Assembly (NCBI GenBank): GCA_023078555.1
Contig: CM041204.1
Span: 1,646,923-1,710,922, forward strand
From: Ulva prolifera
Taxonomy: Eukaryota > Chlorophyta > Ulvophyceae > Ulvales > Ulvaceae
DNA: 64,000 nt
Direction: 5' to 3'
Part shown: positions 1-64,000 of the stretch, piece by piece
Position numbering within the stretch: position 1 is the first letter of the stretch
Layout: each line of letters starts with the position of its first letter
The notes under the pieces: model-generated
Database searches by the model: none
The model's input: the letters and a program-made list of their open reading frames with translations, nothing else
What the model was told of the DNA's origin: nothing
Program-made: the position numbers and the translations under genes

Positions 1-1080
1 ATTGAGCAGCGAGCTGTTTTCCATGTGCTCAGTGAGTGAAGCCAAGTGGCAGTGTGACATGAGTTTCGCCACATATTGATGGCAACACCAAAATAGCACA
101 ACACAATGTTCATGTCCCGCCCCTGCGGGGCTCGTTCTGCCTCTGGACATTTTATATGGTGATCATTACAAAAACAGAGGCCTGCTTGGTGACCCGTGAC
201 AGAGTGTGGCATACTTGGCCTCGTGTGCACGTGTCGAGCCTGTGCACCACGCTGCACACAGCACAGAAGTGCCACCAGGGAAACAATGCAGCTGCTTCAA
301 TTCCGCGGTTGTAGGCTCGGTGGCCCCACTGAGTGCCCTGTTCACATCGATGCAGCCTCGCCTCCGTATCGGCCTGACAGGTCAATAGAACCCCGGATCC
401 AGGACCTACGCAGCAGCTACGCGCAGGACCGCGTGCAGTGTATCCCAAGCAGTGTACAATTACAGCAACGCACGGGCATATGTAGCATGCATGCGTACAA
501 CCACAACACTGTAGAGCGGCCTGAGGCTGCCGCTTCTGCCGGTCGCTGCCGCCTCGGCCACATGTGCACCTGAGCTCGCCAGGGCGTTGATCACTGCTCA
601 GCAGTCCACAGTCTGCATGCGATGGACCACCGCGGCCGTGACAGGCCCAACATACATGCCCTTGGCCACACTGGTCCGAGCAGCACCCGTGTGGACGCCA
701 TGCATGCATGTTGGCGGCGAGACAGGCACACGGCCGTGTCTGAAACTGAGGCCTTGGGCGAGATGCACCTCGTGTTTCCAGCACAACAAGAATGTGCAGG
801 CGGTCCTGGTCTCTGCGTCCAGCAGGATGCAGAGCATGGTCTGGCTCACACCATGGGCACAGGATGTAATGACGACGACATGCGCTTCTGGCAGAGGGAC
901 GGCAGGCGGCCCTGGCAGACAGGGCGAGGAACTGGCAGCACACCCCGACGCGCATCATCTCTGACGCCAAAAGAGCCGAGGTCTCCGCAGCGGTGCCCAG
1001 GCAGGTATTGAACGAAACATGTCGAGGTGGAGAGGCTGTGCTTGAGGCCAGGCGTGTGGCTGCAGCACTACACACATCAT
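1..1080. other. 3' flank of BTB/LRR unit 1, no gene seen
   Basis: Short open frames occur on both strands, but none has splice support or a recognisable domain. The stretch resembles the 3' flanks of units 2 and 3. I read it as non-coding duplicated spacer. Confidence 0.6.
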
Positions 1081-3460
1081 TCAGAGCTCTACAAGGGGAG
1101 GAAAGCTGCGGTCTGCCGTCTGGTGAGAGATAGAGATTGCAAAGCCCATCTCCCCGGCGATGCAGCGCAATCGCGCCTCCGCAGCATCCCCAACTTCCGC
1201 GTCATCCTCGGCACCACACGCGAGATCTTCTGAATCAGCTCCCCTCCCAAAGTCCTGGTTTAAGAGCAAGGAGAGCTGCTTCAGGGATGGCAGGCCTCCG
1301 ATGGCACGGACGAGATCCTCCGTCTCGCTGCCTTGCCGGGAGGCCACAAACACGGCGAGCCGCTGCAGAGCAGGCCACGGCGACGCAATTTCCACGACGG
1401 CTGCAAGCAGGGCATTGGTCATCGGCGTGTCTTTGACCATGAGTGACGTGAGGAGTGGAAGAGGCGCCAGGCGGCGCATGAAGGCTGGGTTTGAGGCGTC
1501 CGCCATGCTGCAGCAGCCTCGGCACAGATGCAGCTTGCTCAACTGCGTCATCTTCCCAAGGGCCGCAAGGTCGCTGGAAGTTTCAGCAGCCCGGCACTGG
1601 CAGAAGGCGTCTTCCGGAAACAAGTGGTGGAGATCTAATTCCAGGCCGGTGAGGCAGGTCAGCGGAAGCAGATCCGCAAGCCTCGGGCCTGTGCTGTCCA
1701 GTGACAGCGCCAGCTCCTGCAGCTGCAATTGGCATAGCTGTTGAGTAATGTGTGGCCACTGTTGCTTCTTGGTCCTGAAGGTGTCAAAGGCATGGAGCGA
1801 CATGCGCCGCAGCGCTGGCATGGCCGAGGACAGATGTTGGGCAGCAAGCTTGAGGATGCGGGCATCAGGACGGAAGTCAAGCGTGTGCAGCTGCTGCAGA
1901 GCCATTAGCTCGGAGGTCGAGATGTTGGAGCATCATCGCCAGCGCCCAACCAGGCCAAGTACGTGGAAAAGGGTTGGGCATGTGGAGACGCCTCAGCTGC
2001 TTCAACCTGCACACTTCCAGGATGAGCGCCACGATTTCAGATTCGCCTTCATCAGGCATGCATGAATAGGTGGCTTCTGCAAGGGTGAGGGTGGTGAGGG
2101 GTCCAGGTGGCGGAGGAACCTAGTCGCTTGCTGGCACCTCTGGACTTCTATGCTCAGGTCCACAAGCTGTGGTAGCTTGAAAGCGGAGTAGGCTCTAATG
2201 ACCTCTTGCTGGAATGTTAGGGAAACATCATAGATGTGGAGGGAGGTGACGGCGGAGGCTGGGGAGAGCGTGGAGGCGAGGCAGTGCTACAACTGTGCTG
2301 GAACACAGCAGTGCCGCTTTGTTGATGTAACCAGTGCTGGGTAATCATGCAGTTCGAGCATTGACATCCGCATCCTGGCATAGAAGCGATGCTGCTCGTC
2401 TTGCGATGCTTCTCCAGTGCCGCACTCGTTTGGATCTCACGCCCCAAGTTTCAGGGACTGGAGAGCTGCGAGGGTGGACAGGGCTGGGGCGAGCAGCTGC
2501 AGCGTCGCTGTTCGGTTACAAAGGGAGCCGAGGCTTGGGCTAGTAAGCCCTGAATATTGGCGCAAGGCGGTGGCGAGGTGCTGCGCAAGCCGCTGTGCAG
2601 CTGTCACGGTAGTGGGGCCAGTGTGGACGTCCAATGAAACTTCCAATGACAGCAGCTGCGGCGGGCAAGTCGGGAGCAAAGCGAGAGCATCGAGGAATGG
2701 AATGGAATCTGTGGGCAATATCGCTCGCAGGACTGTGTCGGGATGCCTTGGTGCTGACAAGATCCTCGCGTGGAGATCCCTTGGCACGAGGGCCAGCAAA
2801 TAATGCAATTCAGGGCCAGCTGTGGGCATGTCGGACAATGCCTCTGTGGCCACTGCCCTGTAAACTTGGCGCTGGATGTGATCTTGCAGCTCCAGAAAGC
2901 AGCTAATAGATTCCAAGATTTTAGCATCGCGGTCAGGACCAGCGTTCATGTCCTGAACTGGCCCCAGCCTGTGCCTGAGCCTCTAGAGATCTGCGACAGG
3001 TAGTCTGCAATGAGCTCGATCCATCTGCCCATGTTTGGGTCATCTATAGCATCTGAGACCTGAACAAATATGCTCACAGGTATGCCCGTATGATCACGCG
3101 AGACTTGCGCAGGCTGGAATTGAACACAAGACAGCGACCACGCGATCAGTCGGGCTGTCTTCAAGGAGGAATAGCTGTGCGCACCTTCAGGATGGTGCAC
3201 ATGGTGCGCAAATCCAAATTTGTCGAATCCCTGTTTTTTGTACGTGGCAGGACAGCCGCCAGCCAGGTTCTGAAGTCAGAGACCGTCACCGCATCGGGCA
3301 ACCTCGCTTCCGCACCAGCTTCGGCGATGCACGACAAAACACTGCACCTGGAGACTACATTGCAATCAACAACGTCGTAGAAAACTAAGCAGCCTGGTGA
3401 CACATATTTTGGCGGCGAAGGTGTGAAGCACACTGGGCTGTCAAAACCGTGCACGCACAT
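1081..3460 (-). pseudogene. BTB-like/LRR gene, tandem copy 1 (decayed)
   Basis: This is the most damaged of three paralogues. Exon 1 (3460-3185) keeps the 276-nt length and the BTB-like core. The donor AAG|GTGCGC and an acceptor at 3059 bound a 125-nt intron. Exon 2 starts in frame but reaches a stop at 2946, where the homologous reading continues in another frame from an ATG at 2949. After about 170 residues (ending near 2437) the frame breaks again, and leucine-rich stretches resume in other frames at 2059-1877 and 1905-1081. Pieces such as LQSLKLGA, LTSLMV and LQELALSLDS match copies 2 and 3 closely, so the gene was once the same. At least three frame disruptions make a full product unlikely, although a short BTB-like protein could still be made. 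Confidence 0.75.
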
Positions 3461-5029
3461 CGGATCCGGGCCAGTTACTATAGAACTGCGTGTACAGGGC
3501 CGCATCAACGCTGTCAGCTCCCAGCACTGAGTACTTGAGGTGTACTTTGGCGTAACTGATCGTCCACAACTGTGGTGCAGTGCATATGCAATTGACAGTC
3601 GAGATCGAAGGAGCCATGCATGCAGCTGTGTTGGGTCATCGATCAGGCAATACCTGGGCCAGCTGGCAGTCATTAACGCAGAGTTGGCATCGCCGAACAG
3701 CATCAAGAGCCACTTGGTTCCAGGGCTGCTGCTCCTTTGCATCATCTCGAGTTCCACACGGGCTTCGAGAGCCATGAAAAGCCGGCAGCGGCCCAAGCTG
3801 GCATCCCGGCCGTTGCCGGCCAAAGGGAAGCATGAAGCAGGAAGGGGTGCTGCCACATACAGCGCCAGATAGCATGTGCGCGGTTAACAGGTGTCTGAGA
3901 AGTTCTGTTGAGCGAATTGTATGTGAGAGACGAGGCCTTGTGTCCAGACACAATCCGGATTGTGTCCAGACACATTGTGCTGTTACGGGATTCAGTGGTC
4001 GAGCCCACACACAAGCGTGACCCATGCTCCTGACGGCAATGATCAGCCAGGAATAAATGACGGACTGTGACGCATTGCGTGCATGTGCCAGTGGCCGTGG
4101 ACACCCGGGTCAAATCTGTGCTGCAGACTACACATAGCACAGCAGTACGACCAGGGCACCAATACAGCTGCTGACGTGGCAGTGCTGCAGACTTTGTAGT
4201 GCTGCTTCTCCATTCAAATCGATGCAGTCTTGCCTCATTCGTGTAGCACCGATGTGCCCCATGCCATGATCGGTCTGAGCCCAGCAACACAAACCCTAAA
4301 CCAGATCTCTCGCAAACGTTGTCAGCTATGCGCATCATCATCCAATTCATACTACTTGATGCACACTTACCGCCACAGACGAGTGCGAGCTGCTGCTTAC
4401 ATACATACAAAGCCATGACGACCCCGAAGCCTTTCGAGGCCGCTGCGTGTGCTTCTGCCATGGCCACGATCACATCTGTGTCAGTCCGAGACTCGTCCTC
4501 GTGGTCTCAGATCTGCATGCGAGGTACCACCGTCACAGGTCACACAGTCATGCCCGCAAGCACTCTGGTGCGTGCAATACCCCTGTGGACACCACCAACA
4601 GCCAGACGACGCACGCATGTAATCTGCACCACACCACCAGGCACTGCAGACGAACACATAGTGTAGTGTGCTACGTGCTCTACGGACGCCATGCATGTGT
4701 AGCCGCATCCGGAGCTGGTCCCGGCGCCCACTGGCAGCACAGTGCAGCGTGATGGCCTGGCTCAAAACCCATGTACACGATGAGGGGCGTCATGCATGTA
4801 CACGATGAGGGGCGCCATGCATGTACACGATGAGGGGCACGCAGGCAGGCGATGCTGGCAGGCCGCCGGCAACCAGGAGGTAGAAAAGGCAGGGGCTCAG
4901 CAGCACACCCGGTCCATATCACCTCCGACGCCCACGGAGCCAAGGCCTCCGCGGCGGTGCCCAAGTCACTCTCTGGAGGGTCGGCTGTGCCTGAGGCCAG
5001 GCCTGTGTCTGCGGCGCTCCACAGCGCAG
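3461..5029. other. Spacer between BTB/LRR units 1 and 2
   Basis: No supported gene. The stretch holds the 5' flank of copy 1 and the 3' flank of copy 2, both with homology to the equivalent spacer at 7367-8931. A three-copy 25-nt repeat sits at 4771-4840. Confidence 0.55.
4771..4840. repeat. 25-nt tandem repeat, three copies
   Basis: The unit ATGTACACGATGAGGGGCG followed by YCATGC occurs three times in a row, with one C/T difference. It lies in the 3' flank of BTB/LRR copy 2 and is not seen in the other two units. Confidence 0.8.
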
Positions 5030-7366
5030 TCAAAGCTCGACGAAGGGAGGAAAGTTGCGATATGACGACTCGTGGGAGACAGAGATTGCAATGCCCATTT
5101 GCCGGGCAGTGGCGCGCAGGCGTGCCTCCGGGTCGTCGTCGGTGCCGCCCTCGAGACCTTGTGAATTGAATGAACACCCGAAGCTCACGTTGAAGATCAA
5201 CGACAGCTTCTTGAAGGACGGCAGGCTCCCTACGGCACGTATGAGCGCCTCCGTGTCGCTGCCTCCCTTGGAGGACACAAACACGGCGAGCCGCTGTAGA
5301 GCAGGCCACGGCGACGCAGCTGCCGAGACGGACTCGCGCAGGGCATTAGTCACCGGCGTTTCTTCGATGATGAGTGACGTGAGGTGCGGGAGCGCCGCGA
5401 GGTGGCGCATGAAGGCGGCGTTTGATTCGTATGCGATGCAGCAGCGGCGGCACAGGTGCAGCAGGCGCAGCTGCGTCATCTGTCCAATGGCCGCGATGTC
5501 CTTGACAGCGGTAGAGTGGAAGTCATTCTCCGGGTCAAAGCGATACAGATCTAGTTGCAGGCCGGTGAGGCAGGTCAGCGGGAGCAGATCCGCAAGCCTC
5601 GGGCCTACGCTGTCAAGCGACAACGCCAGCTCCTGCAGCGGCAGCTGGCTCAGGCCTCGGATGATGTCTGGCCACTCTTCCTTCTCGGTCCTGAAGGTGT
5701 CAAAGGCGTGGAGGGACATGCGCCGGAGGGATGGCGCTGCTGAGGAAAACCGCTGGGCAGCGAGCTTCAGCACGCGGGCATCGGGCCGGAACTCAAGTGT
5801 GTGCAGCTGCTGCAGAGCTGCCAGCTCGGGACTCGAACTGTGTAGGATCACGGCGAGCGCCCAGCCGGGCCAAGTCCGTGCAAACGCGTTGGGCACGTGC
5901 AGCCGTCTCAGCTGCTTGAATCTGGACACTTGATGAATGAGTGCGACGATGTCAGAGGTGCCTTCTTCAGGCATACACGAGTAGGTGGCTTCTGCAAGGG
6001 TGAGGGTGGTGAGGGGTGCGTCCAGGTGGCGGAGGAGGGTGGTCGCTTGCTGGCACCTGTGGACTTCTATCCTCAGGTTCACGAGCTGCGGCAGCGTCAG
6101 AGCGGAGTAGATACTTACGACCTCTTGCTGAGACTTTAATGAGACGTCATAGATGTGGAGGGAGGTGAGGGCGGAGGCTGCCGAGAGCGTCGAGGCGAGG
6201 CAGTGCTGCAACTGTGCTGGAACACAACATTGTCGCTTCGTTGACGAAACCCTGACAAGATAATCATGCAGTTCAAGCATTGACATCCAAATCTCTGCAT
6301 AAAAGGGGAGCTGCTCGTCTGGCAAGGGTTCCTCAGTGCTGCGGTCAGATTCATCTTTCGCCCCAAGTTTTAAGGACTGGAGTAGTGTGAGGGTGGACAG
6401 GGCTGGGGCGAGCAGCTGCAGTGTTGCTGTGCGGTCGCAGAGGGCGCCGAGGCTGAGGCTGGTAAGTCCTGACTGGTGGCGCAAGGCTGTAGCAAGGTCC
6501 TGCGCAAGCCGCCGTGCAGATTTATCTGAAACTGAACCAACACGGGCTTCCCATGAAACCTCCAATGAGAGCAGCTGTGGGGGAGAAGGCGGGATCAATG
6601 CGAGAGCATCAAGGAACGGGATGGACTTTTTAGATAATGTTGCTTGCAGCGCTGTGTCGGGATTGATCACTGCTGCAACGACTTTTGGGTGGAGACTCTT
6701 TGGCATGAGGGCTAGCAAGTTGTGCAGTTCTGGGCCAGCTTTGGGTTGTGCGGATGGGACTTCTCTGGCTGCTGCCACGTAAACTCGGCTCTGGATGTGA
6801 TCTGGCAGCTCCAGGAAGCAACTGAGAGCTTCAAGAATAATGGCATCGCGGTCAGGACCAGCGTCCATCTCCATCAGTGGCCTCGATTTGTGCCCTAGGG
6901 AGCCGCTGTGAGAGGTAGTCTGCAATGAGCTTGACCCATCTACCTACCTGTGGATCATCTAGAGCGTCTGAAACCTGCATGCAAATGCATACATGAAGGC
7001 ACAGTCCACTGGCACAGGCAGGAGCTGAACACCGGCCCAGCGAGCGCGCGGCCAGTTATTCTTCGTGGACGTCTGCATGCCTGTACGCACCTTCGCGGCT
7101 GTGCACATGGTGCTCAAGTCCAACTTTGTCAGGTCCCTGTTCTGAGCGCCTGGCGGGACAGCCGAGAGCCAGGTTCTGAAGTCCGAGACCGTCACGGCCT
7201 CGGGCAGCCTCGCTTCCCCACCGGCTTCGGCGATGCACGACAGAACGCTACACCGCGACAACACGTCGCAGTCAGCTACATCATAGAATACTAACGATCC
7301 AGGTGATGTGTCTGGAGGCGACGAGGGTGTGAAGCACACCGGGCTATCAGAATCACGGACGCACAT
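5030..7366 (-). CDS. BTB-like/LRR protein, tandem copy 2 (frame break at exon junction)
   Basis: Exon 1 (7366-7091) encodes the BTB-like part, with FYDV, RCSVLSCIAEAGGEARLPE and LTKLDL. The intron runs from donor AAG|GTGCGT to the acceptor at 6975. Exon 2 holds an uninterrupted leucine-rich region of about 600 residues ending at 5030. Splicing at the conserved acceptor gives VSDALDD as in the paralogues, but that frame stops after about 42 codons. Between the conserved LSQ and the PDRD block this copy is 1 nt out of phase, whereas copy 3 is in phase. A second AG just downstream (before position 6922, TTGCAG) would enter the long frame directly, at the cost of about 18 conserved residues. So this is either a frameshifted gene or one rescued by a shifted acceptor. 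Leucine-rich motifs (LTSLSLG, LTSLHIYDV, LRRLHV, LTSLII) recur at about 25-30-residue spacing. A role as an adaptor, for example in a cullin-3 ligase, is only inferred from the BTB-like fold. Confidence 0.6.
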
Positions 7367-8931
7367 CGGAAACGGGCAAACAGTACGGGGCTACGAATAC
7401 AGGGTCCAGTTGCTACTGACAGCTCCCAGCACTGACTGCCTTGGGAGTACTGTGGCGTAGCTGACCGTCAGCCACTGCGGTGTAGTGCACATGGCATCGA
7501 GCTGGAAGGAGACATGCATGCAGCTGTGTTCGGATCATCGATCAGGCTGGACGTGGGCCAGCTGGTAGTCGTGATAGTAAAGTTGTCGCCAAGTAGAATC
7601 AAGCGCCTCACCGTCTCGGGGCTGCTGCTCCTTTGCCTGATCTGCCGCGCCAAAAAAATTGCATAGGGCGTTGGAGGGTCACAAAGAACGACTCAGATGC
7701 TACTGCCACAGGTCACGCCGGTTGGTATGTTTGCGGTGTTCAGATTGTTTCAGAGAAGCTGTGTACATCAGGATGTGTGTGACAGGATCGACACTCATGT
7801 GTGCAAGCACTGTGCTGTTTCTGGACTCCATGATCAAGACCAACACCAGTGTGACCCTGATTTCTGACTGCAATGGACAGCTTGGGGAAATATTCAAGGG
7901 CTGTGACACAATCAGCAGCGTGGTTTTGTGTGTGTCGGTGTGGGCGTGTTGGTCCAGCTGTTGCTGGCTGTGACCGGGTGCAATGTGTTTGGTTGGTTTA
8001 TATGGTGTTGCCTGCCTTGCCACCTTCGTGCTTGTCACGCCCTGAGCTGCATGGACAAGTGGCCTCGTCAGCCGAGTTCAGCCCTATGCTACGCACGGCA
8101 CAGAGGTGCGAGCAGGGCAGCACAACAGCTGCTAATCTAACGGCGCCGCAGGCTGTGTCGTGCTGCTTTCCCATTCAATTCACCGCAGTCTTGTCTCATC
8201 AGTGTCCCATGCCTTCAACGGTGTTCACAAGCGACATAGCACTGAACCGACATCTCTTGCAACAGCTACTCAGAACGTCAGTCAATGTACAAACCACTCC
8301 ATGCCACCTACTGCCACAGACAGGTTTGAAAGCAGCATGCATACATACAAACCCATGCCAAGACCCACGCGTGTCGAGCCTGCGGCCTGCCACTGCCACA
8401 GCCATCTATACATCTGCGCTACCCGGGACCATCCCCTTATCTTTGCAGTTTCATATCTGCATGTGAGGGACCACTGTCACACGTCAGAGAAATATCAGCA
8501 GGCGCGCCGGTCCATGCGGCATCCCTGTGGGCGCCATCAACGCACACACCATGCATGTGACCTGAATAAAAAAAGCATGCACTACGCATGGACACACAGT
8601 GGAGTACGCGATGTGAGCCACGGACACAATGTGCATGCAGCCGGAGCTGGTGTCAGCGCTGAGTAGGGTGCTGCAACGACGGCGCCGGCAGCATGCCGGC
8701 GGACCAGGATACCAGCGTTATTTTTTTCTTCTTTAAGGAGACATTGCAGCACACGCGGACGCTGCAACACACGGGGGCGCACATCAGCCGCGACACCGGC
8801 AGATCCCGGGCCTCTTGATCCGTTGCCGTGGCCAGCCGCGAATGCATGGCTGCGCAGGGACTGAAGGGAAGGCGGACAGGTGATCAAGCGACACCCGGCA
8901 CCACGGGCGTGGCCGCAGCGCAGCGCACCTC
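7367..8931. other. Spacer between BTB/LRR units 2 and 3
   Basis: No supported gene. It contains the 5' flank of copy 2 and the 3' flank of copy 3, homologous to the spacer at 3461-5029. Short open frames on both strands look like chance. Confidence 0.55.
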
Positions 8932-11244
8932 TCACAGCACCCCACGGGGAGGCCGGCGACGGTGTTTTGAGCGGCAGGAGAGTTTAACGCCCATCTGACG
9001 AGCAAGGCAGCGCAGGCGGGCCTTCGCTGCCTCCTCACAGTCTGTGTCATCGTCATCGTCACACTCGAGACCCTCCACATCGAGCGAAGACCAGTAGTCT
9101 GGGTGAAAGAGAAGGTCAAGCTCCTTGAGGGATGGCAGGCTGCCCACGGCGTGGACGAGGTCAGCGACAACTCCCCGGGGGTCCGTTACAGACACAGAGA
9201 GCCGACGCAGTGCAGGCCAAGGCGAAGCAACGACCATTACGGCCTCAACGAAGGCACAGTCCACCCCTGTGTCCTCGATGATGAGTGATGTGAGGAGTGG
9301 AAGCGCTGCCAGGTGGCGCATGACGGCGGAGCCACAGATGTCTGGCGTTCTGCAGGCACGGCCCAGACGCAGCCAGCGCAGCTGCGTCATCTTCCCGAAG
9401 GCCGCAAGGTCGTCGGCAGCAGCATTGGGTGCAGAGCCGACCTCGGAGGCGAGGTCATAGCCATCTAGTTGCAGGCTGGTGAGGCAGGTCAGCGGGAGCA
9501 GATCCGCGAGCCTCGGGCCTGCGCTGTCCAGCGACAGCGCCAGCTCCTGCAGCGGCAGCTGGCGCAGACGTTGAATGGCGTCTCGCCACTGGTCCTGGCT
9601 GTTGCCGGACGAGTCAAAGGCGTGCAGCGACAGGCATCTCACAGCTGGTGCGGCTGAGGAGAGCTTCTGTGAGGCAAACTCTAGCATGTGGGCATCGGGC
9701 TGGAAGTCAAGCGTGTGCAGCTGCTGCAGAGCCATCAGCTCGGGGCAAGTGCTGTGGAGCATCATGGCGACCGCCCAGCCGGGCCAAGTACGTGCAGATG
9801 CATCGGGCACACGCAGCCGTCTCACATGCTTGAACCTAGACATTTGCAGAACGAACGCCGCGATGTCATAGATTACCTCAGGGCTGCGGGAATAGGTGGC
9901 TTCTGCAAGGGTGAGGGTGGTGAGGGGTGCGTCCAGGTGGCTCAGGAACCTGGTCGCTTGCTGGCACCTCTGGACTTCTATGCTCAGGTCCACAAGCATT
10001 GGGAGCTTGAGAGTGGAGTTGACTCCGATGGCATCTGCGACGTCATAGATGTGGAGGGAGGTGAGGGCGGAAGCTGCAGAGAGCGTGGAGGCGAGGCAGT
10101 ATTGACGCTGGTCTGGATCGCAGCGCCGGCGCTTGGCAGGAAAAATCAGTGCAGTGTCATCATGCGCTTCCAGAAATAACATCCGGATCTCCGCCTCAGA
10201 GGGGTGCTGCTCATGTGGAACGTGTGCTTTAGTGTTGCGGTCGTGCGGATCTCTCGCCCCAAGTCTCAGGGACTGGAGTGCTGTGAGGGTGGACAGAGCT
10301 GGGGCGAGCATCTGGAGCGTTGCCGAGCGGTCGAAAAAGACGCCGAGGCTCAGGCTGGAAAGCCCTGAGTGGCGGCGCAAGACCGTGGCGAGCTGCGCGG
10401 GCTGCTGTGTCGATCTACTCAAGCGCGAGTTAGGTTCACCGCTGACTTCCAATGAGCGCAGCTGCAGGGATGCCGGGAGTGATGCGAAAGCATCGAGGAT
10501 TGAGTTGGAGTTTGGGGACAATGCCACCCGCACAGCTGTGTCGGGATGCACCACTGCTGCAACCATGCTGGTGTGGAGACAACGCGGCACCAGGGCTAGC
10601 ATCTTGTGTAGTTCAGGGCCAGCTGTGGGCGGGTCTGACCATGGCTCTGTGGCCACTGCCTTGTAAACTTGGCACAGGATGTGATCTGGCAGCTCCAGGA
10701 AGCAGCCGATAGCTTTCAGGACTCTTGCGTCGCGGTCAGGGCCATAGTCCATCTCATCCAGTTGCCTCAGCCTGTGGCTGAGCCGCTGTGACAAGTATTC
10801 TGCTATCAGCTGGATCCATCTACCCAGGAGTGGGTCGTCTATAGCATCTGCAACCTGAAAATAAAGGCTACAGTAGAGCATGGACGTCCATGTTGGACTT
10901 GCACAGCCAGGAGGTGGACACATGCCAACAGCCTGGTTCTACATGGTAAGAGGAACACCTGTACGTACCTTTGCAGCAGCGCACATTGTGCGCAGACATA
11001 ATCGTGTGAGATCTTTGTTCTTGGGACCTGGAGGGACAGCCGTCAGCCAAATTCGGAAGTCAGAGATCGTCACGGCTTCGGGCAGCCTGGCTTCCCCGCC
11101 GGCTTCAGCGATACATGAGAGAACGCTACACCGAGACACCACATCGCAATCAACTACATCGTAGAAGACTAGAGAGCCAGGCGATGCTTCGAGAGACGAC
11201 GACTGTGCGAAGCACACGGGGCTGTCAGAGTCGTGTACGCACAT
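8932..11244 (-). CDS. BTB-like/leucine-rich-repeat protein, tandem copy 3 (intact)
   Basis: Model: exon 1 11244-10969, exon 2 10854-8932, giving 732 residues. The donor AAG|GTACGT and acceptor TTTTCAG leave a 114-nt intron in phase 0, so the chain reads CAAAK-VADAIDD. Residues about 1-125 resemble a BTB/POZ or SKP1-type fold: FYDV, then a helix with SRCSVLSCI, the LPEAVTISDFRIWL block typical of the BTB interface strand, and LTRLCL. From about residue 200 leucine-rich units follow (LQSLRLGA, LTSLHIYDV, LTTLTLAEA, LQELALSLDS, LTSLIIEDTG), which suggests a solenoid. The start is the ATG shared by all three copies, but coding sequence may extend upstream through an acceptor-like TCACAG about 17 nt before it. 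The closest relatives are the two upstream copies. The family is not one I can name, and the BTB assignment is from pattern only. Confidence 0.72.
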
Positions 11245-14044
11245 CGGATCCGAGCAAGTGCTGTGAGGGCTACGTTTACAGGGTCATATTCATGCCATTG
11301 GTTTCCAGCACGGACGATTTAAAGGTTAATTTGGTGTAACTGGCGGACACTTATGGTGGTGCAGTCTACGCGACATTGATATTCAGGAGCAATGCATGTA
11401 GCTCAACAGACCAGGCCCAGGTGGACGACAGCACCCGGCAAAGCTACGGCAGGGTCAAGTAGGCACGGCAGCGCACTACACTGCAAACCATACAGACCAG
11501 TTGAAACTATTATCCGCTGAAGGTCCGCTGAAGCAGAGCCGGGGACACATCTCACAGCATGCATCGCACAGCATGCAACAGAGGCGACTAGCAGCAATGT
11601 CCGGCAGATGGGGCACGCATGACTGCTGCCCCTCAGGCTTAGTTTGAAAGGCAGGAGCCAGGCAGACACAGTCAAGAGACACCTTTCGCAGCAGCCGGCT
11701 CGCAAATATCGAGATCTGAGTTGTACACGTGTTACATCCAACGCCATCTGGCCTATAGGCATGACTGGTTGACATTTCTGGAAGGCCTGGTGCGCCCCAG
11801 TTCATGAAGGAAGGCATGCCTTTACACATGAATGTGCAGGGGGACTGACAGTTTATTTGTTATCATTGCATGGCTGCAGCTGCAATTAGTGCCTCGTCAG
11901 GCTCGGACAGTGTCCTCATTGCCACAATCTCCGCACAGCTGTGAAGTAACATCGCCATGCGATCCAGCACAGCTAGGCAGGTTCCATGTCAACACTTCCC
12001 TGTGCCGCGCTGTGGTCGTTGTGATCCTGCGAAAGCAAGTGCCCGCATGCCAGGTTGATCAATGAAATTAGCAGTGTCACAAGGTCAACATGCGTTCCCG
12101 CTCAAGCGGTGTCAGGGTGTCAAGACGTGCGAGCAGATCGTGTGAATACTTCGAAATTAAATCTGTGCTGAAGGCGTTGCCACAGATGTGCTCATGGCTT
12201 TAATTGTTGTAGGTATGTTGTTTCACTGCCTGCGCCGACACTGCGTGGTCAGGCACTGTTGCAGAGACAGAGACAGGGAGACAGGCAGTTGGTCATCTAT
12301 CAATAGCGGGTGCACATGTTGCTGGCGATGAGATATGCAGGCTCTGCAGTGAACTGCATGCGCCCTGTGGATCTGCTCAAGTTGCACACACTGTCCTACC
12401 TAATCAGGTGAGTCAGGTGGAGTCCCATTCCCACCTGCCTCATGGCAGTGTCTACAGAAACATTGCAACGTTTGCATTTATGCCACTACATCACTCTGCC
12501 TGACCACACAGCTGCTTTACACTCCGCACTAGGGTGGCCTGCAGTGAGGGCGTGACGGCAGATGAACCTGGTCCAGCATTGGCTCAAATGTGCTTCCTGA
12601 GGCCCTGCCTGAGTCCATCATGGGGCCTTCATCACGAGACGGGGATACATTGGTGCAGATTGCAGTTGCGAGGATTTCATCATGCATTTAGATCGTATAT
12701 TGAGCTGTACTGTATATTGCAGCCTGGAAAGCATGGACTCTTTATTGCTTCATGCAGCAGTATGCCATCATGTTTGGTCGGCATGAGACCGAAGGCTCCA
12801 GAGGTTTCGCTCTATGCCTTGGCCCTGTCTATGAGGCAGTTGGTATGGACTGGGGCCCGCACATGAGCCACAAAGTAAGCACAAGGGATTAGCTTGCACC
12901 GTTCGTGATGTGTGAGTGCTGTAGCTGTGGCCACACATGCTAGTGTGAGATAGACACAGGAGCGAAGTCAAGGTCGAACGCTAATACTTCAATTATGTCC
13001 ACACCAGTTCGGGGCTTTGTGGCAACATGGGCGTCAAACTGCATCCAGTGCCCCAGCTTGTCTAGATGGACTCTGCAGCGGCAATGGGTAGCCTTGCACA
13101 GCAATATTCATCCGCAGACCTGTTCGTCTCGTAGGTGGACATCATCACGCCCTGAGCGGGAAATCGCGGTGCCCAGGAGCCAAGCTCAAGAATGCAGCAG
13201 AGGCTGCACCTGTGGTTCCGGTAGCTTTTCTGACTGCCGTCTTTGCCCTGCGAGCACCCATTGACCCTTTCAGCACAGCGATGTTCTGACGATGGGCGAC
13301 CAATGTACATGCCACACGTGTTGAAAGATCATAATCACTCTTTATTGGACAGAGTATTTGAAAGAGAGCACATCTCCATTCACGCTGGAGGATCGCCTTT
13401 GCATGCCGTGTTTGGGACGTAGTGATAGTGCTATGGCGCATGTCCAACGTGGCTACACGCATCTCAAAATACCTCCAAGTTGTCTTTCAGAAAAACATGG
13501 CAATTCTTCAACGAATCCCATGACGCCATCTTTCGATTCAGATGGAACACATGACATCCCAATAATATTTTTTTTAATCATTATTATTTCGATCGACGTA
13601 GAGCTCGGCATATTGATATCACGGGCTTGCCCTTGATCAAGGCCACTCGAGTACTCGGCTAGGTCTAGCTTATTCTGGTTGTTAATAGGCATAAACCTTG
13701 TGTTTTTGTAAGTGACGTGGTAGCGTTGAAAGAGACCAGACCAGACCAAATTGGCATGAAGCGGTTTTTCCTCCAAGGCTGTCTCGACAAGCAAAATAGC
13801 CTACATGACACTTCTTTTTGACCAGGCAGCTGGAAGGAAGTGAAGCTATCCGATGGCGGAGGATACCCATGAAAGCGGTCCAGAGACTGCATTGGTGCGC
13901 GTCAGTAGCAGTGACATATGGCACACTGGCTGAAACGCCTACTGCGCACTTGCATGACTGCAACAGCTTATCGCATCAGGATTTAGCGTGCGAGATTTAA
14001 GATACTACTGCTTGGTGTAGGACTGTGCCGCGACGGATGCGAAA
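11245..14044. other. Intergenic stretch, no supported gene
   Basis: It covers the 5' flank of the BTB/LRR array and the region upstream of the dynein gene. The missing first exon of the dynein gene probably lies in its distal part. An AT-rich patch sits at 13566-13595. No domain, tRNA or repeat family is recognisable. Confidence 0.5.
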
Positions 14045-17000
14045 TTGTCCAGTGCGGAGCCACCGACTGAAGCGGGAGCAAGCCAACAGCAACTGGCTGA
14101 GGCTCTCGAGGTTGACTCCACAAACGTAGAAGCGGCTCTTGACTCGGATACGACGACCCCAAACGTGGCTGACTGCAATCAGGAGAACCAATCCAACAAT
14201 CAGCCACAGCCCGAGAGCAATGCTGCTCCTGCGACCAAAGCAGCAGAGCGTCTTAGCAAAGGCCGCCGGAAAAGAGAAGTTATGGATGTCAAGACAGCCA
14301 AGGCAATCCTTGCAGAGCCCTTTGACGAGGCTGCAGAAGCTGACAGACCAATACCAGCCTTGTTCAAGGAGAGCCCAGATGGATCAGCTGCTCCGCTTGA
14401 TGGCATTGTCTCCCTGTTCCTGACTTCTACCACGCTCGACCTTGTCAAATGCTCTCGTGTGGCTGGTCAAGGTGTCGCGCACGGAGTTGTTGCGGCAGTG
14501 TCGAAAGATGTTATCCTTGGAGACATTCAGTTCCGAGGAGCTATCTCGGATTTCTATGCATACAAAGCAGCAATTGTCGAAGGAGACCTCGACGAGTTGC
14601 TTTTACGCGTCAACGCAGATGATGTCTATGGAGACGGCAACAATTTTGAACTAGTTGTCAGCAAGGCAGCTGCAGATGTCTCTGGACATGTCGCAGCTGA
14701 ATTGGAGAGACGCAGGCTGCGTGATGAGCGTATCGCACGCCGACAGTTGGCCGAGAGGTCCTTACCAATGTCAGCACGAGACTTGAAGGTAACAGCTCTG
14801 CCAGATTCTAGAGCGTGACCTTCACAAACTGCCACAGTGTTGTGTCTCGTTGGTTTGCATTCTCACAGGTCATACAATGCTGACATCACTTCCCGCATGC
14901 CGTGCCTGCTCCAAGTTAGGCCTGGTACACACATGGTGGGCTATCTAGTGGCGATGTGATCGTCTACAGTACTGGCACGCAATCTAAGGACTGTTGTCTC
15001 CATTGCTACAGAATGCATCTGGTAGCTGGGCGCCTGTCAGCGTGCCTGTATTTGTTGTCATTGGATAACTCTACTTTTGTCTAGTAGATTAATCATTGCG
15101 GACAGTCTTCACTACCATCCCACTTATGCAAATCCCCTCCTCCCTCCCCCTTTCCACGTGGCTGCTGCATGCAGATCAAGCCATGGCAGAGCCTTGGCAG
15201 TGAGGCAGAGGTTGACCTCATGCAGCTGCCACAGCTGCGGGAGCCGATCGAGATAACACTCGAGCGGCCACGGGCGGCGTTTGCGCGGCCAAACATCAAT
15301 TTCGTTGACAAGGACGCTCAGGAGATCCATGCAATGTCAGCTAGCCACATGGAGCTGCGGCCCTTCAAGGACACGTCGTTCGACCTGCAGCGGCGCCTCA
15401 TGGACAGCGGCGTGCAGGCGGTGCCCCAGCAGTCCGACAGTGCTGTTCAGGTGCGGCCACGTTTATCTTGAATCCATTGAGCACTGGCAGGGGTGCACGA
15501 GATGTTCCTCTCAGGTGTGGGGGTGTTGAGCGGGGCTATGGGTGAGGTGGCAGATCCGATCCGCATGCTGTTGGTGCGTGCTGAGATCGCATCACTGCCT
15601 GCCGTCCGCCTGTTCATTGGTGGCTCCCATGTGGCCGCATGCTGAGAGCAAGCCCTTGATCAGAGTGGAATGTCTGATTCCTGAGTTGCGCAGAAAGCGT
15701 GGCGTCTGGTAGACAACAAGTCATCATTCATTCTGTGTAGTCTGCTCGTGTGATCTGCCATGCAGTGATCCGAGTATTGAGCTCTGCTCGGCCGCTTCAA
15801 TGCGACACGTGCCGGTTACTGACGTGAATCCACCTATGCCACACTCATTGCTCTGCTGTCTGGGCCATGCACTCGGCTGCGATCAGGCAGCACATGCAGC
15901 GATCACGCTGCCAAAGCAACCCTGCCACAGCAGCCCTTGCACAACGGCCATCACACAACAGCCCATGCTAGAGACCTGTCAAGGGCTGCTATGGTTGATA
16001 ATCATATGCCGGTACTTTACATGACAGCCCAGGCCCCTGCAGGCGACGCCGCTGCCGCTGCGGCACAACAGCTGCCAGTATGAGGCCCGCGCGATGCCGG
16101 CGGCGGAGGCGCGGGCGCTGCAGCGCGGGGGCGAGTATCGCGCCTTCCTTGCGCGCGTGCGTGGCGACATGGAGCGCTGCCTGCTGCAGAACACCGTCCT
16201 CGACATCTGCGTGGACGACTTTGCGCGCATGCAAGAGGAGGAGGCGCTCAAGGGCACACGTTCCGACCGGCCGATCAACGAGGTCATCAGCTGCATGGAT
16301 ATCCGCCACTGCCGGGACATGCGAGTGTCGCAGCTGCGCTGGCACCCGCAGCTCCAGCGCCTGAACGCGGTGCGGCCTTGTTGCGATCTCCGGTCGTCGA
16401 CGCTGACTCTGCCTGTGTGTGTCATGTGTTGTAACTTGTGCACAGCACAGCTGTGACATGTGGTTGCTACGGTGGCATTGTGGTCTGTGTGTCGAGCAAT
16501 GTTACAGGCATTGCGGTATCCGCTTTTTTGTTAAACTAAAAACCCATGAAAAATCTTTGTAGATTAAGAGAGCATTACCTCCTCTTATCAGGTGCACCGC
16601 TGCGAGGCAGGATCGTGCGACAGTGGGGTGAGGGTACACCCATCGCATGTCCAGACTCTGGCATACCCATCGGTAGCCCAGGTCCATGAGGGCTGCAGCA
16701 GTGTTGCTACAGGGAAGGGGAATCTTTTGCTTGATTATGCCGTGCAGTCTGACCGACACGGGCCGCACTCCGAGAAGTATCGTCACGCCCAACTTCCTGT
16801 ACCATCTCTTGTGACATCCGCACAGGTTCGTGATCACGGGCGCATCAACGCTTCACACACACTCACCCGACTCTGCGGTATAGGGCGTCGTGGCGCTGTC
16901 GCTCACAAGCCGCGCGACCTTTGCTGAGCGGGTGGCGGACTTTGGCCGCCCCTCGCCGCACGTCGTGCTGGTGTGGCACTTCCGGGACCTCATCCACCCG

Positions 17001-20000
17001 TACATGGTGCTCGCCTCGCCGCACGAGGTCACGGCGTTCGACTTCAACCCCCAGCACATGGAGGTCGTCGTTGGCGGCTGCGCCAACGGGCAGGTCATCA
17101 TGTGGGAGCTCACGGAGGACGTCCTCGCCCGCGCCGCCCAGGTGCTTTGCTGCACGCCTCTCGTGCCGCCCCCGAAGGTTGAAGCGATGCATGCGTGCTA
17201 GCGTGACCTCTCCGCCCATCAGGTTCCGTGACCTATTGTGGTCGAGTCATGGTGACCCATTAAAATTCAGTCAATTCCATTCGGAGCGGCGGCATGCTTG
17301 CACTGTGTATCCATTATTCTACACATGGGACTGTTTCTGTTATGCACACCAGCAGTCAATAGCGGCCAGGTCCACAGACCGCTGCACCGACACGGTCGTT
17401 TGCCCTGGCGCAGGGCTCATCGGATGAGCACACCGACCTCGTGGTGGAGCACAAGTGCCTCTCGACGCTCGAGGCGAGCCACAAGAGCGCCGTCGCGCAG
17501 CTGCAGTGGCTCCCGGGCTGGGAGGTCACCGGCCGCGGCGCACTGCTCACCGGCGAGGAGGCCCGGGGCGCATGCCACTTCTTCGCGACCTGCGCCGCCG
17601 ACGGCCGCGTCTTCTTCTGGGACTGGCGCCAGGACCTGCAGCGCAGCAAGCGCCGCAAGGCCGACGGTGCGTGCGGCGCTGTTGGGTGTATGTAGTTACA
17701 TGCTGTCGCACGCTTCAAACGCGGTCTTGGATTAAGCCTGTGTTGTCTTGCTTCCCTCGCCATGGAGCGTACACATACTTTCTGCTGGAAATCGTCATGC
17801 ATGGGCACCATGCATGTGATCACATCATTGGTCGGATGCCCAGGTATGGCACTCATGCGCTGTTGTCTGCGGCGGTGCATGTATGCGCCACACATCTCAC
17901 AGCTCTGTGCATGTACGAACACACTGGACAGGCCAGTGTGGAGGTGTGTGTCATCATATCGACACATGTGCGCCACTGCAGATCCGATGGAGCGGGAATG
18001 GAAGCCGACGCACGCCGTGCCGCTGCTTTCAGTGCAGGGCTCGGACCTCGCGTGCACCGTCATGGAGTTTGACGCGCTCGTCGTCGGCGACCTCTTCGTT
18101 GGCTCCTTCGACGGGGAGCTCGCGTCAGCTACATTTGTGCGACCGGACGATATCGACAACCCTGACTACATGCACTCGGTGTCGCGGCCGCATGCCGGGC
18201 CCGTCGCGGCGCTTGCACGCTCACCATACTTCCCGGATATCCTCCTGTCTGCTGGTGCGCGGGCTGCCTGTGCTGGTGGGTGTTGTGTGTTTCAGTGGCT
18301 GGGGTGTAGTCCTGTGAGAGAATCACCACGTGCTTCAGGCTGACTGGGCCGCGCACTTGTAGGACAAGGCAGACTGGTTCGCAGGTACACTGGCGGACAC
18401 GGTGCCAGATGCCAATCGTCTAGCTATTGTTGCCGGTCGTTGTGACCTGCACCTTGGAACCACGCTGCGCACACCAGGTTCACGCGCCAGTGCGCCGCCG
18501 CGCACACATCCGTGCATGCGTTGATGAAATCAGTTGCATTGATATCTCATGCGGCTTCAGCGCACGTGCATGGACCTCATGCATGTGTTGCTCCACAGGA
18601 GATTGGAGCTTCCACCTGTGGCGGGTGGGCACGACGGCGCCGATCTTCACGGCGCGCTCGGCCCCCGACAAGTACACGGCCGCAGCATGGAGCCCGACGC
18701 GTGAGGGCGTGCTCTTCCTCGGCCTCGCCGACGGCAGCCTGCAGTGCTGGGACCTCCTGGACCGCTCGCACGAGCCCTCCCTCTCGGCCTCGGTGCGCCC
18801 CCGGCCGTGCTCCGCTGCACGGATGCCCATGCTCATGCCGAGCTCTGCGATCGGCGTAACGACTCCATGGTAGCCAAAGATCAGCCAGTATGGGGCTGTG
18901 TTCTGCTCCTACCAAACACAGTTTGTGAGGCATGCCAGCATGATTGCGACGAGAAATGTAGACAGAAATGGATAATTTTGGTTTTGTACTAGTATCTCAA
19001 GCGGACCGCCGGGCTGTGCCACAGGTGAGCACGACGGCGGTGCGGGCGCTGTCGTTCAACGTCGCCGCCGCAACCGCCAAGAGTCAGCTGCTTGCGATCG
19101 GTGACGACGAGGGCATGCTGCGCGTCGCCGAGGTGCCCAGCACGCTGCGCCGGCCGATGCCCGGGGAGCACTCCCGCATGTCCCGCTTCCTCGAGGTGCA
19201 GACGCAGAAGGTTGCGGACACAGAGTCCCGCCAGGTGCGGGCTCTCCCCTGCCATCTGATCGACGCTGCTGCAAGTGTTCAAGATGGATGTGATGGACTC
19301 AATCTGTGTGCCAGAGGGCATGTCATAGTACGAGGTTGTGGAGTGAGCGTGCATGTTGCGGTTTGTGCTACCCAATAGAGCGGTCTGTGCAATGGCCGAC
19401 ACCTGCACTTGCATCAACATCTACGTCACAGGCATGTGCTTGTTGTGCTTGGGAAACAGGCGTGCATGCTGGCAGATGAGTTCATCGCTGGCATGGTGCA
19501 AACATCGGCGGCGGGCTGTTGGATCACTCCTGGATCACCGATGATATCGTCTGTCTTTTTGAACAAATTGGACTCGACTACACTGTGAGCGGACGGCACC
19601 TCCTTTTCACGTCCGTCTTCAGAACAATGCCCATGTGGATTTGGACTTTGGCTTGCACGATGACAGAAGCCGGGAAGCATGCTATATGATCTGCGTAGTG
19701 ATCGCTGGCGTAGCTCTGGTAGTTGGCCAAACGGTGCATGCTCACAGGTGCATAGGCCTGTCAACACGCAACCTCTTTGTTTCGGCGATGCAGACGTTGC
19801 GAGACTCGCGGACGAAGCTGCTTGAGGCGGAGCGCGCCGCGGTGGAGGAAGCTTCGGCGAAGGCGCGCGAGGCGGCAGAGAGTGGCCGTGCGCCACTTGG
19901 CGACGAAGCCTCCAAAGAGGCCGAGGCCGCCGCCGCCGTCGAGCGGGAGTACCGGGCGCTGGAATCCAAGCTGATGGACGAGCTGGGATTGGCACTGGGC

Positions 20001-20018
20001 GGCGAGGAAGGGGGGTGA
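14045..20018 (+). CDS. DNAI3: Axonemal dynein intermediate chain 3 (WDR63/IC140 type)
   Basis: Exons: 14045-14788, 15175-15450, 16028-16369, 16884-17141, 17414-17666, 17982-18254, 18599-18792, 19025-19234, 19794-20018. Every join keeps phase, giving about 924 residues (human WDR63 has about 890). The product is the WD-repeat intermediate chain of the two-headed inner-arm dynein f/I1 in the flagellar axoneme. Landmarks in order are GAISDFYAYK and ELLLRVNADD in the N-terminal domain, IKPWQSLGSE, GVQAVPQ, ICVDDFARM, then WD repeats: VVLVWHFRDLIHPYM, VVVGGCANGQVIMWEL, TCAADGRVFFWDW, VVGDLFVGSFDGE, ARSPYFPDILLSAG, WSFHLWRVG, LGLADGSLQCWDLLDRSHEP, and finally GMLRVAEVPSTLRRP. The last exon encodes a charged, Ala-rich coiled coil. 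The frame has no in-frame ATG before 14283 and an upstream stop at 14018, so either a short 5' exon is missing (TCCAG acceptor near 14051) or translation starts at 14283. The first exon has clearly lower GC than the rest. Confidence 0.93.
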
Positions 20019-20499
20019 TGATGGTACACTCGAGCTATTGGCCTGGCTGGATGGCCTGGGTGCATACATACTTGTACTGTCCATACCTTGGCACGCGGAC
20101 AGGCTGGAGGATCATGGTTTACGCTTCAGCTGATGGGCCTTTGCGAAATTAGATGGATGGCCGGGACTGCGCATGTGACTCCGCAGCCACAAGACGGCAC
20201 AGGACCATAAAAATGAGTGCTTGGATCAGGGAGCGTAGGTGCAGTGGACAGACGGCGGCAGAATCCCTGCAGCGGGCATGTGGAAGGCCAGACATACGTG
20301 GTGGTGTTGTGGCGACTATGTGGGCAGCCGATTTGCAGTCTGTGGCTGCGGGTATCATGTGACTGTTGGCTTTGGTCAGTGTGCGTTCTGTGGATGTGCT
20401 CCATGTGCATGAGATTAGCTTGGAAGATTGTTTCTGACTGTCACTGGCACAAGCAGCACCAGATGCTTGGCGGACATTCTGCACACGGGATCAGCGAGG

Positions 20500-20940
20500 C
20501 GGCTGTGGCAGTGGCAGTGCAGATGGCACAGAGCTTCAAGCTTGACATCAGACAAGCTGCATGCCGTCAGTGCTGTGGCTGTGCTAAATGTGCAGATCAC
20601 AATAGATCTGTACGAGAGAGGGTGATGTCTGCCTCGTGCTCCATATGAATGCTGAATCAATGGGTAATAAGGTGATTGTATACGTAACTTGGCAGTGGTT
20701 GGACACTATGTCAAACAACTTTGAAGCAGCACAGTCAAGCTGAGTAGACTTCCATGGGGGCCAAAACAGATGCTCTCACGCGCTCTTGTTGTGATTCGGA
20801 TGACTCGTCCACTCCACAGGTTGCGGCATGCGCATGCGGTTTAGTAGATCGCTGTGCCGACCTCGATCTGCATACATGACACCAGCCGTGTGCAGGCTGT
20901 AGCAAGCCAAGCCGCCAATACCCAGATGTGCGGCCCACAT
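20500..20940. repeat. Duplicated non-coding segment, copy 1
   Basis: The block order matches 22080-22640: a GTGCAGATCACAAT-like block, then a CTCGTGCTC-type block, TTGGACACYATGTCAA, CCATGGGGGCC, CTCWCRCGC and finally CATGA-CACCAGCC-GTGCAG. Identity is patchy, so the duplication is old. Confidence 0.6.
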
Positions 20941-21166
20941 ATTCGAGCTCAACAAAGCATTGACCTTGACACGCTGGCTGACCAGCAGGAAGAAACTTGA
21001 AGTGGATACGGAGCTCTTCAGGCGGATCGGCGCGCGGGAGCCTTCCTCGCCGGTCGTCCGGGTGGCCACTTCACCACGGAAGACGACTTTGTGTCTCGGT
21101 GTCGGACATTTTCCCTGTGGCGATGTGGTACCGCGTGTGGTGCTGCGTCCCCAATCAAAAATTATG

Positions 21167-21182
21167 CCCCCCCCCCCCCCCC
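21167..21182 (+). repeat. Poly-C tract (16 C) with shared flanks
   Basis: A run of 16 C is preceded by CAAAAATTATG and followed by GCCCGCTCTTTATG. The tract at 41693-41718 has similar flanks (GAAAATTCAAG and GCCCGGTCAATTTATG). Confidence 0.7.
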
Positions 21183-21234
21183 GCCCGCTCTTTATGTGAA
21201 GTGCAGGTCTTGCCGCTGAACCGAACCGGGACAT

Positions 21235-21870
21235 GGCCACGGTCTGCAAGCAAGTTGCAAAGAAGGCTCAGATGCGCCATGTTCACCTAGGCCTGGCTCA
21301 TGCCTTGCTTGGCCGCCTTGCATGCCGGACCGCCGTCTGCCATGGAGCCGCGCTACTGTGCCCTCGCAAGGCGTGCGGGAGTGGGGAGGAAAGCCTGTTG
21401 GGAAATCGTCGTAGTCATGCCTCGCGTTGCGACGGCTGCCGTGGACGTCGTGGTTACGCATCTGCATACCTGCGCCGGCGGCCTCTTCCGGCGGATGTGA
21501 CGGCGGTGCGGGCGGGGTCCAGCGAGCGAGCTCGCTTCCGGGAGGAAGTGCCTGATCACGCCGCGTTCCGGGTTTTGCCGTTTGCTGTGGAGTCGTGTGG
21601 CTACTCGGGCAAGGCATATCTGCGATCCATTAGCGCCAGTTGACAGATGTGGCCGCTGCTTACGGGCGGCGTACACCAAAGGCGCGTTCGTGCGGTGCAG
21701 CTGTTCTCGGGTGCGCGCTGCGCGCTGCGGTTGTTCTTGTGTCGCTAACAAATGCTGCGGGGGAACGCTGAGATGCATGCGTACCATGAGCATGGCACTG
21801 TCATAACGCGTGAGCGGGCATTGCGGTCGGATGCGGGCCTGGAGGACCCAGTGCTGCCAGCCTCAAGCGG
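21235..21870 (+). mobile_element. LINE 3' fragment: degraded restriction-like endonuclease domain
   Basis: Translation in shifting frames matches the antisense fragment at 24897-25490. The shared blocks are VCK-VAK-QMRH, VVVMPR--TAAVDVVVTH, then REEVPDHAAFRVLPFAVESCG, KGAFVR and the tail DAGLEDPVLPA. These features (GDVVVV, DVVVTH, a K/R-rich helix and FVPF) fit the C-terminal restriction-like endonuclease of early-branching non-LTR retrotransposons (R2/NeSL/CRE group). Several frame changes are needed to follow the homology, so it is a fossil. The 5' part with the reverse transcriptase is absent, which is the usual 5' truncation of LINEs. Confidence 0.7.
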
Positions 21871-21889
21871 GCGTGCGTGCGTTGCATGC

Positions 21890-22010
21890 CGTGTGGCTGT
21901 GTGTCACAAGGACAGAGCCGGAGGGGCCGGTAGCACCGCCAAGACAACGAGGAAGCACACGAACGACGCAAAGCCCACGCGCCAGGCGAGCATGCAGTGT
22001 GGCTGTGTGT
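21890..22010 (+). repeat. Dispersed ~120-bp repeat, copy A
   Basis: It contains CACAAGGACAGAGC followed by GGTAGCACCGC, and resembles 32425-32560 and 42620-42730. It lies directly after the LINE fragment, so it may derive from that family's 3' untranslated region, but the other antisense LINE fragment lacks it. Confidence 0.5.
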
Positions 22011-22079
22011 GACTATCAGTTCGGAAGAGAGTCTTACGTGGTGATAGTCCGTGCACGTGCCTGTATAACCTTTTAAGAA

Positions 22080-22640
22080 ACGCGTTGGAATGCAACTCCG
22101 GTGCTGAGGGTGCGGCCAACGTGCACATCACAATGCAGTTTCTTTTGTACATGTGCTACTAGTAGAGAGCATGGGTCCCGCCTCGCGCTCTCTGTTGTTG
22201 CTGCATCTATGGGACATACGGTGACTGTGAAGTGGCAGAACTTCTCCTTGACATGGTGTCCAACTACTAGTAGTTGAACTACTAGTAGTTGGACACCATG
22301 TCAAGGAACTTTGGAGCATGCGCCTGGTGTGCTGGGCTGTGCAGCCGCACAGTCCATGGACTGGGACTCCACATGGCCAGCGGAGTGGACGGTCATGGCC
22401 ATGGGGGCCGCAACACAGGCTCTCATGCGCATGCACTGACTGTGGATGTCTCAGTCGAATCTTCCAAATGGGCGAGTTTGAAATTTACGAATGTTAGTTG
22501 TCATACCGCCCTCTATGTGGTACATGGACAAAGGCAGCAAGGCGGGCAGCGAGGCGGGCAGCAAGGCGACCGCCGTCTATGTGTGCATGACATCATATGC
22601 ATGAGACCAGCCCGGTGCAGACAGCAGCAAGGACGGCTGT
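22080..22640. repeat. Duplicated non-coding segment, copy 2
   Basis: Partner of 20500-20940. The perfect inverted repeat at 22246-22306 lies inside it, and the right arm continues the homology while the left arm is the extra inverted part. Confidence 0.6.
22246..22306. repeat. Perfect 30-bp inverted repeat with 1-nt spacer
   Basis: The left arm (22246-22275) begins CCTTGACATGGTGTCC and ends ACTACTAGTAGTT. The spacer is a single G at 22276. The right arm (22277-22306) is the exact reverse complement. The arms can form a 30-bp cruciform or hairpin. The right arm continues into the segment duplicated at 20695-20730, so the left arm probably arose by a local inverted duplication. Confidence 0.95.
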
Positions 22641-22998
22641 CAACATTTTTTCAATGGCGGTGGCTGTGGTGAGCGGCAACATGTGCGTCTCTGGGGATGG
22701 CACATGGTGAACTCAGGCGCGGGTGCTGCAGCATGCCCAAGGCGCAGAGCGCGCCCAAGCCAATTGGTGTAGAAGTTGGCCTGCAGAGATCTCGTTCGAA
22801 CGGCATTGCTTTGCAGCGCACCCATGTCACGTTCCATGGGTGACATGTGTTCATGTGCAGCTGAGGCTCTTGGCCGCAAGGCTACAGCACCATGGCACAC
22901 GCCTGGCCACTCTTTGCAATTGCGGCAGCTGCAGTGGCTTAAATTTGCAAAATGTGACAGCGGCCTGATGTCATCAGCCGGGATGCCTACTTCCGCTA

Positions 22999-23031
22999 AC
23001 TCGGAGTTGTCAATGTCCAATAGGATACGGC
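22999..23031 (+). repeat. Short dispersed repeat (~33 nt), copy 1
   Basis: A TCGGAGTTGTCAATGTCCAA block followed by GGATACGGCT recurs at 52613-52645 upstream of the LINE, with one or two changes. Confidence 0.6.
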
Positions 23032-23526
23032 TCAGTAAATTCAGATTGACTTTATTTTACTTTACTTCTGACGAGATTGGGGGGGAGGGTGGTATGCTTG
23101 GAGGGGAGGGCCTGGGGATGAAACCCTTGCAAAGCATGCGAACATCAATTGATTAATCAACGTGATTCAAGCGTTCAGAGAACTAGGGAGGCCACTGTAG
23201 CCCGTGTGAAGAGCCTCTGATCGGTAAGGTAGATATGTGGCTTCGAGGGATTGCGCTGCCAAGGTTCCCCCCTGACGAGGAGTGCCATGGTGTTTAAACT
23301 TGTAAATTTGCAGCTTTCAACAGGTGATAAAACGCCATCGCATGGCGCAGTGTGCTGCTTATGCAGAACAGTGGCAGACATAAAAACCAGCAATACTAAA
23401 GCTTTCAATCAGGACGTCTGGACAGGAGATTGGCCGCATGCCAACCTGCCCGCACTTAAATTTGTGAAAGCTTGCTAGCTGCTTGCCTTGCCATAGCGCG
23501 CTGTTCCCCATAGGCCTACTTTGAAA

Positions 23527-26500
23527 ATGAAGCTCTCCGTTCAGATACTTCTCGGTGTAGCATGTTGTGCTGCAGGCTCAACGGCCCAGACCATCGTCGT
23601 CAAGCCAAGGCAGGTGCTGTCAGAGACTGCCGGGATCCTCGCTGCTGACTTAGAGGAAATTGGAGCACAGATCCCACCCTGCAATGGAACTGTTGATCTG
23701 CTGCCCGTTACGTTTACGTTTCCGGTGGTAGGCGCGCCCGTGCCCGAAGACTTCCGAGTCGACGTCGGGACGCTGGATGGCGAGGTCAACAGCAGCGTCA
23801 CACCTTCCTGCGCAGCGCTTCTGGCTTTCAGCGAGCCCAATGAGTTAAGGAGCGTTCTCCTGGGTGGAGACTTCAAACCTTCTGAGGGCCTTGGCCCGAT
23901 CTCTGTTACGGTGGTCGGTAATTTGTCGCTGGACGTGAACGGCGATGTGCGGAGTGTCACGGACAGGTGCGGCTCATGCCTGCCATTCAAAACTCTCAGA
24001 TGGTTCACCAAGTTTAATTACATATTGACATTCCGTGATGATCTGGCCTTTGACATGCTGGCCTGCGTGTTGCTGGCCAGCTCGGTCGGACTGTCAATCG
24101 ATTCGATTCGAAGCTTGCACAGTGGACAGCCATGTTTCGTGTCTGGGCAGCGGTCAATTGCAACGTGTGAAGGCTACAACCGCGGCTCACCCAGCTCCTG
24201 CTGCGTTCATTCCATCCGCTGGAGCCTGCTCTATCATCGCTAGGCGTCTGCATTGTAACGGTGCCAACACCGGTACAATAATATTACAAAAGAGGGAACG
24301 GGAGAAAACCAACACTGAAACCGAATCAAGCGATCACTGTGATCGTTTCACCTGTGTACAGCCATCGGTTCTGGTGTTTGTTCCGTTCACTCTTTTGTAA
24401 TCTCTTTTGTAATCACTGTGCACAGCCTGCCGCGGGGGCACATACTCTCACACAAAAAATGTATCAATACACTTAGGGTCATAAGGTCAGAGGCGGGGAG
24501 GCAGGGATCATCGCAGAAACACCAATTCGATGACATGTAGCTACTCTGTATACACGTAGCTACAGCGAGGCTGTCCACACGGACGTCCGCCTCGGGCGCC
24601 ACGCTGGCAGCTGCAGACCACACTGCAGCTCTCCGATAGCGCGACGGTCTACCACCTGCAAGCTTCCCGACATCTTCGCCATGTTCCTGGCCTACTAGCA
24701 GGCCTTGCCATGCGCCAGACTGTTCTTTGTCGCGACCGATCGCCATCCTCGCTGTCCTAGGACTTGGCTTTCTCTTTTGTGACGTGTCATTTACAAAAGA
24801 GTGAACGGGAGAAAACAAACACTGAAACCGAATCTCATCCGAATCAAATGCAACATACACTCACACACACACGAACACTACAACCGCACTCACAACTCAG
24901 TCCGGCAGGATCGCGTCCTCCAGGCCCGCATCATATCGCAACCCTTGCTCCCGAGAGATGACAAGCCCAGACTTCCGATACATATCCGCATTGCCGCGCT
25001 GCAATGACACCGACAACACCCGCAGCGCCCACTGGACAAACGCGCCTTTGGAGATGCGCCCACTGGCAGCGGCCACATCCCCCAACTGACCGACGAACCT
25101 CACGGCAGCCTTGCCCATGAAGCCACACGATTCGACCGCAAACGGAACAAACCGGAACGCGGCATGGTCAGGCACGTCCCGCCGGAAGCGGTCCCGCTTC
25201 CTGTCCTCCGCCCGCTCCGCCGTCGCACCCGTCCCCCGCGCCGCAGCGGCCACGTATGAGGCCGCCGGCGCATGCGTGACCACGACGTCCACGGCCGCCA
25301 TCTCCAGGCGCGGCATGACCACGACGACGTCCCCGCGGCGATTCAGCTCAACACCCGCGCCCCTCGCGAGGGCACGGTAGAGCGGCTCCAGGGCAGACTG
25401 CAGTCCGGCGTAAGAGGCGACCAGGCGCAAGGCACGAGCCAGGTTATCATGGCGCATCTGGGTCTCCTTTGCCACCTTCTTGCAGACCATGGCGTGGTCT
25501 GGTTCGGCGGACTAAGTAAGCGCTGGCGATCATTCTCATCCCCCGCGCTTTGGGCCCCCATTTGTGAGTTTGGGTATTCATCTCTATGCATCACACTGCA
25601 GTGTGATCTGTATCACAGGTCGCATCGGTGGCCACCGATGCGACCACCGACACGATCGCGCGCGACGAGAAATGCATGCGATCCCGCAGATCCGGCCCGG
25701 ATCATCCGGGCCTGACATGCATGCGCAAGGGCATGCTGAGCTTTCAACACGATGCGGCACGTCGGTGTGACTGTTGAACCCCGGAAAACAGCGGCATACT
25801 AGTCATTCGAGTTATAGTGAACATCACAGCTGTTAGTCTGGGCTCCGTTCAAGGGCTCGCCATGTGCAGCCTGCTCACACGCAGCTCCATGAAGCCACAT
25901 GAATTCTTAAGCCACTGTAGCCCAATGCACAGCACAATTGTCTCCCCAAAACATGACGGAAAATGTCATCGATTCCAATGAAAAAAAAAATCGTGATGCC
26001 CACGACCCGTGCTTGCCATGTGCTGCAGCTCTATCGGCAGCGCCGACTTCTTCTCCGCTTCCAGTGGCCCCCGAGTGATCGACTTTGAGATCCGCGACCC
26101 CACCAGCCCCGCAGACAACGCGACCGCCGACCCCAACGGCTGCGCCGCCATCTTCCCCAACACCACCTACACCCTCCGCCTCCTCTTCAGCTCCGGCGCA
26201 CGCCAGCTCAGCAACGGCACCCTCGTCCCCCTCGGCACAAACGGCACCGCGGCCACCGCCGCGGAGTTCTTCACGCTGTCCGCATTTGGCGTCGTCAACG
26301 GCACGGAAGAGGAGCCGCGGGCCGAGCCCGACGAGCTCCTCGGGATTGCGGACGTCGACTCGGACAATGTCGTGGATCTGTGCGTGCGCTCCGCGGTGCC
26401 GCTGGAGGAGGGCCAGCGCACGCTCCTCCGCGTGAACTGCGGCACCGTCCGCGTGGCAGGGGGTGGCGCTGCAGATGCCGCCGGGGTGATCTTCGATCCC

Positions 26501-26612
26501 TCGGCGGACCCTTGCAGACCGCAGACCGTGCTGCTCTCGAGCGAGGCGGGCGAGACGGCGAGCCTCGAGTCTGCGTCAGAGGGCGCGCTAGCACGCATGA
26601 GCGGCATGAGTC

Positions 26613-26648
<36 letters not shown>

Positions 26649-26758
26649 GCAGCAGCTCGGGGCAGGACGCAAGCGCGGCAGACACTGAGCGGAACAGCAG
26701 CCAGGGGGAGGGCGGCCGCACGGCGACGACGGCGGCAACGAGCACTACGGTGCTGTAG
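23527..26758 (+). CDS. Secreted Asn-glycosylation-rich, Ser-tailed protein, tandem copy A
   Basis: Exon 1 is 23527-23966 and exon 2 is 26029-26758, giving 389 residues. The donor GGACAG|GTGCGG and acceptor GCTGCAG| meet in phase 2. The N-terminus is a classical signal peptide (MKLSVQILLGVACCAAGSTA), so the product enters the secretory pathway. The mature part has many N-x-S/T sequons (CNGT, VNSS, GNLS, DNAT, PNTT, SNGT, TNGT), few cysteines, and a conserved VKPRQVLSETAGIL block. The C-terminus holds a run of about a dozen serines followed by a Ser/Thr/Ala-rich tail with no strong GPI signal. A cell-wall or extracellular-matrix role is possible, but I do not recognise the family. The start ATG is the only one before the signal peptide, and the paralogue at 28021 begins at the same place. 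The 2-kb intron contains MITE-like repeats and an antisense LINE fragment. Exon 2 is far richer in GC than exon 1. Confidence 0.8.
24284..24400. repeat. MITE-like inverted repeat in the intron of copy A
   Basis: The left arm starts TTACAAAAGAGGGAACGGGA and the right arm ends GTTCACTCTTTTGTAA, an imperfect inverted match over about 36-40 nt. A smaller hairpin, CGATCAC-T-GTGATCG, lies in the middle (24331-24345). No coding capacity. It may be a miniature inverted-repeat element. Confidence 0.6.
24791..24834 (+). repeat. 44-nt direct copy of the MITE-like left arm
   Basis: It repeats 24284-24327 with a few substitutions. Just upstream lies its own inverted partner CTCTTTTGT, forming a short hairpin around GACGTGTCATTT. 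The two direct copies are 507 nt apart. Confidence 0.75.
24897..25500 (-). mobile_element. LINE 3' fragment, antisense in the intron of secreted-protein copy A
   Basis: An open frame of about 197 residues ends in a stop at 24897. It carries the restriction-like endonuclease pattern: GDVVVVMPR, AVDVVVTHAP, a RKRDRF helix, FRFVPFAVESCG, and a C-terminal helical part WALRVLSVSLQRGNA. That last block corresponds to ALRRLSVALCKGNA at the end of the LINE at 53124-56714, so all three belong to one broad group. The reverse-transcriptase part is missing. The frame is still open, so the insertion is younger than the fragment at 21235-21870. The sister intron of copy B has no insertion here, while homology between the introns resumes near 25580 and 29130. 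Confidence 0.75.
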
Positions 26759-28020
26759 CTGGCCGTGTGCGGCCGCGGATTCTGCTGTTGTGCGACTGTG
26801 GTCGTGCATGCGGGTAGCTCGGCTGCTTTGTTGAGGCCTCGGTGGATGCGGACGTGCCGGTGATGCGCGCCCGTTACTGTATCTCGAGATAGTTACAAGT
26901 AGGCAGCGAATAACGCAGTTCGGAGGATGAGTACGCTGAATAATTAAAGAACGCTATAGGAAATGTGTACATAGATGAGCATTGCATGTACTTGCCCCGC
27001 AGGGATAGGGGGCGCAGAAGGTCTCCTCCCCATTAGTGCGCCGTCATGGCGACGGTGACAGGCACAGATGGGCGGATAGTGTGTTAAGTAGTGTGTCGTG
27101 ATCAGCAGCATGCTGTGCCGGACGAGACACACTCGTATTGTCTGCTTGGTCGCTCGTCACACCGGCACGGCATTGCCTGTCAGTCTGGTGTTGAGCAGCG
27201 TGTGTCAATGCTTGCTACGGGTGTGTCATCTGGTTGCATTGACAACGCAGCAGAGGACATGGGACTGACGCCCCCCATTCGAGAATGACATCTTGGATCA
27301 CCACTGGGTCGATCTGGACAAGTACCACTGTCTTATGATTCGCTGCCTTCAGTCTGGTGATCTCACCAGCGATGGCAGTGACAGGACAGGTATCGTGACT
27401 TGCTGCTCACTCCTCACCCAGGATGCCCAGGTCACCGTGCACATGTGCTTGAAACCAATCTTGGTATAGCTCTTCATGGACTTTTCAACACAGCCTCAAG
27501 AATACCGGCTCAGACAAGACAACAGGCCAACAGAAAAGGTGCATGAGTCGACTTATGGTCCTGCGGGTTATGCTACTAGCATAGGAGTACATGTGCATGC
27601 GGTCATTCATCACGTTTTGCACACAAGTGCTCAACAGCTGATGTGCACATAGTCGAGTTCAACCAACGTGAACGAACTGTACACACAGCGCAGATGCACC
27701 TGTGAACACCCGCCGTGATCGAGACCGCTGATTATCGAGCTGCGTGGCTAGGAGAGATTTCACTGTCAAGCTTCCGCCCTCAGAAGTGCCATGGCACGTG
27801 TAGCTCTCTACCAGTGATCACATCATGCAGCATGGCACAATGCAATGTCCACGCAAGAAAAAGGCAACCACAACAGCAGCAGTATCGACGTGCTGTCAAT
27901 CAGTACAGCCTGGACAGGAAATTGACCGCATGCCCACTGGCCCGCAACTGCTCACACTTGTGAAAGCCGCTGGCCTCGTCTTTGTTGCGCGTGCCGGTCC
28001 GCCGTAGGCCTGCTTCTAGC
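26759..28020. other. Spacer between the two secreted-protein genes
   Basis: The last ~200 nt before 28020 match the region upstream of copy A (about 23420-23526), so it contains the duplicated promoter region. I see no gene in the rest. Confidence 0.55.
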
Positions 28021-31000
28021 ATGAAACTTTCTCTGCAAATCCTCCTCGGCTTGGCAGGTTGTGCTGTAGGCTCAACAGCACAGTTCATCGTCATCAAGCC
28101 AAGGCAGGTGCTGTCAGAGACTGCCGGGATCCTCTCCGCTGAGCTAGCAGTCCTTGGAGCAGAAATTCCGCTATGTAATGGAACTGTAGATTTACTGCCC
28201 GTTACGTTTACGTTCCCGGTGGTAGGCACGCCTGTGCCTGAAGACTTCCGAGTCAACGTCGGGACGCTGGATGGCGAGGTCAACAGCAGAGTGACACCTT
28301 CCTGCGCCACACTTCAGCCGGCCGGCGAGCCCAACGAGCTGAGGACTGTTCTCCTGGGTGGAAACTTCAGACCTTCTGAGGACCTGGGGCCCATCTCGGT
28401 TACGGTGGTCGGTAATCTTTCGCTGGACGTTAACGGCGACGTGCAGAGTGTCACGGACAGGTGCGGCTCATGCCTGCCACGCAAACTCTACAGGTTCATC
28501 AGAAGGATGTAGAGTACGTTAACCTGGCGTGTTTCATTTGCCCTTGGCAACACCGGCCAGCGTGATGGTGTTCGCCATTTGATCCGATTCGAAGCTTGCA
28601 CAACGCAAATGCCAGGTTCCGTGTCTCAGCAGCGCTCGGCGTGACACCAGTGCAGCCGCGGCTCAGAGAGTTCCTGCCGCCTTCGTGGGTTCCAATTTGC
28701 ATTCTTCCGCTGGATCGTCTCGAAGCTCTGAGCCCGTGTTAGCCGTGGCACGCACATCGGAATCGATGTCGGGATCGCAACTGTGCACAGCATGCCCCGC
28801 GGGCGCATAATGCCGATGGCAATACATGAGCTAGATCCATGCAACTGCATACAGCTGCAATTTTGCGACAGCTTGCGCATCTCCGAGACATCCGCCTCGG
28901 GCGCAACGCAACAGCGCTGCGAGCGCGAGACAGTTTGAACAATTCCCGACCTCCCGGCCTGCCAGGCCATGCCATCTCAATTGCTGGAAGACAGAAGCAC
29001 TCTTGTTGTCGCTATAATCCATGTGCACATGCCTCGTTACACCCGCTCACCCTCTGACTATTTCTCTGGAGATATCGATAGTGTCCGCGCTCCTGGCCAT
29101 CGGGTCCAACCATCGGGCATGCATCGCGATCCGTCGCACTGCAGTGTGATCTGTGCCACAAGGACGCCTCTACAGCTTTGTCCCTGTAACACACAAGGAC
29201 GCAGTGCATTGTAACGGAAGTCAGGCTTCATCGTTTCGTGTGAGCAAGGACTTCACCATGATGCGGGGCATGATGTCCCATTCCTGCCACAGTACGTGTG
29301 TGCTGCGCTGCTGCAGTGTGCCTGTTTGTGTGAAAACAGTTTCGAGAGAGATTGTGATGTTTTTGTTGAGGCTTATCCAGTCTGTTGCAATATGGTTGTG
29401 GTGTGAAAGTGAGGGTGAATTCTTAAGCTGCTTGGCTGTGCTGTATTCAGACCCGCACAGTCTTCGGCAACGTTAAATTACCAGGACATAATCGGAGATG
29501 CAGGTGGGACCACAGGCATCATACAGCAATGCGTCGCAATCCAGTCACTGCATCGACATCTCCACAACGTTTCTGTGCGTGCTGGATGAGACTAACTCCC
29601 ATCTTACACAGTCAACCTCAACTTTCACATCTGAGTCTGAGTGAAGCACACGCCTTTGCAAACAGTTCGGCCTTAAGCTTGCTTAGCATCTATCCTTCTG
29701 TGGCCTTGATTCTGCACATGTGGCAAACGTTCATGGAGGGCCTGGAGCCCTTGCTTACCCAGGCCTGAACCAGCTTGACAAGCGCTGTCGTGCCGATGTC
29801 GTCTTTTTCTACAGCTGCAATGTCGTGAAGTGTCTGAGTAACAGCTGGAGACACTCGCCGACATACATACAGACTGCCATACGCACCACCCAGACTGCCA
29901 TACGCACCACCCCTACACCACCCATACCACCCAGACTGCCATACGCACCACCCTTTTCCGCGCCGAGCGGTGAATCCAGCTTTGTTGGGCACACCAATTG
30001 TCGATGGTGATCAATCATTGATGCGATCATCACAGGTCTGGACGATGATCACACAGGTCTGAACCTGCAGCCGAACTGTTGCGGCAAGTCCATGATATGG
30101 CATGTTGCTGCATATGCATGCTAGTGATCCGAGGCACAGTGACCATGTCACGGACCTGCAATAACCAGCCCACACGGCCCACACTAGAAAGCCAACACTG
30201 AGTCACACGTTGTTGACAATCCGGAAAAACCACCTATATGCTGGCCATGGCAAGCAGCAGCGCGGGGCCGCCGCGCTGCATATTCCCGGCTGCCATTCAG
30301 GATCCAGACCTGAGAACTGTTGAACTCGTTCTGTGCAATCGGGCCCGACAAGCCACCTCTGCTATGCAGCTCCATCAGCAGCCCGGACTCTGACTTCTTC
30401 TCTGCATCCCGCGGCCCCCGCATCATTGACTTCGAGGTCCGCGACCCCACCGGCCCCGCCGACAACGCGACCGCCGACCCCAACGGCTGCGCCGCCGTCT
30501 TCCCCAACACCACCTACACCCTCCGCCTCCTCTTCAGCGCCGGCGTGCGCCAGCTCAGCAACGGCACCCTCGTCCCCCTCGGCACAAACGGCACCGCGGC
30601 CACCGCCGCGGAGTTCTTCTCGCTGTCCGCGTTCGGCATCGTCAACGGCACTGCCGACACCGAAGAGGCGCCGCGAATCGCGAGGGATGAACTTCTTGGG
30701 ATCGCTGACGTGGACCCGGACAACGTCGTGGATCTGTGCGTGCGCTCCGCGGTGCCGCTGGAGGAGGGCCAGCGCACGCTCCTCCGCGTGAACTGCGGCA
30801 CCGGCCGTGGGGGTGTCCCTCTCGGGGCCGACAACAGCACCGGGGTGATCTTCGATCCCGCCGGGGACCCGTGCAGCCGCCAGAATGTCCTGCTGCCGAG
30901 CGAGGCGGGCGTGCCGTCGAGCTTTGAATTTGCAACGGACGGCGCGATGGCCCGCACGAGCGGCGGGAGCAGCAGCAGTAGCAGCAACAGTAGTAGTACA

Positions 31001-31096
31001 AGCGAGGACGCGAGTGCGGCGGCGACGGCGGGGAGTAGCACAGGGGAGGGGGGCCGCACGGCGACGGCGGCGGCGACGAGCGCTACGGTGCTGTAG
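28021..31096 (+). CDS. Secreted Asn-glycosylation-rich, Ser-tailed protein, tandem copy B
   Basis: Exon 1 is 28021-28460 and exon 2 is 30370-31096, giving 388 residues. Exon 1 is exactly the same length (440 nt) as in copy A. The donor ACAG|GTGCGG and acceptor CTATGCAG| again join in phase 2. The signal peptide is MKLSLQILLGLAGCAVGSTA. Blocks such as VKPRQVLSET have the variant IKPRQVLSETAG, and exon 2 keeps IDFEVRDPTGPADNAT, LGTNGTAAT and DVDPDNVVDLCVRSAV almost unchanged. The serine tract is shorter and mixed (SSSSSNSSSTS) and the tail ends ATSATVL. High conservation of frame and sequons argues that both copies are functional. The intron lacks the LINE fragment of copy A but has a 21-nt minisatellite. 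Function unknown. Secretion is well supported, surface location is inference. Confidence 0.8.
29871..29953 (+). repeat. 21-nt minisatellite in the intron of copy B
   Basis: The unit AGACTGCCATACGCACCACC plus C occurs at 29871-29891, 29892-29912 and 29933-29953, with an interrupted related unit between the second and third. Confidence 0.85.
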
Positions 31097-32424
31097 CTGG
31101 CCACCCGTGGACACATTCGCTGCTGCGATGCGTTCGAGATCGTATGAATGGGCAGCGAGAGGGGAATGTGGCGGCATGCAAGCCAGTTGTGGCTAGAGGG
31201 CGCTGTCGTGCCGGGAGCGACGTTCTCTGGTCTGCAATCCGCTCGCGGGGCCTTGACGGAGTGCAGGGGAAGCAGGGGCTATGTGTCTGCCTGTGCTCGG
31301 GAGTGTAGCAACCCACTGTAGCTGTGTGTGCGCACGTGGCTAGAGGGGCATGTGATGAGATGCGTTGCAATAAGGCAAGGTCGCCACGTGTGCATTTGCA
31401 TGTACAGCTTATAGAGTGCCACCGTGGCGTGTGCATGTGTTGGTTGTGGTGTGTGTGTGCCGGTGATGCATGTGACTGCCTGGCGCACTGGTGCTGCATG
31501 CATGCATGCATACGTGACTGCCTGGAGCGCCGGCCTGCAATGGCGTGGGTGCACCTCAGGGGCGCCGGTGATTGACACATCAGTAGCACAGGCAATGCTT
31601 GGGCAACTTGGTTGGGCAAGACGTGTCAATAGTGGTTGCGGTTGGTCAGTCCATCAACGGCTTTTGCCATGTGGGACTGCTGCATGTGCGCCCACAGCAA
31701 CATGCACTTTCGGCGTCAGGTAATTACGTATGTGGGCTCGGAGCAGCAGAGCACCAGGGGCTTGCCACCGCGGTGGCGATTGGTGTGGTGTTTGCAGGCT
31801 GTTTTGGGATAAAAGTTTTGGCTCCCGGGTGATCATGGCAACACGTATGGGCCCGGCGACTTTTGGTAAGGTATTTCGCGTCGGGCCCCTTCGGTGGCCA
31901 GAGGTGCAGCCCAGGTTCATGCACTTTGTAGTATGAGGAGCCGATGTAATTGGCTGCCTCGATCGCTACTAGCGGAAATCCACTGAAGTTGTAATCCCGG
32001 CTCGCAGAAGGCCGAGCCAGCTGCCTCGATTGCCATCACTTTAACGGACTGCGGGCCTCGACACTGGTTCTACAGTCGTGGAGTCTGTGAGAGTTACTGC
32101 CAGGCCTGGCGAGCGGGGCAGTTCATGGCGGCCATAGCAGGCATGCATTCGCCATGCAGTATCCAGAGCTCATAATAGTAATTTGTGATTTTTACTGTGC
32201 GCTGCGATGCATGCATCAGAGGGGCTAGGGCTGGGACGCGTTGGTGGCCACCTGTGGGCTGCTGCACAGACACGGCCCCCCATGCTGATAGACAGGCACA
32301 GCCTGCAGTGGGGCTGAGCCCCACAAGGGCTCTCCACGTGCACCTGGAGTCTAGCCGAACACAGCTACGGTGCTGTACACAGCTCGGTCAATTTAGATTT
32401 ACTTTACTTTTACTTGACACAAGC

Positions 32425-32560
32425 TCGTGTGTTACAAGGACAAAGCAAGCGAGGCAGGTAGCACCGCAAGCAAGAACCAGTGAACCGCACACCACGCGAC
32501 AAGGAACACGCAGCACACAGCAAAACACCCACGCAACGGGAGCACCCGCGCCGGCCACAG
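32425..32560 (+). repeat. Dispersed ~120-bp repeat, copy B
   Basis: Shares GTTACAAGGACAAAGC, GGCAGGTAGCACCGC and a CACACCACGCG block with 21890-22010 and 42620-42730. Confidence 0.5.
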
Positions 32561-33353
32561 CCACACAGCCACACACACGCCCACGCAAGCTCATGTGTGA
32601 GCGGCTTCTCTGCCGTGGCCGCGCCAGTGAAGGCCCCCCCGGGGGAGTGCTGCATCAGCCATGCCAGCTAGCGCTTGAATACAAACCTGCAGCGCGGCTG
32701 TGAGCTCAGGCAAGATCCTCGACTCTCACCTTCGTTGTATGGAAAGTTGGCAGCTCGGCGGACACAACCTGTACGGGTCACCTGGTTGATGCATTGCAAC
32801 TGAGATGGTATTCTATACAGAACGGAACACGCCTGGGAAATCGTGATGGTTCTGGGCTTGTGAAACCACACATTCTCGCTGTAGAAAAGGTGATCCCGGG
32901 AATAGATCAGGGGGATCTGGGAGGGACTTTCTGGGTGCACGTGTATGCACCGACCTCCGCATGACAGAGGTCATGTGACTGCATCAGTGTGGTGGAACCA
33001 GGGGTTTCAAGAGAACCATACGCATGGCTCATGAGGAGACTGCTACGAGGGAGCTAGAAGCTAGCATATCAAGAGGGGGGACGTACGCATGGTTGCTGTA
33101 CACGTGCTCGACGCGATCCCTGAGATGAAGGGATTCAGAAAGCGGGAGCGTTTGTTGTTTTGCACATAGGCAGAGATTATGTGTCTGTGTGCGTGAATGC
33201 ATATAAGAAGCCTTGTGTCGACTCTAGTCGGAAATCTTGTCTATTGGAGTTAAACACAGGTATGGCGTCCTCTAGCTGACATGCCTGGATATGTGGTTGA
33301 TTTGTGCTTGTGGACACATAGTCTGCTGAGTTGGTGTAACTCAGCTTGTGGAA

Positions 33354-33540
33354 TGCAGGCTGCATGAATCTGTGAGTACTATAGAGGGAGATACACTCAC
33401 AGCAGCTGTGTTCTTTTACAGGTAAACTTCTACTTAGTGAGTACCTTTGTAATCTTGTGTATTGAAGTTAAACACAGGCTGCATGAATCTGTGAGTACTC
33501 TAGACGGAGATACACTCACAGCAGCTGTGTCCTTTCACAA
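33354..33540 (+). repeat. ~65-nt direct repeat pair
   Basis: The block GCAGGCTGCATGAATCTGTG through AGCAGCTGTGT occurs at about 33354-33413 and again at 33475-33532 with few changes. A shorter shared block, TTGAAGTTAAACACAGG-like, appears at 33240 and 33460. Confidence 0.75.
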
Positions 33541-35874
33541 CCAGGCACAGGCTGTGGGATCTGTTTGGCACAGCTTGCACAGGGCATCGGCACAGATATG
33601 TGAGATGCATATGCCAAGAATGAATCGCAACCGAATATAACATCAGACTTGTCACAGCGTGCGCGTCTCCAGTATCTGCTCGTCAAGCGCAAGAGTGCAA
33701 TTGCGATGGTGACAATGTTGCGCAAATTCCAACGCTTGCAACGCAAAAGCAAACGAGAGACACAACGCGGTATCGTTGCGAAATACATTCAATGCCACTC
33801 AGCGAGCTGCAATTTCGTGTAAGCAGGGTATACTCCAGCCCATGGCCTGCTCCGAGTAAACGGCAACTGCCAGCTGGACGTGCGCTTCATCAGAGCACTG
33901 TCCAGGTGTGCGTAGAGACGCTGCAGGATCACATTCCCAGGCTTTATGTGCGCTGTCCTGATGATAATTGTATATGCTGCGCATGGATTTGTAGCTGTAG
34001 CCGCTGCAACCTGCTCCTGAACACGGCACGCATCTGCAGAAGCAGCACATCTCCAGCGAGCCGACGCAACGTGCCAACACAGGCCGCACATGTTTCGCTC
34101 GACTGCAAGAAGGGACAATAGCTATGTCGGGTCATGTGTGTGAGCGTCTCTCGTGGCACACTGACAACACGAGGCCAACCTGAATGTTGCGGAGTTGCCA
34201 GGTCCTTGCTCAAGCCAGGTCCTGCCCTTGCTCAGGCCCTCTCCAGTTTGATAGAGACGCATTAAATCTGCAGGATCTCTCCGCACCAGTGTATAGCCAG
34301 CCAGCACGACACCGTGTTGAGCGTGGCAGGCTAGGCGCGCTACTTGGAAGGGCCTGCAGTCTCAAAACAAGGCCACTGTGCATGGGTAATCGAAAGCATC
34401 GTATCTACAGCCGCATGCTGCATTGAAAGTTGTTCGATTCACAAACTCCGATGGGAAGGTGAGAGTGAGACACAAATCTGGATGTTCAGTGTCGACCGAC
34501 GCAGGACCACGGGATATACCCGCCTCTCCTGCATTGATATTGATATTGTAACACAGCAGCTCACTTGTGGGGCACCCATGGCCATCTGCCAGCTGTAGCG
34601 GCCGCAGTGGTAACATGCAGAACGCGCAGGTTCCCCGCACCTTCGCATGCAAGCTAGACAACCGCGGCCGACGCGCGCCAGACTCACGCGACCAGCTCCC
34701 AGCATCATTGGACGTTTACGTAGACTGCGGAGCGCATGTTCTAGCATCTCGATGACGCGGACATGAGCGCTGAAATGCTGCTCAGCTTTACTGCTGTTTC
34801 GATGATGTCGGCCTGCAAAGGCCGTAGCTATAGCTGCGTAATAATAATAATAATAAAAAAAAACAAAAGCTGCGTATACGCGTTATTCTGTCAGCATCAA
34901 TGTGGAGGCGCCAGAACCAACCGGTCAGCGTATGTGTACATGTAGGCCTCCTCTTCTGCAAGTCTTCTGCAACGCTAGTACTGTGCATGTAGTCCCCGGC
35001 CTCGGATTCGCAGCGAGATGTCGGCGCACATGCGGCCAAACGCTGATATCCGGCATGCGGGCATCGATAGATATTTGCACATCCCGCTCATGTATGAAAC
35101 TCAAGATGGAGGACGGCACGCTGCGCATGAAAGGCGTCAAGGCTCCCTGAGGTCAGCATGGCATCGTCGCGAAATCTCGTGGCAAGCCGCGGGCGGTGCG
35201 TGTTGCGCTACCGCGGTGTGAGCCGTGTGGGCCTGCGCCCCGAGCAGCAGGCAAGTGCACGGCTTACATCAGTGGCACATACACCAGCAGACAATCTCCG
35301 CTAAGAGCTCTGTGACTTGCGTAAGTGCTTCAGCTGAAGGTCCATACAAACGTGCCTTTCACTGTGCGCAGCAGAAGTATCGTAGTGTCGTACACCCCGC
35401 AACGGGGCCGCGCGGGAATCAGCATATAAACCTGTAGCAGTGTGCACTGTAGTGTACATTTTGAAAGGCTGTTAGCGTTGTACCTTAGCCCTCTACAGCG
35501 TAGCACTTCACACAACCTCTTGAAGACACCTGCAGGTACGGCATGCCGCAGCATCCAGTAATCAATCGAGTTCTGCTGACATAATCGTGAAACTCTTCAA
35601 TCAAACACGCTAGATTTCTTCTGTTGGCTTGCTTTGTCCGTCCATGGTCGTCGTCGCAATATTCGCCTTGCACATCAAAGCGCACATAATGTATGCATGC
35701 ACCGGACTCACATCTGCCGCAAAACGCTCGATATTCGTGTCATACTCGGCTTTGAATGAGATGCTCAAACTGCAGGTGTCAATTCTGAGTGTCACACAGG
35801 ATCTTGGGGGCGTTCAGGGATTCAGTGGGCGTCCACCGCTGGGCAGCGAGTAGCTTGCTGCGCATTACGCCAGC

Positions 35875-38800
35875 ATGCCGATTCCTACTTGTGAAATCAC
35901 GAAACTTTGCTTCACAACAGATGGGGATGGCGCGCCGCGAGTGCTTCCCTGTCGCCATGTTTACAGCCTGACAGGCATTCGCAAGGTGCGAGTTGCGCCA
36001 GCTTCCGTGCAGCATCGCCTGGAACATCGGCAACGTATACATTCTTGCTGCGTGAATGAGCATATGTATGCGGATGAACTCTGAAGAACCCCGGGTGCGC
36101 CAGCACTTATTCGAACACAGGGCTGTGAGTACGTATACAGATCATCGACGAAAGCGAGGGCGCTGAAGGAGCCTGCCCGAGATGTGGTTCACCAATATCA
36201 CCTGGAATTCTCAATCGACTTCCACGGCATAAGAAGCTCTGCACGCTTGTGAAACTGCTGACGACGTACCAAACGGGCCCTGTGCATCTCCAAGCAGTGG
36301 AGACACCAGAAAACACGGTAGACCATGATGGAGGGCATCCCGTCTACGCAGGTAAGCCAGCAACTGGAGCGATGATTCATTTAGTATCGAATTGCGTTTT
36401 CTTCCCTCGTGACATACGCTGGGCGCCGGGATGACAGAATCGCATTTGTCTCTGGCTGTAGCCCAGTCAGACCACGTCTGCCAAGAAGACGGTCAAACTT
36501 TTTCTGCGACATGAACTCATGCGCTGCCAACCACAGCTGCAGGCTGTCCACTGCCTGATGATGGGATAGAGGAGATGCTGTGAAGCTGCTGATCGTCACC
36601 TGCTGAACCTCTCTCCTGGGCTTTCTGTCTGTAAAAGTAACAACACACTTTCAGCCAAGAGCTCGACGAAACATCTGCGGACATCTGCGACTGCGAATCC
36701 AGTCCATGATTCGTGGTGCACTGTCGCTGGTGTATTGATCGAGATACCACGGCCTCTGCCTGCGAGAGCCACCCTTCAATGAGATTCTCATCTTCATGGT
36801 ACTCTGAGTCCCGCCTTCTGATTCCACTCAATCGTGGCCGGCTGCAGGGACTCTGCACAAAGCCGGAGTCGTCCGGCCTGTCCACGTCAAGGTCATCCCT
36901 CTGAGCGATGCACAGAAGGCGTCCCGGGCCTGGCGTGAGCTCGTGATGATGCTCCAGGTGCGCCACGTGCACAATTGGTGCAGTCTCAAGAGGCCGCCCT
37001 CATGCTGGCCGCTGCACTCATCCCACAAGGACATGGCCAGCACGCCTGACCTGCATGACTCTTACCCGGCTGCACAAATCACAGCACCTCGCCGAGGCGC
37101 ATCCGTTCCTCTATGCCATTGCTCCGGGCCACATGCTGCCGGCGTGGTGCAGCCTTGAGAAGCCTCGGTCGAGACGGCGCTGCGGCAGCGCACATGCATG
37201 GGATGCTTGTGCACCTGCAGCCACACAGCCCGTTCTTGTCGTGCTGCCTGCCTCCTCGTCTTTGTCGTTGTAAAACACACCCCCCCGCACATCAGCCCCA
37301 TGTCACGACATGGCCTGTGTCGCGATATAGCCTCCGCATCCAAGTCAACGTTCTGGCATACCCTCGGGCGCACGAACGTTAGTAAACCCTTGATGTCCCG
37401 GCAGACGCACGCATGCATGTGCGGGCCGTGCTTCCCATTTCAGCTCCAAGTCTCCAAACCTATAGTACTCAACCTGCTCCCGTAACACACATGCATGCAC
37501 TCAGGACGGGAGGGGTGCGTTCATCATGGCCGGGGGTAATCATTGCAGGCTGGTGGGTGCGCAGGTGACGCAGGCTCTCGGGCGGAGTGTCGTGCGCACG
37601 CTCGGCTACGTCGAGCAGCCCGGCGTGAGCCTCAAGATCATCCTCGAGGCCGACGACGGCTCCGTGCTGCGCCTGCGCAGCGGCGGCCGCCTCGACTGCG
37701 AGTTCGGGGTGCGCCTCTACGTGTACCCCCGTCACTGCCTGTAACTTCCGTCACTGCCTGTAACTACTCATCACACCGCATGTGACCCTGGGACTCCAGC
37801 GATGCCCAACCTTAATGCCGTTTTCGCCAAAGCTGTCAGGGGAACGGTCGTGCAAGTGCGCTGTGCTGTGCTGCGTGCTGTGACGCGTGCTGTGCCCCTG
37901 CAGATGCGGCTCGCCGAGCGCGTCGCGTCCGCACTCGGCTGCCTGCACGCGACAAATGTCCTGCACGGCAGCATCTGCCCGGCGGCGCTCCGCATCGCGC
38001 CCCCCGCCGACGCCGCCGCCGACACCGCCAGGACGGCACCGACGTCAGCGACCCTCCCCCATGCATCGCAGAGCGCCGTAGTGCACACCGACGAAGGGGT
38101 GCGGGTGATGCTCGGCGAGCTGTCGGACGCGTGCGCGGTCGGGCCGCCGACTTACACCGTACCCACAGCACACGCCACAGCCGGCCTCGCGCCGACCGCG
38201 GCACACTTCGCCGCGCCGGAGCGCGTGGACCGTGTGGCGGGTGTGCTCCGCGCGCAGTCCGACATGTACGCGTTTGCCGCCACGATGCACCACCTCCTCA
38301 CCGGCCTGCCGCCGCGGGATGCGGACGACGCGGCGGCGGCCGCGGCGACGCCCCCGGCGGCTGCCGCGGCGAACTCCAAGCCCGGCCTGAACCGCCGCCT
38401 CAGCGCGGGGCTGGAGAGGATGAAGAGCCTGACGTCGGGGGGGCCGCGGGGGGCGGCTGCGGCGGCGACGGGGGTCGACGCGGCGGGGGCCGAGGCGGAG
38501 AGCGGCGCCCCGGAGGAGTTCTTCGCACTGCTGCGGGAGTGCCTGGATGCGCGGGCGGAGCGGCGGCCCGGCGCGGAGGAGGTGGCTCGGCGGCTGGCGT
38601 TCATTCTGAGTGACGGGGACTTCAAGGACGGCAAGTTTGTGTCCCGTCGGCCCAAGGCGCAGGTGCGGCGCCTCGCCCACTACGCCGACATCTTCAGAGA
38701 GTCTGATCGTTGTGTTCATTGTCTTGTTGTGTATGGCTGAGGTAGCACGCGCCGCGACGCTGCCGGTGCCGTGCTGCATCTCGACCTCGTATCATTTGAT

Positions 38801-41800
38801 AGCAGCGGAGGAGCTTCGCCTGCCCGGACATCGGTGGCTCTCGCGGTTGCGGCACGCGCACAGTGTCACAGGTCTCGCGCCTGCAGCAGAATGCTGAGGT
38901 GCAGGTGCTGTGGCAGTCCAGTGGTATGGCCGCTGTACCACTGGATTGCCACAGGTGCCCATGGCATGTGCTGTGTGTGTCAGCCGCGGTGCCGTTCAGT
39001 CGCTGCGCCGGTCAGTGCCGAGGGCGAGCTTGCATGTCGTAGATATGAAGAGTGAGGTAAAAAGGTACAATGTGCGGGGCTGCCCGGCTCCTGGTGGGTG
39101 CTTCACATGCAATGCGCACACCGAGAGTTTGCACCGGAGAGGCAAGCCTATACACCTGTCAAACTGAAGGTGAAAAAACGCCAGGGGCCTGCCTGGCAAC
39201 CAGTTCGACAGTCCCGCGAGCTACCGCCGCATGCAGGCACACCAACCCGAGCCAGCTGCCAAAACCCACCGTGGTCTCGGCGCGACCGTCCGCACCCTCA
39301 TGCACATGGGCAGCGCTGGGTCGGCGGCGTCCGCCGACGCCGGCGGCGGCGCGAAGCGCGGCTTCCGCTTCTCGTCGTTGCGCGACAAGCTGGCCGCGAT
39401 GGTGTGCGTCGCGAAGGGCGCCGACAGCGCGACGGTCGCGGTGACGCGGGTGCACGCGCTGGGCGCGCTGCGCGACGACGAGGCGGCGCTGGAGGCGTAC
39501 ACGATGCCGTTTCCCGGAGGCACGCCGTCCGCCGCGTCGAGCGCTGGACTGACGCAGCACGCAGCAGGTGTGTCAGAACACGCGTCACTGCGACTGTCCT
39601 TTTCAGATGACCCCTGACTCAGAAGGCGCCTCCAGCGGCGGCTGGCCTCCGGCTCAATAAGCAACAATTCCGAGGCTTTATCGAAATTATGAAGTTACAT
39701 TCTATGATCAAATCCCCCAGGAGCTTCGACATCGTATGATTCAATCTGGCTCTATGTCAAGCCGACTCTGCACTGCTCAACATGGTGAAGCGATCAGTGA
39801 GACCTCAAGTGGCGTGAAATAAATGTCAGTTCAACCGTACAGATACACACCTGCAATCAGCTGACGGGGGTCTATTTACAATTGCATGCTAGTGTCGGGG
39901 ACCATGCCAGCTTATCATCAGATTTCAGGAGGCTTCAAGTAGGGCCACATGGCTCGCACGAGCCGTGGTCGTGCGGCCCGAAGACACAGAAATATCCCTG
40001 CTCCAGTGCGCCTTGTTTCATCAGTCGTACCCAAATAATTGTTGTGCCCCCAAAAATCACTAATCAGTGAACATCGCGCGGCTCCCCAAGGCACATCATG
40101 CAGTGGCTATGAGGGCATACAGCGTGTGTCAGGGGCCGCGATTCATGCGGGAGAGGCATATAGCATGTGGGACGCGTGGCTGTCCTCAGACACGTGTAGA
40201 GCATGCTGATACAGCTATTTACATCTATGATATGAGCGCTAGTGATTGTGGAAGTACGTGTATGCCGACAGCCACCACGGCCGCTGCCGTGTGGCATCCG
40301 CGGATGTTTGTGGGAACATGACGGGGGTCTTACTGATAATTTTATGGACATTTTGGGCGCTCGCCGGATGTGTTAAGGAATTATGCTGTATGTGGTGATA
40401 TGCACCAGTATGTAAACATGCTCCGCGTTCCGCGCTCGTGTGCTTGCACACGCCCTGGGCGAGGTGCTCCGACAATGCATGCAGCCGGGGCTGCGTGCTA
40501 TGCCATTCTGTGAGGTGGAGGTGGAGGTGCAGTGCGTCAGTTTGCGGGCCACGTTCTTCGGGATGGTGACGGGTGGTCACTCCGGCATGCATGGCACGCT
40601 GTGACCATGGCTGTCCGGCAATGCATCTGTGCCCTGTAGCCACGCGCCTGCATGCATGCAGGCATCCTCATTTGGGATTGCAGATGCATGGTATATTATA
40701 TGGCTCCACGCATGCGTGTAGCACGTAGACGGTAAAGTCATTGGAGATGTGCTTGCTGCTTCTGATTAGGCAACTACTGCACTGGCGTAACGTGCATGCA
40801 TTGGCAAGTGATGTGCATATGCCGCGCTACACGCGTTCAGACACAGACATATAGCACTTATGATCATAATTAATACAAGTGGTGAGAAGCTCTGATTAGG
40901 TGTAAGTATTGGGGCCTTTGCACCAATCCACAATGCATACGTGTACATCAAGCTTTCCTGCCAGAGTGCACCCCTGTGGCCACTGTACAAGTAATACTGT
41001 AGGCTGAAGAGCCTCGATCTCTACCCCGCTGCTGTGCTGTGTCACACTCAAGAAATCACGGTGATTTAGCGCAAGGTACCTGTGGTTACCGAGAGCTCGA
41101 GGAACAACACACATGAGCGCAGCCAGTGCTTGGCAGAAAGAACAATTGCCACTGAAAACCATCTCAAATCCCGATCCGGTCTCCAATCGCGCACTCTGAC
41201 TAAATACATCAACCCGCAGACCTCAGCGCGGGTCACGCTCAAGGCATTGTGACGATTGTAGGAGGCAGAACTGCTTGGTTCAGATCGTGCTGACGGGTAT
41301 CGATCGGCTCAGGGTGATGTTGACACAACTTTGTGCATCCAGGGGCGAGACAACGCCATCAATTCCAGGCACCACCTGCGCGGCAGCCTGCGCCAGACAC
41401 GGTCGACTCCACAGCATTCTTCTCGTCGGAGAGTGGCTCCGTGGCGACGTCTGAGCCAGTTGGGCCGAAGCCACCAACGCGCAAGGTGCGGCGCTGGGCG
41501 CCCCCTGTGGCCCCCGATCATCGCTCTCGCTCGTGTGTGGCTGCGGCAAACTCAAATTAAGGAGCACCAGAAGCGCCCTATCCATGCATGCTATCGATCC
41601 TGTTTTGCGAAGGATTGATGGCATGCCCGTCGATGCCGCCATGGATCGATGCCATCCAGTTCCGATGCCATTGGTCCGCATGAAAATTCAAGCCCCCCCC
41701 CCCCCCCCCCCCCCCCCCGCCCGGTCAATTTATGCTGCCTATGGTGTGGCCACGCATGTTGTTATTTTTTTCTGCAAGATGACTCTCCGCTCAAACTGTG

Positions 41801-44800
41801 CGAATCTCTCAGTGCAAACACGAGCCATACAAAGCAAACGTCAACGCGCGCATGTGTTTTGATCCCCATGGCAGCATATGGCATGCTTTCTCCTGCAACA
41901 AGACACCACCCGAGAAACGCAAGAGTCCAATGCGTCGGTGACGTGAGTGTGAGGTGCAGGCGGTGCGGGGCCTGTCGCCGCCGCGGGACGGGAGGTACGC
42001 GCACGAAAATCTCAAGGCGTGGGTGTCTCAGGTGTCCTCCGACGCCGCCGCGGCCGCCGTAGAGGCGCAGCCGGCGCCCACAAGCCGCCCGAAGCACCCC
42101 CTTGCCCTCGATGAACAGGCCTCTGTGCGCGCCCGGCCCAGCTCCCTGCCCATGCATGCTCTCACACAGCTGATTTTCCATTGAGTGTAATGAATGGCTG
42201 TTGACATTTCACGGAGCTGTACAGTGTGTGTTCCTGCAAATTGCGCTTCTATATTGTCAAAGTAGACTGCTGGCGAGGTGCCACATGTACCTACAGTGCT
42301 AGTAGTGCGCAAAGTCAGCTCCAGCTTGGGCGTATCCCACGAGGCATGCAAAAAGATTGTGGCTTGAGAGGGAACGGCGGGTGGTGCAGGTGGTGCTGAC
42401 GAAGCTGGGCTTCCCGCGGCTCGCGGTCGACATGGCCGTCTCCGAGAGCGCCGGCAACCTCGAAGACTCCCTCCAGATCCTTCTTGCGGTGCGCTCCTGA
42501 CGCCGCGCTCCCCGCCCCTGTCGACGTGAACTACGGTTTGTAGAAGCCTTGCCGATCTGCATATCTTGTTGTGGAGAGTGTGAGCTGCGTTTCGGAGAGG
42601 TGCACCGCGCAGCGGTTCTGTGTAGCGTTGTGTTACAAGCACACAGCCAGCGCGGCAGGTAGCACTGCAGGCCTCAAACAGGCGCACCACACGCGCACTG
42701 GGCACGCAATCATCAACACGCGGCACAGACCAACACACCCGCGTAGCGTTGTGCCATCGAACTTGTGGGACCGGGCTGGCATCGTGCAGCTACGGCATCG
42801 AATCGGAACCTGCAGTAGGCAGATGCTTCAGTGTTCAAGCTTGACACGCCCTATGTACCAGCCCCATCACAGCCCTGAAGAGCAACAGTCGTGTATGGCC
42901 ACATTGAACCTGGGGTCGATTCGGCCCCGCACATGCCACCGAGCCGCCACCGCCGCCGCCGCGGCTGAGCGGGCATACATGCGTGCAGCCGCAGGACGAG
43001 GTGCTCGTGCGCTGTCACCGCAGCATCGCGCGCGAGTACGCGAAACTCGCGGCGGCGGCGCAGGCGCGCGCCGCGGAGCGGCCGGGCGCGCCGCGCAGCG
43101 TGGTGACCGCGGACCTGTGGGACTGGGTGGAGGAGCAGGCCGGCGCGACGCTCGACGCGGACGACGTCAACGGCGTGCTGCAGCGCTCCGCGGGCGCCGC
43201 GGACGACGAGGACGTGAGCCTGCAGCAGTTCACGCACGTCGTCGTGCGCATGTTTGAGCAGTTCTTCCGCGTCCTCGACAAGCAGGGCTGCGGCTACCTC
43301 ACGGAGGTGTGTCTGTGCTGTGTGTACGTTTCTATGCATGAGGTGCATGCATGGTGTGCAAGCCTGTCTACGCCTCTCCTCTACCTCACGCAGGTGTGTA
43401 TGTGTGTACGTTTGCATGCATGAGGTGCATGCATGGCATGCTAGCCTGTCTACGCCGCTCCTCTACCTCACGCAGGTGCGTCTGCTGATCCAGTTGGAAT
43501 GCCTGGTTCCTCCAGACAGCTGCGCTTTCCCCGCCTCCCCTCTGAAAGTCGTTGCGTGCCCTCTCGCCTCTGCATGCGTGTTGGCCCCGCGGCTGTCTCA
43601 AGCGCGCTCATTGGTGCACTGTGAGCTCCTGTCTGTGCGGGATGCTAACTTCCATTGCCGGCAGGCTGCATCGAACAAAAACACTGTGCCTTTTTTCAGG
43701 GTGCATCAAACATGCATGCACGCACTGCAACGCCCTGGACTGGGCTGTGCAAGTGCGTAATACGTCGTTTGTGAAAAGCTGGAAGCTAGTGCCGACCCTG
43801 GATTCTCTCTCTGTGCATGCATGCACCACGGCATCCAACATGCATGCACCACGGCTGCCGCACGGCGTGGATCAGTGCTGCGCACCGAGGCTTTGGCGTG
43901 TGCTTGACCTGGGGCATGCATGCAGGAGGAGCTGCGGGAGGCGTTCTTTGACAGCAGCACCGAGGACGTGACGTCGAAGCTGCGGGGTGCCATGGACGAG
44001 ATCGACCTCAACGGCGACGGTGGCGTCTCGCTGAACGAGCTCCTCCTCGTAGGCCTCGGCCGCTCCCCCTCCCTCCATGTGCGCCCCCACCCTCGCCGTG
44101 CTTCCGTACGGTACTGCACATGCATGCATGCATACGCCGACATTGCAACGCGCCGCCGGCAATTCCAGTCCGCGCCCTCTCCCACACGAAGCGCCCGCCG
44201 CTTGCGCGCGTACGTGTGCGCAGGTCAGGGTGCTGGTGGCTCTGTGGCAATGTGTAAGGTGGCTATTGGTCGGCCAGACTCGTGGGCGTGCAAGCAGGGT
44301 CGCATGTGGTATACACCAGTTTGCAAACAGTAAGTCATCTGGATTTCACCATGAGCCGTATCCTGAAGAGAACATTCATAACTCTGAATGAACGGGAACA
44401 TGTGCCGACTTCGTGTGGCAAGATATTCCGTACGGGTACTGCAAACAGGTGCTGCCACACTCTTGCACCAGAGTGTACACGCATGCACAGCATGCACGCA
44501 GCTGTGAGGTGTTGCGTCCGTGCTGCAGAGCAGCTTCATGGGCACCCGGGCCCTCTCCAGCCACGCGCACGGCACAATCGCAGAGGAGGGGTCCGAGTCG
44601 GACTCCTGCACGCGAGCCGCCGCCGGCGCGCACACCGTGAGTCACGGCGACGCGACCGCGAGCGGCGCCGACGCGAGTGCGAGTCCGAGCGAGGACGGCG
44701 GAGAGGCGCAGCGCGAACAGCTGGAGGACATGACGGAGGACCTGACTGACCGCCTCACCCGGGGGGTCCCCCTTACAGAGTCAGAGGATGACAGCTCAGG

Positions 44801-44945
44801 GGCCCGCCCGGGGGAGAGGCCCCGGGGGGGGGAGGGTGCTGCCAGTGTCCCCGATTGTAGGTCAATGCCGGCTTGGCCGCCGCGCTTGCCCGACGGCACG
44901 CCTGTGCTTGGAGGTAAAGCGCACAACAGTGCAGATACAGTGTGA
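35875..44945 (+). CDS. Degenerate RING - pseudokinase - UBA - EF-hand multidomain protein
   Basis: Proposed exons: 35875-35985, 36141-36351, 36848-36957, 37565-37708, 37904-38662, 39237-39567, 41397-41485, 41960-42031, 42390-42488, 42995-43306, 43926-44048, 44529-44945. All phases match, giving about 925 residues. Residues 1-70 resemble the RING start of KEG-like RING kinases (C6, C12, LPCRH, CPRCG), but the cysteine pair after HVYS is missing. A kinase fold follows (about 95-430): VYAGTL, K122 in VHVKV, E138, then HGSICPAAL (213-221) replacing HRDLKPEN, GELS replacing DFG, and APE kept near 297. This marks a catalytically dead kinase. UBA: about 604-642 (KLGFPRLAVDMA, AGNLEDSLQILL). EF-hands: 737-748 (non-canonical) and 773-784 (canonical DLNGDGGVSLNE). 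The tail is acidic and Ser-rich. A calcium-sensing ubiquitin-linked scaffold is inferred. Least certain points: whether the UBA and EF parts are one gene (the EF exon has no in-frame ATG upstream), and the 3' end, where GTGAGT at 44637 or GTAAAG near 44913 might be donors. Confidence 0.7.
41693..41718 (+). repeat. Poly-C tract (26 C) in an intron
   Basis: A run of 26 C in the 1.8-kb intron before the exon at 41960 region, with flanks resembling those of the tract at 21167-21182. Confidence 0.8.
42620..42730 (+). repeat. Dispersed ~120-bp repeat, copy C
   Basis: GTGTTACAAGCACACAGCC and GGCAGGTAGCACTGC match copies at 21890 and 32425. Lies in the intron between the UBA and EF-hand exons. Confidence 0.5.
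43294..43475 (+). repeat. Tandem repeat duplicating a splice junction
   Basis: The end of the first EF-hand exon with its donor (CTACCTCACGGAG|GTGTGT, 43294-43306) is echoed twice in the intron as CTACCTCACGCAG|GT at 43381 and 43463. The units between, about 82-87 bp, are near-identical and contain GCATGAGGTGCATGCATGG. Each copy ends in a pyrimidine-rich CAG, so it looks like both an acceptor and a donor. Confidence 0.85.
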
Positions 44946-46819
44946 CGGCGGAAGCGTGGCTGAGGTGGCCATATGCATGTGCGCACGCATGGCCGTGTGC
45001 ACATGTCGTCTTGGGCGATTGGGGGCGCTGATGATTGATTTCATGGGGGATTGTGTGTGCGGTGCGGTGGCTTCCCCACGGCTCATTCATTGTGTTTTTG
45101 TGTGGCTTGTTTCGGCTTATGCAACGTGCTATTTGTGTGCCCACCTCTTGCTTGTGACCCCCCCCCCCCGCATGACCACCCCTTGGTTTGGTGGCTGTGA
45201 CTCTCTTGAGCCATTGCAATTCTTTCTGGCCAGGCCTTGTGTACATATGTGCCCCTTCTGGTGTGTTGCCATGTGCACTTACTGGTGCTTAGCTTGTGGT
45301 AAGGTACGCCTGGCTGTCTTCCCGGAAGCAGCCCGCTGGAACAGTGTGCTGCAAGAACACATTCGGAGCGGCAAGTAGCACCTCAGGCAGCCCGCCTGTT
45401 CCTTGTGTGCGTGGTCGGCTCTGCAGGATACACGCGGCATGTGCATTCCCCATACCTGGCCATGGGCTCCACAAAGCCGGTCGGGAGCTGCGGTGGAGAG
45501 TCATTTCCGACGCGGGCACGGCTGAGCCCTTGCTGCAGACGGTGCAACGTTGCCCCCCGCTGACCCTGTAAATGCCTAGAAGTGAAGTATTATTGTTATT
45601 GGGGCCCTCATGATGACCCCACAATGCTGGACTTGCGGTGAACGCGATCAATGCCTGTTCATCGGTGGTGTCAGGGACACTGTGAGGGGGCAGAGGCCGA
45701 GCTCGCTCCTGAAAACGAAGCACCGCCGGGCGCACTGTCAGTGATTTGGAAGTTGTGTGATATCAGGGGAGGTATGGTGAGGAAAGCTCTGAGCTCCGGG
45801 ACGGTCTGGCCTAGCGCGTGATGCATGCACTCGGCCACACTGTGGCCAAGTGAAGGCGTGCTTGCTTGAGAACAGTGTCGGTGCATCAGAGAGGTTGGTA
45901 TGCACCATGCATGCACTGATGGGAACCCTTCTGCGATTGCCTCCTCACATCAAACACCACTGCAGTGCTCTGTCAATATCAGCGCACGTATGTTTTGAAC
46001 ACGAGGACACCAGAACCCACGCACCTTGGCCACTGTGGAATCAGGCGCACCCCACAGTGAGGATGCTCGGCAGCCAGGAATGGTGCAACAGGCGAGACCA
46101 AACAACACCAGAGCAACACATAAACAGGTCTAGACAACGATTTGACTGCAGCATGCACCACTCCAACACAGCCAGATGGCACGAAGTGGTCAGGTGATGC
46201 GTTGCCTGCCAATCCACATGCCTCTCTGCAGCAACCTTTGCTCTTGAACATGCTGGCCAGTGATCACATGCCACACAGTTACATGTACAATTTCCGCCCC
46301 TGTTGTCAGAACACAGCCAGCACCAACAGTCGGCATGGCGCGATGTCAGAGCTCCGAGAGCTCGTTGCAGCCCGAAACTGGCATCACGCGTAGGGGGTGA
46401 GGATGCTCTCAAAGCACCACCTCCGCCGCCAATACTCACAGAACGACATTTTGGACAGGAAATCGCCTCCATCGTCAAGCACGCCACAGTTCTTCCGGCT
46501 TTGAGGAACCCTCTGCCAGGAATCATGACCTTCACACGACTTGCACCGGCACCGCCGGGCGCCCCACACGCAGGGGCATCCGCCGATGCCGCAGGCTCCC
46601 ACAGCGCCATCCACCACGCAGCCTAGGGCAGCGCCGCAGGGCCTCACCTGTCACTCACCTCCGTAGCCACGCAGCTGGACACCACAGCGCACCCATTTCA
46701 TCACCCCCAGCACACGCACCGCAGCCAAACACGCGATGACTCGCACGTGCACTCACAAATGCGCGCATCGCAGCGTCCATTTATTTTAAGCATTCACCCC
46801 AATGCATAAGCCACCTGCC
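44946..46819. other. Intergenic stretch between convergent genes
   Basis: It separates the 3' end of the multidomain gene from the 3' end of the phosphatase gene. A TGTAA motif at 45568 (plus) could serve the former, and a TTACA at about 46279 (TGTAA on minus) the latter. Frames with CPKC-type cysteine pairs near 46450-46620 on minus are not supported by splicing to the phosphatase. Confidence 0.5.
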
Positions 46820-48618
46820 TCAGCTCGGCGTCTGCGCTATCGAGCTCCCCGGCGTCGTCTCAGGCGTCACCCCGGACTCCTCCGTCTCAGTCGCATCCAT
46901 CTCATCATCGTCCTCCTCATCTAACCGAATAACAATACCGCGCGCCCCCGCTTTTCCGCCATCTGCGGCGGCGGCGCCGCCGCCGGCAGCGCAGCCGGAG
47001 GCCTCAGCAGCGGCCTCGGCGGCGATGTGGCGGGTGTGGAGGGCGTCGAGGATGGCGTCGAAGTCGTCGGAGGGGGCGGCATCGACAACAGTGGCGACCT
47101 CGTCGCGGCTGAAACCGTAGTCAAGTAGCATGCGCTTGTAGTACTCGCGCAGTGTCATCGAGGCCGCGCCCGTCACCTCGAGCTCCCATGCCTGCACCTG
47201 GCCCGCGATGATGTGTCGCACCGGCTGTTGTACAATGAGTGGGTGGGGAGATGGGGCACGCCATCGTTTTCGGGGGCTGCGGCGGTGTGCAACTTGGCGT
47301 GCGGTTGTGCAGCACACTGAGGCAGAGAATGGTAGCTGTTAGGCGCTGGAAGATATGGACAGCAGGGTCATTGGGCGTGCGAACCCCCCCAACCACAGTG
47401 TCAACGCATGGCTGGGCCTGGCATCATGCCGTCAGGAATGATGGCTACATGCATGGCGGCGGCTCGGTCAGGAAGCAGAGGCTCAGGCGCCCAGACATGT
47501 GGACTGCAAGACACAGTCGCTGGGTGACGTCCGGCTTACACCAGGAGGAGCTTGGCGGGCGAGCAGTGCAGGTCATGGCCGCGTGAATCAGCGAGCAGGC
47601 CGTTCCAGTGTCACACCAGGAGCTGTCTGAAGAATCCCGTGTTTGGCATGATGTTGGGCTTCTGGGAACAGGTGTGGTCGTACGCTTCCCGGAGCGTCGG
47701 CTTGATACCTGCATGCATGCATGGTGCTGTTGATGAAATTCGGGGATGATGACTATATTGGTACACCCGCGCCATCCATCACGCCTTGGTATGCCCTCGC
47801 AGGATAGTCGGATGAAAGGGTGTATGGATGATACAGCCAACACGGCCAGGCATGCATCCGGGCAGGCGCTGCATCGACAGGTGTGAGGCTGGCAGTGGAG
47901 CCCTGAAGGCCTTTTGATTCGACAATTCAGGTTGCAGTTTGGCGTGTTTCGAGTATAGTGCATGTATTCAGTTCACCTGGGCAGAAGCTGCCTGATGTGC
48001 TCCACAGGGCCTGCGCTGGCATGGTCCTGCTAGCCACTTTCACTGCAATGCGTCAAGGCACTGCTGCATGTGCAGATGTTGCCTGGATGAACTTGAGAAG
48101 CGCTCAAGAATGGTCGGCTTAGGTACATACTTGTGCAGCAATGGCCCAAGCCTGGCTGAATGGCAGCGCACCAGCTTGTAGAAGGTAGGCAATAACAATT
48201 GTTGCTGACCTGGAAATCCCTCCTCGGCAGTGAACTAAGACAGATTCACCTGCACCGTTGAGCGAAATTTTACAATGCGTATTTTGTTGTGTACGGCCGT
48301 GCTGTGTTTGTGGCACTCTACCTGTAGCATTCATGTATGTTTTCCGCTGGCAGGACAGACCCACGTACCTGCCTGGAGATGCTTATGTATAAAACCGCAG
48401 CAGCTGTGGAAGCGAGACCCCATGTCTGCGCCAGGACTGTCATCAACAGCCACATCAAACCTGTGAATGGCCTGTGGAAGGCTGTATGACGCCTTGGAAG
48501 CGTTGAGAACTCCGATGACACCGAGTTCATCCAAAAGCGCAGTGTTCTTTGCAGCATTCAGAGATCCTATGAAGAGCCCGGGAACGATCTCAGCGGGGTC
48601 TCGGCTGCATGCCGGCAT
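46820..48618 (-). CDS. Dual-specificity protein phosphatase with UBA-like C-terminus
   Basis: Exons (minus): 48618-48369, 48249-48172, 47708-47617, 47197-46820, giving 265 residues. Donors are GCAG|GTACGT, GCTG|GTGCGC and CTG|GTGTGA, and phases 1, 1, 0 match. The DUSP domain (about 7-150) starts DPAEIVPGLFIGSL. The general acid is in VDDSP (Asp59 or Asp60), and the catalytic loop is HCRGGISRS with Cys91 and Arg97. NIMPNTGFFRQLL is the usual end of the domain. It should dephosphorylate Ser/Thr/Tyr in proteins, and the substrate is unknown. After the domain, LLDYGFSRDEVATVV followed by DDFDAILDALH (about 160-195) has the look of a UBA helix bundle. The tail is Ala-rich and then strongly acidic with TP sites. 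The start is the first ATG before the domain. Exon 4 is much more GC-rich than exons 1-3. A read-through past the GTGCGC donor of exon 2 would give a truncated form. Confidence 0.88.
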
Positions 48619-49384
48619 GCCGTAAACCGACGTGCACCCGAGCTTCGTGGTCGACCGTACGGTAACAAACGGATATAAATCGGCATAAACGGCATGTAAA
48701 TGATGACGAGATTATTGATAGAGCATTCTCACTGCTAATTGAAAGAGTGGGCGGTACCTGACTCTTGGGGAGCGACCTTTCACTTCGTGCATGCTTGTAT
48801 CAATAAAGAGAAGAGGCCTGCGCATAGCACAGCTATGCTGCGACAGGAAAAGAGTCCTTCGGATCGAAACAGCTTCAATTGGCTGAGCGCTGCAGTCTCG
48901 CCGTTGAACGCCAGTGGAGCTTACGCCCGGGAATTTGCGACGAGGGCAGTCAGGCAACTGCGTTCACATCCCTAGCCTTCCTGTTACGATGAACGCTACA
49001 TGAGAGCAGCTGCTCCGGGATACATTCAGTTTGGCTTCCATGTAGGTGCGCTCGTGTTCAGCTAACAATCGCTCAGTGTGCCTGGTTCTGGACACCCGCC
49101 GGTCAGAGCAGTTGTGCCTAGCAACTGCATGCAGGCATGGCATTGTGTATTTTGAAATGCAGCCTTTCGCCGGCGTCGACTTGATGTAGGTGAAGCGTTG
49201 CGCGATGCATGGCCCAACTGACTCGGATGGGTACTGTCAATGCATTGCAACGCACGCCCAGCATAGTGTGCACATTTGGACCCGCTGACATCAGATTCCA
49301 CCGAAAGGACTCACGGCCGAGGCCCGTAAACAAAACACAGTACAACGTGACGACTGTTGTCCTGCAAGGACATCATATTACACA
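48619..49384. other. Intergenic stretch between phosphatase and glycosyltransferase genes
   Basis: It holds the presumed promoter of the minus-strand phosphatase and the 3' end of the glycosyltransferase. No gene recognised. Confidence 0.5.
49378..49382 (-). promoter_or_regulatory. TGTAA motif, possible poly(A) signal of the GT31 gene
   Basis: On the minus strand TGTAA begins 2-3 nt after the stop codon. TGTAA is the usual chlorophyte polyadenylation signal. If used here the 3' UTR would be very short, so a later signal may be the real one. Confidence 0.35.
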
Positions 49385-50506
49385 TCACCTGCCGCATGCA
49401 CTGATAGCATTATGATACTTGTACAGGTACTGCGGCTTCGCTAAAACACTCAAAACGATCGGCAGCTGCTCTGCTTGTTCAGTACAGACATTGACTTTCA
49501 TTCGGCCCCAGGAATCAAAGCAACATGGCCGCTCTAGCTGCATTGCTGTTCCTAGATCTATCCTACTTGCTGCCATTGGAATCAACCACACCCCCATCGA
49601 AACATCCTCTGACCCGAAGTACTTCAGCCCGATCTCGTTGTGCATCAGAGACAGCGACTCGGCAAGTGTCATAGAAATCAAGTATGCACCAGAGGACATG
49701 TAGGGCAGGTAGGAGTTCAGGCCAGTTTCTTCCTGGTACCTCCTGTCATTGGTGATCTCCTTGTTGGTGATCTGCCGACCTGCCCAGATGTCTTCACCTC
49801 TGCACTTAGCTGCAGCACAAACGTGCTCCAGCTTGGCCAGCAGACGTGGCACAGAAACATAGCTACGGACATCCACCCGGAGGATGTGCAGAGCCTCGGG
49901 TGCCTCTGCAAAGTGCTCCAGCATCTGAAAAGCTGCAGGCATATCTGGATGCCTCTGAGCCCCAACTACTACATCACGGTACGTGTTAGCCTCCTGCTGC
50001 ACTGTCTCAGAGCTGGCAGTGAAGAAAAACACAGCCTTGACATGGTCGAGTTCCTGCGCTGTCTTCACCCAGGTGGCACGTGCTGCAGCCCGAAATTCGG
50101 CATCTGCAACGGGCTCTGAAAGAATGCCGATGAGGATGGTCGTGTTGGCCGCGCTGGAATCCGCGGCATGGCCATCGCACTTGTCTGTGAAGCAGGCTGC
50201 TCCTAAAGCATCGACCGTGGATCCAGTGCTCGGCATCAAAAATGAAGACGTCTGAAACATCTGCTGCATCACCGCCGGGGGTTCCTTCGCAGGTGCCCGC
50301 TTGTGAACGGTGAGTTGTGGACTTGGCCCACGCTTGCTTTGCATTCGTTCGCCATGCCGATGGCCGCTGATGAAGGACACTGCAGTCCATACGATAAGAC
50401 ACGCCCAGAGGAAGACCACAAATTTAACTTTGCGGGATGATGCCTTGCTGAAGAGCTTGCGCCTAAGGAGGAGGCGAAGCTTTGTGGCATGCTGCCCAAA
50501 TGCCAT
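49385..50506 (-). CDS. GT31-type glycosyltransferase (beta-1,3-galactosyltransferase-like)
   Basis: A single exon of 373 residues. An ATG at 50506 is preferred to an upstream in-frame TTG. The layout is a type II Golgi membrane protein: a basic cytosolic start (LRLLLRRKLFSKASSRK), one transmembrane helix at about 29-46, a Ser/Pro stem, then the lumenal catalytic domain. GT31 hallmarks are ILIGILSEP followed by RAAARATWV (125-147), WAGRQITNKE, LPYMSSGAYLISMTLAESL, and YFGSEDVSMGVWL near the end. GT31 enzymes transfer galactose or GlcNAc from a UDP-sugar in beta-1,3 linkage onto glycans. The metal-binding DxD site, usually DDD in KxDDDxF, reads RVDVRSYV here (Asp212), so only one Asp remains at that place. 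This may mean altered metal use or loss of activity. The nearest neighbours are unrelated. Confidence 0.85.
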   Translation of the reverse strand: MAFGQHATKLRLLLRRKLFSKASSRKVKFVVFLWACLIVWTAVSFISGHRHGERMQSKRGPSPQLTVHKRAPAKEPPAVMQQMFQTSSFLMPSTGSTVDALGAACFTDKCDGHAADSSAANTTILIGILSEPVADAEFRAAARATWVKTAQELDHVKAVFFFTASSETVQQEANTYRDVVVGAQRHPDMPAAFQMLEHFAEAPEALHILRVDVRSYVSVPRLLAKLEHVCAAAKCRGEDIWAGRQITNKEITNDRRYQEETGLNSYLPYMSSGAYLISMTLAESLSLMHNEIGLKYFGSEDVSMGVWLIPMAASRIDLGTAMQLERPCCFDSWGRMKVNVCTEQAEQLPIVLSVLAKPQYLYKYHNAISACGR

Positions 50507-51048
50507 GCGATCACAGCGCAATCCGCAGCGTAAACCTCACCGTTTTTTCATGTCGGCAACAGTATAAAGACCTACTGAGTGTTGGCCAAAGGGGATGGTA
50601 CACCTAGGTATGGCGAGACAATGAAGACACTGTGTTCGACACTCGTGCACAAAGTGTATCATCGAAGGCTCAGCGAGCCTGTAGATGCATAGACATCCCA
50701 ACACGTGCTAGGGACATCTGCGACAGTGTTTCATCACGCGCCGATGATGAGGCGATGCCTCTCTAGATGCGGTATCAGGCCGGCTGTTTCACCAGGACAC
50801 ATTGGCCCCCATCGATCCGGCGAGAGAAGAATGAGACTCACAGCGACACGACCATCAAGCTGACCCCATTGCAGACAGATACGTCAAGCATCGTGTCAGC
50901 AATTTCATTGCGCACATGTATGAACATTACGTCCGTCACACATTGAATGTCTGTTCGTGCCAACTGGTTTCTCGTTTGTCGGTTTTGATATTATAGCAAA
51001 CGTTTTACTGTTCAATGACATCAAGTACTCCAGCCGCAAAGCTGCGGT

Positions 51049-51119
51049 GTCCAGGTGGTTTAGTGGTAGAATACTCGCCTGCCACGCGGGAGACCCGGGT
51101 TCGATTCCCGGCTTGGACG
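51049..51119 (+). tRNA. trnG-GCC: tRNA-Gly (anticodon GCC)
   Basis: A full cloverleaf can be drawn. The acceptor arms GTCCAGG and CTTGGAC pair with one G-U. The D arm contains TTTAGTGGTAGAA, including the B-box-like A-block TGGTTTAGTGG. The anticodon stem is CTCGC/GCGGG around the loop CTGCCAC with anticodon GCC. The T arm is CCGGG-TTCGATT-CCCGG. There is no intron and no encoded CCA. It closely resembles the common eukaryotic nuclear tRNA-Gly(GCC). Confidence 0.95.
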
Positions 51120-52612
51120 TCCGGTCCTTTTGAAGATGGGAGTATTGGAGCTGGAAGGCGTACATGCTTTGTCTGGGTTGGCATCCGAGGGATGCCTCAG
51201 GTGCGGGGAAAGGTACGACCACATCCCGTTGCCTGTCCGCAGGGTCAGGCAGGCTGTTGCGTGCATCAGGGCAGTTTCACTGAGATCATGGAAAATGTCA
51301 GGCTCGAGCAAGTTCTCTCCAACCCTGCCTCCAGTTGGGGTTTGTGCGAGGGCAGATGCTGCAGCATGCAGTCTGCAGCAGCCTATGCAGCCTGAGACAC
51401 CTCGTGGGTTGCTGAAAACCCGGTCAGGCCTGACCGGATGGGCTCAGACATCACCTTGTGGGCTGCTACAGCTTTCGCTGTGGGAGCAAATCACTCCTCA
51501 AAACGCCGCTGCAGTGGCCTCCAGGGGGCGCAAACTACACCTACTTGATGGCTTGAGTCTCCGTGCCCTTATACCCCCCCCCCCCGCATGCACCGATTGC
51601 TTCAGAAGCTGTGCTTTGCTCAGCACCAGCATCAACTGCAGACGTGCCTGTGAGTGTATGATCTTCATGCACCCAGCCAATGCTCGAGGATCACATGGCG
51701 ATGTGTATGCCGTCACAGGGTGGTGGGAGCCGCGCATGTGTCCCTGTTGATCACACCACAGCGTTGTGCTTTGGTCACCTTTCCTATTGTCATCTGATGT
51801 GCCGCTGTTGCTGATTGCAATGCACAGCGCATGCGTGAGGTCCTCCTGCCCGTTCTACTAAAGCCCAATGAGCGCGGCTCAAGCGCGCGGCACTGTAGCT
51901 TCAGCATTTCGATTCACATGCGCATAGCGACAACTGCCGATAGCGAGCAACACTATGGCAACCCAGTGGTCACGTTGGCCTCATCGCTGGCTTGAGCAGT
52001 TGGAACGCATGCCAAGCCACGTGATGGATGGCAGGTGGCGTGTTGCTGCGAGGCAGGTCGTTACGGCAGCAGGTCGTTACGGCAACTGCTGGTGGTACCA
52101 AGGGTTGCTGATGAGCCACTAGATCTAGTCAATTGCAACATTACATATACAATATTGCACCCTCCAAGGACGCTTCAGCGACCTAAGACCGAGCGCCTCT
52201 GGAGCTATGGAAGCACTACAGGCAATGTTATATTATAGTTTATATTATATGCACATAGGTACGTGAGGTGTACCCGTGGCCTAGAATCTGCTGCCATCTG
52301 TCGCGCTGCTGAACAACCTTTTCTAGGGGATGGCTGCAGTGGTAGGGTGCCTCCTCTAGCTTGCGGACATGCATGGCATTGCAGACAGCCGAATTGGGTT
52401 CCTCTGCAGGCATGTGCACAGTGCACTGCACACGCACCAAAACACATGGGTGGTCAAGGTCAAAACTGGCGGGGCAGCTTGCACCGCGAGCCGTGCACAG
52501 ATACACCACCACCCACGGCAATCACATATACCCTCTCCCCAAGGTTGGCTGGTTGGAGTGGTACCCTGGTTGGTGTGGTACCCAACCAAAGGATAATACA
52601 CTGGTCCCGGAT

Positions 52613-52645
52613 TTCGGAGTTGTCAATGTCCAAATGGATACGGCT
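52613..52645 (+). repeat. Short dispersed repeat (~33 nt), copy 2
   Basis: Matches 22999-23031 and lies about 45 nt before the tandem 19-mers of the LINE leader, so it may mark part of the element or its target. Confidence 0.5.
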
Positions 52646-52689
52646 TACATGTAATCATGCATACATACACCATATGGGAGATGGTGTAT

Positions 52690-52746
52690 GTCGTCCGCTG
52701 TCGTGCAGGTCGTCCGCTGTCGTGCAGGTCGTCCGCTGTCGTGCAG
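52690..52746 (+). repeat. Three 19-nt tandem repeats upstream of the LINE
   Basis: GTCGTCCGCTGTCGTGCAG occurs three times exactly (52690-52708, 52709-52727, 52728-52746). Two longer, diverged units follow (CCACTAGAATGCCAGCGGAC near 52797 and CCACTGGCAATCCTGCGGAC near 52965). Repeated monomers are common in LINE 5' leaders. Confidence 0.9.
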
Positions 52747-53123
52747 CTGCAACGAATACGCGCGCCAGCTGCCAGTGTTCCGTCGTTCTGCAGCCCCACT
52801 AGAATGCCAGCGGACTAACCGCCAGTGGCCTGCAGCCTTGCCCATTTGGAACACCTAGATGTCTGTTCTATGTTTCGCCTGGCCTTCCTGGTGACCCGCT
52901 TGGCTGTGCAGCCGTCATGTCGGCGCGGGCCGCTGGCTGCCCGCGTGCCGTTGTCCGGCAGTCCCACTGGCAATCCTGCGGACTAGCCGCGGGTGATCTG
53001 CAGATTTGATTCGTTAAAAGTGTTGTGTGTTTGTTGTTTTAGTTTTGTGCCGTCTGGCCGGTTCAATGGCCCGTTAGACTGCACCGTTAGTGTGTCCGCT
53101 TTCAGCGGAACGAGTCCCTGCGT

Positions 53124-56100
53124 ATGAACTTTCAGTGTCCATATGACGGATGCAGCGCTAGTCTCTCCTCCCATTCAAGTCTGTTCACCCACATCCGAGG
53201 AATCCATCGCGACGGGCCGAGGCTGCCTACTGCGAAGCTGCACGAACTCAATGCCGCGTACTGCTCTCACTGTGGCATATTCGGCTCCACCAAGACCCCT
53301 AAGGCGCATAAATGTGTGGGAGGTCAGAACAGGAGCTTGAGGTCAGGTCACTGCGTGCTGCCCGCCACACATCCGGCCCGACAGCCCGCCCCAGCCCAAC
53401 CCGCCCCAGCCCAGCCCATCCCTGCCCAGCCCGCCCCAGCCCAGCCCGCCCAGCCGCAGCCCGCCCAGCCGCAGCCTGCCCAGCCTGCCCAGCCGCACCC
53501 CCATCAGCCACCCCGTCGCTTCACCGAAGCCCCCGCCGCCGCCCACTACACCGCCCAGCCCAGGCCCTCCCCGAAGGTCCCGGACACCGTCCATCCGGAG
53601 TTCGGCGACGCAACGGCCGAGCTCCTCAGAGATTTCAACGATGCCAGCGACGCGTCAAACATCGACGGAGCACGAGTGGCCCTGGGCCGCGTCCTCGACT
53701 TCCCTGGTAAGGTTCTGTCGCTGAAGGGAGGGGACGGCACGGCGCGCCGCGCTCGTACATGCATCACGCTGTTCATGGACGGCGAGGAGCCCAGGCTGGC
53801 GGAGCCCACTCCGAGCCAGAAGCGCAGAATGAATCAGAACCAGGATCGCCGCCTGGCGGGCTCCGTCCACAGGTCACTGAGCGACGGTAATGCCCGCAAA
53901 GGCGCGGAGAAAGTGGAGGCGCCGCCCATCGCCAGGTACACCCCGGAAGTGCATGAGGCGCTGCGGCACCTGCATCCCGCAGAAGCGCTCCCCCCCGACA
54001 CCCAGCCCGCCGAGCCCGCGCCCCCGCTGCAAATCGACGAGGCGACGCTCCGCGCACTGCTCGACAAGCTGCCGAAGGGCAGCGGCCCAGGCCTGTCGGG
54101 GTGGACGTATGAGCACATCCGGGCTGCTGGCACGGCCTCCACGGCCGCATTCACGGAGATTCACCGCTTCGTGAACGCGGCCCTCGCCGGCCGGCTGCCA
54201 CACCTCCCGCGCTTGCTGGACTGCCGCCTCCTCCCGCAGGAGAAGCCACAGGGAGGCGTCCGCCCTATCGCCATTGCAGAGACGTGGCAGCGCCTGGTAA
54301 GCCTGTGCGCCATGACCCTGTGCAGTGGCCTGGGTGCCTCCCTCGCGCCGCTGCAGGTGGGGGTCGGGGTGCCAGGGGGCGCGCAGAACCTGGGCCATGC
54401 TGCGCGCGCCGTGCTGCAAGCGTGGGACGCTGTCGTGCTTGTGCAGCTGGACTGGAAGAATGCATTCAACATGATGTCCCGTGCAGCCATCTTGGAGGCC
54501 GTTGCGTCTCACAAGCCTGCGCTGCTGCCCTTCGCCACCTTGCTTTACAGGTTCCCCGCAAATCTCTACATTGAAGGCGCACCGCCCGGCACCGCTGCAA
54601 TCACGTCGCAGCGCGGCGTGCGTCAAGGCGACCCCATCAGCCCGCTGCTCTTCACCCTGGCCCTCCAGGGCCCCCTCCAGGCAGTGCAGGCCCAGCACCA
54701 GCCACCCGGGAGGGAGGTCACGGCCGCCCTCATGGCGTATCATGACGACTGCACCATCGCCGGGCAGCGCGTGGACGCCGCCGCCGCATTCCGTGCGCTG
54801 GTCTCGGCAGCAGAGCCCCTCGGGCTGGAGCCCCAGCTGCACAAGTGCACGGCCTACTCGCGTGACCCCCAGCATGCGGGATCCGTCGCGGCCGCGCTCG
54901 GCATAACGCATGCCACGGAGGGCACCGTCATCACCGGCACGCCCATCGGCACCCCGGCGTTCGAGTCGGCGCACGCGGAAGCGACGGCCGACAAGGTGTG
55001 CGCCACCATCGAGAAGATGATGCGCTTGCCCCTGAAAGCGCAAGACCAGTTCTTGCTGCTCACGATGTCCTGCCAACGCCGTATGCTGCACTACGCCAGG
55101 GCGGTGCCGTGGGCGCACATTTCCGATCACATGCGCCGGACGGAGGCGTCCGTCCTGGCTGCGGTGAATGAAATCATGCGCGTCCCGCGGGACGACACTC
55201 GTGCGGCCGCACAAGCCGTCCTTCCAGCGCGCCTCGGAGGCCTGGGCGTCACGTCCACGCCGCAGGAGGTCGCAGACGGAGCGTACCTCGCTGCAGCGGC
55301 GGTGAGCCAAAAGGCGTTCGCAGGAGGCCCCGAGTGCATGCAGCCGTACCGGGGGCCGCACGGGCAACAATTGCAGGAAACCTGGCAGGCCCTCAACGTC
55401 GCTCAGCAGCTCCATCCGGAGCTGCCCGGGCCGGCGAGCGGCGACACCATCGCCAAGGTGTTACCTGGTATGCAGCAGCGTATCACAAAGTTGGTTGCCC
55501 TGCGCCGCCGGGCAGCTCTGCTTGCCAGCCATGACGTCGCCACGCTCGAGGGTGCATGCAACTTGGCACGGCTTCGCAGCTGTGCTTGCCGTGCAGCCAC
55601 CCTTTGGTTGAGCACCCTGCCGCTCTCCCAGGCGCTGCGCATGACTGACATTGAGTTCATGCTGTGCATCAGGTATCTCCTGGGCATGTCCCCAGCCCCT
55701 CCCAATGCGGTCGGCTCGCGCTGCGAATGTGGCACTCTCATACAGCCGCATGATCTCGACCACGCGATGAATTGCACACACAATGCGGGGACCTGAACTT
55801 CGCGCCACAATATCGTTGAAAAACAATGGCGCGAGATCGGGTCCCACGCGTGTGTGGCATCCACGCGCATCCCGCGCACAGCGCCGTTCGTCCGCGCGCG
55901 GCTCGCGGCCGCATCGAGGCAGATCCATGCTGGCCCGTTGGGCCCGCCCCCCCCTACTCCGCCCCAGCCCGCCTCCCAGGTCGCGGGCCCTTCGCGTGGG
56001 GCGGCCTTGCCCGCGGCGCCGGTGCCTGCAGCCCCGCCGCCGCCGCCAACCGCGCGCGCGGACGAGGCGCCGGCACCTACGCCTGCTCCGGCCGCCGACG

Positions 56101-56714
56101 CCGATGCTGGACACAGTGCCCAGATGGGGCGCCACGCGCCAGACGCAGCGCAGGCTGCGGCCCTGGCGGCGGCGGCGGCGCCGGGTGGTCAGGATCCAGC
56201 GGGGCCTGGGGAGCAGGCCGCTGCCGCGCGGGCAACGGCGCTGGATGAGGTGTTCAGGGCAGTGGCCCAGGAGAAACTGGGGGACATCATGTTTATGCCG
56301 CCGGGCGACCCTTTGTGCATAGGAGATGTGTCGGTTGTGAACCCCTGTGCTGGTTCCTATTGCGGCCGTGCGGCCCGCGAGGACGGGGGTGCTGCGGAGA
56401 CGCGGGACGTGCAGAAACGCACTGCTTATCGTTTGTACGACCCTGATGCGTACAGTTTTGTGCCGTTGTCGCATGAGACGCATGGTCGCTTGGGGCGGCC
56501 TGCCATGAATCACTTGAATCGGCTGGCGGAGGTTGCGTCTCGGTGTGGTAAGGTGAACCGTGCTTTGTTTGTGACGAATGCTCTGCGCCGGTTGAGTGTG
56601 GCGTTGTGCAAGGGGAATGCTCTTGTGCTCCGTGCGGGGCTTCAATCTTTGGCTGGCATCACCGGTAGGGCTGTGGTACGTGCTCGTGCCCGGCCTAGTG
56701 CCATGACTGCGTGA
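53124..56714 (+). CDS. LINE ORF: zinc fingers, reverse transcriptase, endonuclease (one internal TGA)
   Basis: The first part is 890 residues (53124-55796). A C2H2 finger, CPYDGC with HIRGIH, is followed by a CSHC...HKC cluster and a Pro/Ala/Gln repeat linker (QPAPAQPAQPQ). The RT domain spans about 310-640: LPKGSGPGLSGWTYEHI, VQLDWKNAFNMMSR (motif A), RGVRQGDPISPLLF (motif B), AYHDDC (motif C), and GTPIGTP. Motif C is normally YADD, and the His before DD is unusual. At the end, CECGTLIQ-DH-AMNC is the zinc knuckle. TGA at 55794 interrupts, then the same frame continues with SRHNIVEKQW, a long Ala/Pro linker, GDVSVVNP, QKRTAYRLYD and SFVPLSHETHG, which line up with the endonuclease at 24897-25490. 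So the element is one nonsense codon from an open frame of about 1,196 codons. A truncated RT without endonuclease could still be made. Confidence 0.85.
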
Positions 56715-58357
56715 GTGGATTTGCGTGTGAATTCCTAGCAATGGCTCGATGCCCGGCCTCTGTCCTTTGTAACTACATACACCACCAATAAGTGCCACTT
56801 TGCCATAGCCTCAGCCATCACGATGGAGGGATGAGATTGCCATCTACGAGTGTGGTGTCGTGTTGTCTTGAGCAGCTCTGTTTATCCACGATGGACTTGC
56901 AGCTCCGTGGTGGATATACGCCTTGAGTGTATTCCAGCTCTGGAGCTGCAGATCTATGCATGGCTATGGCTGCCGCACATGCTGTGTACACATGGCTGTG
57001 GGAATTAGAAAAAAAAAGCAAATCCTGCCCGCAATAGCAGCCATGGCCCCCGCGGCCATCACTCCATCCCATACTGCACCTCCTACTCATACGGCACTCA
57101 ACTGTACGTGTTGTGTTTGCTGAAGTGTAGGATCATTGAGCTTGCACTCCTGTGCAGCTTGTGGTTGCGATGGGCACACGGACCGAGACTAGGCAGCAAG
57201 ACCAGTGAGAGGTGGGAGCTCGCATGAGTGGCAGGGCCTGACGAGCCGAGGATGCAGTTAGCCAGGCTTGATAAGTGAGCCCTATGTAGCAGCAGCAGCT
57301 GCTGCGTGCAGTGGCCGAGACCATGTGGTGGCACAGGACTTGCCCCAACCTGCAAACAGCGGGTGACTTGCTGTGGCAGGTGGATAGGAATGTGTGGTAC
57401 TGGAGCGAGAAGTCAGAAATGTCTGCATGCAAGATTTCATTGCGTCCTGTTTGATGATACCCTTGTATGCCCTACTCGAGAATGGTGTGTGAAGGGTTGT
57501 GCTTCTAGATCTGACCAGCTGCAATTGGAAGAGAGGAAGTGGAGCGGGGTTCTTGTGCATCATGCCGGCTTTGATTCGATCTTTGACACAACATAGGACG
57601 TATGCCATTGTTTCCAAATGCACTTCTGTTCGTCTGATGTGCTCGACTCGGCCTCGTGAAAGTGCTCATCCTGGGCAGTGGTCAAATTTGGCTCAGTCCT
57701 GACGCTTTGCTGTGCTTTACCATGATTCAATTCAAAATTTACCTTCAACCAGGCACATCTTCTGAGGTTTCGCGAAGGTAGACAACAGCGCGCTTGCTGC
57801 ACCCGTTCCGCAAGTATGATCACACCGGTGACCTCAGACGCATGGAAAGCATCAGTAAAATGGGTATTCTTGGAGCTATCAGCGGTCTGTGCTGAGCTGT
57901 TGCACTTTGCGCGACGCAGCGTCAAGCTACAGCGCCTGCAAGGAGTGCATCATCAGGACGTGGCAAACGATCAACTGCGTCCACCCGATACGCATTGCAT
58001 GGACACAGCAGTCAGAGATGCATCCGTGACTGGCCTTTTTACATGCAGATGCGAGGAGGTAGATCGTTCAAGTCCCGGCCACAGCTTGACCGTTGCAGCA
58101 GGCGGGATTCGCATCGATCCACGTGCGGCGCCTCCGAAACGTGCCTATCCCTGATGAATCTCGCTGAGGCTGTAACAGCAGCTCCGCAAACTGAACCGAG
58201 TTGTCGTGAGAAATTCACAGCTTCGACAACGCCAGTGAATATCCTGCGTCGGTATCGTTTGTTTTTGTTTTCATGTAGAACGTTTTTCCAAGCAGACAGC
58301 CATTTCCTTCGCCAGGGGTCGTAGGAGCATCACGCGCAGATACCACGGACAGCAACC
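56715..58357. other. Intergenic stretch upstream of CHLI
   Basis: It contains the LINE 3' end and the presumed CHLI promoter. Short frames on both strands lack support. Confidence 0.5.
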
Positions 58358-60797
58358 ATGGCAAGCCTAGCCAGAGTAGGCAGCAGCTGTCGGCGGTCGC
58401 AAAGAAGCGGTGGCTGCGTGCTCGTCGGTCGTGGACCTTGCAGTGCACGACGGGTTGCTGCGGATGCTGCTGCTACGACGCAACGGAAGCAGCCTTTCCC
58501 GTTCACCCGGATAGCTGGGCAAGAGGAGATGAAGCAAGCCCTAGTATTGAACGTCATTGATCCTGCTATAGGTGGGGTGCTCATCATGGGCGATAGAGGG
58601 ACCGGGAAATCTGTTGCGGTACGCTTCTGTCGCTTCAGCCCAGACAATCGGCTTTACCTGTGTCTCTTACTGTGCACCCGATACTGTAAGAACCCGGAGA
58701 CGATGCTGTGAGCGTCATGGACTGGTCTCGTGTGCTCTCTACTGACTGCGTGAGCTGCTGCGGGCGTGGTGTACGCCTGGCCGATGCGGTGCTGGGGCAG
58801 GACCAGCCGATATGCCACCTCCACGCGATTGCACAACACGAGAATCTACCTTACATGTCACGTGAATATGTTGTCAGAAACGGGCTAATCAGTCAAAACG
58901 CTGAGGATTGCCAGCGCGCTCTCTGACACCACAGCAGCGCCTAGATGCGTGTTGACACCCCATGCGGGAGTGACCATATCGCGAGATGATGGATATTGAG
59001 ATATCTTGTCGGCGTTTCTGCATCAAGTGGTCACCAGATATTATGGACTATGTGCCCTGAGCGCCGGATCCTTGTTGTTGGACCTTGCCAGTCTGCAGTT
59101 TTGGGCTACGTTCGCAATCATAGATGTGAGATTGGCCATTGATGTGAAAATGAGACTCCTTTGTCACTGCTTGAGTGAGAATATCAAGTAGATGTAGTGC
59201 GATTGCAGGCAGCTCCCCATGGCTTTTGCGATGCCACTGCATCATGCCTCCACTTTGCATGTAATTTGCAATGTAGTCGGCAGCCTTCGTGAGGCTCCCT
59301 GACTGTAGAGCAAATCCTAGTGTCCTGATACTCGAGTACATCGGTATTCATCTCTTATTGGCATCTGCATGCTGGTTTTTGCTCCAATGGCCTCCGTCTC
59401 CAGGCCAGCTGTCCACAAAGGCTCGTATCGAGTTTCGTTCACTCACAGGTTCACACAAACCTGTGTCTGTCTACCCGCCACATTGGGTGGCACTGCTGGC
59501 TGAGCCTGTCGATTAGCACAGCCTGTTATCCTCCCTGCCAACATTCTAGCACATCACACGACAGCTGTTCCTACTATGGTGCTTCGAGAGATTCAGCCAT
59601 TAAGTAAAGATGAGGTGTGGGTACTCAATGAGGTTGCGGATATCGCCGCTAGTTCGTGCACATCGGTGCTTCATGCCCCACTATACATGGCATGTTTGCG
59701 TCTACAGCACATGCCACGCCCCCTGCCTCAGTTGACTGCCGCTATGTCAAACTGCTTGTGTCAATGTGTCCTCGTTCCTTGCTGCCTCTTCAGTTTTCAG
59801 CCTGTCCTCGGTCCCGTCGTCTGGGGGGAATCCCAGGTGGTCATTCGCTAAGTAAATCTGTATGTTATTTGATTACTATCCGCTGGGTGACAGTATTAGT
59901 GATACAGTTTTTGAGTCATCAATGAATGAGGCTGCCGCGTTGCCAAGACATGAATGTGTACGGTGCTCCTGAAGTCTCGCAGGCGTACAGCGGCTTCAAC
60001 CACATTTCGCACTGCACTGGATCAGATTTAGCACTTGCCCGTGTCTTCATCCACATCAGCATAACCACAACGCACTCGTTCCGTGCCACTGACTGAATGA
60101 GGTGGCGCACCCGCAGACCTCATCACCTGGGGTCGAGTCTGGGCCGCGTGAGTGTTACCACTTTTCGGGTTGTGTCGTCGTGTTTTGCCAGGCCAAGGCC
60201 CGTGCCAATGCCAACTGGCCGCTGATCATGCTGTAACCATGCTGATGCTGCCGTGTCGCGGCCACACCCGCGGACCCTGGGAGCTTGCGCTGACCATGCC
60301 GACACCGAGGGGGGCCCCGGACAGCGCCAACGGCGTGGGGTTGCTGACCATGCTGACCAGAGCTACATTCACACGCGCCTCTTTCAACACCACCCGTTCC
60401 GAACGCGACTCACATCAAGTGGTTTGTGTATCGTGTTGTCATTGAGGTCAGATGCGATGTTGATATTGAATGACAGTGTGGCCTGGGGGTGCAGGTGCGG
60501 TCGCTGGTGGAGGTGCTGCCCTTCATCGACGTCGTGGAGGGCGACCCCTTCAACTCGAGCCCCACGGACCCCAAGATCATGGGCCCCGACGCCCTGCAGC
60601 GCTTCCGGGCCGGAGAGACCCTGCCGAGCACCGTCATACGCACGCCCCTCGTCGAGCTCCCCCTCGGCGCCACCGAGGACCGCATCTGCGGTGCGCCCCC
60701 CCATCGATATCCTCCCTAACACTGCCTCCCTGGATGCTGGGATGTGTCCGGCTGTGTGGCCGCGGCGTGCTCTGAGACACGGGCTGTGGCGGCTGGA

Positions 60798-60831
<34 letters not shown>

Positions 60832-62729
60832 GTGGTTGTGGTGGTGTTGGTGGCGGCGGCTGTTGTACATGTGGCAGTTGCTGCACACGTTGGTGTTTTT
60901 GAATCTGCAGTTGCTGGACGTGTGGTGTGCCAGGCTGCTGATGCTCCTCTTGTGCCACCCCTCCAGGCGGAGATGTGTGATGTGCCGTGGGATTGATCCT
61001 TTGTGGGATGGAATGGTATTGGATCGTTGGTTTGCAATTTGCGATGGTATCGGGGATGCTTCGGGGAGGAAGCGGAGGGTTGCTCGGGGCAGCTGCTGGC
61101 CAGCGTGCCTGGTGTGTGGGTTGGGGCGGGTTGTGAATCTGTGAATGCTAGCAAGGGGGCGGGTGAAGGGTGCGGGGTGCGGCCAGGTAGCGTGGCCGCG
61201 CTGCCGCTGTTTGGTCTGCTGATGGATCCCGGCATGGCATCATGTTGACGGAGGAGCCCCAAAGTCTGCCCCAAAGTCAGGGGTGGTGGCGGAGGAGCCC
61301 CAAAATCTGCGTTGCATGGCTCAAAGGGGGTAAGGCCTGTGCGGGCTACCTGGTACACCCGATTCAGCAGCCACCTCGCCTCACGGGCCTGGCCGCAGCT
61401 GGGACCCCTCTCCCCACATATGCCCCCCTCAGTCATGGGCCCCCCTCATACCCACCCTGCCCCCTCTGGCCACGGCAGCCTCAGCATCGACAGCATGCAT
61501 GCAGGCACGATCGACATCGAGAAGGCGCTGCGCGACGGCGTCAAGGCGTTCGAGCCGGGGCTGCTCGCGCGCGCCAACCGCGGCATCCTATACGTTGACG
61601 AGGTCAACCTCCTCGAGGACAACCTCGTGGACGTCGTGCTCGACTCGGCGGCCGGCGGCGTCAACACCGTCGAGCGCGAGGGCGTCTCCATCATCCACCC
61701 CGCCAAGTTCATCATGATCGGCTCCGGTGCGCGCACTGTGAGTGCTGCGCGTGCTGCGCATGCTGTGCGTGCTGTGTGTGCTGTGCTCGTGCTCCGCGTT
61801 GGACGCTTGCTGTCTGTGCTGTGTGCCATTTCTATGTGGTGAATGCATGGGGGACTGTGCACAGCTGTGTGTGCTGTGAGTGCTGTGCATGCTGTGTGAA
61901 ATGATGTGTCCAGGCACAGCACCGAAGCAAACGCGTTTCGCCGAAACTCACGCGGCGTGCTGTGTGCTGTGCAGGGAACCCGGCGGAGGGCGAGATGCGG
62001 CCGCAGCTGCTGGACCGCTTTGGGCTCGCGGTGAATGTCGGCACCCTGATCGATACTGAGACGCGGCTCAAGATGGTGCTCGACCGCATGAAGTATGACG
62101 CCAAGCCCGCCGAGCTGCTCGCGGAAGCGGTGCCCGAGATGGAGGACCTCACGGTGCGCCCCCACATCGCGCCCCCCCATGCAGTGCGGCATAGCACAGC
62201 ACGGCCCAGCACGGCACAGCACATCATGACAGGCTGCCGCGATACAGCACAGGGAAGGGTGGTGGCTGTCCCACATCGAGAGCGGCACACATGCGTCACC
62301 CAACACAGCACAGCACAGCACAGCACACCATACCACCGCACAGCACAGCACACCATACCACCGCACAGCACAGCACAGCACACCATACCACCGCACAGCA
62401 CAGCACACCATACCACAGCACAGCACAGCACACCATAGCACAAAGCACAGCACAGCTGGAGAAGACATCGGCACACGCTGCGCACGTGATCCAAACCCTG
62501 CCCTTCTGTGCTGCTGCGAATCCAGCTGCTGAGCCTGGGGGCCGTGCTGTGTGCAGGACAAGATCACCAAGGCGAAGGATCTGCTGCCCAAGGTGAAGTT
62601 GTCACGGGACATCAAGATTAAGATCGCGACGGTGTGCTCGAACCTCAACATCGACGGCCTGCGGGGTGACCTCGTGGTGAATCGCGCCGCCCGTGCCCTC
62701 GTCGCCTTCGAAGGCCGCACAGAGGTGCT

Positions 62730-62760
<31 letters not shown>

Positions 62761-63360
62761 TCTCCCTCCCCGTATCAGCCCCCTCTCTACATCTCCCCCC
62801 TCCACATCCCCCATCTTCCCCTCCCCTATCTCGTGCCCTGTGCCTATTAGTGCCTTGTACTTGAGCTCAAGTGAGCGGCAAATGTCTGATACGAGCATGG
62901 CCTGTCACTGGTCAGTCCATGGTTGCTCCGCCAACCATGCCATGCCATTCCATTATTACACAACGAGCCCAGCATGGCCTGCTGTGGCCGTCTTGCGGTG
63001 CAGACACTCTTTTCAGAGACGTTCCGCGATATCAGCCGCGCCTGTCTCGGCGCGCAGTGAAGCGCCGTCCCATGCGGTTCTGGCCGTTCCCGAGTGATCG
63101 CGCCCGACGCCGCTGCGCAGGTGACGGAGAAGGACGTGCGGCGGGTGCTCGGCGTGTGCCTGAACCACCGCCTGCGCAAGGACGTCATGGACGAGATCGA
63201 CTCCGGCATCAAGGTGCTGCTCGCGTGGCAGCGCGTAACCGACCCCAAGGCTGCTGAGCGCGCCCGCGTCGCCGAGGAGGCCGCCAAGAAGAAGGCAGAG
63301 GCCGCCGCCGCGGGCGCCGGGGAGAAGAAGGCCGGGTCGTGGAGCGGGCTGCCGATCTAA
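58358..63360 (+). CDS. CHLI: Magnesium chelatase ATPase subunit I (CHLI, probably CHLI2 type), plastid
   Basis: Exons: 58358-58618, 60495-60690, 61505-61726, 61975-62153, 62557-62724, 63121-63360. Phases 0, 1, 1, 0, 0 match, giving 421 residues. CHLI is the AAA+ motor that, with CHLD and CHLH, inserts Mg into protoporphyrin IX in the chloroplast. The first ~45 residues are Arg/Ser/Ala-rich, as in a transit peptide. Then [13 protein letters not shown] and Walker A GDRGTGKS (78-85), [31 protein letters not shown], Walker [11 protein letters not shown] (180-189), LLDRFG, and [18 protein letters not shown] Lys/Ala-rich C-terminal extension ending GSWSGLPI follows the usual end of the family. Such a tail is a feature I associate with CHLI2 paralogues, so CHLI2 is likely but not proven. 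The first intron is 1.9 kb. Exon 1 has ordinary GC while exons 2-6 are strongly GC-rich. The start is the first ATG upstream of the conserved core. Confidence 0.95.
60803..60845 (+). repeat. CTG/GTG triplet microsatellite in CHLI intron 2
   Basis: About nine CTG units are followed by imperfect GTG/GTT units. Purely intronic. Confidence 0.9.
62290..62450 (+). repeat. CACAGCA-rich minisatellite in CHLI intron 4
   Basis: Blocks of ACAGCACAGCACACCATACC and CACCGCACAGCACAGC alternate for about 160 nt. The unit length varies, and no spacer-repeat order of CRISPR type exists. Confidence 0.9.
62730..62757 (+). repeat. Poly-C tract (28 C) in CHLI intron 5
   Basis: A 28-C run followed by a CCTCTCC-rich pyrimidine stretch, right after the exon-5 donor. 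Could form an i-motif or, on the other strand, a G-quadruplex in the pre-mRNA template. Confidence 0.9.
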
Positions 63361-64000
63361 ATGCATGGCAAACATGCACTGACAATTCCGCACAGTGCCA
63401 TGGGGCAGGCTGCACTGCATGCTGCGCTCTGCGGTCGTTACAGGGGGTGTTGATCAACAGGTCGGCTGAGGCGGTGTGGCGTGTGTGGGCGATGCATGCG
63501 CCGTTGAGGTGGCTGCATGCATGAGCTGTGCGCGCTGGTTTGTGCTGTGCCAGCCTGGTCGCCTGCTGTGAGTGCGACCGTGCTAGGCCCTGCCGGGCAC
63601 GCCCACTGTGCTACCCGAGTGCATGAGCTGCGGTGAGCAACGGTCCTCGGCCGCTCAGCGCGGCCGGTGCGCGCGCATCTGCGGCACTGCCGCTCACCTT
63701 CTTCTGCAGAGGGTATTGCTAGAGGCGGTGAGGTTGCCTGCATGCGGCGGGCCTCCGGCTGCACGGTCGGCAGGTCCCAGTGGCAGTCGGCCCCCTCGTA
63801 AGCGCAAGCTCTCTCGAGGACGGCGCGGGGTGCCGTGGCGTGAGCGGCTGCGTACCTGCCGCACCAACAGGATCCATGCATGCTGTCGCGAGCTCGCAGC
63901 AGATTCCGGGCTGACCAGGCGTGCACGGCACATCACACTGTGCCTGTGCAGCGCAGCACAGTCTGCGTGCTATGTGCATGCTTTGTGTGTTGTCGGTGTG
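63361..64000. other. 3' flank of CHLI, no further gene seen
   Basis: No convincing exon or poly(A) signal before the window ends. Minus-strand frames are Arg/Ala-rich and probably chance products of high GC. Confidence 0.5.

Follow-up and report, generated by a model that had tools for sequence, protein, structure and literature searches.

KEG proteins begin with a RING domain followed by a kinase domain, and CDPKs combine an active kinase with EF-hands, usually four and directly behind the kinase, and carry no RING. A study of KEG describes two catalytic domains, RING and kinase, together with ankyrin and HERC2-like repeats, in a protein of the land-plant ubiquitin system (PMC5385374). KEG links ubiquitination with phosphorylation. 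In a survey of plant RING proteins, KEG is a lone protein group (PMC6118397). UPPER/PhWD2, a RING-kinase-WD40 protein, is reported as unique to green plants, with homologues absent from green algae (PMC10286513).

Here, we analysed a locus of Ulva prolifera within a 64-kb window (the whole stretch of DNA under study, C9:1646923-1710922), using the 88.9-Mb assembly of 44 contigs as the genome searched. Its intron structure and content are, in our judgement, those expected of a green alga. The gene has in common with KEG a RING followed by a kinase in one chain. In contrast to KEG, both enzymatic domains are degenerate: the second, fifth and sixth ligand positions of the C3HC4 RING hold Thr, Ser and Gly, and the HRD and DFG motifs of a catalytic kinase were not found. 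An EF-hand tail would take the place of the ankyrin and HERC2-like repeats, for which the predicted 940-aa protein gave no Pfam match at E≤1. As in UPPER, a RING-kinase core would be joined to another C-terminal module, and UPPER shows that such cores take various tails; a Pfam scan of the 940-aa chain at E≤1 gave no match to the WD40 repeats of that protein either. As in CDPKs, a kinase fold would be followed by a calmodulin-like EF-hand region, but in place of an active Ser/Thr kinase we found one that has lost its catalytic loop. A hydrophobic-moment scan aimed at a CDPK-type autoinhibitory junction helix was not specific. It picked out several basic helices, of which the strongest lies at exon 3/4 within the N-lobe of the kinase, with further ones in exons 10, 6 and 5. 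In comparison with SnRK1/AMPK-type kinases, a UBA-like pattern behind the kinase had been proposed; it was not supported, and the kinase is inactive here. Since the gene shares the RING-kinase core but lacks the defining features of KEG, UPPER and CDPKs, we do not place it in any of these named families. It is built like a RING-kinase fusion, in which an EF-hand tail and the loss of catalysis would be new. In the literature, mostly non-subscription papers judged by titles and the beginnings of abstracts, no protein with RING, kinase and EF-hands was described.

Gene model and exon joins

Twelve exons were rebuilt on the + strand between 35875 and 44945, and every phase fits, giving a single stop-free chain of 940 aa. 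A first-pass annotation of the window had proposed this joining in matching phase, and it was recovered here in one open frame with GT..AG joins; all 11 donors are GT (nine GTG, two GTA). Two in-frame phase-0 AG acceptors are available for exon 6, which could start at 39204 or 39237. The 940-aa protein uses 39237 (CAG|GCA), and the codon score of exon 6 and the ATG and TGTAA scans were counted from 39240, in the same frame. The features are given below in window positions; TGTAA is presumed to act as a green-algal poly(A) signal.

35875..35985, + strand: exon 1; ATG start and first half of the putative RING-like domain, with C6, C26 and H28 kept
36141..36351, + strand: exon 2; second half of the putative RING-like domain (CPRC, C49, C52) and first strand of the kinase N-lobe (HPVYAG)
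36848..36957, + strand: exon 3; part of the kinase N-lobe, holding the VHVK lysine and helix-C glutamate, inside the PK_Tyr_Ser-Thr match 105-214
37574..37708, + strand: exon 4; kinase N-lobe/hinge, from the Pfam match
37904..38662, + strand: exon 5; kinase C-lobe with the HGSICPAAL loop, APE and helix-F aspartate kept, and two inserts
39237..39567, + strand: exon 6; linker without known domain
41343..41485, + strand: exon 7; linker, GC3 0.64
41960..42031, + strand: exon 8; linker, lowest support by codon score
42390..42488, + strand: exon 9; proposed UBA, which the model score does not support; an ATG lies within the exon at 42432
42995..43306, + strand: exon 10; helical stretch, then start of the altered-loop EF-hand (DKQGCGYLTE|EE); internal ATG at 43250
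43926..44048, + strand: exon 11; remainder of the altered-loop EF-hand and the canonical EF-hand, loop DLNGDGGVSLNE at 44004-44039
44529..44945, + strand: exon 12; acidic C-terminus without known domain, stop
45567..45571, + strand: TGTAA, possible poly(A) signal 622 bases 3' of the stop

GC3 lies between 0.78 and 0.97 in nine of the 12 exons. As the coding score was trained on 1,442 codons of conserved kinases with a GC3 of 0.55, it is not decisive for exons of this composition. By this score, the chosen frame ranked first of the three forward frames in 11 of the 12 exons, with a margin of only 0.01 in exon 6; the exception was exon 8 (-0.26 vs -0.22 for another forward frame). A reverse-strand frame scored slightly above the chosen one in exons 5, 6, 9 and 10.

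Elsewhere in the window, an open frame of 901 aa (53091-55793, + strand) matches reverse transcriptase (RVT_1, E=2.1e-11) and marks a retroelement 3' of the gene, and a tRNA-Gly (gcc) lies at 51048-51122 (+). On the strand opposite to the gene, we found a 383-aa frame matching Galactosyl_T (49388-50536, -; E=3e-13) and a 668-aa frame with a leucine-rich-repeat match under the Pfam cut-off (8935-10938, -; E=1.9e-6). A poly-C tract is located inside intron 7 (41693-41718, +), and similar tracts occur at 21167 and 62730.

RING-like domain

To judge from its model scores, the RING-like domain encoded by exons 1 and 2 is likely to be real and degenerate. Against a RING model derived from ten RINGs that occur in this genome, the spliced exons scored 18.8 bits, a value reached by none of 5,000 shuffles (maximum 10.9). 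The degenerate RING of the first-pass annotation therefore holds up, but under the Pfam cut-off: the RING family zf-C3HC4_4 matched the 940-aa protein with E=0.27, and the separate piece gave a RING match with E=0.008. Scored singly with the genome's model, the two exons gave 9.7 and 2.0 bits, as against 17.6 when joined, and the join 35985/36141 came first of 164 GT/AG joins by RING score (17.4 vs 15.4 for the next). The unspliced exon 1 frame reached 8.3 bits and ranked third among the 1,386 frames of the window (top 10.6). A PDB sequence search with the RING piece yielded five matches at E≤10, the best three being true RINGs (TRIM56, E=0.29; Hakai, E=0.86 and 1.2) and the remaining two a urease accessory protein.

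In the RING-model alignment, Ser31 and Gly34 occupy the fifth and sixth zinc-ligand positions, while C6 and T9 were placed by eye at the first two. With the ligands assigned to the two zinc sites as we assume, site II is intact (C26, H28, C49 and C52 are in place in the model alignment), and three of the four ligands of site I are lost in our alignment (T9, S31 and G34, where Cys is normal). The Arg that follows the last Cys, which has a role in RING E3 ligase function, is missing as well. Because the predicted fold keeps only zinc site II, the RING-like domain probably does not act as an ordinary E3 ligase. Codons 31 and 34 (AGC and GGC) are each one base away from a Cys codon; a sequence error at both positions could in principle explain the missing Cys residues, though this is unlikely.

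Pseudokinase

Two kinase families, Pkinase at 32 bits and PK_Tyr_Ser-Thr at 29 bits, exceeded the Pfam cut-off in the 940-aa protein, and Pkinase gave 4.3e-9 with the separate piece. The PK_Tyr_Ser-Thr match (residues 105-214) begins inside exon 2 and crosses joins 2/3 (107/108), 3/4 (144/145) and 4/5 (189/190), which are directly supported since one kinase match runs through them; the Pkinase match covers residues 289-418. Among NCBIfam models only four bacterial kinase models appeared, far under the cut-off, and a single-sequence structure model of exon 5 was poor (mean pLDDT 42.7). Exon 2 contains the end of the RING and the start of the kinase, entered through the best of the 164 joins. 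As one exon carries parts of both domains, RING and pseudokinase share one chain, in agreement with the earlier proposal, and their order, RING then kinase, is well supported.

The kinase had also been called dead, which is borne out by its catalytic loop: HGSICPAAL replaces HxDxKxxN, with loss of the HRD-loop Asp, Lys and Asn. For comparison, we aligned nine kinase frames of the same genome, picked from kinase-model matches and thus favouring active kinases. All nine have an HxDxK-type loop (HFDIKPDN, HGDIKSAN twice, HGDVKSAN, HLDLKPEN, HCDLKPQN, HRDVKPEN, HMDIKPSN and HCDLKASN), and at the DFG position they read DFG (four), DMG (three), DFS and DWG. The pseudokinase reads ELS at this position by pairwise PDB alignment and DEG by multiple alignment; ELS is preferred because its distance to APE is more usual. 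The DFG motif is not intact in either alignment, though its Asp may be kept. The VHVK lysine, the helix-C glutamate, APE and the helix-F aspartate, to which we assign their usual roles in kinases, are all present. Sequence comparison thus confirms a pseudokinase predicted to retain the fold, with the catalytic loop lost.

EF-hands

EF-hand_7, EF-hand_6 and EF-hand_1 matched the 940-aa protein above the Pfam cut-off, and the separate piece gave 1.9e-8 to 3.3e-8 for these three families and 34.6 bits for the EF-hand pair, a match that spans join 10/11. The best PDB sequence match of this piece was calmodulin (E=2.2e-10). EF-hand loops bind calcium through ligands at set positions; all canonical ligands are present in the second loop, DLNGDGGVSLNE, and the first loop, DKQGCGYLTEEE, is altered, with Gln at position 3 and Cys at position 5. 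The two EF-hands that had been annotated are confirmed by these matches as genuine, one loop being predicted canonical and one altered. In a poor single-sequence model of exon 10 (mean pLDDT 63), the stretch in front of them is predicted to be helical; it may be what is left of another EF-hand. A Foldseek search with this model returned nothing at E≤0.001, and no EF-hand protein was among its 16 weak matches.

Copy number and search for similar architectures

The gene is single-copy in its own genome. Searching with the 940-aa protein gave 13 places, 12 of them in the locus itself; the other one, at C6:8022668 (E=0.05), was rejected as a paralogue, since it sits in a RING frame that we take to be HRD1/SYVN1-like and is not a relative. 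Prokaryote contigs (30 pattern matches) and viral contigs (three) provided no confirmed relative, as expected for a eukaryotic gene.

We also compared the places of RING and kinase matches across the genome (at least 89 RING places, collapsed from 130 rows, and at least 160 kinase places, with pieces of the same gene dropped). Among the matches listed, no kinase has a same-strand RING in the 10 kb 5' of it; a RING lies 9.8 kb 3' of one kinase, and another is 17 kb 5'. Likewise, none of the UBA matches listed (17 rows) lies within 10 kb of a listed kinase or RING, and no listed RING lies within 15 kb of a listed EF-hand match. As a control, five kinase places among the matches listed have EF-hand matches behind them (77 EF rows); in these CDPK-like loci the distance is 0.8-3.6 kb, compared with ~5 kb in the gene studied here. 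Two EF-hand matches with identical scores, one on a small contig (C42:10141-10314) and one on a large contig (C8:157509-157682), suggest that the assembly includes a contig that is duplicated or represents an alternative haplotype.

Alternative readings of the locus

We consider it moderately probable that one gene spans the kinase and the EF-hand exons. The link is plausible from the phases and from exons 7-10, whose frames contain no ATG from the preceding stop up to the acceptor and which for this reason need upstream exons if they are full-length. No domain match crosses joins 5/6 to 9/10, which we infer. Alternatively, and with a probability below even, two genes adjoin: a RING-pseudokinase ending at TGA 38738 after exons 1-5, or at TGA 39615, to which the exon 6 frame continues, after exons 1-6, and an EF-hand gene starting in exon 6, in the 1.8-kb stretch behind it, or within exon 9 or 10. 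Exon 6 has in-frame ATGs at 39300 and 39306, and another at 39231 shortly 5' of the acceptor. Since exons 9 and 10 also hold internal ATGs (42432, and 43250 directly before the EF-hand pair), a short EF-hand protein could start at either of them, but exon 9 would then be unread in part, or exon 10 for the most part, although their frames are open to the acceptor. Intron 6 is long (1,775 bases), unique in the genome and similar in GC (0.525) to introns 1 and 2; it contains two TGTAA (40411 and 40901) and one AATAAA, as an intergenic gap could. The presence or absence of TGTAA is weak evidence, since the 37 copies counted in the 64-kb window match the roughly 35 expected from base composition. 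With the same caveat, a break after exon 5 would place a 3' end and a promoter in ~490 bases, and no TGTAA is found in intron 5. Against either break, the donors of exons 5 and 6 are of the ordinary CAG|GTG type, with matching phases. Weighing against a single gene are the distance of ~5 kb between kinase and EF-hand matches, longer than in the CDPK-like loci, the slightly higher reverse-strand codon scores in exons 5, 6, 9 and 10, and codon scores that do not decide exons 6 and 8; nor did the searches of prokaryote and viral contigs and of the genome itself give a relative in which this order is conserved.

The first-pass annotation had placed four modules in one chain; the RING-like domain, pseudokinase and EF-hands were recovered as domains, and the UBA was not. 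By eye, exon 9 shows a pattern fitting a UBA (L..LGFPR..A..A....GNLE.SL.ILL), and among its five PDB matches at E≤10 there are two genuine UBAs, those of Ddi1 (E=0.23) and TDRD3 (E=0.59). However, the best Pfam match of the bare exon was UBA_7 with E=0.17, no family was found when flanks were included, and none reached the cut-off. With the genome's own UBA model, exon 9 scored 1.7 bits, equalled by 100 of 5,000 shuffles, and -0.8 bits with flanks, equalled by 368 of 5,000, other frames of the window scoring up to 4.8. In leave-one-out controls, flattered by their selection through a Pfam UBA search, all 11 real UBAs of the genome scored 13-44 bits, each beating 1,000 of 1,000 shuffles. We do not count a UBA because of this difference in score, and the sequence does not support one, although exon 9 might hold a very diverged copy. 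A calcium-responsive scaffold with all four modules, which would also hold ubiquitin, is accordingly improbable. Slightly more doubtful still is decay, in which a once active KEG-like RING-kinase is losing its function and the lost residues are marks of that loss. It would account for the ligands and catalytic residues missing from both enzymatic domains and fits a single copy without paralogue. Against it stand the retained residues that hold the folds (APE, the helix-F Asp, zinc site II), the high GC3 of most exons and the lead of the chosen frame over the other forward frames in 11 of the 12 exons. The open frame of ~2.8 kb over 12 exons also argues against decay, mildly, because the exons were chosen to be open.

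Discussion

The reading we favour, tentatively and at somewhat below an even chance, is a single-copy nuclear gene for a RING-kinase protein that has lost catalysis, carries a calmodulin-like tail and serves as a scaffold tuned by calcium, not as an enzyme. Its RING-like domain and its pseudokinase would bind other proteins (for example an active E3/E2, or a client), and calcium at the EF-hand lobe would alter this binding. The more specific version, in which the one-zinc-site RING-like fold, the pseudokinase and the calmodulin-like lobe form a calcium-gated pseudo-E3/pseudokinase scaffold, is possible, and we hold it a little less firmly. Of the calcium-responsive ubiquitin-pathway scaffold originally suggested, the RING-like, pseudokinase and EF-hand components were found and the UBA was not; the scaffolding function and its control by calcium would follow from the nature of the remaining domains.

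If the kinase-to-EF link and conservation hold, a RING-kinase core that has lost both of its activities and acquired a calcium sensor can serve as a scaffold, and calcium may have a direct route to the ubiquitin system. Such a gene in Ulva would also bear on when RING-kinase fusions arose; UPPER is reported to be absent from green algae.
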